The notes under the pieces are model-generated. The model was not told where the DNA came from. It did no database searches and saw only the letters and a list, made by a program, of their open reading frames with translations. Shown one piece after another: positions 1-57,270 of a stretch of DNA of 57,270 nucleotides (positions within the stretch are counted from its first letter, which is position 1; each line of letters starts with the position of its first letter). The stretch covers positions 1 through 57,270 of the forward strand of contig PKEU01000060.1 of NCBI GenBank assembly GCA_002919195.1, given 5' to 3'. The DNA comes from a bacterium (lineage in GTDB: Bacteria > Bacillota > Limnochordia > DTU080 > RSA5). The translations under genes were made by a program, and so were the position numbers.

Positions 1-2301
1 GCCTTTGATCACCTGCACCGTCCCAGGGATCACCGCCCGGTCGACAGCGGAGACAAACTCGTGGCTTGCCCGGGCGTCAGAAAGGACGACGCTTTCCCCA
101 GGGACGAGACCAAGCCGCTCTGCATCCTCGGGATGGAAGATAGCTTCCGCTTTGGGCCGGGCCCGGCGAAACGCCGTGTCGAAGTAGGCGGTGCCGCCCC
201 CGGCGTAGAGCCTTTCCACCGGCACGAGGACCAGGCCCTCGCCGTCGGTCTTTTCGCCGACCGCCTCGGGCTTGGCACCAGGCAGCACGAGCATCTCGGC
301 TGGAGCCGCAGGCATCCGCTCCGACTCGGTCCACCCTACCAAGTGCTGGATCTCCCATGCCAGCTCCTGCTCGGAACCGACGAGTCTCACGCCCATGGCC
401 TGCGCCACGGCCGCAAAGATGGCACCATCTGCCAGCGCTTGGCCTTGGGCGTCCATCGCCTGCTCCACCCGCTGCACGGTGCCGTCGAGAGCCGTGTAAC
501 GCCCCGTCTTTTCTGGAAACGCCGCGGCGGGCAGGACGATATCGGCCTTCATCGCCGTCTCCGTCAAAAAGAGGTCCTGCACGACGACAAACGGCACTCT
601 CTCCAGCGCATCCTCGACCAGAGCCCGGTCCGGATGCGTCGCGAGGAGGTTGGCGCTGACAAGGTACAGCGCCTGGATTTGACCGGCCGCTGCCTTCCTC
701 AGCATCTCCGTCGTATCGAAGCCCACGCCCTCGGGGAGCTTGGTGTGCCACGCCTGCTCGACGCGACGGCGGGCGCTTTCATCCGAGACAGAGGCGTAGC
801 CGGGGAAGCGCCCAGGGTGCACCCCCATCGCCTCGGCTCCCCAAGCGTTGGTCTGTTCACCCGCGATCAACAAATGAACCTGCGCCCCCGCTTGCTGGAG
901 CTTGCGCAAAAACCCAGCCAGGGCCGCGCCGGTCGCAGCGTTTCGCCCGCTCCAGAGGACCACCACACGCCCTTTGTCTTTAAACAACTCAAAGAGCTCG
1001 TCCGAAGCGAGCACTTGGCCGATCTCCTCTTCCAAAGCAGGGAAGGCCTTGAGCCCGGGACGGTACTTGGGCATCGCCGGCCCTACGGCAGCCAACAAAG
1101 CTTTGCCACGCTCGGCCGCCCGGCGGATTCTCAAGTCGACGACAGGGATCCGCTCCGCGGGCAAAAGATCGACGAGCAAAACCGCATTGGCCCGGCTGAT
1201 GTCCGCGATCCGCCCCGGAAACTCGGCGCTGGAGGCCACGTACTGCTCTCCCACCCGCCAGTCGACGTTGGGAGTGCCAAAGACGACCCGGGCCAGCTTC
1301 TGGAAGAGGTACGCCTCCTCGTTGCTCAGGCGGCCGCCGCCAATCGCGCCGATGGCTTCGCCGCCGTGATCGCGGCGGATGTTGCGCAGCCGCACGCTGA
1401 TCTCCGACAACGCCTCGTCCCATGAAACCGGGACAAACTGGCCGTTCTTTTTGAGCAGGGGCCGGAGGATCCGCTCCTCGCTGTGGACGTAGCGGTAGTT
1501 AAAGCGGCCCCGGTCGCACAGCCAGCCGTTGTCCATCTCAGGGTTGTCGCGCGAGATGATTCTCAACAGCTCGCCAAACCGAAAATCGAGATGGACGTTG
1601 CACCCGGCGGAGCAACCCACGCAGACCGCGGGCACTCGGGAGAGGTCCCAAGGCCGCGCCTTAAAGCGGTAGATGTCGGATGTGAGCGCGCCCACCGGAC
1701 AAAGCTCGATGGTGTTGCCGGCGAAATAGGAGTTAAAGGGCTCGCCATCGGCCGTGGTGACGTAGGCCTCGTGCGCCCTTTGCTCGACCACCAGATGGTC
1801 CTCTTGCGAAATCTCCCGGTCAAAGCGTGTGCACCGGCGGCACAGGATGCAGCGCTCCTGGTCGAAGACGATGAATTGACCCAAGTTGACCGCCTTAGGC
1901 TTTCGCACCTTGGGGTCGAGCGAGCGGCTGATCGTGGGACCATACCGGAACGTATGATCCTGCAGCGGGCACTCGCCGCCCTTGTCGCAGATCGGGCAGT
2001 CAAGGGGGTGGTTGAGGAGCAAAAACTCGATGACCCCTTGTTGCAGCCTCTGCACCAAGGGCGTGTTGGTCCTGACCACCATCCCGTCGGAGACGGGCAT
2101 CGTGCAGGCCGTCACCGGCTTTCGCTGGCCTTCAACCTCCACCAAGCACATCCGGCAAAGGCCCGCGGGATCCAGTTTGGGATGGTAGCAAAAAACGGGG
2201 ATTTCAATGCCAACCATTTTCGCCGCCTCGACCAGCAGCATTCCCTTGGGCACTTGGGCCTGCCGGTCGTTGACGGTGATGGTGACCAGCTCTTGACTCA
2301 C
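1..2301 (-). CDS. nuoG: NADH-quinone oxidoreductase subunit G (3' end beyond window)
   Basis: This is the iron-sulfur subunit of the NADH-oxidising arm of complex I. Reading leftwards from a GTG at 2301, the protein opens with a plant-ferredoxin-like [2Fe-2S] region (FCYHPKLDPAGLCRMC). It is followed by the His-Cys cluster motif HPLDCPICDKGGECPLQ, a CILCRRC/ELCPVGAL ferredoxin pair, and a molybdopterin-oxidoreductase-type CVGCSVGC motif with a fourth Cys (WLCDRG). The molybdopterin-like domain continues to the window edge, so the gene is cut at its 3' end. The GTG overlaps the nuoF stop in a GTGA arrangement, with GGAGGT nine bases upstream, which implies translational coupling. The extra N7-type cluster Cys set is present, as in NuoG rather than a plain formate dehydrogenase. 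Identification is secure; total length cannot be seen. Confidence 0.95.
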   Translation of the reverse strand, partial: MSQELVTITVNDRQAQVPKGMLLVEAAKMVGIEIPVFCYHPKLDPAGLCRMCLVEVEGQRKPVTACTMPVSDGMVVRTNTPLVQRLQQGVIEFLLLNHPLDCPICDKGGECPLQDHTFRYGPTISRSLDPKVRKPKAVNLGQFIVFDQERCILCRRCTRFDREISQEDHLVVEQRAHEAYVTTADGEPFNSYFAGNTIELCPVGALTSDIYRFKARPWDLSRVPAVCVGCSAGCNVHLDFRFGELLRIISRDNPEMDNGWLCDRGRFNYRYVHSEERILRPLLKKNGQFVPVSWDEALSEISVRLRNIRRDHGGEAIGAIGGGRLSNEEAYLFQKLARVVFGTPNVDWRVGEQYVASSAEFPGRIADISRANAVLLVDLLPAERIPVVDLRIRRAAERGKALLAAVGPAMPKYRPGLKAFPALEEEIGQVLASDELFELFKDKGRVVVLWSGRNAATGAALAGFLRKLQQAGAQVHLLIAGEQTNAWGAEAMGVHPGRFPGYASVSDESARRRVEQAWHTKLPEGVGFDTTEMLRKAAAGQIQALYLVSANLLATHPDRALVEDALERVPFVVVQDLFLTETAMKADIVLPAAAFPEKTGRYTALDGTVQRVEQAMDAQGQALADGAIFAAVAQAMGVRLVGSEQELAWEIQHLVGWTESERMPAAPAEMLVLPGAKPEAVGEKTDGEGLVLVPVERLYAGGGTAYFDTAFRRARPKAEAIFHPEDAERLGLVPGESVVLSDARASHEFVSAVDRAVIPGTVQVIKG

Positions 2302-3584
2302 GCCGAACGCACCTCCAGTGAGTGCACGCCGCAGGCCTTCCCTCTCACGTGGGCCTCAAATTCGTCGGCGAAGTGAGTCAGCACCGACTGCAAAAAGGTG
2401 ATGGAAAAGTCCGAGAGGAGGCAGATGGTCGTGCCGCTCATCTTTTCCTTGAGGCTCCGCAGCACTTCCAGGTCGTGCATGGTGCCCTCACCCCGCTCGA
2501 TGCGGCGCAGGATGCGGGCCGTCCACGCCGTCCCTTCGCGGCACGGCGTGCACTGGCCGCACGACTCATGGGAGAAAAACTCGGCGTAGTAGAGCGCAGT
2601 GCGCACCATGCACACGGTGTTGTCAAAGACGATGACGCCTGCGGTGCCCAGGATCGAACCCGCCGCCGGCACCGAATCGAAGTCGAGGGGGAGGTCAAGG
2701 TGCTCCGGCAAGAGAACCGGCGAGGAAGCCCCGCCCGGCTGAACAGCCTTGAGCGTCCGCCCGGGGAGCAGCCCGCCGGCATGCTCCTCGAGGAGTTCTC
2801 TCAACGTCACACCCAGAGGCAGCTCGTAGTTTCCAGGCCGCCTCACCATGCCGCTGACGGAAAAGATCTTGGTACCCGGGCTCTTTTCCGTGCCAATCGA
2901 CAAAAACCAGTCCGCGCCCCGGTCGACGATAAAAGGAACGTTGCACAAGGTCTCCACGTTGTTGACGACCGTGGGCATCCCATAAAGCCCGGAGACAGCG
3001 GGAAACGGGGGCTTAAGCCGCGGCTCGCCGCGGCCGCCCTCCAGGGAGCTCAAAAGCCCCGTCTCTTCGCCGCAAATGTAGGCGCCCGCCCCGCGATGGA
3101 CGGTGATCTCTTGCGAAAATCCGGTGCCAAGGATATTGTCGCCCACGTACCCCTTGGCCTTGGCCTGGGCCAGGGCTTTCACGAGGACGTCGTAGCCCCG
3201 CTTAAACTCACCCCGGATGTAGATAAACGACTGCGCGGCCTTGGTAGCGTACGCCGCGAGCAAAATCCCCTCGATCAGGAGGTGGGGGTTGTACTCGATC
3301 AACATCTTGTTGTTAAACGTGCCTGGCTCGCTCTCGTCGGCGTTGCAGCAGAGGTAGCGGGGACGGCCGTCATCAGGGAGAAAGCCCCACTTGACGCCCG
3401 CGGGGAAGCCCGCGCCGCCGCGGCCGCGCAAGTTGGCCTTTTTCACCTCGGCGTGCACGTCTTCGGGCGTCATCTGCTTGAGCGCTTTGCGAAGCGCCTG
3501 ATAACCACCCTGCTTTTCGTACACTTCTATATCGACGAGATCGAGCTCCCCGATCCCCTTGGTCAATACCGGCTCAAATGCCAC
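2298..3584 (-). CDS. nuoF: NADH-quinone oxidoreductase subunit F
   Basis: This 428-residue subunit binds NADH and FMN and passes electrons to the Fe-S chain of complex I. Visible signatures are GRGGAGFPAGVKWGF (NADH/FMN site), CNADESEPGTFNNK, the GEETGLLSSLEGG loop, and near the C-terminus SCGQCTPCREGT, which provides cysteines for the N3 [4Fe-4S] cluster. Length matches the family. The GTG start at 3584 has a GGGGGG ribosome-binding site seven bases upstream. It sits 14 bases after nuoE and overlaps nuoG by four bases, so E, F and G form one translational block (the NADH dehydrogenase module). Confidence 0.97.
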   Translation of the reverse strand: MAFEPVLTKGIGELDLVDIEVYEKQGGYQALRKALKQMTPEDVHAEVKKANLRGRGGAGFPAGVKWGFLPDDGRPRYLCCNADESEPGTFNNKMLIEYNPHLLIEGILLAAYATKAAQSFIYIRGEFKRGYDVLVKALAQAKAKGYVGDNILGTGFSQEITVHRGAGAYICGEETGLLSSLEGGRGEPRLKPPFPAVSGLYGMPTVVNNVETLCNVPFIVDRGADWFLSIGTEKSPGTKIFSVSGMVRRPGNYELPLGVTLRELLEEHAGGLLPGRTLKAVQPGGASSPVLLPEHLDLPLDFDSVPAAGSILGTAGVIVFDNTVCMVRTALYYAEFFSHESCGQCTPCREGTAWTARILRRIERGEGTMHDLEVLRSLKEKMSGTTICLLSDFSITFLQSVLTHFADEFEAHVRGKACGVHSLEVRSA

Positions 3585-3598
3585 GGGTGAACCCCCCG

Positions 3599-4138
3599 TC
3601 AGAGGGCCTTGACCGGCGGAATTCCAAACCGATCGGAAATGGCCGCCGGGTCCTCGCCCTTCTTGATCAGCTCGATGATTTCATCGGCTCGTTCAAACGT
3701 CACGTTGCCGCAGTACTCCAAGTTGACCTGCAGCGCGGGAGCGCCGTCGCAGGCGGCGATGCACTCCCCGGTGACCAGCAAGGTGATCAACCCGTCGGGG
3801 GTCGTCTCCCCCACCTTGATCCCCAAGCGCTGCTCAAGGTACCGGGTGAGTTCGGCCGCTCCCGAGAGCCCGCAGGCGATGTTACCGCAGACCGTGATCA
3901 CGTACTTGCCCATGGGCCTGCGATAAAAGAGCGAGTAAAAGGAGCAGACGGATTCGACCAGCGACTTGGACACACCCAAGATTTCGGCGATCGCTTCCAC
4001 GTCTTCATCGGCTATCCAGCCACGCTCTTCTTGAGCGAGATGCAAAAGCGGCATCATCGCCGAACGCTTTTGAGGATAGCGGCCGATAATCTCCTCGATG
4101 TCTTGTTTGCGCTTCTCCACCCACGCGGGAGTGCTCAT
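3599..4138 (-). CDS. nuoE: NADH-quinone oxidoreductase subunit E
   Basis: This is a thioredoxin-fold [2Fe-2S] subunit (179 aa) of the NADH module. The four cluster ligands appear as CGNIAC and CIAAC, with the usual spacing between the pairs. The N-terminal helical region (KRSAMMPLLHLAQEERGW) is typical of the family. The ATG at 4138 overlaps the nuoD stop as ATGA. The presence of E, F and G shows that this complex I is the 14-subunit NADH-using type rather than the 11-subunit ferredoxin/F420 type, although nuoH-N lie outside the window. Confidence 0.96.
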   Translation of the reverse strand: MSTPAWVEKRKQDIEEIIGRYPQKRSAMMPLLHLAQEERGWIADEDVEAIAEILGVSKSLVESVCSFYSLFYRRPMGKYVITVCGNIACGLSGAAELTRYLEQRLGIKVGETTPDGLITLLVTGECIAACDGAPALQVNLEYCGNVTFERADEIIELIKKGEDPAAISDRFGIPPVKAL

Positions 4139-5373
4139 CGGTCAACCTCCCCAAAGACGGGATCGACGGTGGCCACCACGGCGACCAAGTCAGCGACCAG
4201 TTCGCCGCGCACCATTTCCGGAATGGCGAACACGTTGTAAAAGGCCGGTGGCCGCGTCCTCACCCGCCACGGCTTGTTTTTGCCGTTGGAGACCACATAG
4301 TAGCCGATCTCCCCCCGCGGGCTTTCGATGCTGACATAGACCTCGCCCTCGGGCACGTCAAAACCGTACGAGACCAACTTGAAGTGGTGGATGAGCGCCT
4401 CCATGTTTTCCCGCACTTCGTGCTTGGGCGGCCGGACGATCTTGCGGTCGTCGATCTGCCACGGCCCCTCGGGAAGCCGCTGGAGCGCCTGCACACAGAT
4501 CTTGTGGCTTTCGCGAAGCTCTTGCATCCGGACCAGGTAGCGGTCGTAACAGTCGCCGTTGGTCCCAAGCGGCACCTTAAAGTCAAATTCTTCGTACCCG
4601 CAGTACGGAAAGGCCTTGCGCACGTCATAATCGATGCCGCAAGCCCTTAAATTGGGCCCCGTGAGCCCGTAGGCGATGGCCTTGTCCTTGCTGATCGCGC
4701 CGATCCCCTTGAGACGGTCCAGAAAAATCGGGTTTTCGTCGAGAATCGCGTGCAGCTCGTCGAGCCGCTTAGGGAACCGGTCGAGAAACTCCTGAACCAT
4801 CTGGACGAAGTTATCGGGAACGTCGTTGGCCAACCCGCCGATCCGGATGTAGCTGGGATTCATGCGGGCGCCGGTCACTTCTTCAAAGATGTCGAGGATG
4901 GCCTCGCGAATATCAAAGGCATAGAAGAAGCCACTCATCATGCCCATGTCAAGCACGGTGGTCCCAAGCCACACAAGGTGGCTCGCGATCCTTTGTAACT
5001 CGACCATCAGCACCCGGATGTAGCGGGCCCTTTCAGGCACTTCGATGCCGAGAAGCTTTTCCACCGCGAGGACGTAAGCCAAGTTATTTGAAAGCGGCGA
5101 GAGGTAGTCCATCCGGTCGATTACCGTGATGGCCTGCTGCCAGGTAAGATTCTCCGCCGTCTTTTCAATGCCCGTGTGCAAAAAGCCGATCTCCGGGACG
5201 CAATTGACCACCCGCTCCCCTTCCAGCTCGAGGATCAGGCGGAGCACGCCGTGGGTGCTCGGGTGGTGCGGGCCCACGCTGATGATCATGCGATCGCCTT
5301 CTGCCGCCTCCACCCGGTATCCCCGGGGATCGGGATGTTCCAAGGGAAGACCTGCCGGATCCAGTTTGGCCAT
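4135..5373 (-). CDS. nuoD: NADH-quinone oxidoreductase subunit D
   Basis: This is the 49-kDa subunit, which lines the quinone pocket (412 aa from the chosen start). Family signatures include VGPHHPSTHGVLRL near the N-terminus, GFLHTGIEKTAENL, and the terminal FxEVDR-type ending. An open frame extends upstream to 5502, but that part lies inside nuoC. The ATG at 5373 (MAKLDPAG) follows the nuoC stop by nine bases with an AGGTAGGG ribosome-binding site, so it is taken as the start. The stop overlaps nuoE. The position between C and E is the standard nuo order. Confidence 0.96.
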   Translation of the reverse strand: MAKLDPAGLPLEHPDPRGYRVEAAEGDRMIISVGPHHPSTHGVLRLILELEGERVVNCVPEIGFLHTGIEKTAENLTWQQAITVIDRMDYLSPLSNNLAYVLAVEKLLGIEVPERARYIRVLMVELQRIASHLVWLGTTVLDMGMMSGFFYAFDIREAILDIFEEVTGARMNPSYIRIGGLANDVPDNFVQMVQEFLDRFPKRLDELHAILDENPIFLDRLKGIGAISKDKAIAYGLTGPNLRACGIDYDVRKAFPYCGYEEFDFKVPLGTNGDCYDRYLVRMQELRESHKICVQALQRLPEGPWQIDDRKIVRPPKHEVRENMEALIHHFKLVSYGFDVPEGEVYVSIESPRGEIGYYVVSNGKNKPWRVRTRPPAFYNVFAIPEMVRGELVADLVAVVATVDPVFGEVDR

Positions 5374-5381
5374 CTCGCACC

Positions 5382-5903
5382 CTACCTTTCCCCGGCCAGC
5401 TTCGGGGCGTGGAAGCGGTTTTTCTCCGCGGCAAACCGCGCCTCCAGCTTTTCCCGGGGCCCTCTTAACGGATAATCCTTGCGGAGGGGGTGCCCCTCCC
5501 AATCATAAGGCATCAAGATGCGCGTCAGATTGGGGTGGCCGGTAAAGACCACGCCAAAGAGGTCATACACCTCGCGCTCCGCCGGGTCGGCCGCAGGCCA
5601 AATGGCCGCCAGCGAAGGCACTTCCGGCCGTTCGTCCGGCGGGCTGCACCGCAAGCGGACGCGCCTTCGATTTTTCATGTCCAGGAAATGATAGACGACT
5701 TCAAAGCGGGGCGAACGCGGGTAATAATCGACGCCGCCCACATCCAAGAGCATTTCGAAACCTACCTCTTTGAGGTAGGTCGCCACGTCCACCAGTGCCC
5801 GGGGTTCGACCCGATACTGGGGAATCTCGAAGGGTGTCTCGAGAGGCGCCACTTGATCGCCGAACTTCTCCACGAGCGCCTCGGTCAGTGCTTCAGGCTT
5901 CAC
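5382..5903 (-). CDS. nuoC: NADH-quinone oxidoreductase subunit C
   Basis: This is the 30-kDa peripheral-arm subunit (173 aa) that packs against NuoD. The family core ERExYDLxGxxFxGHPNLxRIL is visible as [18 protein letters not shown], followed by [13 protein letters not shown]. It is a separate gene here, not fused to nuoD as in enterobacteria. The GTG start at 5903 lies within the end of nuoB (11-base overlap), which suggests translational coupling. Slightly later starts are possible but would cut the conserved N-terminal helix. Confidence 0.95.
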
Positions 5904-6378
5904 GCGCCATCACACCACCCTTCGCGCGCCCCTGCGCGATCGACTCCTTCAACTTCATGATGGCGTGGAGCACCGCATCGGGCGTCGGCGGGCAGCCCGG
6001 CACGTACACGTCGACAGGGAGGACCCGATCGACGCCCTGAACAATGGCGTAGTTGTCAAAGATGCCACCACTCGAGGCGCAGGCTCCCATCGCGATGACC
6101 CACTTGGGCTCCGGCATCTGCTGGTACACCTGCTGGATGACCGGGACCATCTTGAGCGACAACCTGCCCGAGACGATCATGAGGTCCGCCTGGCGCGGCG
6201 ACGCCCGCATCACCTCCGAACCAAAGCGGGCAGCATCATAACGCGGCCCCACCAGGTTCATCATCTCGATCGCGCAACACGCCAGGCCAAAGGTGAGCGG
6301 CCAAATCGATGACTTTTGCGCCCAGCGCACAAACTTATCGATCGTCGTGACAAAAAACTGGCCATTGGTCATTTCCAC
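5893..6378 (-). CDS. nuoB: NADH-quinone oxidoreductase subunit B
   Basis: NuoB carries the last iron-sulfur cluster (N2) of complex I. Motifs are the adjacent cysteines in [25 protein letters not shown] and [12 protein letters not shown], which supply the four ligands. Several starts are possible. GTG at 6378 has GGGGGGA six bases upstream; ATG at 6372 overlaps the nuoA stop as ATGA; a frame reaching 6399 also exists but lies inside nuoA. Either of the first two gives a protein of about 160 residues, the normal size. It acts at the junction between the hydrophilic arm and the membrane arm. Confidence 0.95.
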
Positions 6379-6737
6379 GACAATCCCCCCTTTTTCCACT
6401 CGTACGCGTACCCGACGCCCAATACCGCCACATAGATCGCCATGGCTCCTAGCGCATAAGCGCCGAGCCCCGCATTCTTAAACTCTTTGAGCAACACCGC
6501 CCAGGGATAAAATGACGCAGCCTCGACGTCAAAGATGACAAAGAGCATCGCGACGTGATAGAAGCTCACCGGAAAACGACCGTGGAGGGGCGGTGTCGGA
6601 AAACCGCTTTCGTAAGGCAGATACTTTTGCGGTTCGTGTTGTTTGGGGCCGAGGTAGGATGCGGCGAGTGAAAGTAAGATGGGGACCGCCAGAGCAACGA
6701 CGAGGTAGATCAGGAGAGGCAAATAAACTTCGCCCAT
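6369..6737 (-). CDS. nuoA: NADH-quinone oxidoreductase subunit A
   Basis: This 122-aa membrane subunit is the first gene of the nuo operon. Three hydrophobic segments are visible (about residues 5-25, 60-80 and 90-110), together with the family motif [11 protein letters not shown] and the acidic [14 protein letters not shown] segment of the second transmembrane helix. The ATG at 6737 has AGGAGG eight bases upstream. A promoter with near-consensus elements lies about 45-70 bases upstream, so transcription of A through G probably begins here. Confidence 0.95.
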
Positions 6738-6770
6738 GGGCTGTTCCTCCTGATGGAGCCCTTAAAAAAT

Positions 6771-6825
6771 TTTGTGCTCATGATATCATACGCCTTTTGA
6801 TTTGTAAAGTGAACACGAGCACAAA
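6771..6825. repeat. Inverted repeat flanking the nuo promoter
   Basis: TTTGTGCTCATG at 6771-6782 is the inverted copy of CACGAGCACAAA at 6814-6825, with 11 of 12 positions pairing. The left arm covers the -10 box and probable start point; the right arm lies just upstream of the -35 box. The arm centres are 43 bases apart, about four helical turns. This is what a repressor binding two sites, or a dimer bridging the promoter, would use, but no regulator is identified. Confidence 0.6.
6780..6808 (-). promoter_or_regulatory. Sigma-A promoter of the nuo operon
   Basis: On the minus strand a -35 TTTACA (6803-6808) and a -10 TATCAT (6780-6785) are separated by 17 bases. The predicted transcription start near 6773 leaves a leader of about 36 bases before nuoA, including its AGGAGG site. 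The promoter is framed by the inverted repeat annotated separately. Matches are five of six and five of six to consensus, with ideal spacing. Confidence 0.75.
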
Positions 6826-6854
6826 GTCATGCTTCTCCCCAGCGTATGCCCTGT

Positions 6855-7085
6855 TTAGGTCCCTTCCCCAGGCGGTTTTCGCAGCACGTTCCATTCTTTG
6901 AGCCGCTCTGTAAACATATCCAGGTCTCCATATTTAGCCAAGAGGACCCTTTGTTCCCTCCTCGCGAGCCACAAATGACGCAAAAGGTACCAGCACAGCC
7001 ACGGAAAGAGCGTCACTCCTACAAGGAACGCCAAAGCGATCGCAACCTTCAACGGCCAGAGAAGCCCTCCCTCATCGCGTCTCAC
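6855..7085 (-). CDS. Small single-span membrane protein, hypothetical
   Basis: This 76-residue frame begins with GTGA overlapping the stop of the M20 peptidase gene, which argues for coupled translation. One hydrophobic segment (about residues 12-34, LKVAIALAFLVGVTLFPWLC) is followed by a basic patch (LARREQR) and a charged tail. It ends shortly before the inverted repeat upstream of nuoA. I recognise no family. Its tight overlap and the plausible membrane topology make it likely real, but a spurious frame in GC-rich DNA is not excluded. Confidence 0.5.
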   Translation of the reverse strand: MRRDEGGLLWPLKVAIALAFLVGVTLFPWLCWYLLRHLWLARREQRVLLAKYGDLDMFTERLKEWNVLRKPPGEGT

Positions 7086-8224
7086 GGGGATGTGGCCAAT
7101 GCGAGCACCATCTCAGTCAACTTGACCAGCTCTTCTACCGGCATGCTCTCTCGGAAGCTGTGAATCGCCTCAAAACCCACACCCAAGACGGCAGTGGGAA
7201 GCCCCTTCGCGTTAAAGATATTCGCATCGCTGCCTCCACCCGTCGCCTTGACCACCGGGGTTCTCCCGATCTTGCGCGCCGCAGCCTTGGCCCGCCGGAT
7301 CGGCTCAGACTCTTCATCCAGCCGAAATCCCTCATAGGCCAAGCGCACATCCCACGTCGCCCGGCCGCCGCTGGCGGCCGCCGCCCCCTCAATGGCCCGG
7401 GTCATGTTTTGGACCTGCCTCTTCGCCTTTTCGGGATCGAGGCTGCGGGCTTCGGCCCGGATCTCGGCTCGCTCCGGCACAACGTTGGTGGGTCCGCCCC
7501 CAGCGATATAACCTACGTTGGCGGTGGTCTCAAGATCGATCCGGCCCAGGTCCATTCGGCTCACCGCCTGCGCTGCGATCTTGATCGCGTTGAGCCCGCG
7601 CTCTGGCTCGATGCCGGCGTGGGCCGCCCGGCCGAAAAACTGGGCCTCGATAATGTAATGCGTGGGCGCCCGCGCGATGATGGTGCCCACCGGCCCCTCG
7701 GCATCGAGGACAAAGCCCACTTTGCTCCGGAGCGCCTCCATGTCGACTTGGGAGGCGCCCACAAGCCCGATCTCTTCACCCACGGTGAGCACCAGCTCCA
7801 GCGGCGCGTGTGAGGCCTCCGTCTCCTGCAACACCCGGCACGCCTCGATGATTGCCGCAAGCCCCGCCGCGTCATCCGCGCCCAAAATGGTGCTGCCATC
7901 GCTTTGAATCCGGCCGTTGACCAGCACGGGCCTTACCCCGACGCCCCCTTCCACCCGGTCGAGGTGCGCCGAAAACATCACCGGCTCCCAATGCTCGCCC
8001 GCGCCCCGGCCCGGTTTGGTCGCGATGATATTGCCCACCTCTCCACCGAGGCGCCGGCCCGCGTCGTCTTCACGGACGTGAAAACCGAGGGCGACGAGAT
8101 GCTCCCACACAATTTCGAAGACGGGCCTCTCTCTCAGCGGAGCGCTGTCCGCCCGGCATAATTGCATCAAAAGGTCGACAAGCCTTTCCTGCTGCACCGC
8201 GCCGACGACGTCTATGGCGCTCAT
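7082..8224 (-). CDS. M20 family metallopeptidase (peptidase T-like)
   Basis: This 380-residue zinc peptidase resembles PepT/YqjE-type tripeptidases of the M20 family. Visible metal-binding and catalytic motifs are FSAHLDRV (His-x-Asp), ILGADDAAGLAA (bridging Asp), TVGEEIGLVGA (catalytic Glu and a ligand), VLDAEGPVG, and a C-terminal GGGSDANIFNAKG. The dimerisation domain starts around HAGIEPERG. The chosen start is the ATG at 8224 (MSAIDVVG) with AGAGGT seven bases upstream; a longer frame to 8254 lacks a good site. Its job is probably cytoplasmic peptide hydrolysis; substrate unknown. It is followed by an overlapping small membrane protein. Confidence 0.85.
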   Translation of the reverse strand: MSAIDVVGAVQQERLVDLLMQLCRADSAPLRERPVFEIVWEHLVALGFHVREDDAGRRLGGEVGNIIATKPGRGAGEHWEPVMFSAHLDRVEGGVGVRPVLVNGRIQSDGSTILGADDAAGLAAIIEACRVLQETEASHAPLELVLTVGEEIGLVGASQVDMEALRSKVGFVLDAEGPVGTIIARAPTHYIIEAQFFGRAAHAGIEPERGLNAIKIAAQAVSRMDLGRIDLETTANVGYIAGGGPTNVVPERAEIRAEARSLDPEKAKRQVQNMTRAIEGAAAASGGRATWDVRLAYEGFRLDEESEPIRRAKAAARKIGRTPVVKATGGGSDANIFNAKGLPTAVLGVGFEAIHSFRESMPVEELVKLTEMVLALATSP

Positions 8225-8491
8225 TTCGCTCACCTCTGCCCATTCTTTTCGCAAAACTGTTTCCGTTATCCTCGTGGCGATGTAAGGTGGGCTCTGGGGG
8301 AGAGTCGAGAAAATGAATCGCCCCCTTCCGGTCGGAGAAGGGGGCGATTCCAGTGAGGGATGGGCCGGCGGGAAGTCCGGGGGTCGGGGGGGTGGTATTC
8401 TCCGCCGTGCTCCGTCCGGTTGTCTTCATCATAAGACCCGCGCCCCTTGGAAACGGTGACGGCTGTCACACATATGGCACCTATGGATCAC
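8225..8491. other. Non-coding interval upstream of the M20 peptidase
   Basis: No convincing gene was found in these 267 bases. They hold the perfect hairpin annotated separately and a short inverted repeat GTGAC-GGCT-GTCAC at 8456-8469. A 67-codon minus-strand frame (8266-8469) crosses the hairpin and resembles no family. Confidence 0.5.
8315..8350 (-). terminator. Perfect 14-bp hairpin, probable terminator
   Basis: GAATCGCCCCCTTC (8315-8328) pairs perfectly with 8337-8350 around an 8-base loop. On the minus strand the stem is followed by ATTTTC, a short T run, so it could end transcription of the upstream zinc-ribbon gene. The T tract is weak; an mRNA-stabilising or other structure for the peptidase transcript is the alternative. 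Confidence 0.5.
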
Positions 8492-8674
8492 TTAGTTGAG
8501 GTCGTGTGGCTCTAAAGCAGGTGGGCGGACCGGGACGATGTTGGCCGTGCTGCGATCGGGCCTTTCCAGCGGGGCATCGGTAAGGTCTTCTCCGCACTCG
8601 GGGCACACCCAACGGCCCCTGGCGCTCAAACTGTAACTGATGTTGTGGCATCGGCCACACCGCTTCCTTACCAT
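8492..8674 (-). CDS. Small zinc-ribbon protein, hypothetical
   Basis: A 60-residue protein begins at ATG 8674 with GGGAGG six bases upstream. It contains CGRC and, 18 residues later, CPEC, a typical zinc-ribbon spacing, followed by a polar tail with no further motif. It is divergent from the LysM protein gene. The C-x2-C pairs suggest a structural zinc and a possible nucleic-acid or protein adaptor role, but no named family is recognised. Confidence 0.6.
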   Translation of the reverse strand: MVRKRCGRCHNISYSLSARGRWVCPECGEDLTDAPLERPDRSTANIVPVRPPALEPHDLN

Positions 8675-8856
8675 AATCATCCTCCCACCCAAAGCGACGG
8701 GCTAATAATCGAGCCGCTCTCTCCCACTCTACGCTGGACCCCCTGTCCGACGTGACCACCGCAGCGAAGGAAAGATCCGTGCAGCGTAGAAGCACTCCAT
8801 CCATGCGCCATTTCTCCGGCGGGGCGGCCAAAGACCTTGGGAAGTGGAGGGGACGT

Positions 8857-9468
8857 ATGTCGTATCGTGGGGTGAGCACGGCGCTAGCGGCGCTCTCGCT
8901 GGCATTTATCGTCGTGGCCAACTACAGTGTCGACGCGAGCGAACCCATCGAATATCAATTGGGAGACAGGGTTTTGTCGTATGGCTCGTGGGGCGCCGAC
9001 GTTTTTCAATTGCAGCTGGAGTTGAAAGCCCTAGGGTACACGCTTGAAGCTGACGGTCACTTCGGTTCCCACACCCGCCGGGTCGTGACCGCGTTCCAGC
9101 TCGCCAACGGCTTGACCCCGGACGGCATCGTAGGGCCCAAGACGCTCGCTGCCCTGAAAAGTCAACGGCAAACCTTCGTTTACGTGGTACAGCCAGGGGA
9201 CTCGCTGTGGCGCATCGCTCAAACCTTTGGCACCAGTATGGAGGAGATTGTCCGCCTCAACAATCTCCCCGATGGCCCGCTCCAGGTCGGCAAGCAGCTT
9301 ATCCTGCCCGCCCAGGCGGTCTACAGAGTGCAGCCTGGAGACACGCTGTGGGAGCTTGCCATCCGCTTCCGCACCACCGTCGATGAGCTGGCCCGGCTCA
9401 ACGGCATCACCAATCCCTCGCTGATCCGGGCGGGCACCGAACTACGCCTGCCGGTGGCCGGTCCCTGA
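8857..9468 (+). CDS. Exported peptidoglycan-binding protein with two LysM domains
   Basis: The 203-residue protein has an N-terminal signal segment (about residues 6-27, ending near DASEP) and a PG_binding_1 domain (about 36-102, including FGSHTRRVVTAFQ and DGIVGPKTLAALK). Two LysM domains follow (about 107-150 and 154-198), with VQPGDSLWRIA and VQPGDTLWELA. All parts bind the cell wall; no catalytic domain (NlpC, hydrolase or Lipoprotein_9) is present, so it may be a wall-anchoring or spore/cortex-type protein. The start is the ATG at 8857 with GGAGGGG upstream; an open frame to 8752 exists but would bury the signal peptide. Confidence 0.85.
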   Translation: MSYRGVSTALAALSLAFIVVANYSVDASEPIEYQLGDRVLSYGSWGADVFQLQLELKALGYTLEADGHFGSHTRRVVTAFQLANGLTPDGIVGPKTLAALKSQRQTFVYVVQPGDSLWRIAQTFGTSMEEIVRLNNLPDGPLQVGKQLILPAQAVYRVQPGDTLWELAIRFRTTVDELARLNGITNPSLIRAGTELRLPVAGP

Positions 9469-9504
9469 CACGGGATCCGCTTCCTTCGCAGGGCAGATTT
9501 CATG

Positions 9505-10134
9505 TCACTGCCTCGAGGGGTAGAAGCGATCCTCCATCCGGTGGACCGCCGCGGTGCCGTTGGTCGCGTTGAGGATGCCCTGGATCACCGCGTCGGCCCG
9601 TACGGCTGGCGTGACGAGTTGTACCTCGACGGCGTCTGTGTAATTGGCATCCACAACCCGGGCGCCCAGGTCTTCCAAGAGGCGTTCGACCTTGCCGAAG
9701 TAAGGATAATCGATCCGGGCCTTCAAGGCTGCGTGCAAAACATACGTCGCGACGCCGGCCGCCTCCAGGCCGGCGGCCGCGGCCGCCGCATAGGCCCGTA
9801 CCAGCCCGGCGGCTCCCAAGAGGGTGCCGCCGAAGTACCGCACGACCGCGATGCACGTGTTTTCGACGTCCTGGCGCTCCATGACCTCCAAGATAGGACG
9901 CCCCGCAGTTCCTTGAGGCTCTCCATCATCGCTCATGCGGACGACGAGTGAGGGGCGGCCGGTCCGGTAAGCGTAACAGACATGGGTGGCATCGGGGTGC
10001 GCCGCGCGAATCCGCTCGAGCATCGCCTCCGCTTCGTCGACTTGCTCGACCGGCTCGACGTAGGCGATGAAACGCGACTTTTTCTGCACGACCTCGGCCG
10101 ATGCGGGTTTTGCCGCAGCTCGATAGGACTCCAG
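9505..10134 (-). CDS. YigZ/IMPACT family protein, probable CTG start
   Basis: The family core is clear: KKSRFIAYVEPV, DATHVCYAYRTG, DDGEPQGTAGRPILEV and VVRYFGGTLLGAAGLVRAY. Proteins of this family carry an IMPACT-type N-domain and an EF-G-IV-like C-domain and are linked to translation control; their biochemical role is unclear. A GTG at 10089 would begin in the middle of the conserved N-terminus. Fifteen codons upstream, a CTG at 10134 has AGGAGG eight bases before it and gives an N-terminus (ESYRAAAKPASAEVV) matching the family's length and pattern; no ATG/GTG/TTG fits better. The CTG start is inference. The gene is divergent from the deacetylase gene. Confidence 0.85.
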   Translation of the reverse strand: MESYRAAAKPASAEVVQKKSRFIAYVEPVEQVDEAEAMLERIRAAHPDATHVCYAYRTGRPSLVVRMSDDGEPQGTAGRPILEVMERQDVENTCIAVVRYFGGTLLGAAGLVRAYAAAAAAGLEAAGVATYVLHAALKARIDYPYFGKVERLLEDLGARVVDANYTDAVEVQLVTPAVRADAVIQGILNATNGTAAVHRMEDRFYPSRQ

Positions 10135-10206
10135 ATCAGGCGCCTCCTTGTCGGCCGGGTGCCTTTCTCAAACACACAAGACCCACATGAAGAGAGGTCG
10201 ACCTCG

Positions 10207-11391
10207 ATGTCCGCTGACCGCTACCTCTACTACGACGACGAGAAGTTTGATCTTTACGATTTTGGCCCCGGCCACTACTTTAGTCCACTTCGACAAAGGT
10301 TGACCACCGACCTACTCGAAAAGGCGGGCCTGCTGCCCGAGACGGCCGTCACCCGAGCTGTCCCGGCGACGGTTGAGGAGCTCCTCCTTTTTCACACCCC
10401 CGAGTACATCGCGGTCATCCGAGCCGACGGGCAAACCCCCAATGGGCCTGTCCAGCGCTGGGGCATCGGCACCTCCGATAACCCTCTTTTTCGCCGGATG
10501 CACGAAGCCGCCGCCCTCCGAGTAGGCGCGACTTTGGCTGCGGCGCGCCAGGTGATCGAAGGAAGAGCCATCCACGCCGTCAACTTCGCCGGCGGGCTCC
10601 ACCACGCGCATCCCAGCAAGGCCTCAGGGTTTTGCATTTACAACGACATTGCGGTTGCTATCGCCTGGCTCCGCCGCGAGTACGATTTGCGGGTTGCGTA
10701 CGTCGATCTCGACGCGCACCACGGCGATGGGGTGCAGTGGGGCTTTTACGACGACCCCAACGTGCTGACGATTTCCATCCACGAAAGCGGCCGGTACCTT
10801 TTCCCGGGCACCGGAGAGCCCGGCGAACTCGGCGACGGTCCGGCCCGGGGCACCAAGGTCAACATCCCCCTGCTTCCCCACACTGGCCCTAAGAGCTGGC
10901 TCGAATGTTTTGAACTGGTGGTCCCCGCCGTGTTGGAGGCCTTCCGGCCCGACATCCTCATCACCCAGCACGGGTGCGACGCGCACCGGTATGATCCCCT
11001 CACCCACCTGGCGATCTCGACACAAAGCATGGAAGCGGCGGCCCGCCGTTTGCACGAACTGGCCCACGAGCTGTGCGACGGGCGTTGGATCGCTCTCGGA
11101 GGAGGCGGCTACTCAATCTGGGACGTCGTGCCTCGGGCATGGGCGGCCGTATGGGCGGTCGTGACGGACCAAGCGTTGCCCCCCGCCGTGCCCGAGACGT
11201 GGCGAAAAGCGTGGGCGCAAAGGGTGCCCGGGAGAGATTTGCCCGACGAGTGGCACGACCTGATCGAGGAACTGCCTCCCAAAGACGGGGAGGATATCGA
11301 GAACGAGTGGCGCCACGCCCAAAACCGCCGGGTGGCAAAAGAGGTGTTGGAGACCGTCACCCGCCTCCTCAGGGCAGGCGTGCGCTCATAG
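10207..11391 (+). CDS. acuC: AcuC-like class I histone deacetylase family protein
   Basis: This 394-residue arginase/deacetylase-fold zinc hydrolase resembles AcuC, which deacetylates acetyl-CoA synthetase and other proteins. The active-site pair is in GGLHHAHP (His132-His133). Zinc ligands are Asp169 and His171 in YVDLDAHHGDG and Asp258 in QHGCDAH, and the catalytic Tyr lies in LGGGGYS. The start at ATG 10207 has AGAGAGGT eight bases upstream; a longer frame from 9982 overlaps the divergent gene and is rejected. The stop overlaps that of the convergent M24 gene by six bases. No acuA or acsA is nearby, so the substrate is not indicated by context. Confidence 0.85.
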   Translation: MSADRYLYYDDEKFDLYDFGPGHYFSPLRQRLTTDLLEKAGLLPETAVTRAVPATVEELLLFHTPEYIAVIRADGQTPNGPVQRWGIGTSDNPLFRRMHEAAALRVGATLAAARQVIEGRAIHAVNFAGGLHHAHPSKASGFCIYNDIAVAIAWLRREYDLRVAYVDLDAHHGDGVQWGFYDDPNVLTISIHESGRYLFPGTGEPGELGDGPARGTKVNIPLLPHTGPKSWLECFELVVPAVLEAFRPDILITQHGCDAHRYDPLTHLAISTQSMEAAARRLHELAHELCDGRWIALGGGGYSIWDVVPRAWAAVWAVVTDQALPPAVPETWRKAWAQRVPGRDLPDEWHDLIEELPPKDGEDIENEWRHAQNRRVAKEVLETVTRLLRAGVRS

Positions 11392-12495
11392 GCGCAGGAT
11401 GTCGGGGCGCTGGATGACGTTTCCGTCCACTTCGACGCTGAGCACCGGCCACTTGCCGCTCCCTTGGGTCAGCAAGGTAAAGCCTTCCTCGGTGACGACG
11501 ATGGTGTCCTCGGATTTCGTGCCGGTGATCGAAGGGTTCCAAGCGAAGGCTTGGTGTAGCTGCACCTTTCGCGTCTCATTGGGACTAGCCCGCCACTCCC
11601 GGCTCGCGTAGCCGGTGGCGCCTCCCTGGTGGTGGAGCTCCCACTCGCCCGGAAAGCCGGCCTCAGCATACAGGCGGGTGAGATCGTCGAAAAGGTCGGC
11701 CCCGCTCTTTCCAGGACGCGTCCTCTGCATGATGGCCGCGTCGATCTGCACCACCGCGGCATGGCGCTCTTCCAGGTCTTTGGAAAGGCGCCCAAAGTGG
11801 ACAAGGCGCGTCAGGCTCGCGATCAACCCGCCTTTGCGGGCGCAGCTCACCAGCATCGCCGACCGCTCGACCACGTTGTCGGTGGGAATAGGATGCCGGT
11901 AACGGTGCATCCGCCCGTCGGCGGCGACCAAGGTGACCACTGGCTCCAGCCCCCGCTCGAGCAGCGCGGCGTTGAGCCTCGCCGCGATCTGGCGCTCGCT
12001 CTCTTTCCGGGAGAGCCGGGCCGCGACCGTCTCCACAGCTTCGGCCGCGAGCCGTCCCAGCTCCAAATAGCGTTCGATCTCCTGGGGCGTCAGCTGGCAG
12101 CGCAGTTCAAACAGGGCTTGAGGTCGCGGCCCAAGGCCAGCCTTGGGAGCGTCCGAAGCGCCGTGCCGCCCGGCGACAAAGCGCTGGATTTCGGCTTCGG
12201 CGTCCCGGTACCAAGGCCAGGCAAACACCTCCACGTCGAGGCCGTCCAGCTCTTCCTCGTCGATGCGGGGCGCTTCGATGTTGTTGGCCAGCAACACGAC
12301 CGAGTCATGGTCCACCCACAGGTCGGCTGCCCCCATCTCCGTAGCCGACGAGACCCGGTTGTCGCCGCCCGCGGTGGCCCAGGCGAAGCTGTCGCGCCGG
12401 GTCAAGAGCACACCGTCCAAACGCTCTTGGCTGAGCCACTGCCGGATCCGCTCCAATTTGAGCCGAAACTCTTCTCGCCTCGCCTCAAGATCCAA
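11386..12495 (-). CDS. M24 peptidase-fold protein lacking metal ligands
   Basis: This protein of about 369 residues has a creatinase-type N-domain (VLLTRRDSFAWATAG) and an M24 'pita-bread' C-domain, as in Xaa-Pro peptidases. The metal-binding positions are altered. Where the family has Asp-x-Gly and Ser-Asp-x-Thr-Arg, this protein reads VSCARKG and IASLTRLVHFG (both Asp to Ser). The Glu-Pro motif becomes WNPS, while His in HHQGG and the final Glu in KSEDTIVVTEEG remain. It is probably not a standard metallopeptidase. The TTG start at 12495 has GGAAGGGAG about nine bases upstream; the frame stays open to 12633. Confidence 0.7.
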   Translation of the reverse strand: MDLEARREEFRLKLERIRQWLSQERLDGVLLTRRDSFAWATAGGDNRVSSATEMGAADLWVDHDSVVLLANNIEAPRIDEEELDGLDVEVFAWPWYRDAEAEIQRFVAGRHGASDAPKAGLGPRPQALFELRCQLTPQEIERYLELGRLAAEAVETVAARLSRKESERQIAARLNAALLERGLEPVVTLVAADGRMHRYRHPIPTDNVVERSAMLVSCARKGGLIASLTRLVHFGRLSKDLEERHAAVVQIDAAIMQRTRPGKSGADLFDDLTRLYAEAGFPGEWELHHQGGATGYASREWRASPNETRKVQLHQAFAWNPSITGTKSEDTIVVTEEGFTLLTQGSGKWPVLSVEVDGNVIQRPDILRL

Positions 12496-12719
12496 TTGCT
12501 CGCGCTCCCTTCCTCTCACCGGCGTCGCCGGCCCTTCAATATTGGACGCTTGCAAGGCCCAAACCTTGCGCTCTGTCTGTAAGCCTATGCCCCAACACTT
12601 CGAGCGGGCATCGTCGGCCAAGCTTCCCGGCATCCCTTTGCAAGAGGCAGCTGCCTGGGAGATGAGGTTTGTTTAGGCCGGCCCCCTATGATATCCTTGA
12701 GGCCGAGAAAGGAGCTCGT

Positions 12720-13427
12720 GTGGACGTGCGAACGGAAGAAAGGCGCCGGCGGATCCTCGACACGCTGGCGGAAATGTATCCCGACGCCAAATGCGAACTC
12801 AACTTCACCACGCCTTTTGAGCTGTTGGTCGCGACGATCCTCTCGGCCCAGAGCACCGACAAGCGCGTCAACATGGTGACCGCGCGGCTCTTTCCCAAAT
12901 ACAACACGCCCGAGGATTTCGCCGCGTTGCCTTACGAAACCCTCGAGGCCGAGATCCGGGAGATCGGGCTTTATCGCAGCAAAGCGAAAAACATCATCGA
13001 GATGAGCCGCCGCCTCCTTCAAGAGCACGACGGCCAGGTCCCCGCCGACCGGGAGGCCCTCGAAAAGCTTCCCGGCGTGGGACGGAAGACGGCCAACGTG
13101 GTCCTCAGCAACGCGTTTGGCATCCCGGCGATCGCGGTCGACACCCACGTCTTTCGCGTGGCCAACCGCCTGGGCCTCGTCCATCGGGCCAAGACCCCGC
13201 TGGAGACCGAACGCCAGCTCATGCGCAACATTCCCAAGGAGCAGTGGTCACAGGCCCACCACTGGCTGATCCATCACGGGCGAAGGCTGTGCCATGCTCG
13301 AAACCCCCGCTGCGGGGAATGCCCGCTCCTTTCACTTTGCCCCGATGGGCAGCGGCGGCTCAACAGCGCGACACCCAAGAAAGCTGCCTCGTTGGCAAAT
13401 GCTGCGGACGACCAGACGGGCTCGTAG
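12720..13427 (+). CDS. nth: Endonuclease III (DNA glycosylase/AP lyase)
   Basis: This 235-residue base-excision-repair enzyme removes oxidised pyrimidines and nicks abasic sites. The helix-hairpin-helix LPGVGRKTANVV contains the catalytic Lys, and Asp is present in AVDTHVFRVANR. The C-terminal [4Fe-4S] site shows the exact C-x6-C-x2-C-x5-C spacing (CHARNPRCGECPLLSLC). The start is GTG 12720 with AAGGAG five bases upstream; the longer frame from 12669 lacks a site. It ends seven bases before the convergent protease gene. Confidence 0.95.
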   Translation: MDVRTEERRRRILDTLAEMYPDAKCELNFTTPFELLVATILSAQSTDKRVNMVTARLFPKYNTPEDFAALPYETLEAEIREIGLYRSKAKNIIEMSRRLLQEHDGQVPADREALEKLPGVGRKTANVVLSNAFGIPAIAVDTHVFRVANRLGLVHRAKTPLETERQLMRNIPKEQWSQAHHWLIHHGRRLCHARNPRCGECPLLSLCPDGQRRLNSATPKKAASLANAADDQTGS

Positions 13428-13434
13428 CGGGCGG

Positions 13435-15063
13435 TTATCGGATCACCTCCCATCGCTCGCCCTCATAAGGCGTTAGGATCACATCAAGACCAGTGAGGCT
13501 CTGCCCTTTCCTGATGGCGACCGGGCCGGCCTCGCCAAAGTAGTCGCCGGGCGATACCTCTCCGTCGTCGTCGACGTCGATCCAACCGACGAGGCTCCAC
13601 CGCCCCTCGGGCGCGTGAGCCAACGAGAAGCGGCCGCCGAGCCCCGGTTGGGCCTCAACTTTAACCCACAGGCGGCTTCCTTCGCGTTGGACAAGCATCA
13701 CCCGGGGGATGCCGCTTGCTACCGCTCCCAGGGCGTCGAGGCGGCCGTATCCGTAGGAGGCGTCCCATCCCGGCCGGTCGTCCGGCCGCCTCGCCGTCAT
13801 GTGCAGGAGGGCCCGCACCTTTTCGGGATCTTGGGGAAAGCCGGCGCTCAGCATCAGGGCGATGACGCCCGAGACGTGCGGCGCGGCAAACGAAGTGCCG
13901 ATCTTGCAGATGAGGCTGTCACCGGTACCAAGGATCCAGATCCCAGCGGAGCACGAACCATCCACCTCAGATCCCCCCGGAGCTACGAGGTCGAGATCGG
14001 CTCCTTTGGCGGAGTAGGGAGTCACCTGCAAGTGGCGGTCAATGGCTCCGACTGCGATCACGCCCGGGTGGCTGGCCGGGCAAACGACGGGGCCGCCGCT
14101 GTTACCTGCGGCCGCCACCACGATCACACCGGCGCTCACGGCACGCGCCAGCACGTCATCGATGATGGAAGGACACTGGGGATCCGAGCCCACCTGGAGG
14201 CTGAGGTTGATGATGTGGGCGCCGCGTTCGACCGCTTTCTGGATGCCGCTGGCTACGGTGTCAGCCCTGGCGCCGGGAAACCCCACGACTCGGATGGGCA
14301 TCAGCCGCACCCCGGGAGCCACACCCCGGATCCCGTAACCGTTGCCTGCGATCGCGCCGATCACCCCGGCGACGCCGGTGCCATGCCAGTCGGGATCGAT
14401 CCCCTTTCGCTCGCCGTAACCGTAGTCCCCTCCGCTCTCCGCGTCCCACCCGGTGACCCAGAGGCGCGGATCAGCCAGATCGGGCTGGCTGAAGTCGATG
14501 GCGGTGTCCGCCACGGCGACGATGATTTCGGCCGCGCCGGCCGCCGAGGCCCTTTCCCACGCCTCTTGCGCCCGGATGGCCTCGAGCGCCCACTGCTCGC
14601 CGTAGTAAGGGTCGGCAAGGCCAGCGAGCGGCGTCACCGGCCCGTTTTCCTCGACCGAGATGACGCCCTTTTCTCCGGCCAGCAGCGCTAAGGCCGCCTC
14701 GGCAGGCCTTCTTTGGGGATCCCGGACCACGTGATACCCGTCAACGGCTTCTCTGACGTACGCGAAACCCAACCGCTCGACCGTCCGCCTCACCTCGGCG
14801 GTGTCGATCGCGCGCGAAAACGTGACGATGTACTCGTACGTAGGCTGGCGGGACCCAGGATCAATGGACGATAGGACGGGTTGTCCGAAGGGGACGCTTT
14901 TCGTCCCCAAACGCAGATTGAGAGGGGTGACAGGCAAGCTCTCGGGAGACGGGGTGACGATCTTGACGGCCCCCGAAAGCGTCGAGCTCTGTTTGGAACT
15001 TAGACCCAAGCAACCCGAAAGAAGCAGCAGCACGGGGATGAGACCGGCCAGCGCCCGCCTCAA
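13435..15063 (-). CDS. Subtilisin-like serine protease, lipoprotein
   Basis: A 542-residue S8-family protease. A short signal peptide ends in the lipobox LLSGC (Cys18), so it should be membrane-anchored outside the cytoplasm. An I9-like propeptide (about 75-140, TYEYIVTFSRAI...) precedes the catalytic domain, with Asp186 (VAVADTAID), His227 (DWHGTGVAG), Asn321 (AAAGNSGG) and Ser391 (GTSFAAPHVSG). The C-terminal domain contains an EF-hand-like calcium loop, DVDDDGEVSPGD. The TTG at 15063 overlaps the moaD-moaE stop as TTGA and yields a normal signal peptide; the frame remains open to 15114. Confidence 0.9.
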   Translation of the reverse strand: MRRALAGLIPVLLLLSGCLGLSSKQSSTLSGAVKIVTPSPESLPVTPLNLRLGTKSVPFGQPVLSSIDPGSRQPTYEYIVTFSRAIDTAEVRRTVERLGFAYVREAVDGYHVVRDPQRRPAEAALALLAGEKGVISVEENGPVTPLAGLADPYYGEQWALEAIRAQEAWERASAAGAAEIIVAVADTAIDFSQPDLADPRLWVTGWDAESGGDYGYGERKGIDPDWHGTGVAGVIGAIAGNGYGIRGVAPGVRLMPIRVVGFPGARADTVASGIQKAVERGAHIINLSLQVGSDPQCPSIIDDVLARAVSAGVIVVAAAGNSGGPVVCPASHPGVIAVGAIDRHLQVTPYSAKGADLDLVAPGGSEVDGSCSAGIWILGTGDSLICKIGTSFAAPHVSGVIALMLSAGFPQDPEKVRALLHMTARRPDDRPGWDASYGYGRLDALGAVASGIPRVMLVQREGSRLWVKVEAQPGLGGRFSLAHAPEGRWSLVGWIDVDDDGEVSPGDYFGEAGPVAIRKGQSLTGLDVILTPYEGERWEVIR

Positions 15064-15737
15064 GCGTCGATCCCCACCCAGCTCTCGCCGTCTTCCCACA
15101 CTTCCTTTTTCCAAATCGGCACCCGTTCTTTAAGCGTGTCGATGCCGTAGCGCGCTGCTTGAAAGGCCGCATCCCGGTGAGGCGTGGCCACCGCGACGAT
15201 CACGCTGGTTTCGCCGATACCCAGCTCCCCGATGCGATGCCCAATGGCGACGCGGGCATCCGGCCAGCGGCTTTCGATTTCTTGAGCGATCTTGAGCATT
15301 TCGCGCTCGGCCATCTCCCGGTACGCGTCGTAATTCAAAAAGACAGTGCGCTTATCGCCGGTGTACTCCCGTACGACGCCGGCGAAAAGGACCACCGCCC
15401 CGCACCGGGGGGAAAGGACCCGCTTTTGGTACTCGTCGGCCGAAAGGGGTTCCGTCGTCACTTTGACAAACGGCCCCCCATCCTCCGCGGCCAGGCCTCC
15501 CGAGACCGGCGGGATGAGAGCCGCTTCATCTCCAGGACTCAGCCGGCGTTCCCACGAGACATACTCCTGGTTGACCGCCAGCTTCAGCGATCGCTCGAGA
15601 GGAGCCATCGCCGGGTACTTCTGAAAAAGGGTGTGGAGAAGGTCACGGCCCGTCGCGTTTTCTGGAAGTTCCAGCTCGATCTCACGCGCTTTGGCGATGT
15701 CGGCCATGACCGCGAACAGGCGAACCTTGATCCTCAT
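15060..15737 (-). CDS. MoaD-MoaE fusion, molybdopterin synthase
   Basis: One 225-residue frame carries both subunits of molybdopterin synthase. Residues 1-81 are the ubiquitin-like MoaD ending in PPVSGG (Gly80-Gly81), and residues about 90-225 are MoaE, with the active-site HR (GHRIGELG) and Lys residues (TLKERVPIWKKEVW). MoaD normally needs a free C-terminal Gly-Gly to carry the thiocarboxylate, so the fusion should be cleaved after Gly81. Such fusions are known in mycobacteria as MoaX. The start is ATG 15737 with AAAGGT nine bases upstream. The downstream protease overlaps it by four bases. No other molybdenum-cofactor gene is in the window. Confidence 0.9.
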   Translation of the reverse strand: MRIKVRLFAVMADIAKAREIELELPENATGRDLLHTLFQKYPAMAPLERSLKLAVNQEYVSWERRLSPGDEAALIPPVSGGLAAEDGGPFVKVTTEPLSADEYQKRVLSPRCGAVVLFAGVVREYTGDKRTVFLNYDAYREMAEREMLKIAQEIESRWPDARVAIGHRIGELGIGETSVIVAVATPHRDAAFQAARYGIDTLKERVPIWKKEVWEDGESWVGIDA

Positions 15738-15766
15738 GACACCCGTACCTTTCGTTGAGGAATTGT

Positions 15767-16420
15767 CTACGCCTTCCGGCTCTTTTTGGCAGCAGCGACC
15801 GCGGCCACCAAGGCCTTCGCCCGGCCGGTCACCTGGTGCAATCTCCCCGTCTTGACATCGTCGCCCAGCAAACCGCCGCCGGCACCGACAGCGATGGCCC
15901 CCGCTTCGATGAAGGCCCCGGCGTTGTCCGGGCCGATGCCGCCGGTTGGGATCACAGGGATGTGGGGCAAAGGCGCCCGCACTTGGCGGATAAACGCGGG
16001 ACCCAGCACGTTGGCGGGAAAGAGCTTGACCGCCTGGGCGCCCGCCTCAACCGCCTTGACCATCTCCGTCGGCGTCATGACGCCGGGGATCGCCAAGCGC
16101 CCGTGGCGATTGGCCACCTCGATCACTTTCTCATTGAGGTTGGGAGCAAACAAGAAGGCGGCCCCCGACTGGATCGCGGCGACGGCCGCCGCGGGGTCGA
16201 GGACGGTTCCCGCTCCGATCAACGCTTTTCCTTGCATGGAGCTGGCAAGTCTTTCAATGGTCTCGTAGGCTCCGGGGGTGTCGACGGTCACTTCCAGGAC
16301 CGTGATGCCCCCCTCATATAAAGCAGTAGCGGCCTCGAGCGCGGCACGGGTCTCAAGACCCCGGATGACGGCAATCACGCCGCATCGTTCGATGGCTTGC
16401 AGGGACTCGACGGCACTCAT
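15767..16420 (-). CDS. eda: KDPG/KHG aldolase
   Basis: A 217-residue class I aldolase of the Entner-Doudoroff and glyoxylate-related pathways, which cleaves 2-keto-3-deoxy-6-phosphogluconate to pyruvate and glyceraldehyde-3-phosphate. Family motifs are GVIAVIRG, LEVTVDTPGA (catalytic Glu), GAGTVLDP, PGVMTPTE, VKLFPAN (Schiff-base Lys) and PTGGIGPDN. The ATG at 16420 has AGGAGG upstream. The partner dehydratase or kinase is not in the window, so the exact substrate is uncertain. It is divergent from the JAMM-like gene and 29 bases from the MoaD-MoaE gene. Confidence 0.9.
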   Translation of the reverse strand: MSAVESLQAIERCGVIAVIRGLETRAALEAATALYEGGITVLEVTVDTPGAYETIERLASSMQGKALIGAGTVLDPAAAVAAIQSGAAFLFAPNLNEKVIEVANRHGRLAIPGVMTPTEMVKAVEAGAQAVKLFPANVLGPAFIRQVRAPLPHIPVIPTGGIGPDNAGAFIEAGAIAVGAGGGLLGDDVKTGRLHQVTGRAKALVAAVAAAKKSRKA

Positions 16421-16548
16421 CCTAGGACCTCCTATCGGCCAAGAAACGCCTTTCCAGGCGAGCTACTTTTTCTTCCCCTGCCAGGAATCCTGCGGCCCTA
16501 GGCGGAAGTATCCTTCAGCGCCAGGCCGCGTGCGAAGAGGTGCTGACA

Positions 16549-17676
16549 ATGCCTGACACACCCTGGTACCAAGTGGGGCCCGCCGCCGACGCGTGGCGGC
16601 TCGGCACAGAGCCCGCCCAGGCGACCGCCATCGGATCGCCCGAGAGCGAACCGCTGGCGATTTACCTCGGCAGCCGCGCCATGGAGCTCCTCGACCGTCA
16701 CATCGCACAACGTCCCAGCGCGCCCCTGGCCGGGCTCTTGCTGGGCTACCCCTTGGAAGGCCCGCACCGGCGTTTTCTTTTGGTGACTGACCTCATCGCC
16801 TTTGAGCTCTCACCGGACGACGATGTACGGTTTACCTCGTCCCTTTTTGAAGAGCTCGAACTCGCCTGGCGGGAGCGTGAGGACGGCTGTTCTGTCGTGG
16901 GGTGGTTCCACGCTGCCCCCGAGCGGGGTGTCGCGCTTTCGAGCTTTCACCAGTTCAATCACCACCGCTACTTCCCAAAGCCGTGGCAAGTCGTGTTGAT
17001 CGTCGACACGAGCCGGCACGCCTCGCTCCTTTACCGGTGGGAAGGGGAAGTCCTCGTCCCTTGCGACAGCTTTTACTACTGGAATATGGAGCTGGAACCC
17101 CTGGCTACCCTGCTCGAGCCGCCGGTTATTGTCAGCGGCGCCGCATTTACGGAGACGGCCGCAACGACGTCCGATGCGGAGAAAAGGCGCCTCGCGGCTT
17201 TTCCCTGGTGGCTTTGGCTGTTGATGTTGCTCGCCGCCTACGCGCTGATCCCCCAGGCGCCCGGAAGCCTCTCTTGGGTGCGCCGTCAAGTTCAGACCGA
17301 ATCGCGCCGGTTGGCGGAGCTTCAGTCTGGACTCGCCGCTTTGGCCGGTGAAGAGCGGCGCCTGCAGCAAGAGCTGCAGGCGACAACCAACCGCGCGGCG
17401 ATCCCGGCGCCCTCCACGGAGACAGCCCGCAGCGCATCGCGAGCGCTTCCCGCCCTTGACCTCGGGGGAAATGACGCGCCCGTGACCCCGACCGGCGGCG
17501 ATACGAGATCGACGGGTTCGCGGGATTATGTCATCCAGCCTGGAGACACCATGTGGTCGATCAGCAGGACGCTTCTGGGCGACCCTCGGGCCTTTCGTGA
17601 GCTGGCTGAAGCCAACCAGATCGAAGATCCCAACATCATCTACCCAGGTCAACGCCTTACGGTTCCCGAGGAATAA
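16549..17676 (+). CDS. JAMM/MPN-like domain, TM helix, coiled coil and LysM fusion
   Basis: This 375-residue protein has an unusual architecture. Residues about 38-165 look like an MPN/JAB domain: GLLLGYPLEG, then VVGWFHAAPERGVALSSFH and QVVLIVD. The JAMM motif H-x-H-x7-S-x2-D is present in position but reads His121-Ala-Ala123-x7-Ser131-x2-His134, so two metal ligands are missing. A transmembrane helix follows (about 219-235), then a Glu/Gln/Arg-rich coiled coil (about 245-283), a Pro/Ser/Thr linker, and a LysM domain (327-373, IQPGDTMWSI) presumably outside. The start is ATG 16549 with AGAGGT seven bases upstream. The topology suggests a cytoplasmic sensor or binding domain linked to the wall. 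Confidence 0.75.
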   Translation: MPDTPWYQVGPAADAWRLGTEPAQATAIGSPESEPLAIYLGSRAMELLDRHIAQRPSAPLAGLLLGYPLEGPHRRFLLVTDLIAFELSPDDDVRFTSSLFEELELAWREREDGCSVVGWFHAAPERGVALSSFHQFNHHRYFPKPWQVVLIVDTSRHASLLYRWEGEVLVPCDSFYYWNMELEPLATLLEPPVIVSGAAFTETAATTSDAEKRRLAAFPWWLWLLMLLAAYALIPQAPGSLSWVRRQVQTESRRLAELQSGLAALAGEERRLQQELQATTNRAAIPAPSTETARSASRALPALDLGGNDAPVTPTGGDTRSTGSRDYVIQPGDTMWSISRTLLGDPRAFRELAEANQIEDPNIIYPGQRLTVPEE

Positions 17677-17695
17677 GCCTTACGCGGCCGGACCA

Positions 17696-18265
17696 TCACT
17701 TAGCCGCCTGGACGACACCGGTCTCGTGGAGAAGACTCGCACGAGTGAGGGGCCAAAAGCGGAGAATCGCCCTGCCGACGATCAGTTTGCGCGGGACGTA
17801 GCCGACCAAGGGGCTGCGGCTGTCTTGCGAGTTGATGCGGTTGTCGCCCAGGACAAAGTAGTGATCCTCGGGCACGACGCCCGAGGTAAAGCGGCTCAAA
17901 GTGGGCGAGCTGGTGTAGGACTCCTCTAAGGCGACGCCGTTGATGTACACCCTCCCGCCCCTGATCTCGACGAGATCGCCGGGAAGGCCGATCACCCGCT
18001 TGATGAAATGATGGCTCGGGTCGGCTGGATAGCGAAAGACGATGATCTCGCCCCGTTGGGGATCGCGAAAGCGGTAAGTCAGCTTGTCGACCAGCAGCCT
18101 TTCTCCCGACCGGAGGGTGGGCATCATCGAAGGGCCGTCAACGGTAAAAGACCGGGCGATAAAGACCATGATGAAAACGGCGAGGAGCGCGGCTCCTCCT
18201 ACCGTCTCGAGGTACTCTCGCCAGAGAGGTTTGGTGTAAGTAGGTTTGGGTGGTGTGACGGCCAC
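17696..18265 (-). CDS. lepB: Signal peptidase I
   Basis: A 189-residue membrane protease that removes signal peptides from exported proteins. One N-terminal transmembrane helix (about 20-40) precedes the catalytic Ser in GPSMMPTL and the Lys in FIKRVIGLPGD; the box GDNRINSQDSR is also typical. Size fits the single-span Firmicutes type. The frame is open to 18490, but GTG 18265 with GAGGGA six bases upstream gives the usual N-terminus, and the terminator of the upstream gene lies beyond it. It is convergent with the JAMM-LysM gene (19-base gap). Confidence 0.92.
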   Translation of the reverse strand: MAVTPPKPTYTKPLWREYLETVGGAALLAVFIMVFIARSFTVDGPSMMPTLRSGERLLVDKLTYRFRDPQRGEIIVFRYPADPSHHFIKRVIGLPGDLVEIRGGRVYINGVALEESYTSSPTLSRFTSGVVPEDHYFVLGDNRINSQDSRSPLVGYVPRKLIVGRAILRFWPLTRASLLHETGVVQAAK

Positions 18266-18332
18266 AGATCTTCCCTCGCCTGACAGGGCATGCAGCTTTT
18301 GATAAGCCTTCGCTAGCTTTCTTTGGCAACAG

Positions 18333-18369
18333 AAAAAAATCCTGCTCCGGCAGGGCGCCGAGAGCAGGA
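18333..18369 (-). terminator. Rho-independent terminator after the YpiB-like gene
   Basis: On the minus strand an 8-bp stem (TCCTGCTC at 18340-18347 with GAGCAGGA at 18362-18369) is followed by seven T residues (18333-18339). It lies about 30 bases after the stop of the YpiB-like gene and upstream of lepB, so it separates the two transcription units. Confidence 0.85.
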
Positions 18370-18398
18370 CGAAAACCGCGCCAGATCTAGGGTTTACA

Positions 18399-19001
18399 TT
18401 AAAGATCCCAGAGGCAACGGCGAGAGACTTCGAGGTACAACGGGGCGATGCGCTCAAAGGTCTCCCGATCGCGAGCCGCCAAGGCTGCATCGATTTGCTC
18501 TCGAAGCGAGATTGTGAGCAACACCAAGTCGACTTGCTCGCGGACGATCTCCTCGATCATGGCCTCGATGCTCTCCTTGGCGTCGGGGCGCATGGGGAGC
18601 GCCGGGTTGGGCTCGACGATCTCTTCATACCATGCAGGGGTCGGACCCGCAAAAGAGAAGACGACGTACAGGCGGCCACGAAACTGCTGGAGCGGTTTGA
18701 TGGCCTCCATGGGCTCGTTGATGCAAAGCGAACAATCACGCCGTGTATGCCGGACCAAGCGGCCGTTGACGATCGAGACCTCTTCCCGCTGGTGGGCGCC
18801 GAGCTCCAGTTCAAATCCCACGCGGGGGCTGCCAAGTTCGGAGATCAACATGGTGTTGGGGAGAAACTCCCTGCTTTGCACAAAAGTCAACCGGGGAAGC
18901 AATTCTTTATTTTCGGCGAGAAACTGCAGAAGGTACTTACTCATCGGATGTTTGAGAGGAGCCCGGCTAAACTGAAGGAGCGCTTCCGCCTTTCGTTGCA
19001 T
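18399..19001 (-). CDS. UPF0302/YpiB-like protein with IDEAL-type C-terminus
   Basis: The 200-residue protein resembles the YpiB (UPF0302) family of Bacillota. The N-terminal part (about 10-60) shows the pattern of a helical domain followed by FVQSREFLPNTMLIS. The C-terminal segment LREQIDAALAARDRETF matches the short IDEAL domain pattern (Ile-Asp-x-Ala-Leu...Asp...Phe). YpiB of Bacillus is implicated in cytochrome bc1/menaquinol reductase and lipopolysaccharide-assembly-factor turnover contexts, but no function is settled. The assignment rests on pattern only. The ATG at 19001 has a modest GGGGTGA site. A strong terminator follows. Confidence 0.6.
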   Translation of the reverse strand: MQRKAEALLQFSRAPLKHPMSKYLLQFLAENKELLPRLTFVQSREFLPNTMLISELGSPRVGFELELGAHQREEVSIVNGRLVRHTRRDCSLCINEPMEAIKPLQQFRGRLYVVFSFAGPTPAWYEEIVEPNPALPMRPDAKESIEAMIEEIVREQVDLVLLTISLREQIDAALAARDRETFERIAPLYLEVSRRCLWDL

Positions 19002-19161
19002 GGCTTTTCACCCCGTGCGAAAGAGCCTTCCCTTGGTTCACATATATACGGCCTTGCATAGCATCGCATACCAGACTGAGGTCCGGATGTTTGGGGTGCT
19101 AGAGTTAGTTCGGCAAACCAAAGATCGATTCCTTGTTTCGAAACGGCAGGGGTGAACCCGT

Positions 19162-19929
19162 ATGCGCTTGCATTTTCTGGGCACCGGAACGTCGCAAGGA
19201 GTGCCGGTCATCGGTTGTACATGTGCCGTCTGCACGTCGGCGGACCCGCGCAACCACCGGATGAGATCCTCAGTCTGGGTCCAACTGGGCGACAAGCACA
19301 TCGTCATCGACACGCCGGCCGAATTTAGGCTCCAGGCGCTGCGGGCCAAGCTGCCCCGTCTCGATGCCCTGCTCTACACCCACGCGCACGCGGACCATAT
19401 CTTTGGCATCGACGACATTCGCCGCTATAACCAGATGCAGCGGGAAGTGATCCCCCTCTACGCCTCCAAAGAGACCCTTGAGGCCCTGCGACAGATCGCG
19501 GGGTACATTTTCGACTTCGACGACCACAACTGGGCCCTTCCCAAAGCTGAGCCGCACGAGATCACCGGTCCTTTTGAGCTCTTTGGAAGGGTCGTCGAGC
19601 CCCTGCTGGTCTGGCACGGGAAGATGCCCGTCACGGCTTTCCGCATCGGCCGGATGGCCTACGTCACTGACTGCAATGCGATCCCCGACGAGACGATGGA
19701 GCGCCTTGAGGGCCTTGACCTCTTGGTGCTCGATGCGCTGCGTCACAGGCCTCACCCCACCCATTTTTCCATCTCCGAAGCGGTCGAGGTGATCCAACGC
19801 CTCAAGCCCAAACGGGCCCTGCTCACCCACCTGTGCCACGAGGTGGATCACGCTGCGACCGAAGCGGAGCTCCCTCCGGGCATCCGCCTCGCTTACGACG
19901 GCCTCGTCGAGGAGATCGACGACCCCTGA
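19162..19929 (+). CDS. MBL-fold phosphodiesterase, PhnP-like
   Basis: A 255-residue metallo-beta-lactamase-fold hydrolase. N-terminal FLGTGTSQGVP and CTCAVC are typical of PhnP-type phosphoribosyl 1,2-cyclic phosphate phosphodiesterases, as is the metal motif THAHADHIFGID. VTDCNAIP and HPTHFSISEA supply further ligands. Only a phosphodiesterase class can be claimed: no phosphonate (phn) genes are nearby, and many genomes carry such stand-alone copies. ATG 19162 follows a GCAGGGGTGA site. Confidence 0.8.
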   Translation: MRLHFLGTGTSQGVPVIGCTCAVCTSADPRNHRMRSSVWVQLGDKHIVIDTPAEFRLQALRAKLPRLDALLYTHAHADHIFGIDDIRRYNQMQREVIPLYASKETLEALRQIAGYIFDFDDHNWALPKAEPHEITGPFELFGRVVEPLLVWHGKMPVTAFRIGRMAYVTDCNAIPDETMERLEGLDLLVLDALRHRPHPTHFSISEAVEVIQRLKPKRALLTHLCHEVDHAATEAELPPGIRLAYDGLVEEIDDP

Positions 19930-20064
19930 GCCTCCAAGACCCCACACGCCCTCCTTTCGAAACTCCTCGAGGGAGCCCTCGCAGCCGGGTTTTGAAACCG
20001 CAGGATTTTCGAGCTTGAACTGCGAAAACTTCCTGTACTTATAATTTTAGGAGGTGCCCTATTG

Positions 20065-21381
20065 GTGCGCTGGAAGTGGATCGTCGTCGTCACTATGCTC
20101 TTTTCCCTCCTCTTGACGCTGCCGTCCGCAGCCCAGCAGACCGTCGTCACATATTGGACCTTTGAGCCCCGCCTTACCGAGCAGTTGATTGAAAAGTTTC
20201 ACGATCTTTATCCTGACATCCGAGTCGAAGTTGTCCCGATGGAGTTTCAGGACCTTCACGAGAAGTTGATCGTGGCACTGGCCGCCGGCGGCGCGCCGGA
20301 TCTCGCCATGGTCGAAATCCAGGAAATCGGCCGGATGGTCAACGAAGCCGGGCCCGTCCTCCAAGACTTTTTAGCCGCGCCCTTTAACGCTGGTCAGTAT
20401 GAGAAAGACTTCGTCCCCTACAAGTGGCGCCAGGGACTCCATAACGGCCGCCTGGTCGCCTTTCCGTGGGATATTGGACCGGCGGGCTTGTTTTACCGCC
20501 GTTCCATTTTCGAAGAGCGAGGATTTGACTCGAGGCCCGAAGCCATGTACGAAAGCCTGATGACGTGGGACGACTTTATCGAAGCGGGCCGCAAGGTGTA
20601 TCTCGATCGTGACGGCGACGGGGTCCCCGAGCAGTTCATCATCGGCGACGCCCGGGAAGTCTCGAAGTTTGCCATTGAGCAAGTCGGCATCCCGATCATC
20701 GATGAAGAGAATGTCGTCCACTTGGACGATCCCCGCATTATCGAAGCGGTGCAAATCGGGCGGACGATCCGGGAGCTCGATTTGGACGGCATCGCCCGCA
20801 TCAATTACAAGTGGAGCGATCAGTGGTACAGCAGCTTCCCCAGCTCGCAAGCTGCTACCGAATTGGCGGGATCGTGGTTTCACGGCACTCTGGCGGAGGT
20901 GGCGCCTGAGACGGCGGGCGACTGGGGCGTGATTCCCGTTCCCGGCGGACCCTACCAGGTCAATCAGGGCGGCTCGTTTATGGTCATGCCGGCCGCGAGC
21001 CGCAACAAGGAGGCCGCTTGGAAGCTGCTGGAGTTCCTCTTGATCAATGAGGAGTCTCAGCTCCACTACACCAACGAGCACGGCACCTTCTCGGCCTATA
21101 TGCCGGTTTGGGATGACCCGTCCCTCGACCAGCCGGTCGACTTTTTCGCGGGCCAGCCGGTGGCGCGGATGTTCCTGCGGATCGCTGAGGCCATTCCGCC
21201 GGTTTACGTCCACCCGCTCCAGAAAGAGATCGCCAACCTCCTCAACGATACCGAGCAAAACGGGTGGAGAGGGTATGTTTCCAAGGTGTACTTCGGCGAC
21301 ATGCCGGCCAACACCGCTTTCGCGGAAGCCGCCCGCGAACTGCGGGCCATTGTGGCGGATTGGCTGGCCCAGCGGAGGTAA
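20065..21381 (+). CDS. ABC transporter solute-binding protein, family 1 (copy A)
   Basis: A 438-residue carbohydrate-type (MalE-like) binding protein. The signal peptide (about 1-23) ends in SAAQQ with no lipobox Cys, so it should be a soluble periplasmic protein rather than a lipoprotein. The core shows VTYWTFEPRLTEQLIEKFH and APDLAMVEIQEIG, and a calcium-type loop DRDGDGVPEQF. The copy B gene downstream has GTGCG at exactly the same distance from AGGAGGTG, so GTG 20065 is preferred over TTG 20062. No permease or ATPase gene is adjacent; partners must be elsewhere. A terminator follows. Confidence 0.88.
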   Translation: MRWKWIVVVTMLFSLLLTLPSAAQQTVVTYWTFEPRLTEQLIEKFHDLYPDIRVEVVPMEFQDLHEKLIVALAAGGAPDLAMVEIQEIGRMVNEAGPVLQDFLAAPFNAGQYEKDFVPYKWRQGLHNGRLVAFPWDIGPAGLFYRRSIFEERGFDSRPEAMYESLMTWDDFIEAGRKVYLDRDGDGVPEQFIIGDAREVSKFAIEQVGIPIIDEENVVHLDDPRIIEAVQIGRTIRELDLDGIARINYKWSDQWYSSFPSSQAATELAGSWFHGTLAEVAPETAGDWGVIPVPGGPYQVNQGGSFMVMPAASRNKEAAWKLLEFLLINEESQLHYTNEHGTFSAYMPVWDDPSLDQPVDFFAGQPVARMFLRIAEAIPPVYVHPLQKEIANLLNDTEQNGWRGYVSKVYFGDMPANTAFAEAARELRAIVADWLAQRR

Positions 21382-21417
21382 GTGAGGGGACGGCACTTCC
21401 TGTGAGTCCATTGGGTC

Positions 21418-21444
21418 GGGGCGGCTTGATGCCGCCCTTTTTTT
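21418..21444 (+). terminator. Terminator after solute-binding protein copy A
   Basis: A GGGCGGC/GCCGCCC stem (21419-21425 with 21431-21437) with loop TTGAT is followed by seven T residues. It lies about 40 bases after the stop and is repeated nearly identically after copy B. Confidence 0.9.
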
Positions 21445-21579
21445 GTGGGCGAACGGCCGCCCGGCGTGGTCACAAACCGTGCCATGTTCCTTCGTCCTGT
21501 CCCCTCTTTTCCATAGCAGGAGTTTGGAATTTTAAGATAGAAGTTTCTTTCACTCGTTAATTTAGGAGGTGTGGTAATC

Positions 21580-22893
21580 GTGCGTTTGAGATCGATTATT
21601 GCAGCATCTTTAGTCTTGTTGCTCCTTGCGTCGGTGTCGGCTGCGGCCCAGCAAAAGGTGACTTACTGGACCTTTTCGCCTCGTCTCACCGAAAAGCTGA
21701 TCGACAAGTTTCACGACCTCTACCCCGACATCCAAGTCGAAGTCGTCCCCATGGAGTTTTGGGACCTACACGAAAAGCTCATGGTCTCGCTGGCGGCCGG
21801 GGGGGCTCCTGACCTCGCTATGGTCGAGATTCAATTGATCGGCCAGATGGTCAACAAGGCTGGCCCCTTGCTCCAAGACTTCTTAGCCGCGCCCTTTAAC
21901 GCTGGTCAGTATGAGAAAGACTTCGTCCCCTACAAATGGCGCCAGGGGCTCTATAACGGGCGCCTGGTCGCTTTCCCGTGGGATATCGCGCCGGCAGGCC
22001 TCTTTTATCGCCGTTCCATCTTCCAGGAAAGAGGGTTTGACGCAAGGCCCGAGGCCATGTACGAAAACCTGATGACGTGGGACGACTTTATCGAGGCCGG
22101 CCGCAAAATTTACCTGGATCGCGACGGGGACGGCGTGCCGGAGCAGTTTATCATCGGCGATGCCCGGGAAGTCTCTCGTTTCGCGATCGAGCAGGTGGGC
22201 GTCCCGATCATCGATGAAGAAAACGTGGTCCACGTGGACGATCCTCGTTTCATCGAAGCGGTGCAAATCGGGCGGACCATTCGTGAGCTCGATCTAGACG
22301 GCATCGCTCGCATCAATTACAAGTGGAGCGACCAGTGGTACAGCAGTTTCTCCAGCGCGCAAACCGCCACGGAATTGGCTGGCTCGTGGTTTCACGGGAC
22401 GCTCGCGGAGATAGCTCCTGACACTGCGGGCGACTGGGGCGTGATTCCCGTTCCCGGCGGACCCAACCAAGTCAACCAGGGCGGTTCGTTTATCGTGATG
22501 TCGGCCGCGAGCCCCAATAAAGAGGCAGCATGGAAGCTCCTGGAGTTCCTCTTGATCAATGAGGAATCCCAGCTCCATTACACCAATGAGCACGGCACCT
22601 TCTCAGCCTATATGCCGGTTTGGGAGGACCCCTCTCTCGATCAGCCTGTCGACTTCTTCGCAGGCCAACCGGTGGCGAGGATGTTCCTCCGGATCGCGGC
22701 GGCGATCCCGCCGGTTTACATCCACCCGCTGCAGCAGGAGATCAGCAACGTGCTCCACGACACCGAGCAAAACGGGTGGAGCGGCTACATCTCCAAGGTG
22801 TACTTCGGCGACATCCCGGCCAACACCGCCTTTACTGAAGCCGCCCGAGAGCTGCGGGCCATTGTGGCGGATTGGCTGGCCCAGCAGAGGTAG
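21580..22893 (+). CDS. ABC transporter solute-binding protein, family 1 (copy B)
   Basis: A 437-residue close paralogue of the preceding gene (estimated near 85-90% identical by eye over the mature part; not computed). The signal peptide MRLRSIIAASLVLLLLASVS... ends in AAAQQ, again without a lipobox Cys. Differences cluster in the signal peptide and in scattered surface-like positions; the calcium-type loop DRDGDGVPEQF is retained. The start GTG 21580 lies nine bases after GGAGGT and aligns with copy A. It has its own terminator and no permease beside it. Different ligand range or dosage are possible reasons for two copies. Confidence 0.88.
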   Translation: MRLRSIIAASLVLLLLASVSAAAQQKVTYWTFSPRLTEKLIDKFHDLYPDIQVEVVPMEFWDLHEKLMVSLAAGGAPDLAMVEIQLIGQMVNKAGPLLQDFLAAPFNAGQYEKDFVPYKWRQGLYNGRLVAFPWDIAPAGLFYRRSIFQERGFDARPEAMYENLMTWDDFIEAGRKIYLDRDGDGVPEQFIIGDAREVSRFAIEQVGVPIIDEENVVHVDDPRFIEAVQIGRTIRELDLDGIARINYKWSDQWYSSFSSAQTATELAGSWFHGTLAEIAPDTAGDWGVIPVPGGPNQVNQGGSFIVMSAASPNKEAAWKLLEFLLINEESQLHYTNEHGTFSAYMPVWEDPSLDQPVDFFAGQPVARMFLRIAAAIPPVYIHPLQQEISNVLHDTEQNGWSGYISKVYFGDIPANTAFTEAARELRAIVADWLAQQR

Positions 22894-22930
22894 GTGAGGG
22901 AGACGGCGTTTCCTGTGAGCCCGTCGGGTC

Positions 22931-22957
22931 GGGGCGGCTTGATGCCGCCCCATTTTT
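22931..22957 (+). terminator. Terminator after solute-binding protein copy B
   Basis: A GGGGCGGC/GCCGCCCC stem (22931-22938 with 22944-22951) carries the same TTGAT loop as the terminator after copy A. It is followed by A and five T residues. It shows that the tandem duplication included the 3' flank. Confidence 0.88.
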
Positions 22958-22995
22958 GTGGGCGCCGCTTTTCCCGCTTTTTGAGAGGGAAGTTG

Positions 22996-25900
22996 CTAAT
23001 GAAAGTCGTGCGACGAAGGTGCGGCTTTTTGCAGGTGTCCAGCGAGCTCGACAAAGTCGCTGAGCGGCCAGACATCCTCGGCGGGAAAGCTCAGCGTCCC
23101 CTCGAGCCGTTGGATCTTTCCCGCCACCATCAGCAAGCTCTCGCCCCGGATGACGGCCTTCTTGCGCTCGTAAAGGTCGGGGCGGATCACAACGTTGACC
23201 ATCCCCGTCTCATCCTCAAGGAGCAAAAAGAGGATGCCCCGGGCCGTCTCCGGCCGCTGCCGGGCGACGACGAGACCAGCCACATAACCTTTACTTCCGT
23301 GGCGAGCTTTCGCCATCGCTTCGACGGTCCAGACCCGCCGCGGCAGATGCGGCCGGACGAGCTCGAGGTAGTGCCTACCTGTGGAAAGGCCCGTGGCGGC
23401 GTAATCAATGCGCACCCGCTCCCACTCGTCCATCTTGGGCAGGATCACCTCCGGCACATCCCATGTCAGAGGGAGCGGGAGTTGATAAGCCACCTTGGGC
23501 TCATCATCTTTTTTATCCCCCAGAGCGCGCTCTGGATCGCCCTCCGGAGCGACTCGGCCCAGCGCGGTAGATCGCGGGACGAGGCCCGCATCCCAAAGAA
23601 GCTCCCGCCGATCCCGCCCCAAGGAGTCGAAAGCTCCGGCGGCGATCAGGCTTTCCACCTTGGCCTGAGGAAGATCGACCCGGCGGACAAAGTCGGCGAC
23701 GCTTTGAAAAGGGCCGTTGCGTTCTCTTTCCGCGACGATCCTTTGGGCATCTTTCTCGCCGAGGCCCTTGACGTAGTTGAGCCCGATGCGCACAGCGCCT
23801 GGCACGGCGCTGCACCTTGTCCCGCTCTGATTGATGTCGACCGGCAGCACCTCGACTCCCCGCCGCTTCAAATCGCGCACCAGGACGTGAGGCGGATAAA
23901 AGCCCATCGGCTGGTTGTTGAACAAAGCCGCCGCGTACTCGGCCGGATAGTATTTGCGCAGCCACGCCGACTGGTACGCCAGGACGGCAAAGGCGTAGGC
24001 ATGGGCTTTAGGAAAGCCAAACTGGGAGAAGGCCAAGATTTTCTTAAAGACCAGGTCGGCTACATCGTCCGGGACGCCTTTACGTCTCGCCCCGGCGCGA
24101 AAACTCTCCTGGAGCTGGGCGACGGCTTCCTCTGAGTTGCGCCTTCCCAGCGCCCTCCGCAGCGTCTCAGCCTGCCCGGGCGTAAAGCCCGCCAGGGCGA
24201 CGGCCACCTGGATCACCTGATCTTGATAGAGGATGACGCCCAGCGTCTCCTTGAGCGCCGGCTCCAACAGGGGATGATCGTATGGGGGGGAGTACTCCTT
24301 TCCCTCCGCCAGCGCCCGCCTTTGAGCGGCGCGCCGCTCCACATACGGGTGAACCGCTCCGCCGACGATGGGCCCAGGACGGATGATCGCGATCTCGATC
24401 GCCAGCTCATCCAAGTTGCGCGGCTGCGTCCTGGGCAATAGCTGGATCTGAGCCCGGCTTTCGATCTGAAAGACGCCTACTGTATCACCCGCCGAGATCT
24501 CGTCGTACACCGCAGGATCGTCAAAGGGGATGCGGCTGAGATCGATGGGCGGCTCGCCGGGCCGCCCCGCGGCGATGAGTTCGACACACTCTTCGACCAA
24601 AGAGAGCATGCCCAGAGCGAGAAAGTCGACTTTGATAAAACGGGCATCCTCGCACGAATCTTTGTCCCACTGGCAAACGACCCTTCCTGGGATCCCTCCC
24701 TTTTCCAACGGCACGCACTCGATCAGGGGGCGAGAGGAGATGATCATCCCGCCGACATGCTGCGAGATGTGGCGGGGAAAGCCTGAGATTTCCGCCGCCA
24801 GTGAGATGAGATCCCGCCACAAAGGCGCGTCCACCTTTTCTTTAAACTCCGGCAAGGCGAGCATCGCCTCGCGCAAATTGCGGCTGCTGCCGCCCTCGCT
24901 CAGCTTGGCCAACTTGTCGAGCTCTTGCAAGGGTAGGCCCAAAGCCTTGCCGATATCCCGCACGGCGCTTCGCAGCCGGTAGGTGGCAAAGGAGCAGACC
25001 AGTGCCGCGTGCTCCTCGCCATAGTGGCGATACACCCGCAAGATCAACTCTTCCCGGATGTCCCGCGCAAAATCGAGGTCGATGTCGGGGACAACGGTCA
25101 GCGTGTCATTAAGAAACCGCTCGATGGAGAGGTTGTTTTGCACAGGATCGACGTGGGAAAGGCCGATGAGATAACAAATGAGCGAGCTGACAGAGCTTCC
25201 CCGCCCCCTGCCCGGGGGAAGGCGCGCCGCTTTGCGGGCGGCGCTCTTTCCCCGCACTTCGTCGGCCACCTCTTCGGCCAGGCGCATCAGGTCGCGATAG
25301 ACGAGGAAAAAGCCGGAGAGGCCATGCCGGCGGACGAGCTCTAACTCTTGTTGGAGGCGCTCTTCTGCCCGCCGGTAAAGGGAAGGGGGCCCACCTCCAT
25401 ACCGCTCGGCCAGCATCTTTCGGCACACTCTTTCCAGATGTTGATCGGCTGTTTCGTTTTTGTCGTCACTTTCAAAGTCGGGAAAGGTGTATCCCAAATC
25501 GGCCGTGAGATCAAAGGCCTGGCATCGCTCACTGATGATCTCGGTGGCCTTGAGGGCCTCGGGAAGCTCTGCAAAGATCTCCGCCATCGCCGCAGGCGAC
25601 TTCAGGTAAAACTCCGAATTGGGCCGGCGCATCCGGTGCGAAGCATCCAAGGTGGTCCGGTGTTTGATGGCCACCAAAACATCTTGCAGCCGGTGGCGCT
25701 CGCGCGCGTGATAATGGACGTTGTTGGTCGCGACGATGCCCAGGTCCAGCCGGCGGGCGATCTCCACCAGGTGCCGGATGCGAAAAGTGTCACCGTGAAC
25801 CCAATTTTGCTGCAGCTCGATCCAAAACCGCTCGCGCCCCAAAGCATCCAAGTACCGGCGAGCCGTCTGGTAAGCGCCCTGCGGGTCGCCCGCGGCGATC

Positions 25901-26292
25901 CGGTTCGAGATCTCTCCCTGACGGCAACCGCTCAGCACGATCAACCCTTCGGCGTGGCGGCATAAAAACTCCCAGTTGACCTTAGGATGCCCCCTGGGAT
26001 GATCGAGATGAGCCCGGCTGATGATGCGGCAAAGGTTGGCGTAACCCCGAGGCGTCTCCACCAACAGCGTGAGGTGTGCCCCATTTTCGAGGGTCACCTC
26101 GGCGCCGGTGATGGGCTGAACCCCCCAGGCTTTGGCGGCTTGCGCGAAAGCCATCGAACCGTAAAGGCCGTTGTGATCGGTGAGAGCCACGGCTTTTAAT
26201 TTGAGATGGTGCGCCTGGATGGCCAGCTCCTCGGGAAGAGAGGCGCCGTCTAAAAAGGAGTAAGCCGAATGGGCATGCAACTCAGCGTACAT
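22996..26292 (-). CDS. dnaE2: Error-prone DNA polymerase DnaE2
   Basis: A C-family polymerase of about 1098 residues, of the DnaE2/ImuC type used in damage-induced mutagenesis. It opens with a PHP domain (YAELHAHSAYSFLDGAS, typical of DnaE2). The palm carries the catalytic Asp residues in VPDIDLDFARDIREE and in FIKVDFLALGML, so polymerase activity should be intact. A QWDKDSCED motif and a C-terminal OB-type region follow. The frame reaches GTG 26301; ATG 26292 gives the usual N-terminus. It overlaps the DUF gene end. Together with imuB upstream it forms an SOS mutasome cassette. Confidence 0.93.
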   Translation of the reverse strand: MYAELHAHSAYSFLDGASLPEELAIQAHHLKLKAVALTDHNGLYGSMAFAQAAKAWGVQPITGAEVTLENGAHLTLLVETPRGYANLCRIISRAHLDHPRGHPKVNWEFLCRHAEGLIVLSGCRQGEISNRIAAGDPQGAYQTARRYLDALGRERFWIELQQNWVHGDTFRIRHLVEIARRLDLGIVATNNVHYHARERHRLQDVLVAIKHRTTLDASHRMRRPNSEFYLKSPAAMAEIFAELPEALKATEIISERCQAFDLTADLGYTFPDFESDDKNETADQHLERVCRKMLAERYGGGPPSLYRRAEERLQQELELVRRHGLSGFFLVYRDLMRLAEEVADEVRGKSAARKAARLPPGRGRGSSVSSLICYLIGLSHVDPVQNNLSIERFLNDTLTVVPDIDLDFARDIREELILRVYRHYGEEHAALVCSFATYRLRSAVRDIGKALGLPLQELDKLAKLSEGGSSRNLREAMLALPEFKEKVDAPLWRDLISLAAEISGFPRHISQHVGGMIISSRPLIECVPLEKGGIPGRVVCQWDKDSCEDARFIKVDFLALGMLSLVEECVELIAAGRPGEPPIDLSRIPFDDPAVYDEISAGDTVGVFQIESRAQIQLLPRTQPRNLDELAIEIAIIRPGPIVGGAVHPYVERRAAQRRALAEGKEYSPPYDHPLLEPALKETLGVILYQDQVIQVAVALAGFTPGQAETLRRALGRRNSEEAVAQLQESFRAGARRKGVPDDVADLVFKKILAFSQFGFPKAHAYAFAVLAYQSAWLRKYYPAEYAAALFNNQPMGFYPPHVLVRDLKRRGVEVLPVDINQSGTRCSAVPGAVRIGLNYVKGLGEKDAQRIVAERERNGPFQSVADFVRRVDLPQAKVESLIAAGAFDSLGRDRRELLWDAGLVPRSTALGRVAPEGDPERALGDKKDDEPKVAYQLPLPLTWDVPEVILPKMDEWERVRIDYAATGLSTGRHYLELVRPHLPRRVWTVEAMAKARHGSKGYVAGLVVARQRPETARGILFLLLEDETGMVNVVIRPDLYERKKAVIRGESLLMVAGKIQRLEGTLSFPAEDVWPLSDFVELAGHLQKAAPSSHDFH

Positions 26293-26650
26293 CCTTCTCA
26301 CCGGCGGACAGCGCTGGTTTGGTTACAGCATCTTGAATCCGCCCCCAAGTCGCATGCCCTAAAATCCTCTCTTTTTGCCGGTACCATTTTCCCGTCAACA
26401 CGTCGCAAAAAAGGACCTCCCAGCCGCCCTCGCCCAATTCGACCAAGTAATAGTGACGGTGAATCGGCTGGCGCCACCACTCATCTTCGAGGCGCCAGTG
26501 ATCTTTGATCGCCTCGATCCTTCGCCTTTTCCCATGCTGCACCATCGCCGCAGGCCGGCCTTGTCGATCGCAGGCGACTTTGATCGGCTGGGGTTGGTTT
26601 AGGGTTCGAAGCTGATCAAAGCGTAGCGGCGTTCGGGTATGCGCGACCAC
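26282..26650 (-). CDS. Small DUF6504-type protein of the imuB-dnaE2 cassette
   Basis: A 122-residue protein encoded between imuB and dnaE2. Its start GTG 26650 lies 52 bases inside imuB but has GGAGGT six bases upstream, an unusually good site. Sequence such as QPIKVACDRQGRPAAMVQHGKRRRIE, then RHYYLVEL and LTGKWYRQKERILG, suggests a small beta-rich domain. Similar short proteins (annotated DUF6504) accompany Y-family/dnaE2 cassettes in other bacteria; the name is from memory of that context and could not be checked. Tight overlap with both neighbours points to coupled translation and a shared role in translesion synthesis. Confidence 0.7.
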   Translation of the reverse strand: MVAHTRTPLRFDQLRTLNQPQPIKVACDRQGRPAAMVQHGKRRRIEAIKDHWRLEDEWWRQPIHRHYYLVELGEGGWEVLFCDVLTGKWYRQKERILGHATWGRIQDAVTKPALSAGEKDVR

Positions 26651-27864
26651 GGCTCCACCTCCGCAATGCGATAAAGACCCGTCGTGCCGTAGCGGGCTTT
26701 GACGGCGTTTAAGGCCTCTTTAAGGCGGCGAAGCCTTTGACCGCTGCCGGGAAAGAGCGCCTCCTGGCCTACGTAAGCTCCGCCCAAAAGCGTCAATTTG
26801 AGCGTGATCGCCGAGACCGCCCCCGGCAGCTCCGTCCCCTCCAGCCTGCGGCGAAGCATCGCCTGCAGCTTTTCGGGATCACCGACCGGCTCGTGAAAGG
26901 TAATGCTCTTTTCCCAGACCTCCTCATCGATGCGGGCGGAGAGCACCAACTGGCGCACCGTCTTTTCCCCTCGCTCTCGCCGCTGCCACACCCGGGTGAT
27001 CAATTGCCGGATCCCCACCCAAAAAGCAGTCCAGTCGTTGACCGGGGCCGGAAAAGAAAGGCTTTCCGCGATGGGGCGAAAAGGGCGCCGGGGCACCAGC
27101 GGCGAAGAGTCGATCCCCCGCGCGAGCTCCCAGATCAAGCGCCCCTCGGCGCCAAACTGGGCTTGCATCGAGCTGGGATCCAACTCAGCGATCTGGCCGA
27201 GGCGCTCCAAGCCAAAAAGAGCGAGGCGGCGCTTGCTTTCGTCGCTGACAGGCAGATGCGACGAAGCGTGGGGCGCAAGAAAACGCCTGGCCTCATAAGG
27301 CAAAACGATCCAGGGCTTTTCTTTTGGCGCTGCCAGTGCGGCGATACAGGCGACAAACTTGTTGGGACCGGCGGCGGCCCGCACGTCAAAGGCTTTTTCC
27401 GGCTCTGGTCCGGCGGCAAAAGCCTTGAGCCCCCGCTCCCGCGCCGCCTCCACCACGCGCTCTAAAAGCTGGTCAACTTGAGGGTAGAGGCGCTCCATTC
27501 CGGTGAGGTCGACATAAGCTAAGCCGAGGTCGGCATCTTCGACGGCGGGCGCCTCTTGTTCTAAAGCGTCGAGAAAAGCGTCGTGAACTTTTTGGTACCA
27601 CTCGGGATCGGCGGATAAAAGCACCGCCTGGCGGCATGTCGCGATCACTTCCCGCACCGGCATGCCTGGGCGCACACCTTGCTCCGCCGCCTCCAAAGAG
27701 CAATGCGTCACAGGCGCCTTGGCCGCCGCTCCGCCGGCGGTGGGAGCCGTGATGACGACGGGGCGGCCGCGAAGCTCGGGGCGGCGGGCCAGCTCTGCCT
27801 GCACGGGAAAATCGGGGATGCGAATGCAACCCACCCATGGGTGGCTCGACCGCTTGACAGGCAT
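26599..27864 (-). CDS. imuB: ImuB-like Y-family polymerase homologue, catalytically degenerate
   Basis: A 421-residue Y-family polymerase fold. The N-terminus aligns with DinB/Dpo4 through RPELRGRPVVIT. The first catalytic Asp is Arg15 (GCIRIPDF), and the Asp-Glu pair of the palm (SIDEAYLD in Dpo4) reads DLGLAYVD, with Gly114-Leu115. All three metal-binding carboxylates are thus missing, as known for ImuB, which acts as an adaptor between the beta clamp and DnaE2. A finger/little-finger region follows. The start is ATG 27864 with AGGAGG seven bases upstream. It is the first gene of the SOS-controlled cassette; no imuA is present upstream. Confidence 0.85.
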   Translation of the reverse strand: MPVKRSSHPWVGCIRIPDFPVQAELARRPELRGRPVVITAPTAGGAAAKAPVTHCSLEAAEQGVRPGMPVREVIATCRQAVLLSADPEWYQKVHDAFLDALEQEAPAVEDADLGLAYVDLTGMERLYPQVDQLLERVVEAARERGLKAFAAGPEPEKAFDVRAAAGPNKFVACIAALAAPKEKPWIVLPYEARRFLAPHASSHLPVSDESKRRLALFGLERLGQIAELDPSSMQAQFGAEGRLIWELARGIDSSPLVPRRPFRPIAESLSFPAPVNDWTAFWVGIRQLITRVWQRRERGEKTVRQLVLSARIDEEVWEKSITFHEPVGDPEKLQAMLRRRLEGTELPGAVSAITLKLTLLGGAYVGQEALFPGSGQRLRRLKEALNAVKARYGTTGLYRIAEVEPWSRIPERRYALISFEP

Positions 27865-27934
27865 CGAAGCGCCTCCTCGTGGAGAGAGTTGGCTCGCCGC
27901 CGAGCTCAACACTTGCCCGGCGGCTCACAAAGGT

Positions 27935-27971
27935 AGAACGTGTGTTCGTATTTTAACCGAACATACGTACC
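27935..27971. promoter_or_regulatory. Tandem SOS (LexA/DinR) boxes upstream of imuB
   Basis: On the plus strand AGAACGTGTGTTCG (27935-27948) matches the Gram-positive SOS consensus CGAACRNRYGTTCG at 13 of 14 positions, and CGAACATACGTACC (27958-27971) matches at 12 of 14. Centres are 23 bases apart. One box covers the predicted transcription start, the other lies between the -10 and -35 elements, which is ideal for LexA repression. Confidence 0.8.
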
Positions 27972-27979
27972 CCTGTCAA
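27950..27979 (-). promoter_or_regulatory. Sigma-A promoter of imuB-DUF-dnaE2
   Basis: Minus-strand -35 TTGACA (27974-27979, perfect) and -10 TAAAAT (27950-27955, 5 of 6) are spaced by 18 bases. Transcription would begin near 27943, about 79 bases before imuB. The two SOS boxes overlap this promoter. Confidence 0.8.
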
Positions 27980-28005
27980 ACGCCGAGAAATGGGAAAAAG
28001 TGGGT

Positions 28006-28761
28006 CTACATATATGAGCCGCCGTTAATGGCCAGCACTTGTCCTGTCATCAGATCTGAAAACTTCGAGGCCAACACCAAGGCTCCGTCCGCGATCTCTT
28101 CGACCGTGGCCAACCGTCCCATGGGGATCTCAGCCAAAAGCTTCGCTCGCACCTGGGGGTCATCCAATCTAAATCGCTTTACGACCTCCTCGGTCTGGGT
28201 AAACCCCGGCATCAGGCAATTGACCTGAATCAAAGGCGCAAGCTCTCGGGCAAAGCACTTGGTCAGCGCGAGGACGCCCGCCTTGGCCGCGCAAAAGTTG
28301 GCCCCATCCTTCCTCCCCCGCACCGCCGAAGCCGCCGAGACATTAATCACCTTACCCGCCCCGCGCTCCCTCATCGACGGGATCACCGCCTGGGTGCAAA
28401 GAAAGGTCCCCTTGAGGTTGACGTCGATGACGCGATCCCAATCCTCCTCGGACATACGCTCCGCGGGTCCGTCCAGCGCGAGGCCCGCATTGTTCATCAA
28501 GATGTCGACGCCCCCCCACTCCTCGCAGATCCGCTCGACCATGGCGACGACATCCGCCTTTCTTGCCACATCGGCCCGCACGGCCAAGGCTTCGCCGCCG
28601 CGGCTTTCAATCTCTTGGACGACCTGATGGGCCTCCTCTTCCGACGTAAGGTAATTGACCGCGACTTTGGCGCCTTCCGCGGCGAACTTCAAGGCGACCG
28701 CCCGGCCGATCCCCCGGCTTGCGCCGGTCACCAGGGCGACCTTGCCATCCAGGTATCCCAA
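28006..28761 (-). CDS. SDR-family protein with catalytic Tyr replaced by Phe
   Basis: A 251-residue short-chain dehydrogenase/reductase resembling FabG. It has TGASRGIG (NAD(P)-binding), NNAG, and a catalytic Ser in INVSAAS. The Y-x3-K motif reads F156-C-A-A-K160: the codon at 28294-28296 is TTT on the minus strand. The Tyr normally donates the proton, so oxidoreductase activity is doubtful unless another residue substitutes. The start is TTG 28761 with GGAGGAGGGG upstream; the frame is open to 28857. It ends just upstream of the imuB promoter but is transcribed in the same direction; no functional link is claimed. Confidence 0.8.
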   Translation of the reverse strand: MGYLDGKVALVTGASRGIGRAVALKFAAEGAKVAVNYLTSEEEAHQVVQEIESRGGEALAVRADVARKADVVAMVERICEEWGGVDILMNNAGLALDGPAERMSEEDWDRVIDVNLKGTFLCTQAVIPSMRERGAGKVINVSAASAVRGRKDGANFCAAKAGVLALTKCFARELAPLIQVNCLMPGFTQTEEVVKRFRLDDPQVRAKLLAEIPMGRLATVEEIADGALVLASKFSDLMTGQVLAINGGSYM

Positions 28762-28968
28762 GACGACCCCTCCTCCGGACGGCTCTTTCCGTGACGCCGC
28801 CTCCCCCCATCCGTATGCCGATCGGCCAGAGGCCAGAACCGCCCGGGGAAAGCCCACAAATCGGTCGCCGCGGCAGGAGAACCCAGGAGAGAACCGAATC
28901 TTGACGTGTCACTGTGACTCCTATTGGCTTTTTGGGTCAGCATCAGACGGCAGGAGGACGCGAAGCGG
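28762..28968. other. Intergenic interval between divergent SDR and LolA-like genes
   Basis: This stretch of about 207 bases has no convincing gene. It contains a perfect palindrome GTCAC-T-GTGAC (28908-28918) next to TTGACG (28901-28906), a possible operator near a weak promoter for the LolA-like gene; a matching -10 box at good spacing was not found. Confidence 0.4.
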
Positions 28969-29811
28969 ATGTCCCGTTCCCCCAAAAGACGTAAAACAAG
29001 ATGGCGCCCGTGGGCCATCGGCTTGACATGGATCGCCATCGTGATTTTGAGCGCGCCGCTCGCCTTTTCGGAAGCTCTGCCCTTGTCCCCCACGGGCGAA
29101 CCGGTGACAGCCGCCGAAAAGCAAGCCCGCGGGGACTCTGCCGCCGCCCCCGGCAGTTCGGTGGCCGATCCAGTCCGACCGGGAGCGCCTGAGCCTTTGG
29201 ACGAGATCACCTTGGAACGCATCCATCAGGAGCTCCGAGAGCAAGTGAGCCGGGTGCGCGATATCAAAGCGAGAGTCAGCATCACGCAAATCTCCCCGCG
29301 CGATGGGTCCAAGAGCGAGGGCGAGCTCCAGCTGGCCGCCATTTTTCCTGACCTGGCCCGGGCCACTTGGACCAAACCGGAGATCTACGCTGGCGTCTTT
29401 TACATCATCGACGTGCAGGCCAACCTTTACACCGAATACGTCCCGGCGACGGGCGAAGCGCACCGGCTGCCCCTCGACCAAGTCCTGTCCGGGCAATCTT
29501 ATATCCAGCTCACGCCCGACCAGCTCTTTTCGCTTCCCCCGGCCGAGAGGTTCGAGCTCGATCTTGAGACGGTGACTGAGCTGGACAGCGCCTCCTATGC
29601 CGTCGTCTCGGCTAAGGAATACGATTCGGACAAGACGTATCGCATCTGGGTCGATACCGACCGCTGGCTGGTGAGCCGCATGCAGATGCTCTCTCCCGAC
29701 GGGAAGGTGCAAGCCCTCGTCGAAGTGCTGGATCTTGAGATCAACCAGGGGCTCGACGCTGCGGCGCTCCGGCTCCTTCCGCCCGGAACGGTGCAACGGT
29801 CCTATCCGTGA
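28969..29811 (+). CDS. LolA-like exported protein
   Basis: The 280-residue protein has an N-terminal signal anchor (about 15-35) ending near AFSEA, a Pro/Ala-rich linker, and then a beta-rich domain. The domain begins ITLERIHQELREQVSRVRDIKARVSITQ, the typical opening of LolA/LppX-type lipid- or lipoprotein-binding folds, and continues GELQLAAIFPDLARATWTKPE, VDTDRWLVSRMQM. A family call of 'outer membrane lipoprotein-sorting' is by pattern only. The start is ATG 28969; an AGGAGG lies 11 bases upstream, and a longer frame begins at 28924. The RND transporter follows 16 bases later, so both are probably one operon and may move a lipid or amphiphile. Confidence 0.65.
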   Translation: MSRSPKRRKTRWRPWAIGLTWIAIVILSAPLAFSEALPLSPTGEPVTAAEKQARGDSAAAPGSSVADPVRPGAPEPLDEITLERIHQELREQVSRVRDIKARVSITQISPRDGSKSEGELQLAAIFPDLARATWTKPEIYAGVFYIIDVQANLYTEYVPATGEAHRLPLDQVLSGQSYIQLTPDQLFSLPPAERFELDLETVTELDSASYAVVSAKEYDSDKTYRIWVDTDRWLVSRMQMLSPDGKVQALVEVLDLEINQGLDAAALRLLPPGTVQRSYP

Positions 29812-29827
29812 CGGAGGTGGCCCTTAG

Positions 29828-32800
29828 GTGAGCTTGGTCCACCTTGCGGTCCGGCGACCCGTCACCGTGGCGATGGCCGTCTTAGCCCTCATTTTGTTTG
29901 GGGGCGTCGCCCTTCAAGGGATTGGCGTCGATCTACTGCCCAACATCGAACTTCCCGTCGTCGCCGTGATCACTCTCTATCCGGGGGCTGATCCCGCCAC
30001 GGTGGAAGCCGACGTCACGAATCCGCTCGAAGAGCTGATCGCCACGGTTCCAGGGCTCACCCGGATGCGCTCCTCCAGCGCCGAACACCTCTCCATCATC
30101 ACCGCCGAGTTTGAGTGGGGCGCCGACCTCACTCAAGCGATGAAACAACTGGAAAACAACGTCGCGATCGGCGCGCGTCTCCTGCCCCAGGGCGCCGAGC
30201 CGCCGATCGTGCTGCCGACCGATCCATCCCAACTGCCCGTCATGATGGTGGCCGTCGCGGGCGCTGAGGATCCCGTCGAGGTGACGCGCAGGGTCGAGAC
30301 CTACGTGAAACCCCGGCTGCAGCAAGTGCCCGGGGTCGCCGGCGTAGAGATCTTGGGCGGCTCTTACCAAGAGATTTCCGTCCGTTACGACTCCGCCCAG
30401 CTGCAGGAGCACGGCATCACCCCTACCCTTCTTTACCAAGTCATCGCCGCCCAAAACATGGTCATCCCCGCGGGCAGCGTCGTCGAAGACGGCGTCCGAT
30501 ACCACCTTAAAGCCGGCCGCACGATCACCGATCTCGAAGCGCTAAAAGATCAACCCGTGGCGATCCGGCAAGGCCTTCCTGACACAGGCATTGGTTTGTT
30601 GGCCCTAAGCCAAGCGATGCCCGTAAGATTGCGGGAGGTGGCCGATGTGACCATCGCACCGCGGCCGCGGGAAGGGGCCACGCGCGTCAATGGTCAGGCC
30701 GCCGTCATTGTGCGCATTCTCAAGCAATCGGGAGAAAACAGCGTCCAGGTATCCTCTCGAGTGCGTGAGGCCTTAGCCCAACTTGAGCAAGACGAAAGCC
30801 TCGGACTTCGCTTCTTTCCCCTGACCGACCAAGCTGACCTCGTGGGGGCGTCGTTGAGTAACCTCTCGTCATCGGCTGCGATCGGAGCGGTGCTTGCGAC
30901 CGCGGTCCTCTTGTTCTTTTTGCGGAGCGCCCGCTCCATCGCCGTCATCGCCACGGCGATCCCTCTTTCCATCTTGGGCGCGCTGGTGACGATGCGCGCG
31001 CTCAACGTCAGTCTCAACATGATGAGCTTGGGTGGGCTTGCCGTCGCCGTCGGCATGTTGGTCGACAACGCCATCGTCGTCTTGGAAAACATCGTCCGTC
31101 ATCGGGAGTCGGGGGCAAATAGCCGTGAGGCGGCCATCCGGGGTGGGAGCGAGATCGCCTCGGCCATCGTCGCGTCCACGCTGACGACCCTCATCGTCTT
31201 CGTGCCGATCTTTTTCGTCAAGAGCTTGGCGGGCGTTCTCTTTCGCGACACGGGCATCGCCGTCACAAGCTCGTTGTTGGCTTCGCTAGCCGTCGCTCTC
31301 GTGGTCGTGCCGGTCGCTGCCTCCAAATTTCTCGGAAAAGCCTACGATTCCCAGTCCGGCCGCGTGGGCCGCTTCCACCGTCCCCGTTTCGCAGTCAATC
31401 CCGCGGCGGCAGGAACGCTCGAAGCGGCCGCTGCCAGCGAAGGGCCGTCGCCGGCACAGCCGGTCTCTCGCGTCACACTCTTACACCGGCGCCTCTTGCC
31501 GTTGTACAAAAAGGCCCTCTCGGCCTGGACTTCCCGGCGGTGGCTCACTCCGGTGACGCTGGGTCTTTGCCTCATCCTGCTCTTGGTGCTGCCGGGCCGC
31601 TTAGAGACGGAATTTTTGCCCCCCACCGACGGGTCGCTGATCGTCGTCCGGCTTGACGGTCCTCCTAGCTGGAGCGCTTCGGAGACGCTCCAGCACGTGA
31701 TCCCCATCGAAGAGGCTCTCTTGGAGATGCCCGAAGTCGTCACTGTGGCCGCCCTCGTCGGCGACCAAGGGTCGGAGGATCTCCTGGCCCGCGCCACGAG
31801 TCTTGCGCCCAACCAGGCGCAGCTGACCGTGGTGTTGCAGCCCAAGTCCATGCGCCGGCGCTCCGCCCAAGAGATCGCGCAAGCCATCGCGGCCCTCGAT
31901 CGAGATCCCCGCTTCCAGATGGAGATCCAGGAAGACCGGACCGTTGCCGCGCTGGGGGATGACTACTTCTACGGCCTTACCGTCGAACTGAGCGGCCCCG
32001 ACCTCGAGACGCTCCAGCACCTAGCCTCCCAGTGGGCCAAGACATTGGCGGCAACCGAGGGGTTTCACAACGTCACCACCAGCGTCGATCCAGGAAAGCC
32101 GGAGCTCTTTTTCCACGTGAGTGAACGGAGCTTCCAAAGCATTCTTGGAGGGGGCGAGCCTCTCACAGCCGCTCAGGTCGGGCTGGCCCTGAGAAATCAC
32201 TTGACCGGAGTCACCGCGACCTACATCACGTTGGACGGCCAACGGCTTCCGGTGGTGCTGCGGCCTGCAGCCGAGGAGACCGAAAGCGTCAGCGCCGTCA
32301 GAGAATTTCGGGTACCCGGCGCCCAGCTTACCGGTTCGGGTGGCCAACCCATCCTCGACCGCATCGCGACGGTGGTAGAGGCTACCTCCATGGCAACCAT
32401 CCACCATCGCGACCGCATGCGCGTCACGACCGTCCGGGCGGAGCTGGACGGCATCAGTTTAGAGGCGGCGAGGACCAAGGCGCTTCAACTCATGGAAGAG
32501 CTCCCGCTGCCGCCTGGCTATCGGGCGGAGATCGTAGGCATCCACCGAGTGGTCGACGAGTCCCTCGGAGAGCTGAGCTGGGTGCTCGTGGTCGCCCTCA
32601 TCCTCGTGTACGCGGTGATGGCGGCCCAGTTTGAGTCGCTGGGCCAACCTTTGATCATCCTGGTAACTGTGCCCTTGGCCGGCGCGGGCGCCTTGGCGTT
32701 GTTGTGGGCCAGCGGGCACGCGCTCGGGGTGCCGGCCATTATCGGCCTGATTTTGCTCGCCGGTGTTGCGGTGAACAACGCGATCGTGATGATCGACCGC

Positions 32801-33997
32801 ATTAACGGATTGCGAAAAGAGGGACTTGATCCTCTGGAAGCGATCCACCGGGGAGCGATGGAGCGGCTGCGCCCGATCCTGATGACGTCAATCACCAGTA
32901 TCTTTGGACTCATTCCCCTGGCCCTTTCCCTTGGCGAAGGAAGCGAACTCCAGGCGCCCATGGCCGTGGCGGTCATCGGCGGCCTCATCACGTCGACCTT
33001 CCTCAGCCTTTTCGTCATTCCGGGCTTGCTGGCGATCGGTGTAAGTTGGGCTCGGAGAAAGCCTGAATTTAAGTCTTTGGGCCTTGCGATGGTCGGGATG
33101 GTCCTACTCATGTTCTTGACAACACCGGTCGCCCGGGCGCAGGCGGCTACAGCTCCCCGGTGGGGCTTGGAGACCATCGCGGGCGCCGCCTGGCTCGACG
33201 ACGAGCTCCACCCCCTGGTCGGAGTCAACGCCAGCCTGATCCAGCGGTTCGCTCATTACAACTTCCAGGCCAGCGGGGGGCTCAGGTCCAGCTCTCCCTG
33301 GGTGGTGAGCGTAGCCTCCGGCCACTACTTTCCTGATCTAGGCGGGGCCCAGCTTTCGTTTCGATCCGACTGGTGGCTCAACCAAGGAAACCAATGGTCC
33401 CTCTCTTTTGGGATTCAAGACGTATACGGGTCCCGTCTCATCTCGTTGACTCACGCCACCGGGGATCGCCCGCTGCACCCGTGGTCAGGCCAGCCCAGCG
33501 TCCCAGAGGGTGGTCACCTGGAAAGCTGGAGGCAGATCGTCCTGAGTGACGCCTACGCTCTCGAAAGCCGCCTCTCGCTCCACTTTAGGGAAGGCTCACC
33601 GCCCAGCTGGCTCCTTCTTTCGGGTGGGGCGTGGCGGGAAACCGGTCTTTTCTCGGCCGAATTTCAGGGCGGAGTTTGGCTGCGGCAAGGCCGGTACGAC
33701 CCCCTGATCCGGCTGGGAACGACGATCCAGCTACTTCCCGCAGGCTCAGTCGAAGTCGCCGTCGCCCCCATCTTTACTGCCGCGCCCCTGGGCTGGCCGG
33801 TCGCCCGGTTGAGTTTCCAGGGGCAAAACTTATCGCTTCCCCGGGAACTTACCGTACAGTGGGTCAACGAAGAAAGCGGTGTCAACCCCCACGTCGCGCT
33901 GCGCCTTTCACCCGCCGCCTCTCTCATGACGATCAACCTGCGCTGGTCTCCACGCTCACGCCTCCAAGGGTTGATCACGGTCGAAAGAGCCTTTTAA
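29828..33997 (+). CDS. RND (HAE1-type) transporter fused to a beta-barrel-like domain
   Basis: A 1389-residue open frame. Residues 1 to about 1080 are a full resistance-nodulation-division transporter: TM1 at about 13-33, two large periplasmic loops, LVDNAIVVLENIV in TM4 and VAVNNAIVMIDRIN in TM10, and 12 predicted TM segments. After TM12 a basic stretch (ARRKPEFKS) leads into a further hydrophobic segment (about 1085-1103) ending VARAQA, which looks like an internal signal peptide with a cleavage site after Ala1106. The last 283 residues alternate polar and hydrophobic residues in about 14-15 possible strands and end in Phe (VERAF), the pattern of an outer-membrane barrel. GTG 29828 follows GGAGGT by nine bases. 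No adaptor gene is adjacent. Confidence 0.85.
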   Translation: MSLVHLAVRRPVTVAMAVLALILFGGVALQGIGVDLLPNIELPVVAVITLYPGADPATVEADVTNPLEELIATVPGLTRMRSSSAEHLSIITAEFEWGADLTQAMKQLENNVAIGARLLPQGAEPPIVLPTDPSQLPVMMVAVAGAEDPVEVTRRVETYVKPRLQQVPGVAGVEILGGSYQEISVRYDSAQLQEHGITPTLLYQVIAAQNMVIPAGSVVEDGVRYHLKAGRTITDLEALKDQPVAIRQGLPDTGIGLLALSQAMPVRLREVADVTIAPRPREGATRVNGQAAVIVRILKQSGENSVQVSSRVREALAQLEQDESLGLRFFPLTDQADLVGASLSNLSSSAAIGAVLATAVLLFFLRSARSIAVIATAIPLSILGALVTMRALNVSLNMMSLGGLAVAVGMLVDNAIVVLENIVRHRESGANSREAAIRGGSEIASAIVASTLTTLIVFVPIFFVKSLAGVLFRDTGIAVTSSLLASLAVALVVVPVAASKFLGKAYDSQSGRVGRFHRPRFAVNPAAAGTLEAAAASEGPSPAQPVSRVTLLHRRLLPLYKKALSAWTSRRWLTPVTLGLCLILLLVLPGRLETEFLPPTDGSLIVVRLDGPPSWSASETLQHVIPIEEALLEMPEVVTVAALVGDQGSEDLLARATSLAPNQAQLTVVLQPKSMRRRSAQEIAQAIAALDRDPRFQMEIQEDRTVAALGDDYFYGLTVELSGPDLETLQHLASQWAKTLAATEGFHNVTTSVDPGKPELFFHVSERSFQSILGGGEPLTAAQVGLALRNHLTGVTATYITLDGQRLPVVLRPAAEETESVSAVREFRVPGAQLTGSGGQPILDRIATVVEATSMATIHHRDRMRVTTVRAELDGISLEAARTKALQLMEELPLPPGYRAEIVGIHRVVDESLGELSWVLVVALILVYAVMAAQFESLGQPLIILVTVPLAGAGALALLWASGHALGVPAIIGLILLAGVAVNNAIVMIDRINGLRKEGLDPLEAIHRGAMERLRPILMTSITSIFGLIPLALSLGEGSELQAPMAVAVIGGLITSTFLSLFVIPGLLAIGVSWARRKPEFKSLGLAMVGMVLLMFLTTPVARAQAATAPRWGLETIAGAAWLDDELHPLVGVNASLIQRFAHYNFQASGGLRSSSPWVVSVASGHYFPDLGGAQLSFRSDWWLNQGNQWSLSFGIQDVYGSRLISLTHATGDRPLHPWSGQPSVPEGGHLESWRQIVLSDAYALESRLSLHFREGSPPSWLLLSGGAWRETGLFSAEFQGGVWLRQGRYDPLIRLGTTIQLLPAGSVEVAVAPIFTAAPLGWPVARLSFQGQNLSLPRELTVQWVNEESGVNPHVALRLSPAASLMTINLRWSPRSRLQGLITVERAF

Positions 33998-34075
33998 TCC
34001 CAGCGTACATAACTCTCCTCGGGCCACGACAGGATAAGCTTAACTCCCTTTCTCACCGATCACGGAGGTCACGTC

Positions 34076-34459
34076 ATGCAAATCGAGGGCCGGAGTGTCT
34101 TTGGTTTCTTTTCGGATCAAGACGCCGCGCGCCAAGCGGTGCAGCGCTTGCGCCAGGCGGGTTTTAGCGACACCCAACTCGATGCCCTTAGCGCGACCAG
34201 TCAAGAGGGACGCGTCGATGAGCCGTTTAATCCGTCTACAGGGAGATTTGCAAGCCTGAGCCAACTCGTGATGGGAGCGGATCCCTCGGAAGAGACGAGC
34301 GGCATCCTCCTCTCAGCCGACGCTTCGGCAAGCGGTCTTGCAACGGGTGATGCCCATGCCCAAGGCCATGGGTGGATGGTGGTGGCCCTCACCGACGGGA
34401 GCGACGTCCAAGTAGAGCGAGCCGTGAAAATCATCAAGAGCCATGGGGGCGACGTGTAG
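34076..34459 (+). CDS. Small soluble protein, general-stress (YflT)-like
   Basis: A 127-residue protein starting at ATG 34076 with GGAGGT six bases upstream. The N-terminal pattern VFGFFSDQDAARQAVQRLRQAGFSDTQLDAL resembles the repeated alpha/beta unit of YflT/general-stress proteins; the C-terminal part (GWMVVALTDGSDVQVERAVKIIKSHGG) resembles a second such unit. A Ser/Ala/Gly-rich stretch separates them. The family assignment is by shape only; no catalytic residue is apparent. It stands alone downstream of the RND gene. Confidence 0.6.
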   Translation: MQIEGRSVFGFFSDQDAARQAVQRLRQAGFSDTQLDALSATSQEGRVDEPFNPSTGRFASLSQLVMGADPSEETSGILLSADASASGLATGDAHAQGHGWMVVALTDGSDVQVERAVKIIKSHGGDV

Positions 34460-34551
34460 ATTTCTGGCGCCCGGCAAATAAAACCCCATGTCGAGCGCGT
34501 AGACTACGGAGGGACAGCAAACCGGCACCCGGCCGCAAGGAGGCGAAGACC

Positions 34552-34785
34552 GTGGCCGAGTGGCTCTTTTGGTGGACGCTCGCAGCGATGCTATGGACAG
34601 GTTATCATTTCGGCACCGGCGTCTTCCTCCTACAGTTTAGTCTTGCCGCGCTCGGCGCCGGCGTCGTCGCCCTGGTCCCCTTTGGCGATCTCGAACGGCA
34701 ACTGCACTTCTTCCTCTTCCTCGCCTGCCTGCAAATGCTTCTGGCACGTCGGTCGAGAGCCAGCAAGCCCCCCTCCAGCCGATGA
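34552..34785 (+). CDS. Small membrane protein, hypothetical
   Basis: A 77-residue protein from GTG 34552 with AAGGAGG eight bases upstream. Two hydrophobic segments are visible (about 3-30, FWWTLAAMLWTGYHFGTGVF and onward, and about 45-66), with a short basic tail. Its N-terminus resembles the membrane part of NfeD-type proteins, but that is weak. The stop codon overlaps the penicillin-binding protein start as ATGA, so the two are translated together and the protein may act with the cell-wall synthase. Confidence 0.6.
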   Translation: MAEWLFWWTLAAMLWTGYHFGTGVFLLQFSLAALGAGVVALVPFGDLERQLHFFLFLACLQMLLARRSRASKPPSSR

Positions 34786-36854
34786 AGTCCTGGAGTTTTC
34801 GCCGTCTCCTCCTTTGGGTCGCTTTTGGCCTCATGATCGCGCTCCTTCCCGTAACAGCCATCGCCATCCGGGGAGCCGTCGCCATCAGCCGGTTTGACGC
34901 GGACAAGCCCATGTCGGGCGTGGTGTTGCTCGATCGCGAGGGAGAGGCCTTTGCTTCGATCGGAGACAACGCGCACCTCTTCGTTCCCTTGGAGGAGATT
35001 TCCCAGGACGTCGTCAACGCCGTCGTCGCGATCGAAGACGCCCGCTTTTGGGATCATCCCGGGGTGGACATCATCAGCATCGGGCGCGCCGTCCTCGTCA
35101 ACCTGCGGGAAGGCCGCAAGGCCCAGGGGGCGAGCACCATCACCCAGCAGCTCGCCCGCAACCTCTTTCTCACCGCCGAAAAGAGCTACTCCCGCAAGGT
35201 TCAAGAAGCGGTCTATGCCCTGTTGCTCGAACGGCGCTTCTCCAAATCCCAAATCATGAGTTTATACCTTAACCACGTGTATTTCGGCGAGGGGGCGTAC
35301 GGCATCGAAGAGGCAGCCCGCGTTTATTTCGGTAAGCCCGCGGCCGAGCTTTCACTGTCCGAAGGAGCGCTCCTGGCAGGCCTCTTGCAAGCGCCCTCCC
35401 GCTACACGCCCTATCGGGACCTACAAGGGGCCCAAGCTCGCCGCGACATTGTCCTGCGCCGCATGCACGAACTTGGCTTCATCGACGAGACAACACGGCT
35501 TTCGGCTCAGGCCGAGCCGGTCGTCCTCGCCCAGCGCCGCGGCGGCAGAGCGCCTTATTTTGTCGATTATGTCCACACGTGGCTCTCCCAGCGCTTTGAC
35601 GCCGCCACGCTCCTCAGCGGGGGGCTCCGGGTGAAGACCACTCTAGACCTCCAGGTGCAACGAGCCGCGGAAGAGGCTCTCGGGAACCACCAAGGCGCCG
35701 TCGTCGTGCTCGACGCTGCGTCCGGCGCTATCTTGGCGATGGTCGGCGGGCGCGACTACCGGGAAAGCCAGTTTAACCGGGCTGTTTACGCTTTGCGCCA
35801 GCCCGGCTCAGCCTTTAAGCCCTTTGTTTACGCGGCCGCCCTGGAGCGAGGCTGGCAGATGAATGACCTGATCGAAGACGTGCCCCGCGACTTTGGCGGC
35901 TATGCGCCCACCAATTTCGGGGATGAGTACTGGGGACCCATCACGCTCAAGCAAGGGCTTGTGCGTTCCCTCAATAACGGATCGGTGTGGCTCCTGAGGG
36001 AGATCGGCGTCAACGCTGCGATGGAGATGGCTCGCCGCTTGGGGATCACGACGCTCACCCCCGATGATCGCCATCTCGCGCTGGCGTTGGGAGGCCTTAA
36101 ACAGGGGGTGTCGCCTCTCGAAATGGCCGGCGCCTACCTTCCTTTTGCCACCGGGGGCGTGAGGCACGTCCCCTTTGCCGTGATGGAAGTGACGGACTCG
36201 AGCGGCCGGGTGCTTTACCGTCATCGCCCGCTGCCACGGCGCGTGCTTTCCGAGGAGGTTGCCTACTTCATCACCGACATACTGCAGGATGCCGTACGCT
36301 ACGGCACCGGCGCCGCGGCGGACATCGGCAGGCCCCAAGCGGGCAAGACGGGCACCGCCGACGACCAAAGGAGCGCTTGGTTTGTCGGCTATACTCCCGA
36401 GCTGGTCGCCAGCGTCTACGTCGGCAATGACGACGGTTCGCCCCTTCCAGGAGGAGGAGGCGCCCTGGCGGCGCCCATCTGGCGCAGGTTGATGGTCCAG
36501 GCGTTACGAGACAGGCCGCCACGGCCCTTCTCCGTTCCGCCTCATGTCGTGACGGGCGTGGCGGTCGATCCCTTTACCGGCCTCTTGGCCGGTGAAACGT
36601 GCCCCCACCGCGAGCTCGACAGCTTCGTCCGGGGACGGGAGCCCCAAAGGTACTCGCCATGCGCATGGTCGCGGCTTTTCGACTCGCGGGAGCCTCAACC
36701 GCCCACCCGGCCACAACACCGCTCCATCTCCGGGAGCGATCCAGAAACTCCACCCGCGGAACCCATTCCAAAGGAGGATCGGCCGCCTTTTCCCTTCGAT
36801 GTTTCCCCTAATTCCCCGCGTCCAGGCCCCATTCTCGAACACGCCTTTGACTAA
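34782..36854 (+). CDS. Class A penicillin-binding protein
   Basis: A 690-residue bifunctional peptidoglycan synthase. An N-terminal TM helix (about 8-32) precedes the glycosyltransferase 51 domain with AIEDARFWDHPGVD, GASTITQQLARN and a further conserved motif around YLNHVYFGEGAYG. The transpeptidase domain shows SAFKPFVY (catalytic Ser in SxxK), the SLNNGS box and AGKTGTAD (KTG). The C-terminal about 60 residues are Pro/Glu-rich and disordered-looking. The ATG at 34782 overlaps the small membrane protein stop. It is convergent with the rpsI end of the ribosomal cluster. Confidence 0.92.
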   Translation: MKSWSFRRLLLWVAFGLMIALLPVTAIAIRGAVAISRFDADKPMSGVVLLDREGEAFASIGDNAHLFVPLEEISQDVVNAVVAIEDARFWDHPGVDIISIGRAVLVNLREGRKAQGASTITQQLARNLFLTAEKSYSRKVQEAVYALLLERRFSKSQIMSLYLNHVYFGEGAYGIEEAARVYFGKPAAELSLSEGALLAGLLQAPSRYTPYRDLQGAQARRDIVLRRMHELGFIDETTRLSAQAEPVVLAQRRGGRAPYFVDYVHTWLSQRFDAATLLSGGLRVKTTLDLQVQRAAEEALGNHQGAVVVLDAASGAILAMVGGRDYRESQFNRAVYALRQPGSAFKPFVYAAALERGWQMNDLIEDVPRDFGGYAPTNFGDEYWGPITLKQGLVRSLNNGSVWLLREIGVNAAMEMARRLGITTLTPDDRHLALALGGLKQGVSPLEMAGAYLPFATGGVRHVPFAVMEVTDSSGRVLYRHRPLPRRVLSEEVAYFITDILQDAVRYGTGAAADIGRPQAGKTGTADDQRSAWFVGYTPELVASVYVGNDDGSPLPGGGGALAAPIWRRLMVQALRDRPPRPFSVPPHVVTGVAVDPFTGLLAGETCPHRELDSFVRGREPQRYSPCAWSRLFDSREPQPPTRPQHRSISGSDPETPPAEPIPKEDRPPFPFDVSPNSPRPGPILEHAFD

Positions 36855-36907
36855 CGAGTCGTCCTTGCCGCGACTGCCCTGTCAAGTGGGCTTGCGCCCT
36901 GCGCGAC

Positions 36908-36939
36908 ACAAAAAAAGAACCCGCTCCCCAAGAGGAACG
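36908..36939 (-). terminator. Terminator of the ribosomal protein superoperon
   Basis: On the minus strand a 10-bp stem (CCCGTTCCTC with GGGGAGCGGG, two G-T pairs, 36918-36939) with a 2-base loop is followed by TTC and seven T residues (36908-36914). It lies about 30 bases after the rpsI stop. Confidence 0.85.
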
Positions 36940-36970
36940 GGCCATCCTGCCACACGAAACCTGCCAAAAC

Positions 36971-37369
36971 TCAGCGCTTGGAGTACTGCGGCGCCTTGCG
37001 GGCCTTTTTCAAACCGTACTTCCGGCGCTCTTTCATGCGCGGGTCGCGGGTGAGAAAGCCCTCGCGCTTGAGCGGCACCCGGAACTCCTCCTCCGCCTCC
37101 AAGAGGGCTCTCGCGATGCCGTGGCGAAGCGCCCCAGCTTGGCCCGAAAGGCCACCACCGTGCACATTGGCGATCACGTCAAACCGGTCCTCGGTCTTGG
37201 TGACGGCCAAGGGCGCGCGCACCATCCTCTCCAACACCGGCCGCTGAAAATACTCCTCCAGCGACTTGCCGTTGACGATGATGCGACCGCTTCCTGGAAC
37301 TAAGCGGACCCGGGCGACCGACGTCTTGCGCCGGCCCGTGCCGTAAAGCTGCTCGCTGGCAACGGCCAT
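36971..37369 (-). CDS. rpsI: 30S ribosomal protein S9
   Basis: A 132-residue protein of the small subunit. It has [15 protein letters not shown] near the start and the basic C-terminal tail ending [12 protein letters not shown], whose last Lys-Arg reaches the P-site tRNA. ATG 37369 follows GGAGGC. It is the last gene of the cluster, after rplM, the usual pairing. Confidence 0.97.
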
Positions 37370-37387
37370 GGTTAGCCTCCTTTCCTC

Positions 37388-37825
37388 TTACCCCTCAACG
37401 GCGAGCGGCTCGGGCTTTTGAGCCTCGTGGGGATGTTCTGGTCCGGCATACACTTTCAACTTGCGAATCTGTCGACGCCCGAGCCGGTTGTGAGGCAACA
37501 TCCCCCAAACCGCGAGCTCGACCATCTTTTCAGGCCGGGTTTCCAGCATCTCGCCCGCGGTTTGCATCTTAAGACCGCCGGGGTAACGGGAGTGGCGATA
37601 GTAAATCTTTTTATCGAGCTTTTTCCCCGTGAGGCGCACGTCCTTCGCGTTGATGACGATGACGTAATCACCGCTGTCGACGTGGGGAGTGTACGTCGGC
37701 TTATGTTTCCCGCGCAAAACCGCGGCCACCTGGCTCGCCAGACGACCCAGCGTCTTGCCCCGGGCGTCGACAATGTACCACTTTTTGTCGACCTCATGCT
37801 CCTTAGCCATGTATGTGCGTTGCAA
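37388..37825 (-). CDS. rplM: 50S ribosomal protein L13
   Basis: A 145-residue protein with [16 protein letters not shown] and [18 protein letters not shown] 37825 (QRTYMAKE) follows GAGGGGG by nine bases and matches the family N-terminus and length; a frame from GTG 37846 is also open. It has its own promoter overlapping the truA stop, so rplM-rpsI can be expressed independently of the upstream operon. Confidence 0.95.
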
Positions 37826-37926
37826 AGGTGTCTTCCCCCTCAACACGCGTCCGCCAGGTCCCGTTCGACGTCACGGGGGATCGAAGGGTAAGCGGCGTAC
37901 GAAACCATAAGCAGAATCCACGCCTC

Positions 37927-37956
37927 ATTGTAATACAGGATGAATCCCGGTGTCAA
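37927..37956 (-). promoter_or_regulatory. Promoter of rplM-rpsI
   Basis: Minus-strand -35 TTGACA (37951-37956, perfect) and -10 TACAAT (37927-37932, 5 of 6) are separated by 18 bases. The -35 overlaps the truA stop codon. A leader of about 95 bases precedes rplM. Confidence 0.8.
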
Positions 37957-38741
37957 GGCAATTTCCCTGTCTTCTCCTTGCCGGAGAGAGGCGGGTATTT
38001 CACCCACATGAGGGTGAGCCCCTTTCCCGGCAGGGTCGGGCCCGCCCGCCTTCTGTCCTGGGAGCTGAGCACCTCCGCCACCCACTCGGGAGGATGCTCC
38101 CCGTGACCAACCTTGACCAGGGTCCCGGCGATGATGCGCACCATGTGGTTGAGAAACGCGTCTCCTTCGACAGTGATCTCAATTAACCCGCGGTGTTCAT
38201 CGACGCTGCAGCGCGTCAGCGTCCTCACCGTCGAGCGCTCTCCATGGGCCGAGCCGGCAAAAGCCCGGAAGTCGTGCCGGCCCACCAAAAACGCGCCACC
38301 CTGCCTCATCGCCTCCACATCGAGAGGACGGGCGACAAAATAGGTGAAATGCCGCAATAAAGGGGACGGGAAGGGGCGGTTGTCGATCCGGTAGACATAT
38401 TGCTTGGCGATGGCGTCAAAGCGGGCATGAAACTCCAGCGGCACCTCGTCGCAGCCCGTCACCCGGATATCAGGGGGAAGCACGCTGTTAAAGGCGTGCG
38501 GTACCCGCTCCGCCGGGATGGCCGCCGATCGGGTCCTGAAATTGACCACTTGCCCCTCGGCGTGCACACCTGCATCGGTCCGGCCCGCCCCAATGATCTT
38601 GACCGATTCGCCCACAAGGCGCGCCCAAGCCGCCTCCAGCGTCCTTTGAACGGTCGGCCGATCATCTCGCCCCTGATCTTGAAAGCCAAAATATCCGGTG
38701 CCGTCGTAGGCCACCGTCAGCCGCAGGTTTCGCACCGTCAC
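37953..38741 (-). CDS. truA: tRNA pseudouridine synthase A
   Basis: Modifies uridines 38-40 of tRNA anticodon arms. The core shows VAYDGTGYFGFQ and the catalytic Asp in GAGRTDAGVHAEGQ, with a C-terminal HMVRIIAGTLVKVG motif. GTG 38741 overlaps the ecfT stop (GTGA); other starts at 38750 and 38735 are possible. Position after ecfT is the common Bacillota order. Confidence 0.94.
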   Translation of the reverse strand: MTVRNLRLTVAYDGTGYFGFQDQGRDDRPTVQRTLEAAWARLVGESVKIIGAGRTDAGVHAEGQVVNFRTRSAAIPAERVPHAFNSVLPPDIRVTGCDEVPLEFHARFDAIAKQYVYRIDNRPFPSPLLRHFTYFVARPLDVEAMRQGGAFLVGRHDFRAFAGSAHGERSTVRTLTRCSVDEHRGLIEITVEGDAFLNHMVRIIAGTLVKVGHGEHPPEWVAEVLSSQDRRRAGPTLPGKGLTLMWVKYPPLSGKEKTGKLP

Positions 38742-39520
38742 CCCACCCATCGGCCCATCCGTACCACAAGTCCAAGCCAAGAGGCCGCAATCGCCAGCGC
38801 GACCCGCAGGCTTTGCCCTGCGGCGTGCGAGCCCTGGGGCGCTAGCGACTCAGCCCACACTGCATCGACCGCGGCGGTTGGACCTAAACGCACTTCCATC
38901 GCTTCCGCCAAAGCCTCTGCCCGCCGCAGTGCTGCCGCCAGCAGCGGTACGGCCAAGGCCCCGGCGTAACGCACCCGGCCCACGACCCCCCGGGCCATCA
39001 AGCCTGCTCCCCGGGCTTGCCAGGCAAGGTGGAGCCTGCGGGCCTCCTCCTGCATCAACGGGAGAAAGCGGATCGCGATCCCTAACGATAGGAGCAGCGG
39101 CGTCACGTCCAGCCCGATCCTTTTGATGCGCCGCCCCAGCCGGGCTAGAAAGGCCATCATGTTTCCTGTGCCCATGTAGAGCCCAACCCACGAAGCGGCG
39201 ACGCCCACGAGGAGCAAGCGCGCGGCCGCCAGCCCGGCCCGGGAAATTGCGGCGGCGGTCATAGGCTCCAGCGCGGCCGACGGGCCACGAGGCGCTCCGC
39301 CCAAGGCGCCAAAGGTGAAAGTGATCAGCGAAAAGGCCGCAAACGGGAGCATCCGCTGGAGCAGAGCCGCCAGGCGAACGGGGTACGCCCAGAGAGTGAT
39401 CAACACAAAGGCCAGCACCACGATGCCAACATCCAGCCAGCCTTCGATGGCGATGATGCTCGCCACCATACCAGCGATAACCCATGCAATGCCTGAGCGC
39501 GGCCTCGCCGGTCGGCTCAT
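38738..39520 (-). CDS. ecfT: Energy-coupling factor transmembrane protein EcfT
   Basis: The 260-residue membrane component of the ECF vitamin/metal uptake module, which joins the two ATPases to interchangeable substrate-binding S components. About six hydrophobic segments are visible. The cytoplasmic coupling helices carry the Ala-Arg-Gly type motifs (WQARGAGL and RRAEALAEAMEVR). ATG 39520 overlaps the ecfA2 stop as ATGA. S components are outside the window. Confidence 0.9.
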   Translation of the reverse strand: MSRPARPRSGIAWVIAGMVASIIAIEGWLDVGIVVLAFVLITLWAYPVRLAALLQRMLPFAAFSLITFTFGALGGAPRGPSAALEPMTAAAISRAGLAAARLLLVGVAASWVGLYMGTGNMMAFLARLGRRIKRIGLDVTPLLLSLGIAIRFLPLMQEEARRLHLAWQARGAGLMARGVVGRVRYAGALAVPLLAAALRRAEALAEAMEVRLGPTAAVDAVWAESLAPQGSHAAGQSLRVALAIAASWLGLVVRMGRWVG

Positions 39521-40425
39521 TGTGGCCCCTCCATAGGCTTCGGGAAATCCTCCGCTTCACCGGGCGCCGCCGGGTTTTTTGCCCGAGCCGTCAAGGCCGC
39601 CAAAAAGCGATCGCGCGCCCGGTGGGGATCGGGCAGCGTCCACCCTCTCGCGTGCGCCTCACGGTAGATCCTGCGAAGAAGGGTGTAGTCCCACGAATAA
39701 GGGGCGAGCCGCGCTCCAGCACCCTCGGGCCACGGATCCGTAAGCGCCAGCGTATCGGCCACGCGGCCCTTTTTCAACACCACGCAGCGGTCCGCCCATC
39801 CCATGGCGGCGTCGACGTCGTGCGTTGCGACGAGCAGAGCTTTCCCCTCGTTCTTTAGCCGCTGGATCAGTTCGCGGACGTGTTTTTGCCCTCTGAGGTC
39901 CATGCCGACCTCCGGCTCGTCCAAGAGCAAAAGCTCCGGCTCGTGGGCCAACGCAGCCGCAAGGGCGACGCGCCGTTTCTCTCCCCCACTCAAAGTGAAA
40001 GGCGAGCGGTCGAGGAGGTTGAAACTCAGGCCCACGGCCGAAAGAGCGCGCTCCACCGCCGCCGTGACTCGCTCCGGCTCCCACCCGAGAAGGCTCGCCG
40101 TCAGCCCCACCTCTTCCCGTACGGTGGTGGCAAAAAAGCTTCGCTCGGGAAACTGAAACGCCACGCCTACCTTCGCTCTCAGCCACCGGTCCTGTCCCCG
40201 GTCGCCCCAAGTCAGCTCTCGGCCGCCGACAAAGACACTCCCTGCGGTCACCCGTATCAGACCGGCAGCTACGGAGAGCAGCGTGGTCTTTCCCGCGCCG
40301 CTTTCTCCTACGAGCACCACGGCCTCGCCTTTCTCTACCTCCATAAAGACGCGGTCGAGAGCATTGACCGCGACGCCCGTCTCTGGATCGATCAACCGGA
40401 CCGAAACGTCTCTAAGAGCGAGCAA
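39517..40425 (-). CDS. ecfA2: Energy-coupling factor ATPase EcfA2
   Basis: A 302-residue ABC ATPase with Walker A VGESGAGKTTLL, Q-loop AFQFPERSFF, signature TLSGGEKRRVA, Walker B LLLLDEPEVGMD and His switch ATHDVD. FPE in the Q-loop is typical of EcfA2. The start TTG 40425 lies inside the end of ecfA1 (34-base overlap), suggesting coupled translation. A Pro/Ala/Glu-rich tail extends beyond the usual end. Confidence 0.9.
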   Translation of the reverse strand: MLALRDVSVRLIDPETGVAVNALDRVFMEVEKGEAVVLVGESGAGKTTLLSVAAGLIRVTAGSVFVGGRELTWGDRGQDRWLRAKVGVAFQFPERSFFATTVREEVGLTASLLGWEPERVTAAVERALSAVGLSFNLLDRSPFTLSGGEKRRVALAAALAHEPELLLLDEPEVGMDLRGQKHVRELIQRLKNEGKALLVATHDVDAAMGWADRCVVLKKGRVADTLALTDPWPEGAGARLAPYSWDYTLLRRIYREAHARGWTLPDPHRARDRFLAALTARAKNPAAPGEAEDFPKPMEGPQ

Positions 40426-41192
40426 AACGCCGCCACCAACCTCTCATCGTCCGTGGGCCAGGGAACGCTTTTCCCCATCTTCTCACACCAGCCGGCCACC
40501 GCCTCGACCGGGTCGGGCGCCACCGCCGCGAGCTCAAGGAGCAGCGGCCGCCGGGCCACCTTGGCCGCCGGGCCTGCTACGGCGATCCTGCCACAGGAAA
40601 GAAGAGCGATGCGGTCGGCCATCTTCGCCTCTTGGAGCCTGTGGGTGATGAGCAGCACCGCTGTGCCCGCCTGGCGCAGCGCAGGCTCCACCACACTCCA
40701 AAATTGGCGGGCTGCCTCGGTGGAGAGATGGCTCGTGGGCTCATCCAGCACTAAGAGCTCTGCCCGTTGGGCAAGCGCTCCCGCGATCGCCACCCGCTGC
40801 AGTTCGCCGCCGCTCAAGGTGGCCATGCGCCGCTCCTTCGCCCAGGCAAGTCCGACGGCATCCAGGGCCGCGTGGATGGCGGTTTGCCTCTCCAAGAGGC
40901 TCGCCTCCTTTGGCGCGAGAGCAAGGCCCACATCTTCCTCGACTCGCTCACCGATGATGTTGGCTTGGGGATCTTGGGCGACGTAGGCCGCCCGCGCCGC
41001 GGCGACCTCGCCCGTCGTAGGGTCGGCAAGACCGCAGGCCAGCCGGGCGATGGTCGATTTGCCGGCCCCGCTCTCTCCCATCAAGGCGAGCCATTGACCC
41101 CGCGCCAGCGCGAAACTCACCCCGCGAAGGACCCATGGGCTGTCTTTTTGATACCGAAAAGAGACGCCGGCAAACCGCAAAACTTCCCTCAT
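40392..41192 (-). CDS. ecfA1: Energy-coupling factor ATPase EcfA1
   Basis: A 266-residue ABC ATPase: Walker A MGESGAGKSTIA, Q-loop VAQDPQANIIGE, signature TLSGGELQRVA, Walker B LLVLDEPTSHLS, and His switch ITHRLQ. It pairs with EcfA2. ATG 41192 has GGGAGG seven bases upstream; the longer frame to 41282 crosses a terminator hairpin and is rejected. Confidence 0.9.
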   Translation of the reverse strand: MREVLRFAGVSFRYQKDSPWVLRGVSFALARGQWLALMGESGAGKSTIARLACGLADPTTGEVAAARAAYVAQDPQANIIGERVEEDVGLALAPKEASLLERQTAIHAALDAVGLAWAKERRMATLSGGELQRVAIAGALAQRAELLVLDEPTSHLSTEAARQFWSVVEPALRQAGTAVLLITHRLQEAKMADRIALLSCGRIAVAGPAAKVARRPLLLELAAVAPDPVEAVAGWCEKMGKSVPWPTDDERLVAAFCSLLETFRSG

Positions 41193-41212
41193 CCGCGGTC
41201 CTCCCGGTGATG

Positions 41213-41239
41213 AAAAAAGCGGCGGGATCGGCCCGCCGC
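41213..41239 (-). terminator. Terminator between rplQ and the ECF module
   Basis: On the minus strand an 8-bp GC stem GCGGCGGG/CCCGCCGC (41219-41226 with 41232-41239) and a 5-base loop are followed by six T residues (41213-41218). It ends most transcripts from the alpha operon, after rplQ. Confidence 0.9.
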
Positions 41240-41290
41240 GCACGCTATCCGGTATTGAGAACTTCCCTGGTACCGCCAGCACCCCGTCGA

Positions 41291-41629
41291 CTAGACCAGC
41301 TCCAAGAGCGACATCGGCGCGGCATCTCCCCGGCGCGGCCCAAGTTTGAGCAACCGGGTGTAACCACCGTTGCGGTCACGGTAGCGGGGAGCCACTTCTT
41401 CAAAGAGCTTGCGCACCGCTTCGGGATTATTGAGAAAGGCCGCCGCTTGGCGCCGAGCGTGAAGATCGCCCCGCTTACCCAGGGTGATCATCTTATCCAC
41501 CAACGGTTTTGCCGCTCTAGCCTTGCCTTCGGTCGTCTCAATTCTGCCGTGCAGCAGGACGGAGGCGACGAGTGATCGCAGCAGCGCCTTCCGATGCCCT
41601 TGCGTGCGTCCCAGCTTTTGCAGGGCCAT
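41291..41629 (-). CDS. rplQ: 50S ribosomal protein L17
   Basis: A 112-residue protein: [32 protein letters not shown] is the family N-terminal helix; the C-terminus ends in LLELV. It follows rpoA in the normal order and precedes a terminator. Confidence 0.96.
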
Positions 41630-41663
41630 GGTGACGACCTCCTTTACCCTAAAGTAACCCAGC

Positions 41664-42605
41664 TTATTCGTCGGACGATCTCAAACTCAAGTTGAGAGCC
41701 GCCAGCTTCTCCTTCACTTCCTGCAGGGACTTCTTGCCGAGGTTGCGCACTTTCATCATGTCCTCTTCGGTCCGGCGGATCAGCTCTTCGACGGTGTTGA
41801 TACCGGCCCGCTTGAGGCAGTTGTACGACCGGACCGAAAGGTCCAGCTCTTCGATGGTCATCTCCAGCAGGCGGTTTCTCTCCTCGTCTTCCTTCTCGAC
41901 CATGATCTCCATGCCCTCGGCGGCCTCGTCCAAGCTGATGAAGAACTTGAGATACTCCGTCAAGATCTTGGCCGAGAGGCTCACGGCCTCGTTGGGAGCA
42001 ATGCTGCCGTCGGTCCACACTTCTAGGATGAGGCGGTCAAAGTCGGTCTGCTGGCCCACACGGGTGTCCTCGACCCTGTAGTTGACGCGGCGGACCGGCG
42101 TGAAGATCGAGTCAACGGCAATTACGCCGATGGGCTGATCGGGCTTTTTGTTGCGATCGGCCGAGACGTATCCTCGCCCCTTGGCCACCGTCACTTCCAT
42201 CTCCAGGCGCCCGTCTTTCGCCAACGTCGCGATGTGCAGGTCCGGGTTGAGGATCTCGACCGTGCTCGGCACCTCAAAATCGCCCGCGGTCACCTCTCCC
42301 TCGCCCTCGGCTACCAAGCGGATGGTCGCCGGCTCGTCTTGATGGAGCTTGACGATAAGCTCCTTAAGGTTGAGGATGATATCCGTCGTATCTTCCACGA
42401 CGCCCTTGATCGTCGAAAACTCGTGCAGGACACCGTCGATACGCACCGACGTCACCGCGGCGCCCGGAAGGGACGAGAGGAGGATCCGTCTCAGCGAGTT
42501 GCCGAGGGTGATACCGTACCCGCGCTCGAGCGGCTCGACGACGAAACGCCCGTAGGTGTCGGTCATCTCTTCCGTCTCGATCTTGGGCTTCTCAATCTCA
42601 ATCAT
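41664..42605 (-). CDS. rpoA: RNA polymerase alpha subunit
   Basis: A 313-residue protein. The N-terminal assembly domain shows [26 protein letters not shown] and [15 protein letters not shown]; the C-terminal DNA-binding domain shows [16 protein letters not shown] and [16 protein letters not shown]. Full length. Confidence 0.98.
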
Positions 42606-42686
42606 GTCCGAAACCCTCCTTGTCGTGACGAGGATGAAAGGCGAGGTGGTACGCCCCTCACATCAAGCCCCATCTCGTCTCATGGG

Positions 42687-43316
42687 TTAGCGGGAGTAGT
42701 GCTCGACGATGAGGTGCTCCTGGACCTGGACGTCGATCTGATCCCGCGTGGGCAGGCTCTTCACCGTGCCCCGCATGGCTTCGGCATCCAGCTCGAGCCA
42801 TGCAGGAAGCCCGCGGCTCGTCGCCGCCTCCACGCTCTCCTTGATCATCGGGATCTGACGGCTCTTTTCCCTTACCGCAATGACGTCACCGGGCTGCACC
42901 TGTGCCGACGGGATGTCGACCTTTCTGCCGTTGACGGTGAAATGGCCGTGCATCACCAGTTGCCGCGCTGCCGCACGCGAAGGCGCGAAGCCTAAGCGAT
43001 AAACGATGTTGTCAAGGCGCGACTCGAGAAGGATGAGCAGGTTTTCACCGGTAACGCCCTTTCGCCGGGCCGCCTCTCGATAATACCGCTCAAACTGCCG
43101 CTCCAGCACACCGTAGATCCGGCGCAGCTTTTGCTTTTCCCGCAGGTGTATGCCGTACTCCGTAGGCCGCTGCCGCCGCCCCTGTCCATGCTGGCCGGGC
43201 GGGTAGCCCCTGCGCTCAAAGGGGCACTTTTCCGTGTAGCACTTCTCACCTTTAAGAAAGAGCTTTTCTCCTTCACGCCGGCACAACCGGCAGACGGGTC
43301 CAAGATACCGTGCCAT
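42687..43316 (-). CDS. rpsD: 30S ribosomal protein S4
   Basis: A 209-residue protein. The N-terminus has four Cys (CRLC ... CYTEKCPF), the zinc-binding form. The S4 RNA-binding domain is seen as [28 protein letters not shown]. Confidence 0.97.
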
Positions 43317-43346
43317 CGACTAGAAATTCACCTCCGCTGACTCCAA

Positions 43347-43742
43347 TCAAACCCGCCGCCGCTTGGGAGGACGGCAGCCGTTGTGGGGGATCGGCGTCAC
43401 GTCTTTGATCAGGCTCACGTCAAGCCCGGCCGCTTGAAGCGAACGGATCGCCGCCTCTCGACCCGCGCCGGGGCCTTTCACGTACACTTCGACCTCGCGG
43501 ACACCGTGATCCATCGCGGCCCTCGCCGCAGCCTCGGCTGCCAGGCCAGCAGCATACGGCGTACCCTTGCGGGAACCCTTAAACCCCTGGTTGCCCGAGG
43601 ACGACCAGGCTAACACATTACCCTGTTTATCGGTGATCGTCACGATGGTGTTGTTAAACGTCGAGCGAATATGCGCGATAGCGACGGGGACGTTCTTCCG
43701 TTCCCGCCTGCGAAGTCGCGAACCCTTTCTTGGCCTAGCCAA
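43347..43742 (-). CDS. rpsK: 30S ribosomal protein S11
   Basis: A 131-residue protein with [16 protein letters not shown] and [13 protein letters not shown] at the end. TTG 43742 has GGGAGG eight bases upstream and gives the family length; the frame to 43802 is not needed. A gap of about 113 bases separates it from rpsM with no clear promoter or gene. Confidence 0.95.
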
Positions 43743-43855
43743 ACTTTCACCCTCCCAAAATGGCGGAGGACGCGCCCTGGTGAAGACGGCCTCCTCTACC
43801 AAGTATCTGCAAAACAGGTATAACTTTACTCAACAACTTTAGGGCCCGTAGACCC

Positions 43856-44221
43856 TCAGCGCTTGCGGCCGATGGGGCGCCTTGGCCCTTTGCGGGTCCG
43901 GGCGTTGGTGCGGGTACGCTGCCCCCTCACCGGCAGGCCCCGGCGGTGGCGCAAGCCACGGTACGTGCCGATATCCATCAAGCGCTTGATGTTCATCTGC
44001 ACGATGCGCCTGAGATCGCCCTCGACCGTGTACTCCCGCTCGATCACTTCCCGCAGCCGGTTGGCCTCTTCTTCCGTCAGATCACGCACCCGCGTATTGG
44101 GGTCGATCTGCGTCTTGGCCAAGATCTTACTGGAAGTCGAACGGCCGATGCCGTAGATATACGTGAGTGCCACTTCAATCCGCTTATCGCGGGGAAGATC
44201 GACGCCAGCGATTCGAGCCAA
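43856..44221 (-). CDS. rpsM: 30S ribosomal protein S13
   Basis: A 121-residue protein: [23 protein letters not shown] at the start, [28 protein letters not shown] later. The start codon is TTG 44221 with GGGAGGT seven bases upstream. Confidence 0.97.
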
Positions 44222-44249
44222 TCACTGCACCTCCCGTCTCTGAAAGGAT

Positions 44250-44363
44250 CTACCCTTGGACCTGCTTATGTCGCGGGTTTTCGCAGATGACCATCACTTT
44301 CCCGTGACGGCGAATCACCTTGCACTTTTCACAAATGCGCTTTACCGATGGACGCACTTTCAT
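44250..44363 (-). CDS. rpmJ: 50S ribosomal protein L36
   Basis: A 37-residue protein: [18 protein letters not shown] and ending [12 protein letters not shown]. The three Cys and one His of the zinc-binding type are present. It is too short for standard gene finders but sits exactly between infA and rpsM. Confidence 0.97.
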
Positions 44364-44419
44364 CTCATCCACTCCTCTTTAGACCGCCTGGCTTCTCCTA
44401 CCCACTGCGTCGCAAGGAC

Positions 44420-44638
44420 TCACTTCTTGCGGTAGGTGATCCGCCCACGGCCAAGATCGTAGGGTGACAGCTCAACCGTCACTTTGTCACCGGGCAAGAT
44501 CCGGATGAAGTTCATCCGCATCTTCCCCGAAATATGAGCCAGCACTTTGTGCCCGTTTTCGAGCTCCACCCGAAACATCGCATTAGGCAAGGGTTCGATG
44601 ACCGTCCCTTCCATCTCGATGACATCCTGTTTTGCCAT
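44420..44638 (-). CDS. infA: Translation initiation factor IF-1
   Basis: A 72-residue S1-type OB-fold protein: [24 protein letters not shown] and GRITYRKK at the end. Standard place between the KOW gene and rpmJ. Confidence 0.97.
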
Positions 44639-44642
44639 GGGG

Positions 44643-44927
44643 TCAACCGACCTCCTCTTTCTCGCCCACGATCTCGGTCAACGCCGCCCTAATCTGAGCA
44701 TCCGTCACTTTCTTTCCCAAAGCAAGCTGGGCAGCGGTCTCCTCGTGGACTACATCGTGAACCCACAAGTGGCGAATGTTTTTTCGCTTGGGCTTGGCTA
44801 CCGTCCGCCGCACTCCGTCCGCGACGTAAACGAACGGCGCCTCCGCAAGAGCGACCACCAGATAGTGAGCGCCAACGTCCCGACCTGCCGACGATGTCAC
44901 CCACTGCCCGGGTTTCACCGAGACCAA
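44643..44927 (-). CDS. KOW-domain RNA-binding protein (L14e-like)
   Basis: A 94-residue protein of the kind often found between map and infA in Clostridia-related genomes. The N-terminal KOW-like region ([22 protein letters not shown]) resembles eukaryotic L14e/L6e/L27e. The start TTG 44927 follows GGGAGGT by ten bases. RNA binding and ribosome association are inferred from context. Confidence 0.8.
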
Positions 44928-44954
44928 GTGGTCATCGACCTCCCACTGGCTTCG

Positions 44955-45701
44955 TTACAGCGCGGTCAACACTTGTGGCCCATCCTCCGTGATCGCCACC
45001 GTATGCTCAAAATGCACTGAGAGGCTGCGATCGGCGGTCACCACGGTCCAGCGATCCTCCAGAATCTGCACCTCGTGGGTGCCCGCGTTGACCATCGGCT
45101 CAATCGCCAAGGTCATGCCGGGCTTGAGCCGAGGACCGCGGTTAGGCGGTCCGAAGTTGGGCACCTGCGGCGCCTCGTGCATCGAGCGCCCGATGCCGTG
45201 GCCCACAAAATCCCGTACGACAGAGTAACCGCGCGCTTCGACGTAGGTCTGGACTGCGTGAGAGATGTCGGACAGGCGTGCTCCCGGCCGCGCCCTTTCG
45301 ATGCCAGCGTAGAGCGCACCCTCCCCCGCTTCCAGCAGCCTTTTCACTTCCTCGTCGATTTCACCCACCGGATAGGTCCATGCGCTGTCACCGTGGTAGC
45401 CGTCGACGATGGCCCCGATATCGACGCTGACGATATCGCCTTCGCATAGCACCCTCTCACCGGGGATGCCGTGCACCACTTCTTCATTGACCGAAACGCA
45501 AATATTCGCCGGATATCCTTGATATCCTTTGAAGGACGGGATCGCACCCTCGCGCTCCAGCACTTCCAGCACGATCGCGTCGAGATCTTTGGTGCGTAGA
45601 CCCGGGCGAATCTCCTGGGCGAGCCTCTGGTGGGCTAAGGCCACGACCCGCCCGGCACGGCGCATGGCTTCGATCTCGCTGGGTGATTTGAGTATGATCA
45701 T
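44955..45701 (-). CDS. map: Methionine aminopeptidase, type I
   Basis: A 248-residue M24 metalloprotease that removes initiator Met. All metal ligands are present ([30 protein letters not shown], and the final Glu in [11 protein letters not shown]), in contrast to the M24 homologue at 11386-12495. Its ATG overlaps the adk stop as ATGA. Confidence 0.96.
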
Positions 45702-46378
45702 CGAGCTTCCTCACCAGAACTTCGGCCAAATCGCCAAGCTTTCAGCTGTGAAAGGATCGCTGCAAACACTTCTTCGATCGGTCGCTCGCCATCGACGGTG
45801 AGCAGCATGCCTCGCTCCGCGTAGTAATGGACCACCGGATGCGTCTGCTCCATATAGATGGCCAAACGGTTGCGCGCCGTCTCCACCGTATCATCCGGGC
45901 GCCGGATCAAAAGGCCGCCGCACTCTAAGCACCGGTCTGTTTGGGAGACCGTGTGAATCGCCCGGTTGTACGTGGCGCCACACTGGGAGCAGATCATCCG
46001 CTCGGAAATGCGGCGCACCGCCTCTTCCTCGGTGATCTCGATGTTGACTGCCGCATCCAGTTCCATCCCCAGCGTCGGCAGCGTCCGGTCGAGCGCCACG
46101 GCCTGGGGCACTGTCCGGGGGAAACCGTCCAAGATGAACCCCTGTTCGCAATCGGGCTGGCTTAGCCGCTCCTTGACGATCTCGACCGATACATCGTCCG
46201 GCACCAACTCTCCCCGCTCAATATAAGCCCGGGCCGTCTCCCCTAGCGGTCCGCCCGCCTTGATCGCCTCGCGGAACATCGCGCCGGTCGAGATATGCGG
46301 TACATCCAGCTCCTCAGACAGGAGCTCACCCTGGGTACCCTTACCCGCACCCGGCAGCCCCAGCAAGACTAAGCGCAC
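45698..46378 (-). CDS. adk: Adenylate kinase (zinc-type)
   Basis: A 226-residue nucleotide kinase. P-loop [18 protein letters not shown], and a zinc-binding LID with CSQC and CLEC. Start GTG 46378. It is longer than average at the C-terminus ([14 protein letters not shown]). Confidence 0.96.
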
Positions 46379-46399
46379 GTGCCGAGCACCCCCTCGCCA

Positions 46400-47671
46400 T
46401 TACTTCAAGAAGCCTTCGTAGTGCCGCATCAACAAGTGAGCTTCGATTTGCTTCATCGTATCCAACGCAACGCCGACGACGATCAAGATGCTCGTTCCGC
46501 CAAAGAACAAGAACGTCATCGGTATGCGCGTGACTCCCGACATCAAGTACGGAAGGATCGCGATAATGGCGAGGAAGATCGCTCCGGCCAACGTGAGCCG
46601 GGTCAAGACCCGATCGAGGTACTCGGACGTCGACCTGCCGGGCCTGAGACCAGGAATAAAGCCGCCGTGCTTGCGCATGTTGTTTGCCACTTCGACCGGA
46701 TTAAAGGTTACCGCCGTATAAAAATACGTAAAGAAAATCACCAAGATCGCATACGCGACCACGTACCCCACCGAGCCGATGCCAAACCACCGGGTGATGG
46801 CCGGCGCGATGGACGGGATAAACTGGGCCAGCGTCAGCGGAAACGTGAGCACCGACGACGCGAAGATCACCGGGATGACGCCGGCATTGTTGACTCGCAA
46901 CGGGATGTGCGTCGACTGGCCGCCGTACATGCGCCGGCCCACAACCCTTTTCGCGTACTGGACGGGAATTCGCCGCTGGCCTTCTTGCACCATGACCACT
47001 GCCGCGACGATCACCACAAACAAGACGGCCAGCACCAAGAGGCTGAAGATGCTGATGCCGCCCTCGCCGACCGTCTGGACGGTTTGAACGATCCCGACGG
47101 GAAATTCGGCGACGATACCTGCAAAGATGATCAGCGAGATACCGTTGCCGATCCCGTGCTCGGTGATCTTTTCGCCCAGCCACATCAAGAAGCTGGTGCC
47201 GGCAGTCAAGGTGATCACGATCAGCAAGAGGTTGAAAAAGGTCGGATCGGTGACCACGTTGCTGTTGCGCGCTAAAACGGTGATCCCGTACGCCTGGATC
47301 AGGCCCAAGACGACCGTGCCGTAACGCGTATACTGCTGGATCTTTTTGCGGCCCTCGACCCCTTCTTTCGCCAGCTCCTCAAGCCGCGGGATCACCACGG
47401 TGAGAAGCTGCAAAATGATGGAGGCCGTAATGTACGGGTTGACACCCATCGCGAAGATGGTAAAGCGCCCCAAGGCGCCTCCCGTAAAAAGGTTTAAAAA
47501 CCCAAAGATGTTGCCTCCACCGATGTCAAGGCTCTCCGCTAGGGCGATCGCGTCGACGCCAGGGACCGGAACGAACGAGCCGATGCGGAAAACGACGAGA
47601 AGCGCCGCGGTGTAAAGCAGCTTGCGACGGAGGTCGCTGATGCGCAGCGCGTTGCGGAGCGCGTCCAGCAA
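46400..47671 (-). CDS. secY: Preprotein translocase subunit SecY
   Basis: A 423-residue, 10-TM protein: main channel of the Sec translocon. Motifs AMGVNPYITASIILQLL and GGFIPGLRPGRST. The TTG start follows directly after the rplO stop. Confidence 0.97.
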   Translation of the reverse strand: MLDALRNALRISDLRRKLLYTAALLVVFRIGSFVPVPGVDAIALAESLDIGGGNIFGFLNLFTGGALGRFTIFAMGVNPYITASIILQLLTVVIPRLEELAKEGVEGRKKIQQYTRYGTVVLGLIQAYGITVLARNSNVVTDPTFFNLLLIVITLTAGTSFLMWLGEKITEHGIGNGISLIIFAGIVAEFPVGIVQTVQTVGEGGISIFSLLVLAVLFVVIVAAVVMVQEGQRRIPVQYAKRVVGRRMYGGQSTHIPLRVNNAGVIPVIFASSVLTFPLTLAQFIPSIAPAITRWFGIGSVGYVVAYAILVIFFTYFYTAVTFNPVEVANNMRKHGGFIPGLRPGRSTSEYLDRVLTRLTLAGAIFLAIIAILPYLMSGVTRIPMTFLFFGGTSILIVVGVALDTMKQIEAHLLMRHYEGFLK

Positions 47672-48115
47672 CTAGATCACCTCTGCCTTTCCACCGGCCG
47701 CTTCGATCTTTTCGATCGCCGACTTCGAGAAACGGTGGGCCCTCACCGTGAGAGCCACCCCAAGCTCGCCGTCGCCGAGGATCTTGACCCCGTCTTTAAG
47801 GTCTTTCACGATCCCCGCCTCCACCAAGCGCTCCGGTGTGACCGTCTCCCCTTTCTCAAATTGTGCCAGGCGACCGACGTTTACCACAGCGTACCGGACC
47901 GCAAAGGCTTTGTTATTAAACCCTCTCCTGGGCAGCCGCATGTAGATCGGCGTCTGCCCGCCTTCAAATCCGGGGCCTTTGCCTCCGCCGGCACGGGCTC
48001 CCTGTCCTTTGTGGCCTCTACCCGAGGTCTTTCCCAGTCCTGAACCGATGCCCCTGCCGACACGCCGCCGGGCCTTGCGGCTACCCGGTGCCGGCTTTAA
48101 CTCGTGCAGTTTCAT
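47672..48115 (-). CDS. rplO: 50S ribosomal protein L15
   Basis: A 147-residue protein: [20 protein letters not shown], a Gly-rich N-terminal tail and [17 protein letters not shown]. Confidence 0.97.
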
Positions 48116-48148
48116 GACGCCTCAATACCCCCACACACCTCGAGTCTC

Positions 48149-48328
48149 TCATACCTCTTCGACTTCTACCAGATGCTTCACCTTGTGAATCATGCCACGA
48201 ATGCTGGGGTTGTCTTCTTTGATGACCGACTGGTGGAGACGGCGCAATCCCAACGCCCTCAGCGTCTCCTTTTGGTCCTTAGCAAATCCGATGGAGCTCC
48301 TCTTCAAGGTTACCTTGATCTGTCCCAT
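48149..48328 (-). CDS. rpmD: 50S ribosomal protein L30
   Basis: A 59-residue protein read from ATG 48328: [20 protein letters not shown] and then a [16 protein letters not shown] core. It is the small gene between rpsE and rplO. Confidence 0.96.
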
Positions 48329-48341
48329 CGCACGAAGCCTC

Positions 48342-48857
48342 CTAGCCCAAGAGTTCCTCGGGCTTTTTGCCCCGCAGACGCGCCACCTCTTCCACCGTCC
48401 GCAGCTGCTTGAGCCCTTCGATCGTCGCCCTCACCACGTTGATGGGATTGGACGAACCAAAGGACTTGGTCAGCACGTCGCGGATCCCAGCCGCCTCCAA
48501 CACCGCCCGCACCGGGCCGCCGGCGATGACGCCCGTACCTTCGCTGGCGGGCTTCAAAAGGACCTCCGCTCCCGAAAAACGGGCCTTTACCTCGTGGGGG
48601 ATCGTCGTGCCGACCAGCGGGACCGCAATCAAGTTTTTCTTGGCGTCTTCGACGCCTTTGCGGATCGCGTCGGCCACCTCTCTGGCTTTCCCCTTGCCGG
48701 CGCCCACGTGGCCCTTGCCGTCGCCTACCACGACCACCGCGGTAAACGAGCGAATCCGCCCACCTTGCACGGTCTTGGAGACCGGGTTGATATCGACGAC
48801 CTTCTCCTCGAGCTCACCGAGGGAGTCGGGATCGATGCGCTTTCGAGTCACTAACAT
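48342..48857 (-). CDS. rpsE: 30S ribosomal protein S5
   Basis: A 171-residue protein with [20 protein letters not shown] and [20 protein letters not shown]. Confidence 0.97.
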
Positions 48858-48877
48858 GAAGTGTCTGCCACTCCCTT

Positions 48878-49243
48878 CTAAAAGTCGAGGCCGCCCTCGC
48901 GCGCCCCCTCGGCCAAAGCCGCCACGCGACCGTGGTAGAGATTGCCCCCGCGGTCAAAGACCACTTTCTCGATCCCGGCGCTCTTGGCTCGCTGGGCTAA
49001 AACGCGCCCGACCTCGCGGGCTGCCTCCACATTTCCCGTCTGCGCCAGCTTTCCGCGCAGCTCAGGATCGAGGGTGGACGCAGAGACCAACGTGTGACCG
49101 CGTGTATCGTCGATGATCTGCGCGTACATATGTTTCAAGCTGCGATAAACGCTGAGCCTTGGGCGCTCCGGTGTGCCAAACACCTTCTTGCGCACCCTGA
49201 GGTGGCGTCTTTTTCGAGCTGCCTTTCGATCGACCCTTGGCAT
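48878..49243 (-). CDS. rplR: 50S ribosomal protein L18
   Basis: A 121-residue protein; ATG 49243 ([14 protein letters not shown]) follows AGGGG by eight bases; GTG 49252 is an alternative. [18 protein letters not shown] and [12 protein letters not shown] are family motifs. Confidence 0.96.
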
Positions 49244-49255
49244 CGTCATCACCCC

Positions 49256-49801
49256 TTACTTCGACACCTTGCCGGCCTTGCCCGCCTTGCGGATGATCCG
49301 CTCACCCGCGTACATGATCCCCTTGCCGAGATAAGGTTCGGGCTTGCGCACCGCCCGCACGTTGGCCGCCACTTCGCCCACCAGTTCCTTGTCGATGCCC
49401 CGCACGATGATCTGCGTGGGCTGGGGCACCTCAAATTCAATTCCTGCGGGCGCCTCCACCTCGACGGGATGGGAGTAACCGACGTTTAAGACGAGCTTGT
49501 TGCCCTGTTTCGACGCCCGGTAGCCCACGCCCCGGATCTCCAGCGTCCGTTCGTAACCCTTGGTCACGCCTTCGACCATGTTGGCGATTAGGGTGCGGGT
49601 CAGGCCGTGCAGGGACTTGTGAAACTTCTCGTCGCTGGGCCGGGTGACGACGATCTGCCCGTCTTCCACCTTGACCTCAATCGCTTCGTGAATCTTGCGG
49701 GTGAGTTCGCCCTTGGGTCCCTTCACCTTGATGGTGTGGTCTTTGATCGTCACTTCGACACCATCAGGAATCTCTACGGGCATCTTGCCGATGCGGGACA
49801 C
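49256..49801 (-). CDS. rplF: 50S ribosomal protein L6
   Basis: A 181-residue protein with [16 protein letters not shown] and the C-terminal signature [17 protein letters not shown]. Confidence 0.97.
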
Positions 49802-49832
49802 AGGCGCACCTCCTCGTCCACCAAAAATGTCA

Positions 49833-50234
49833 CTACCAAACGTAGCAAATCACTTCGCCGCCGACGCCGGCTTTGCGAGCTTCCTTGTCGCTCATCACGC
49901 CCTTCGACGTCGACAAGATGGCAATGCCAAGGCCACCCAGCACACGGGGCACCTCGTCCCGCTTCGCGTAGACCCTCAAGCCCGGGCGGCTGATCCGCCG
50001 GATCCCCGTGATGACCCGCTGCTTGTTGGGGGCGTACTTCAGGAAAATCCGAAGCGTCGGCTGCGGCTTGTTTTCATCCACGAGCTTGTAATCGCGGATA
50101 AACCCTTCCTCCTTGAGGATGCGGGCCAACTCGACCTTCAACCGCGAGGCCGGGACGTCCACCGTCTCATGGAACACCGACGACGCATTGCGAATCCGCG
50201 TCAGCATATCGGCGATGGGATCCGTCATGCCCAA
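49833..50234 (-). CDS. rpsH: 30S ribosomal protein S8
   Basis: A 133-residue protein: [15 protein letters not shown] and the C-terminal [16 protein letters not shown] 50234 (MGMTDP) is preferred because the AGGGG site is ten bases upstream and the form matches Bacillus; ATG 50228 is the alternative. Confidence 0.96.
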
Positions 50235-50262
50235 CTCGTTTCAACCCCTTCCTCAGGTCCGA

Positions 50263-50448
50263 CTACCAGCTGGCTTTGGTAACCCCGGGAATCTCGCCCC
50301 GGCTGGCCAGCTGCCGAAAGCAAACACGGCACATCTGAAACCGCCGCATATACGCGCGGGGCCTGCCGCAGAGCCGGCACCGGTTGACGCGACGCGTGCT
50401 GTACTTTGGCGGTCTTTTGGCCTTGGCGATCATCGACTTCTTGGCCAC
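50263..50448 (-). CDS. rpsN: 30S ribosomal protein S14, zinc type (Z)
   Basis: A 61-residue zinc form with [20 protein letters not shown]. Short type typical of Gram-positive bacteria and thermophiles. Confidence 0.97.
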
Positions 50449-50507
50449 TGTATCACTCCTCTAGTATTCAAACCCACCTCGGATGCATCCGAGCCCAGCG
50501 CCGGACG

Positions 50508-51050
50508 TTACGCCGCGCGGAACGGCATGCCAAGCAGGCTCAGCAGCGCAAACGCCTCTTCGTCCGTCTCGGCGGTGGTGACGATGCAGATATCCATCCC
50601 ACGGATCTTGTCGATCGAATCGTAATCGATCTCCGGAAAGATCAGCTGCTCCCGGATACCCAAATTGTAGTTGCCGCGCCCATCGAAGGACTTAGGGGAT
50701 ACGCCGCGAAAGTCGCGGATGCGCGGCAAACTCACATTCATCAACTTGTCCAGGAAGTCGTACATCCGCTGCCCCCGCAAGGTGACCTTGCAACCGATGG
50801 GCATGCCCTGGCGGATCTTAAAGTTGGCGACCGACTTCTTAGCCCGGGTGATCGCCGGCTTTTGCCCCGAGAGCATCGCGAGGTTTTGCATCGCGGCGTC
50901 CAAGGCCTTGGAGTCCGCAGCTGCGTCGCCGACTCCCATGTTGATCACGATCTTTTCAACCTTTGGCACCTGCATGGGATTGCGGTAGCCAAAACGCTTC
51001 ATCAGCTCTGGAACGACCTCTTTCAGGTAACGCTCCTTGAGGCGCGACAT
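50508..51050 (-). CDS. rplE: 50S ribosomal protein L5
   Basis: A 180-residue protein; ATG 51050 ([13 protein letters not shown]) with GGAG nine bases upstream. [21 protein letters not shown] is typical. Confidence 0.97.
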
Positions 51051-51097
51051 CGTCATCCACTCCTCCTTGCCCGACAGCGTGCAGGCCACAAGCCCAA

Positions 51098-51421
51098 TTA
51101 ATCGACAGGCTTACCGCACCGCTTGCATACCCGGACGACCTGCTTGCCTTCTTCCCGGCGCCTTGAGACCCTCGTCGGAGCCTTGCAGCTGGGGCAAATC
51201 AGCATCACCTTGGAGGCATGAATGGGCCCGGGACGCTCGATCACACCACCCTGTGGGTTGGTGCGCGTCGGTCGAGTGTGCTTCTTAATGATGTTGATCC
51301 CTTCGACCACGACCCGGCCCTTCTTGGGGAGCACTTCCAAGATCTTGCCGCTTTTCCCCTTGTCCTCCCCGCTCAGGACCTGGACGAGGTCCCCCTTTCT
51401 CACGTGCAGCTTGTTTTGCAT
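51098..51421 (-). CDS. rplX: 50S ribosomal protein L24
   Basis: A 107-residue KOW protein: [21 protein letters not shown]. The C-terminus has CPSC and CKRC pairs that could bind zinc, as in a subset of bacterial L24. Confidence 0.97.
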
Positions 51422-51451
51422 CGTTTCGCCGCCTCCATCAGCTCCCAGTGC

Positions 51452-51820
51452 TTACAAGACCTCGGGAGCCAGGGAAATAATCCGCATAAAATCCTTCTCC
51501 CGCAATTCGCGGGCGACCGGTCCAAAGATACGCGTCCCCCGGGGGTTCTTTTGGTCGTTGATGATCACGGCCGCGTTTTCATCAAAACGGATGTAAGAAC
51601 CGTCGGGCCGGCGCGTCGGCTTGGTGGTCCGCACCACGACCGCCTTGACCACATCGCCCTTTTTCACGACACCACCCGGGGTCGCCTCTTTCACCGAAGC
51701 GACGATGATATCGCCCAAATGGGCGTAACGCCGGTTGGAGCCGCCGAGGACGCGGATGCAAAGCAGCTTTTTGGCCCCAGTGTTGTCGGCTACGTTGAGC
51801 GTGCTCTCTTGCTGAATCAT
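51452..51820 (-). CDS. rplN: 50S ribosomal protein L14
   Basis: A 122-residue protein: [18 protein letters not shown] and the C-terminal [20 protein letters not shown]. Confidence 0.98.
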
Positions 51821-51886
51821 CGCGCATTGCCCTCCTTCCCCAAGAAGCAGGTTTCGAACGCACGGGATGATAAAAGCGCGCGTCGC

Positions 51887-52150
51887 TTAGCGAGCCCTCT
51901 CCAAGATCTCGACGACTCGCCACCGCTTCTCCTTGGAGAGAGGGCGGGTCTCCATCACCCGCACGCGGTCGCCCACGCGGCACTCGTTGTTTTCGTCGTG
52001 CGCCTTGAGTCGGACCGTCTTGCGGATGGTCCGGCCATAAAGCGGGTGCCGCACGAGCCGTTCGACCGCGACGACACAGGTTTTATCCATCTTATCGGAG
52101 ACCACGAGACCTTCACGGATCTTCCGCTGACCTCGAGCCTTGCGCTCCAC
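51887..52150 (-). CDS. rpsQ: 30S ribosomal protein S17
   Basis: An 87-residue OB-fold protein. GTG 52150 ([14 protein letters not shown]) has GGAGG eight bases upstream and matches the family N-terminus. [21 protein letters not shown] follows. Confidence 0.96.
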
Positions 52151-52163
52151 GTCCATACCCTCC

Positions 52164-52367
52164 TTACGCGCGCTTGAGCTGCAACTCCCGCTCGCGCATG
52201 ATCGTCTTAACCCTGGCAATATCCTTTTTGACCGCCTTCATCCGCATCGGGTTGTCCAGCTGGCCCGTGGCCGCCTGAAACCGGAGGTTGAAAAGCTCCT
52301 CCTTCAAGTCGGCCAGCTTGCGCCCCAACTCGTCGTCGGTCAGTTCGCGAAGCTCTCTCGCCTTCAC
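52164..52367 (-). CDS. rpmC: 50S ribosomal protein L29
   Basis: A 67-residue helical protein: [18 protein letters not shown] and [17 protein letters not shown]. Its GTG overlaps the rplP stop (GTGA). Confidence 0.97.
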
Positions 52368-52795
52368 GAGCGCTCACCACCTGCGACTTCTTCTCGCGCG
52401 ACCACGCGCGTTCCGATGGGAAGCTTGTGGGCCGCAAGCCGCAAGGCCTCGCGCGCCAGCTCCTCCGGAACGCCTCCCAGCTCAAACATGACCCGTCCGG
52501 GTTTGACGACGGCCACCCAGTACTCGGGAGACCCTTTCCCCTTGCCCATACGGGTCTCAGCAGGCTTTTTCGTCACCGGCTTATCCGGAAAGATCTTGAT
52601 CCAGACCCGCCCGCCGCGGCGGATATGCCGGGTCATGGCGACACGGGCGGCTTCGATCTGGGTGTTGGTAACCCAACCGGGCTCGGTGGCTTGCAGTCCA
52701 AACTCGCCAAAAGTGAGCGTATTGCCCCGGTAAGCCTTGCCCTTGCGCCGGCCGCGGTGCACCTTACGATACTTGACCTTTTTTGGCATCAACAT
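52364..52795 (-). CDS. rplP: 50S ribosomal protein L16
   Basis: A 143-residue protein: [19 protein letters not shown] and [21 protein letters not shown]. Confidence 0.97.
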
Positions 52796-52810
52796 CGGGT
52801 ATACGCCCCC

Positions 52811-53473
52811 TTACGCTTCCTGCTGCTGGGGCTTATGGCCCTTTTCCGGCAGGACTTCGCCTTTGTAGATCCAAACCTTGACGCCGATTTGCCCGTAGGT
52901 CGTCTTGGCCTCGGCGAAACCGTAGTCGATATCCGCCCGCAGCGTGTGGAGGGGGATCGATCCTTCCGACGCCCACTCGGCGCGAGCGATTTCCGCGCCC
53001 CCGAGCCTTCCGGCAACCCGGATCTTAATCCCCTTGGCGCCCAAGCGCATGGCGCGCTGTTGGGCCTGTTTCATCGCCCGGCGGAACGAGACGCGCCTTT
53101 CCAACTGAAAGGCGATGTTTTCCGCGACGAGCTGCGCGTCGAGCTCAGGCCTTTTCACTTCGACGATGTTGATCTGAAGCTGTTTGCCGGTCCTCTCCTC
53201 CAGCTCTTTGCGAAGCCGGTCCACCTCGGCCCCGCCCTTGCCGATCACCATGCCGGGCCGGGCGGTGTAGATCGTCACCTTGGCCCGGTTAGCGGCCCGC
53301 TCGATCTCGACTTTGGAGATGCCCGCGGTGTAAAACCGCTCCTTGATCCGGCGGCGGATCTCCAAGTCCTCGTGCAGCAGCTCCGCGTACTCTTTCTTGC
53401 CGGCGTACCACCGGCCGTCCCAATCTTTGATGATTCCCAGTCGTAGTCCGACCGGATGTACCTTCTGGCCCAA
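52811..53473 (-). CDS. rpsC: 30S ribosomal protein S3
   Basis: A 220-residue protein: [14 protein letters not shown], the KH domain [15 protein letters not shown] and the C-terminal domain with [10 protein letters not shown]. Confidence 0.97.
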
Positions 53474-53519
53474 AGGAAGTCCCCCTTCGTCACGCAGCTA
53501 ACAACTGGCTTTCGCCTCG

Positions 53520-53858
53520 CTACTCCTTACGCTCGGCCACCACGACCGTGATGTGACTGGTGCGCTTGCGAATCCGGTCGGCCGCGCCCCGAGCCCGGGG
53601 CATGATCCGCTTGAGCGTCGGTCCCTGGTCCACGTAGGCCTTGGAGACGTAGAGACTGTCCGGATTGAGCTCCAGGTTGTTTTCCGCATTGGCCACGGCC
53701 GAGCGCACCACTTTGGAGACGATCCGCGACGCCCGCTTGGGGGTCAGCTCCAAAATGGCCAAAGCCTCCGCAACGTCTTTGCCCCGGATCAAGTTGACGA
53801 CTTGCCTCGCTTTTCGGGGCGAAATGCGAACGTAGCGCGCAACCGCTCTCGCTTCCAT
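53520..53858 (-). CDS. rplV: 50S ribosomal protein L22
   Basis: A 112-residue protein: [20 protein letters not shown] and [21 protein letters not shown] 53858 has GGGGGA seven bases upstream; GTG 53864 is the alternative. Confidence 0.97.
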
Positions 53859-53870
53859 CCTCACGTCCCC

Positions 53871-54152
53871 CTATCGGACCCGGGTCGACCGCTCGGAGCC
53901 TGCGTGCCCGCGGAAAGTCCGGGTCGGCGCAAACTCGCCGAGCTTATGGCCTACCATTTCCTCAGTGATGTAAATCGGCACATGTTTGCGGCCGTCGTGG
54001 ACCGCAATCGTGTGACCCACCATCTCGGGGAAGATCGTCGAACCCCGCGACCAGGTGCGGATCACGCGCTTCTCCCCCGATTCGTTCATCTTGCGTACCT
54101 TTGCCAACAGCTTGGGGTCAGCCCAGGGACCCTTTTTCACAGATCGGCCCAT
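53871..54152 (-). CDS. rpsS: 30S ribosomal protein S19
   Basis: A 93-residue protein: [15 protein letters not shown], the [20 protein letters not shown] core and [11 protein letters not shown]. Confidence 0.98.
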
Positions 54153-54199
54153 CTACTGCCACCTCCGAAATCTCGATGCGCCAAGAGAAAGCTCACCGG

Positions 54200-55027
<828 letters not shown>

Positions 55028-55074
55028 TCAAAACACTCCCTTGCGACCCTTGTCGAGCTCGTCGCCCCGCCGGC

Positions 55075-55359
55075 TTACAAGCCCTCAAAGATCTCGATGC
55101 GGTCTCCCTCCGCCAGCTGCACGATGGCCTTCTTCCGTTCGGGACGCCGTCCCTCGAAACGCCCCATTCTCCTGACCTTTCCGGGGATGCGGCTGGTGTT
55201 GACCTTAACCACTTTAACGCCAAAGATCTGCTCGACGGCGCGCTTTACTTGCGTCTTCGTCGCTTTGAGCGCCACTTCAAAGGTGTACTTGTTTTCCTCC
55301 ATCTGCCTGGTGCTCTCTTCTGTCACCAGCGGACGGATGATGACGTCGCGCGGGTCCAT
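55075..55359 (-). CDS. rplW: 50S ribosomal protein L23
   Basis: A 94-residue protein: [19 protein letters not shown] and [20 protein letters not shown]. Its ATG shares one base with the rplD stop (TGATG). Confidence 0.97.
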
Positions 55360-55985
55360 CAGCCGAGCACCTCCTCGATCTTCGCGACCGCATCCTTGGT
55401 TGCGATCACCTTGCTGTGGCGAACGACATCGTACACATTGAGGTCACCGGCCCGGGTCGTCCCCACGCCGGGAATGTTGCGCGCCGAAAGAACCACGTTG
55501 CGATCGACATCCGCCGTCACCAGCAGCGCGCTGCTTCCCTTGGCTTTCAGGTTGGCGAGGAGCTCGACCACCTGACGGGTCTTGGGTTGCGCAAGCTGCA
55601 GCTCGTCCAAGACCAGAAACTCGCCAGCGGCAACCTTGCTGGAGAGCGCCGAACGCAAAGCCGCCCGGCGGGCCTTTTTCGGCATCGCTTGACGATAATC
55701 GCGGGGCTTCGGCCCAAAGACGGTGCCGCCCCCTACCCAAATGGGCGAGCGGATGCTCCCATGCCGGGCGCGGCCCGTTCCCTTTTGCCGCCAGGGCTTG
55801 CGGCCCCCGCCGGAGACCTCTCCCCGGGTCTTGGTCGAAGCCGTGCCCTGCCGTTGATTGGCGAGGTACCGAACCACCGCTTGGTGCACCAGGGCCTCGT
55901 TCACTTCGACTCCGAAGATGTCGTCCCGGAGCTCAATGTCGCCCACTTGCTCCCCTTTGGTATTGTAAACGGCAACTCTAGGCAC
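55359..55985 (-). CDS. rplD: 50S ribosomal protein L4
   Basis: A 208-residue protein: [20 protein letters not shown] with [15 protein letters not shown], the extended loop that reaches the exit tunnel. Confidence 0.97.
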
Positions 55986-56015
55986 AACCTTGCCTCCTCT
56001 CGTCGACTGAATCCG

Positions 56016-56663
56016 TTAGCCCTTGTATTTGGCTTTGACTGTCTCGCGAATCTCAAGGAGCGCCCCTTTGGGCCCGGGCACGGATCCACGGATCAAAAGA
56101 AGGTTGCGCTCTGGGTCGACTTTCACGATTTGCAGCCCCTGCACCGTGCGGCGTACGCCGCCCATGCGCCCGGGGAGCTTGCGGCCCTTAAAAACCCGTT
56201 GCGGATCGGTGGCGCCCAGCGAGCCCACCCTCCGGTGATACATCGAACCGTGCGACATGGGCCCCCGGTGGAAGTTCCAGCGCTTGATGGCGCCCGCGAA
56301 CCCCTTGCCCTTGGAGGTCCCCGTCACATCGACATACTCGCCTTCCTGAAAGAGATCGGCTCGGAGCTCCTGGCCTACCTCAAGGCCCTGCATCACTTCG
56401 GAGTCCTCGATCCTGATCTCCCGCAAGTACCGGGCGGGCTCCACATTGGCTCTGGCAAAGTGACCCTTGAGCGGTTTATTCACCCTCTGAGGCTTGGCCG
56501 TGCCGATGCCCACTTGAATCGCCTCATACCCGTCGGTCGCGCTCGTCTTTTTCTGCACCACGCGGCAGGGCTCCACCTGGACGACCGTGACGGGAATCGC
56601 CTGCCCCTGTTCATCGAAGATTTGGGTCATGCCGACCTTCGTACCAAACAAGCCCTTGGGCAC
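56016..56663 (-). CDS. rplC: 50S ribosomal protein L3
   Basis: A 215-residue protein: GLFGTKVGMTQIFDEQGQA and KGKGFAGAIKRWNFHRGPMS. Start GTG 56663. Confidence 0.97.
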   Translation of the reverse strand: MPKGLFGTKVGMTQIFDEQGQAIPVTVVQVEPCRVVQKKTSATDGYEAIQVGIGTAKPQRVNKPLKGHFARANVEPARYLREIRIEDSEVMQGLEVGQELRADLFQEGEYVDVTGTSKGKGFAGAIKRWNFHRGPMSHGSMYHRRVGSLGATDPQRVFKGRKLPGRMGGVRRTVQGLQIVKVDPERNLLLIRGSVPGPKGALLEIRETVKAKYKG

Positions 56664-56693
56664 CTCAAATCATCCCTTCACGTGCAAGCCTCA

Positions 56694-57008
56694 TTATAGC
56701 TTGATTTCAATATCCACACCCGCAGGCAAATCCAGCCGCATCAACGCGTCCACCGTCTTAGGCGTGGGCTCCAAAATGTCGATCAGACGCTTGTGCGTCC
56801 GCATCTCAAACTGCTCACGTGAATCCTTGTCGATGTGGGGCGAACGCAGCACCGTAAAGACACTCCGTTCGGTGGGCAAGGGCACCGGCCCCGATACCGA
56901 AGCCCCGGTACGCCTCGCCGTCTCAACGATCCTCTCGGCAGAGCTGTCGAGGATCTGGTGGTCAAACGCCTTCAGCCGGATGCGAATCTTTTGCCTCACG
57001 CTAGCCAT
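56694..57008 (-). CDS. rpsJ: 30S ribosomal protein S10
   Basis: A 104-residue protein from ATG 57008 ([17 protein letters not shown]) with GGAGG eight bases upstream. [20 protein letters not shown] is the family signature. It is the first gene of the S10 operon, downstream of tuf. The longer frame to 57068 is not needed. Confidence 0.97.
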
Positions 57009-57074
57009 CTGCGCTTCCTCCTCGCCCGATTGACGGACATGCTCAGTAGAAATTACCTCTGCCTCCACCCGGGA

Positions 57075-57104
57075 AGCGCTCGGAAGAATGCCCTTCCGAG
57101 CGCT
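57075..57104. repeat. Perfect 11-bp hairpin between tuf and rpsJ
   Basis: AGCGCTCGGAA (57075-57085) pairs with TTCCGAGCGCT (57094-57104) around an 8-base loop, extendable by two or three pairs across one mismatch. No T run follows on either strand. It is a candidate processing site, attenuator part or S10 leader structure. Confidence 0.6.
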
Positions 57105-57183
57105 CCCACACGACGCGGAGGCAGAGCAACCTCCTACGTCATCGCGATTGGACTTTGATCGCAGGCATCAGCCTGCTGCTCCT

Positions 57184-57270
57184 TTAGGCCAAGATCTTGG
57201 TGACGACACCGGCGCCGACCGTGCGGCCACCCTCACGGATCGCAAAGCGCAGCCCCTCTTCCATCGCAAT
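57184..57270 (-). CDS. tuf: Elongation factor Tu (C-terminal end only)
   Basis: The last 28 codons of EF-Tu run in from the right edge: the frame reads IAMEEGLRFAIREGGRTVG and ends VVTKILA before the TAA at 57184-57186. These are invariant C-terminal EF-Tu residues. The rest of the gene lies beyond the window, giving the str-S10 order. Confidence 0.95.
   Translation of the reverse strand: MAMEEGLRFAIREGGRTVGAGVVTKILA

Follow-up and report, generated by a model that had tools for sequence, protein, structure and literature searches.

What might a bacterium do with an MPN domain whose JAMM metal site is broken and which is joined, through a transmembrane (TM) helix, to a LysM domain? The question is raised by a gene at positions 16549 to 17676 (+ strand) of the window, meaning the whole 57,270-nucleotide stretch of DNA that was analyzed. 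Its open reading frame starts with ATG, has an AGAGGTG element just ahead, and encodes 375 residues, and its start codon is matched in the alignment by that of a relative with 53% full-length identity. Together, the reading frame and the full-length alignment of relatives give an MPN domain, a TM helix, a long helix or linker, and a LysM domain, in that order. A promoter scan of positions 16380 to 17760 returned no sigma-70-type site. Drawing on computed results for fold, architecture, intact-site relatives, repeated loss, and purifying selection, we read the product as a bitopic, wall-tethered protein of the JAMM family that has probably turned into a non-catalytic binding platform (at a rough probability of 0.6).

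The MPN/JAMM-fold domain spans residues 27 to 182 (positions 16627 to 17094, + strand), where a profile of the relatives matches. An AlphaFold2 model built from 32 family sequences had a mean pLDDT of 84.8, with ten-residue blocks of the MPN domain mostly at 93 to 98; beyond this domain, it showed a helix across the membrane, a further helix, a low-confidence stretch, and a confident LysM domain. Foldseek hits against the PDB were dominated by MPN proteins, namely, the Rpn11-Rpn8 pair, BRCC36-KIAA0157, CSN5, eIF3h, and Caldiarchaeum Rpn11, with a probability of 1.00 to Rpn11, Rpn8, and BRCC36 and TM-scores of up to about 0.69 over MPN-only chains. Furthermore, the family profile, which involves no structure model, matched the Rpn11 chains of Caldiarchaeum (2.1e-14) and yeast (4.5e-13). 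On its own, the window protein scored 15 bits against Pfam JAB (PF01398), short of the gathering cutoff of 22.5, and 22 of the 32 family members matched JAB individually at an E value of ≤0.01. A preliminary description, made from the sequence of this locus, had assigned an MPN domain and called for a structure prediction. That prediction returned the MPN fold, and, with profile and model agreeing, we regard the predicted fold of the window protein as secure.

The single TM helix lies at residues ~217 to 235 (positions 17197 to 17253, + strand; mean Kyte-Doolittle hydropathy, 1.86). The LysM domain at residues 327 to 373 (positions 17527 to 17667, + strand) matched Pfam PF01476 at an E value of 5.2e-10 and 39.5 bits, above the curated cutoff of 20.9, and the two features bear out the earlier claim of a TM helix joined to LysM. 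Between them, the secondary structure of the AlphaFold2 model places a long helix, possibly a coiled coil, at residues 241 to 282 (positions 17269 to 17394, + strand). The coiled coil proposed earlier thus stands as a predicted long helix of this lineage but is not shared family-wide; in many relatives, the same place in the alignment is taken by a Pro-rich linker. A match to DUF2868 at residues 215 to 298 was below the cutoff, occurred in 1 of 32 members, and spanned both the TM helix and the coil, and it was taken as spurious.

Flanking charges were used to predict topology. Across 52 members, the mean number of Lys/Arg is 3.4 in the 15 residues preceding the TM helix and 1.7 in those following it; the excess is N-terminal in 33 members and C-terminal in 2, with a tie in 17. 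Given the positive-inside rule, this bias therefore predicts a cytoplasmic MPN domain and a LysM domain outside, the same orientation that had been proposed from the one protein. The linker from the TM helix to LysM measures 41 to 112 residues in these members. Bitopic LysM proteins of Bacillota have a cytoplasmic N terminus, a TM helix, a linker, and a LysM domain outside; the window protein has the same layout, with an MPN domain as its cytoplasmic part instead.

JAMM enzymes are reported to use the arrangement EXnHS/THX7SXXD (PMC300881). Where a JAMM/MPN+ protein has Glu plus HxHx7SxxD, the window protein reads P-H-A-S-H. Pro59 (positions 16723 to 16725, + strand) stands in the alignment column of the catalytic Glu of the ExxG element, and the motif H121-x-A123-x7-S131-x2-H134 (positions 16909 to 16950, + strand) has Ala123 for the second His and His134 for Asp, with His121 and Ser131 kept. 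The preliminary description had read this motif exactly, at its canonical spacing, and was right that two metal ligands are gone; it missed the loss of the Glu, which brings the count of altered catalytic residues to three of four. Chance does not explain the spacing, because some 50 homologues can be aligned along the full length of the protein, most of them with the canonical motif. Against a non-catalytic reading, His121 and His134, the two His residues left in the motif, could still bind metal.

In eukaryotes, MPN- scaffold subunits (Rpn8, CSN6, KIAA0157/Abraxas, and eIF3 subunits) are non-catalytic partners. Like them, the window protein combines an MPN fold with a broken metal site; unlike them, it is bacterial, membrane spanning, and LysM fused, and its inactivation appears to have arisen separately within its own family. 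Conversely, Rpn11-like JAMM/MPN+ metalloproteases (yeast Rpn11; Caldiarchaeum Rpn11, PDB 6fjv/6fnn) have their fold in common with the family and their full E/HxH/S/D site in common with its intact members, whereas the window protein lacks the Glu, one His, and the Asp, and the family has a TM helix and LysM in addition. A further point against the non-catalytic reading is that eIF3f, an MPN protein placed among those without a full site, is reportedly active as a deubiquitinase (PMC2990700).

The architecture was not recognized in the preliminary description, and a search of open-licence papers, rather than of a domain-architecture database, likewise gave no description of a JAMM or Mov34 domain with a LysM domain. 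Prokaryotic JAB/JAMM domains have been described as intracellular (PMC3482391). Provisionally, then, the MPN-TM-LysM family is apparently undescribed; the new part is an architectural variant, and the known part is the MPN superfamily. Distribution searches covered the Bacillota. Relatives occur, nearly always in single copy, in 44 of the 73 genomes of the window genome's class, and 32 of 399 sampled genomes of the phylum matched the MPN profile, several with LysM lying outside the class. The MPN-TM-LysM architecture recurs in several other Bacillota families, and LysM is present in all 32 aligned members. The full JAMM site (E/H/H/S or T/D) is found in 34 of 52 LysM-bearing members, including members of families f9, f7, and f11 and the out-of-class family f36, and at least one of the five positions is changed in the other 18. 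The initial picture of a degenerate MPN-LysM protein is therefore correct about the lost site but not in treating the protein as singular: the family is broad and its majority form is JAMM intact, and the presumed binding-scaffold state would be derived, reached several times. A plasmid search with an intact member as the query returned no match. Proteins of family f65 (L103 to L106) have an N-terminal JAMM-type domain and a hydrophobic helix at the extreme C terminus, without LysM; this form is possibly tail-anchored, so JAMM domains may be tethered to membranes more widely.

We compared site states on a tree whose alignment excluded the motif columns; its deep branches are poorly separated, and several long branches meet. 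The order of the window genome (f1 and f2) forms one clade, starred on the tree, at 98/98. Its f1 half, made up of the window protein and L009, reads P-H-A-S-H, and its f2 half reads E-C-H-S-D, E-L-H-T-D, or P-V-R-A-D; other lineages show AHRSE, ERQGD, PARTD, KRNDD, and QHRSD. Family f1 keeps the first His without the second, and two genomes of the sister family f2 (L010 and L011) show the reverse. Because these losses are complementary, the common ancestor would have had both residues and the losses would have been separate, assuming that lost ligands are not regained. On that assumption, the site was probably inactivated at least twice within the window's order, from an intact ancestor. Parsimony gives at least seven changes of site state on the sample, a count that is rough because of the branching problems noted above and that does not by itself give direction.

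A changed site could mean that LysM wall anchoring is the working part of the protein and that the MPN domain is decaying. Pairwise dN/dS of the MPN part (Nei-Gojobori) was 0.21 between the window protein and L009, with dS near saturation, and 0.30 and 0.31 in two further degenerate pairs, compared with 0.04 to 0.15 in intact pairs, with dS saturated in two of these; the partly degenerate pair L010/L011 gave 0.14, with dS saturated. Degenerate MPN domains thus evolve faster than intact ones, and their branches on the tree are long, both as decay would have it. However, their dN/dS values are well below 1, and each of the three degenerate pairs shows tighter constraint on the MPN part than on the protein overall. 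The inactivated MPN domains are still under purifying selection, with somewhat relaxed constraint, a pattern that points to a non-catalytic role rather than a vestige. The high-confidence AlphaFold2 prediction of the MPN fold also speaks against decay, as does the finding of no relative with TM and LysM but without MPN at the locus (G004 is a C-terminal match only, without synteny placement), and we consider a vestige unlikely. Nor do we find it probable that the protein is still an enzyme, carrying out a different hydrolysis at an altered metal site formed by His121, His134, and another residue. The two f1 genomes, whose MPN domains are 57% identical, both retain His121 along with His134, so that the altered site appears stable, which favors such an enzyme. 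Yet the water-activating Glu is Pro59 in both genomes and one metal-binding His is Ala, and quite different residues are lost in other lineages, a pattern better explained by loss than by a single new chemistry.

At the loci examined, no partner gene conserved across all families was found, and neighbors differ between families. In the window, the gene is flanked by the divergent eda (KDPG/KHG aldolase; positions 15767 to 16420, − strand; Pfam, cluster 48) and the convergent lepB (signal peptidase I, S26; positions 17696 to 18490, − strand), behind which lies the gene for a UPF0302 protein (positions 18399 to 19001, − strand), the last two placed by Pfam and synteny. Conservation of lepB and eda had been singled out as a check; lepB keeps its tail-to-tail position in five families (f1, f2, f14, f15, and f16), mostly with the UPF0302 gene behind it, but eda lies beside the gene only in f1 and f2 relatives. 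An operon with either was ruled out, since lepB is convergent and eda divergent, and the lepB-UPF0302 order is absent in f9. There, the gene is mostly preceded by a glutaminase gene (with a 15-bp gap in L078), with GGDEF, engB, and lon upstream (engB and lon identified by eye). In intact-site members of f9 (L073, L078, L130 to L138, and others), it is mostly followed by an unannotated gene of ~150 amino acids (cluster 8; no Pfam match in L078), and the glutaminase, MPN-LysM, and ~150-amino-acid genes form a possible operon. Neighbors in f36, read from the sequence by eye, resemble an ECF-type transporter and superoxide dismutase. Elsewhere in the window, two tandem solute-binding-protein-like genes (positions 20062 to 21381 and 21571 to 22893, + strand) encode products with 89% identity over 414 amino acids, suggesting a recent duplication.

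A survey of E1/E2/Ubl operons and phage JAB-NlpC proteins, in which the word LysM is absent, describes prokaryotic JABs that have the JAB domain in common with this family (PMC1779556). LysM-fused members differ from these JABs in having no such operon at the loci examined, where their neighbors included no E1, E2, or ubiquitin-like gene; the window neighbors are eda, lepB, and UPF0302, with moaD-moaE two genes away. E1-like ThiF was seen only beside MPN relatives without LysM. These relatives (L119, L121, and L122, in G172, G307, and G158) lie near ThiF, an FHA-like protein, and a trypsin-like protease, the last two identified by eye.

The MoaD-MoaE fusion near the gene (ThiS plus MoaE by Pfam; positions 15060 to 15737, − strand) raises the idea that MoaD was once released by ancestral JAMMs of the family and is now bound, but not cleaved, by the dead form. 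In favor of this idea, a MoaD-MoaE fusion is a substrate of DRJAMM (PMC8832034), MoaD-MoaE-kinase fusions adjoin the gene in G071 and G072, and moaD lies three genes away in G066. Besides the window, the loci with moaD or moaD-moaE near the gene include L068, L071, and L072, the families concerned being f1, f15, and f16. Nevertheless, the window domain lacks the catalytic residues, and its genome has soluble intact-motif JAMMs, to which no link of the MPN-LysM protein was found. Moreover, the large f9 group has no moa neighbor and the proximity is possibly inherited gene order, and we judge MoaD handling very unlikely. The kinase fusions each occupy one open reading frame (L071, positions 3116 to 4507, + strand; L072, positions 6006 to 7577, − strand) in two genomes of one genus; the Pfam domains of the former (ThiS, MoaE, HisKA_3, and HATPase_c) make an unusual fusion of molybdopterin synthase and sensor kinase. 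More improbable still is a SafA-like sporulation role, in which LysM would place the protein at the forespore or coat. The LysM domain does resemble the SafA type (E value of 3.1e-10, below the model's cutoff), and SpoIVA occurs in 67 of the 73 genomes of the class. However, four genomes that gave no SpoIVA match (G019, G020, G021, and G055) encode an intact-site protein, and the protein is absent from many SpoIVA-positive genomes, a distribution without the expected co-occurrence that largely refutes an obligate sporulation role.

We favor the reading of a wall-tethered, non-catalytic binding platform. The C-terminal LysM would bind peptidoglycan on the outer side, and one TM helix is predicted to cross the inner membrane, leaving the N-terminal MPN domain in the cytoplasm. 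The earliest members of the family were most likely JAMM metallo-(iso)peptidases tethered to the membrane and wall, and its intact relatives may have this activity. The window lineage has lost two metal ligands as well as the catalytic Glu but kept the fold, most likely yielding a binding platform that would hold a partner at the inner membrane face, where the wall attaches. Plausible partners are another MPN domain or a ubiquitin-like (beta-grasp) protein, held by its C-terminal tail. Binding may be coupled to the state of the wall, including wall sensing of the kind suggested in the preliminary description. More tentatively, the family might be one of wall-tethered transmembrane JAMMs in which a cytoplasmic domain for ubiquitin-type (de)conjugation is coupled to peptidoglycan binding and in which proteases have repeatedly become pseudo-protease receptors. 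The iRhoms, derived from rhomboids, are a parallel for this change.

Altogether, a JAB/JAMM domain tied to the cell wall across the membrane, in a Bacillota family with both active-looking and independently inactivated members, would provide a natural comparison for studying the role of a bacterial JAMM at the membrane. It would also show enzymes turning repeatedly into pseudoenzymes in a setting other than the eukaryotic proteasome, signalosome, and eIF3.
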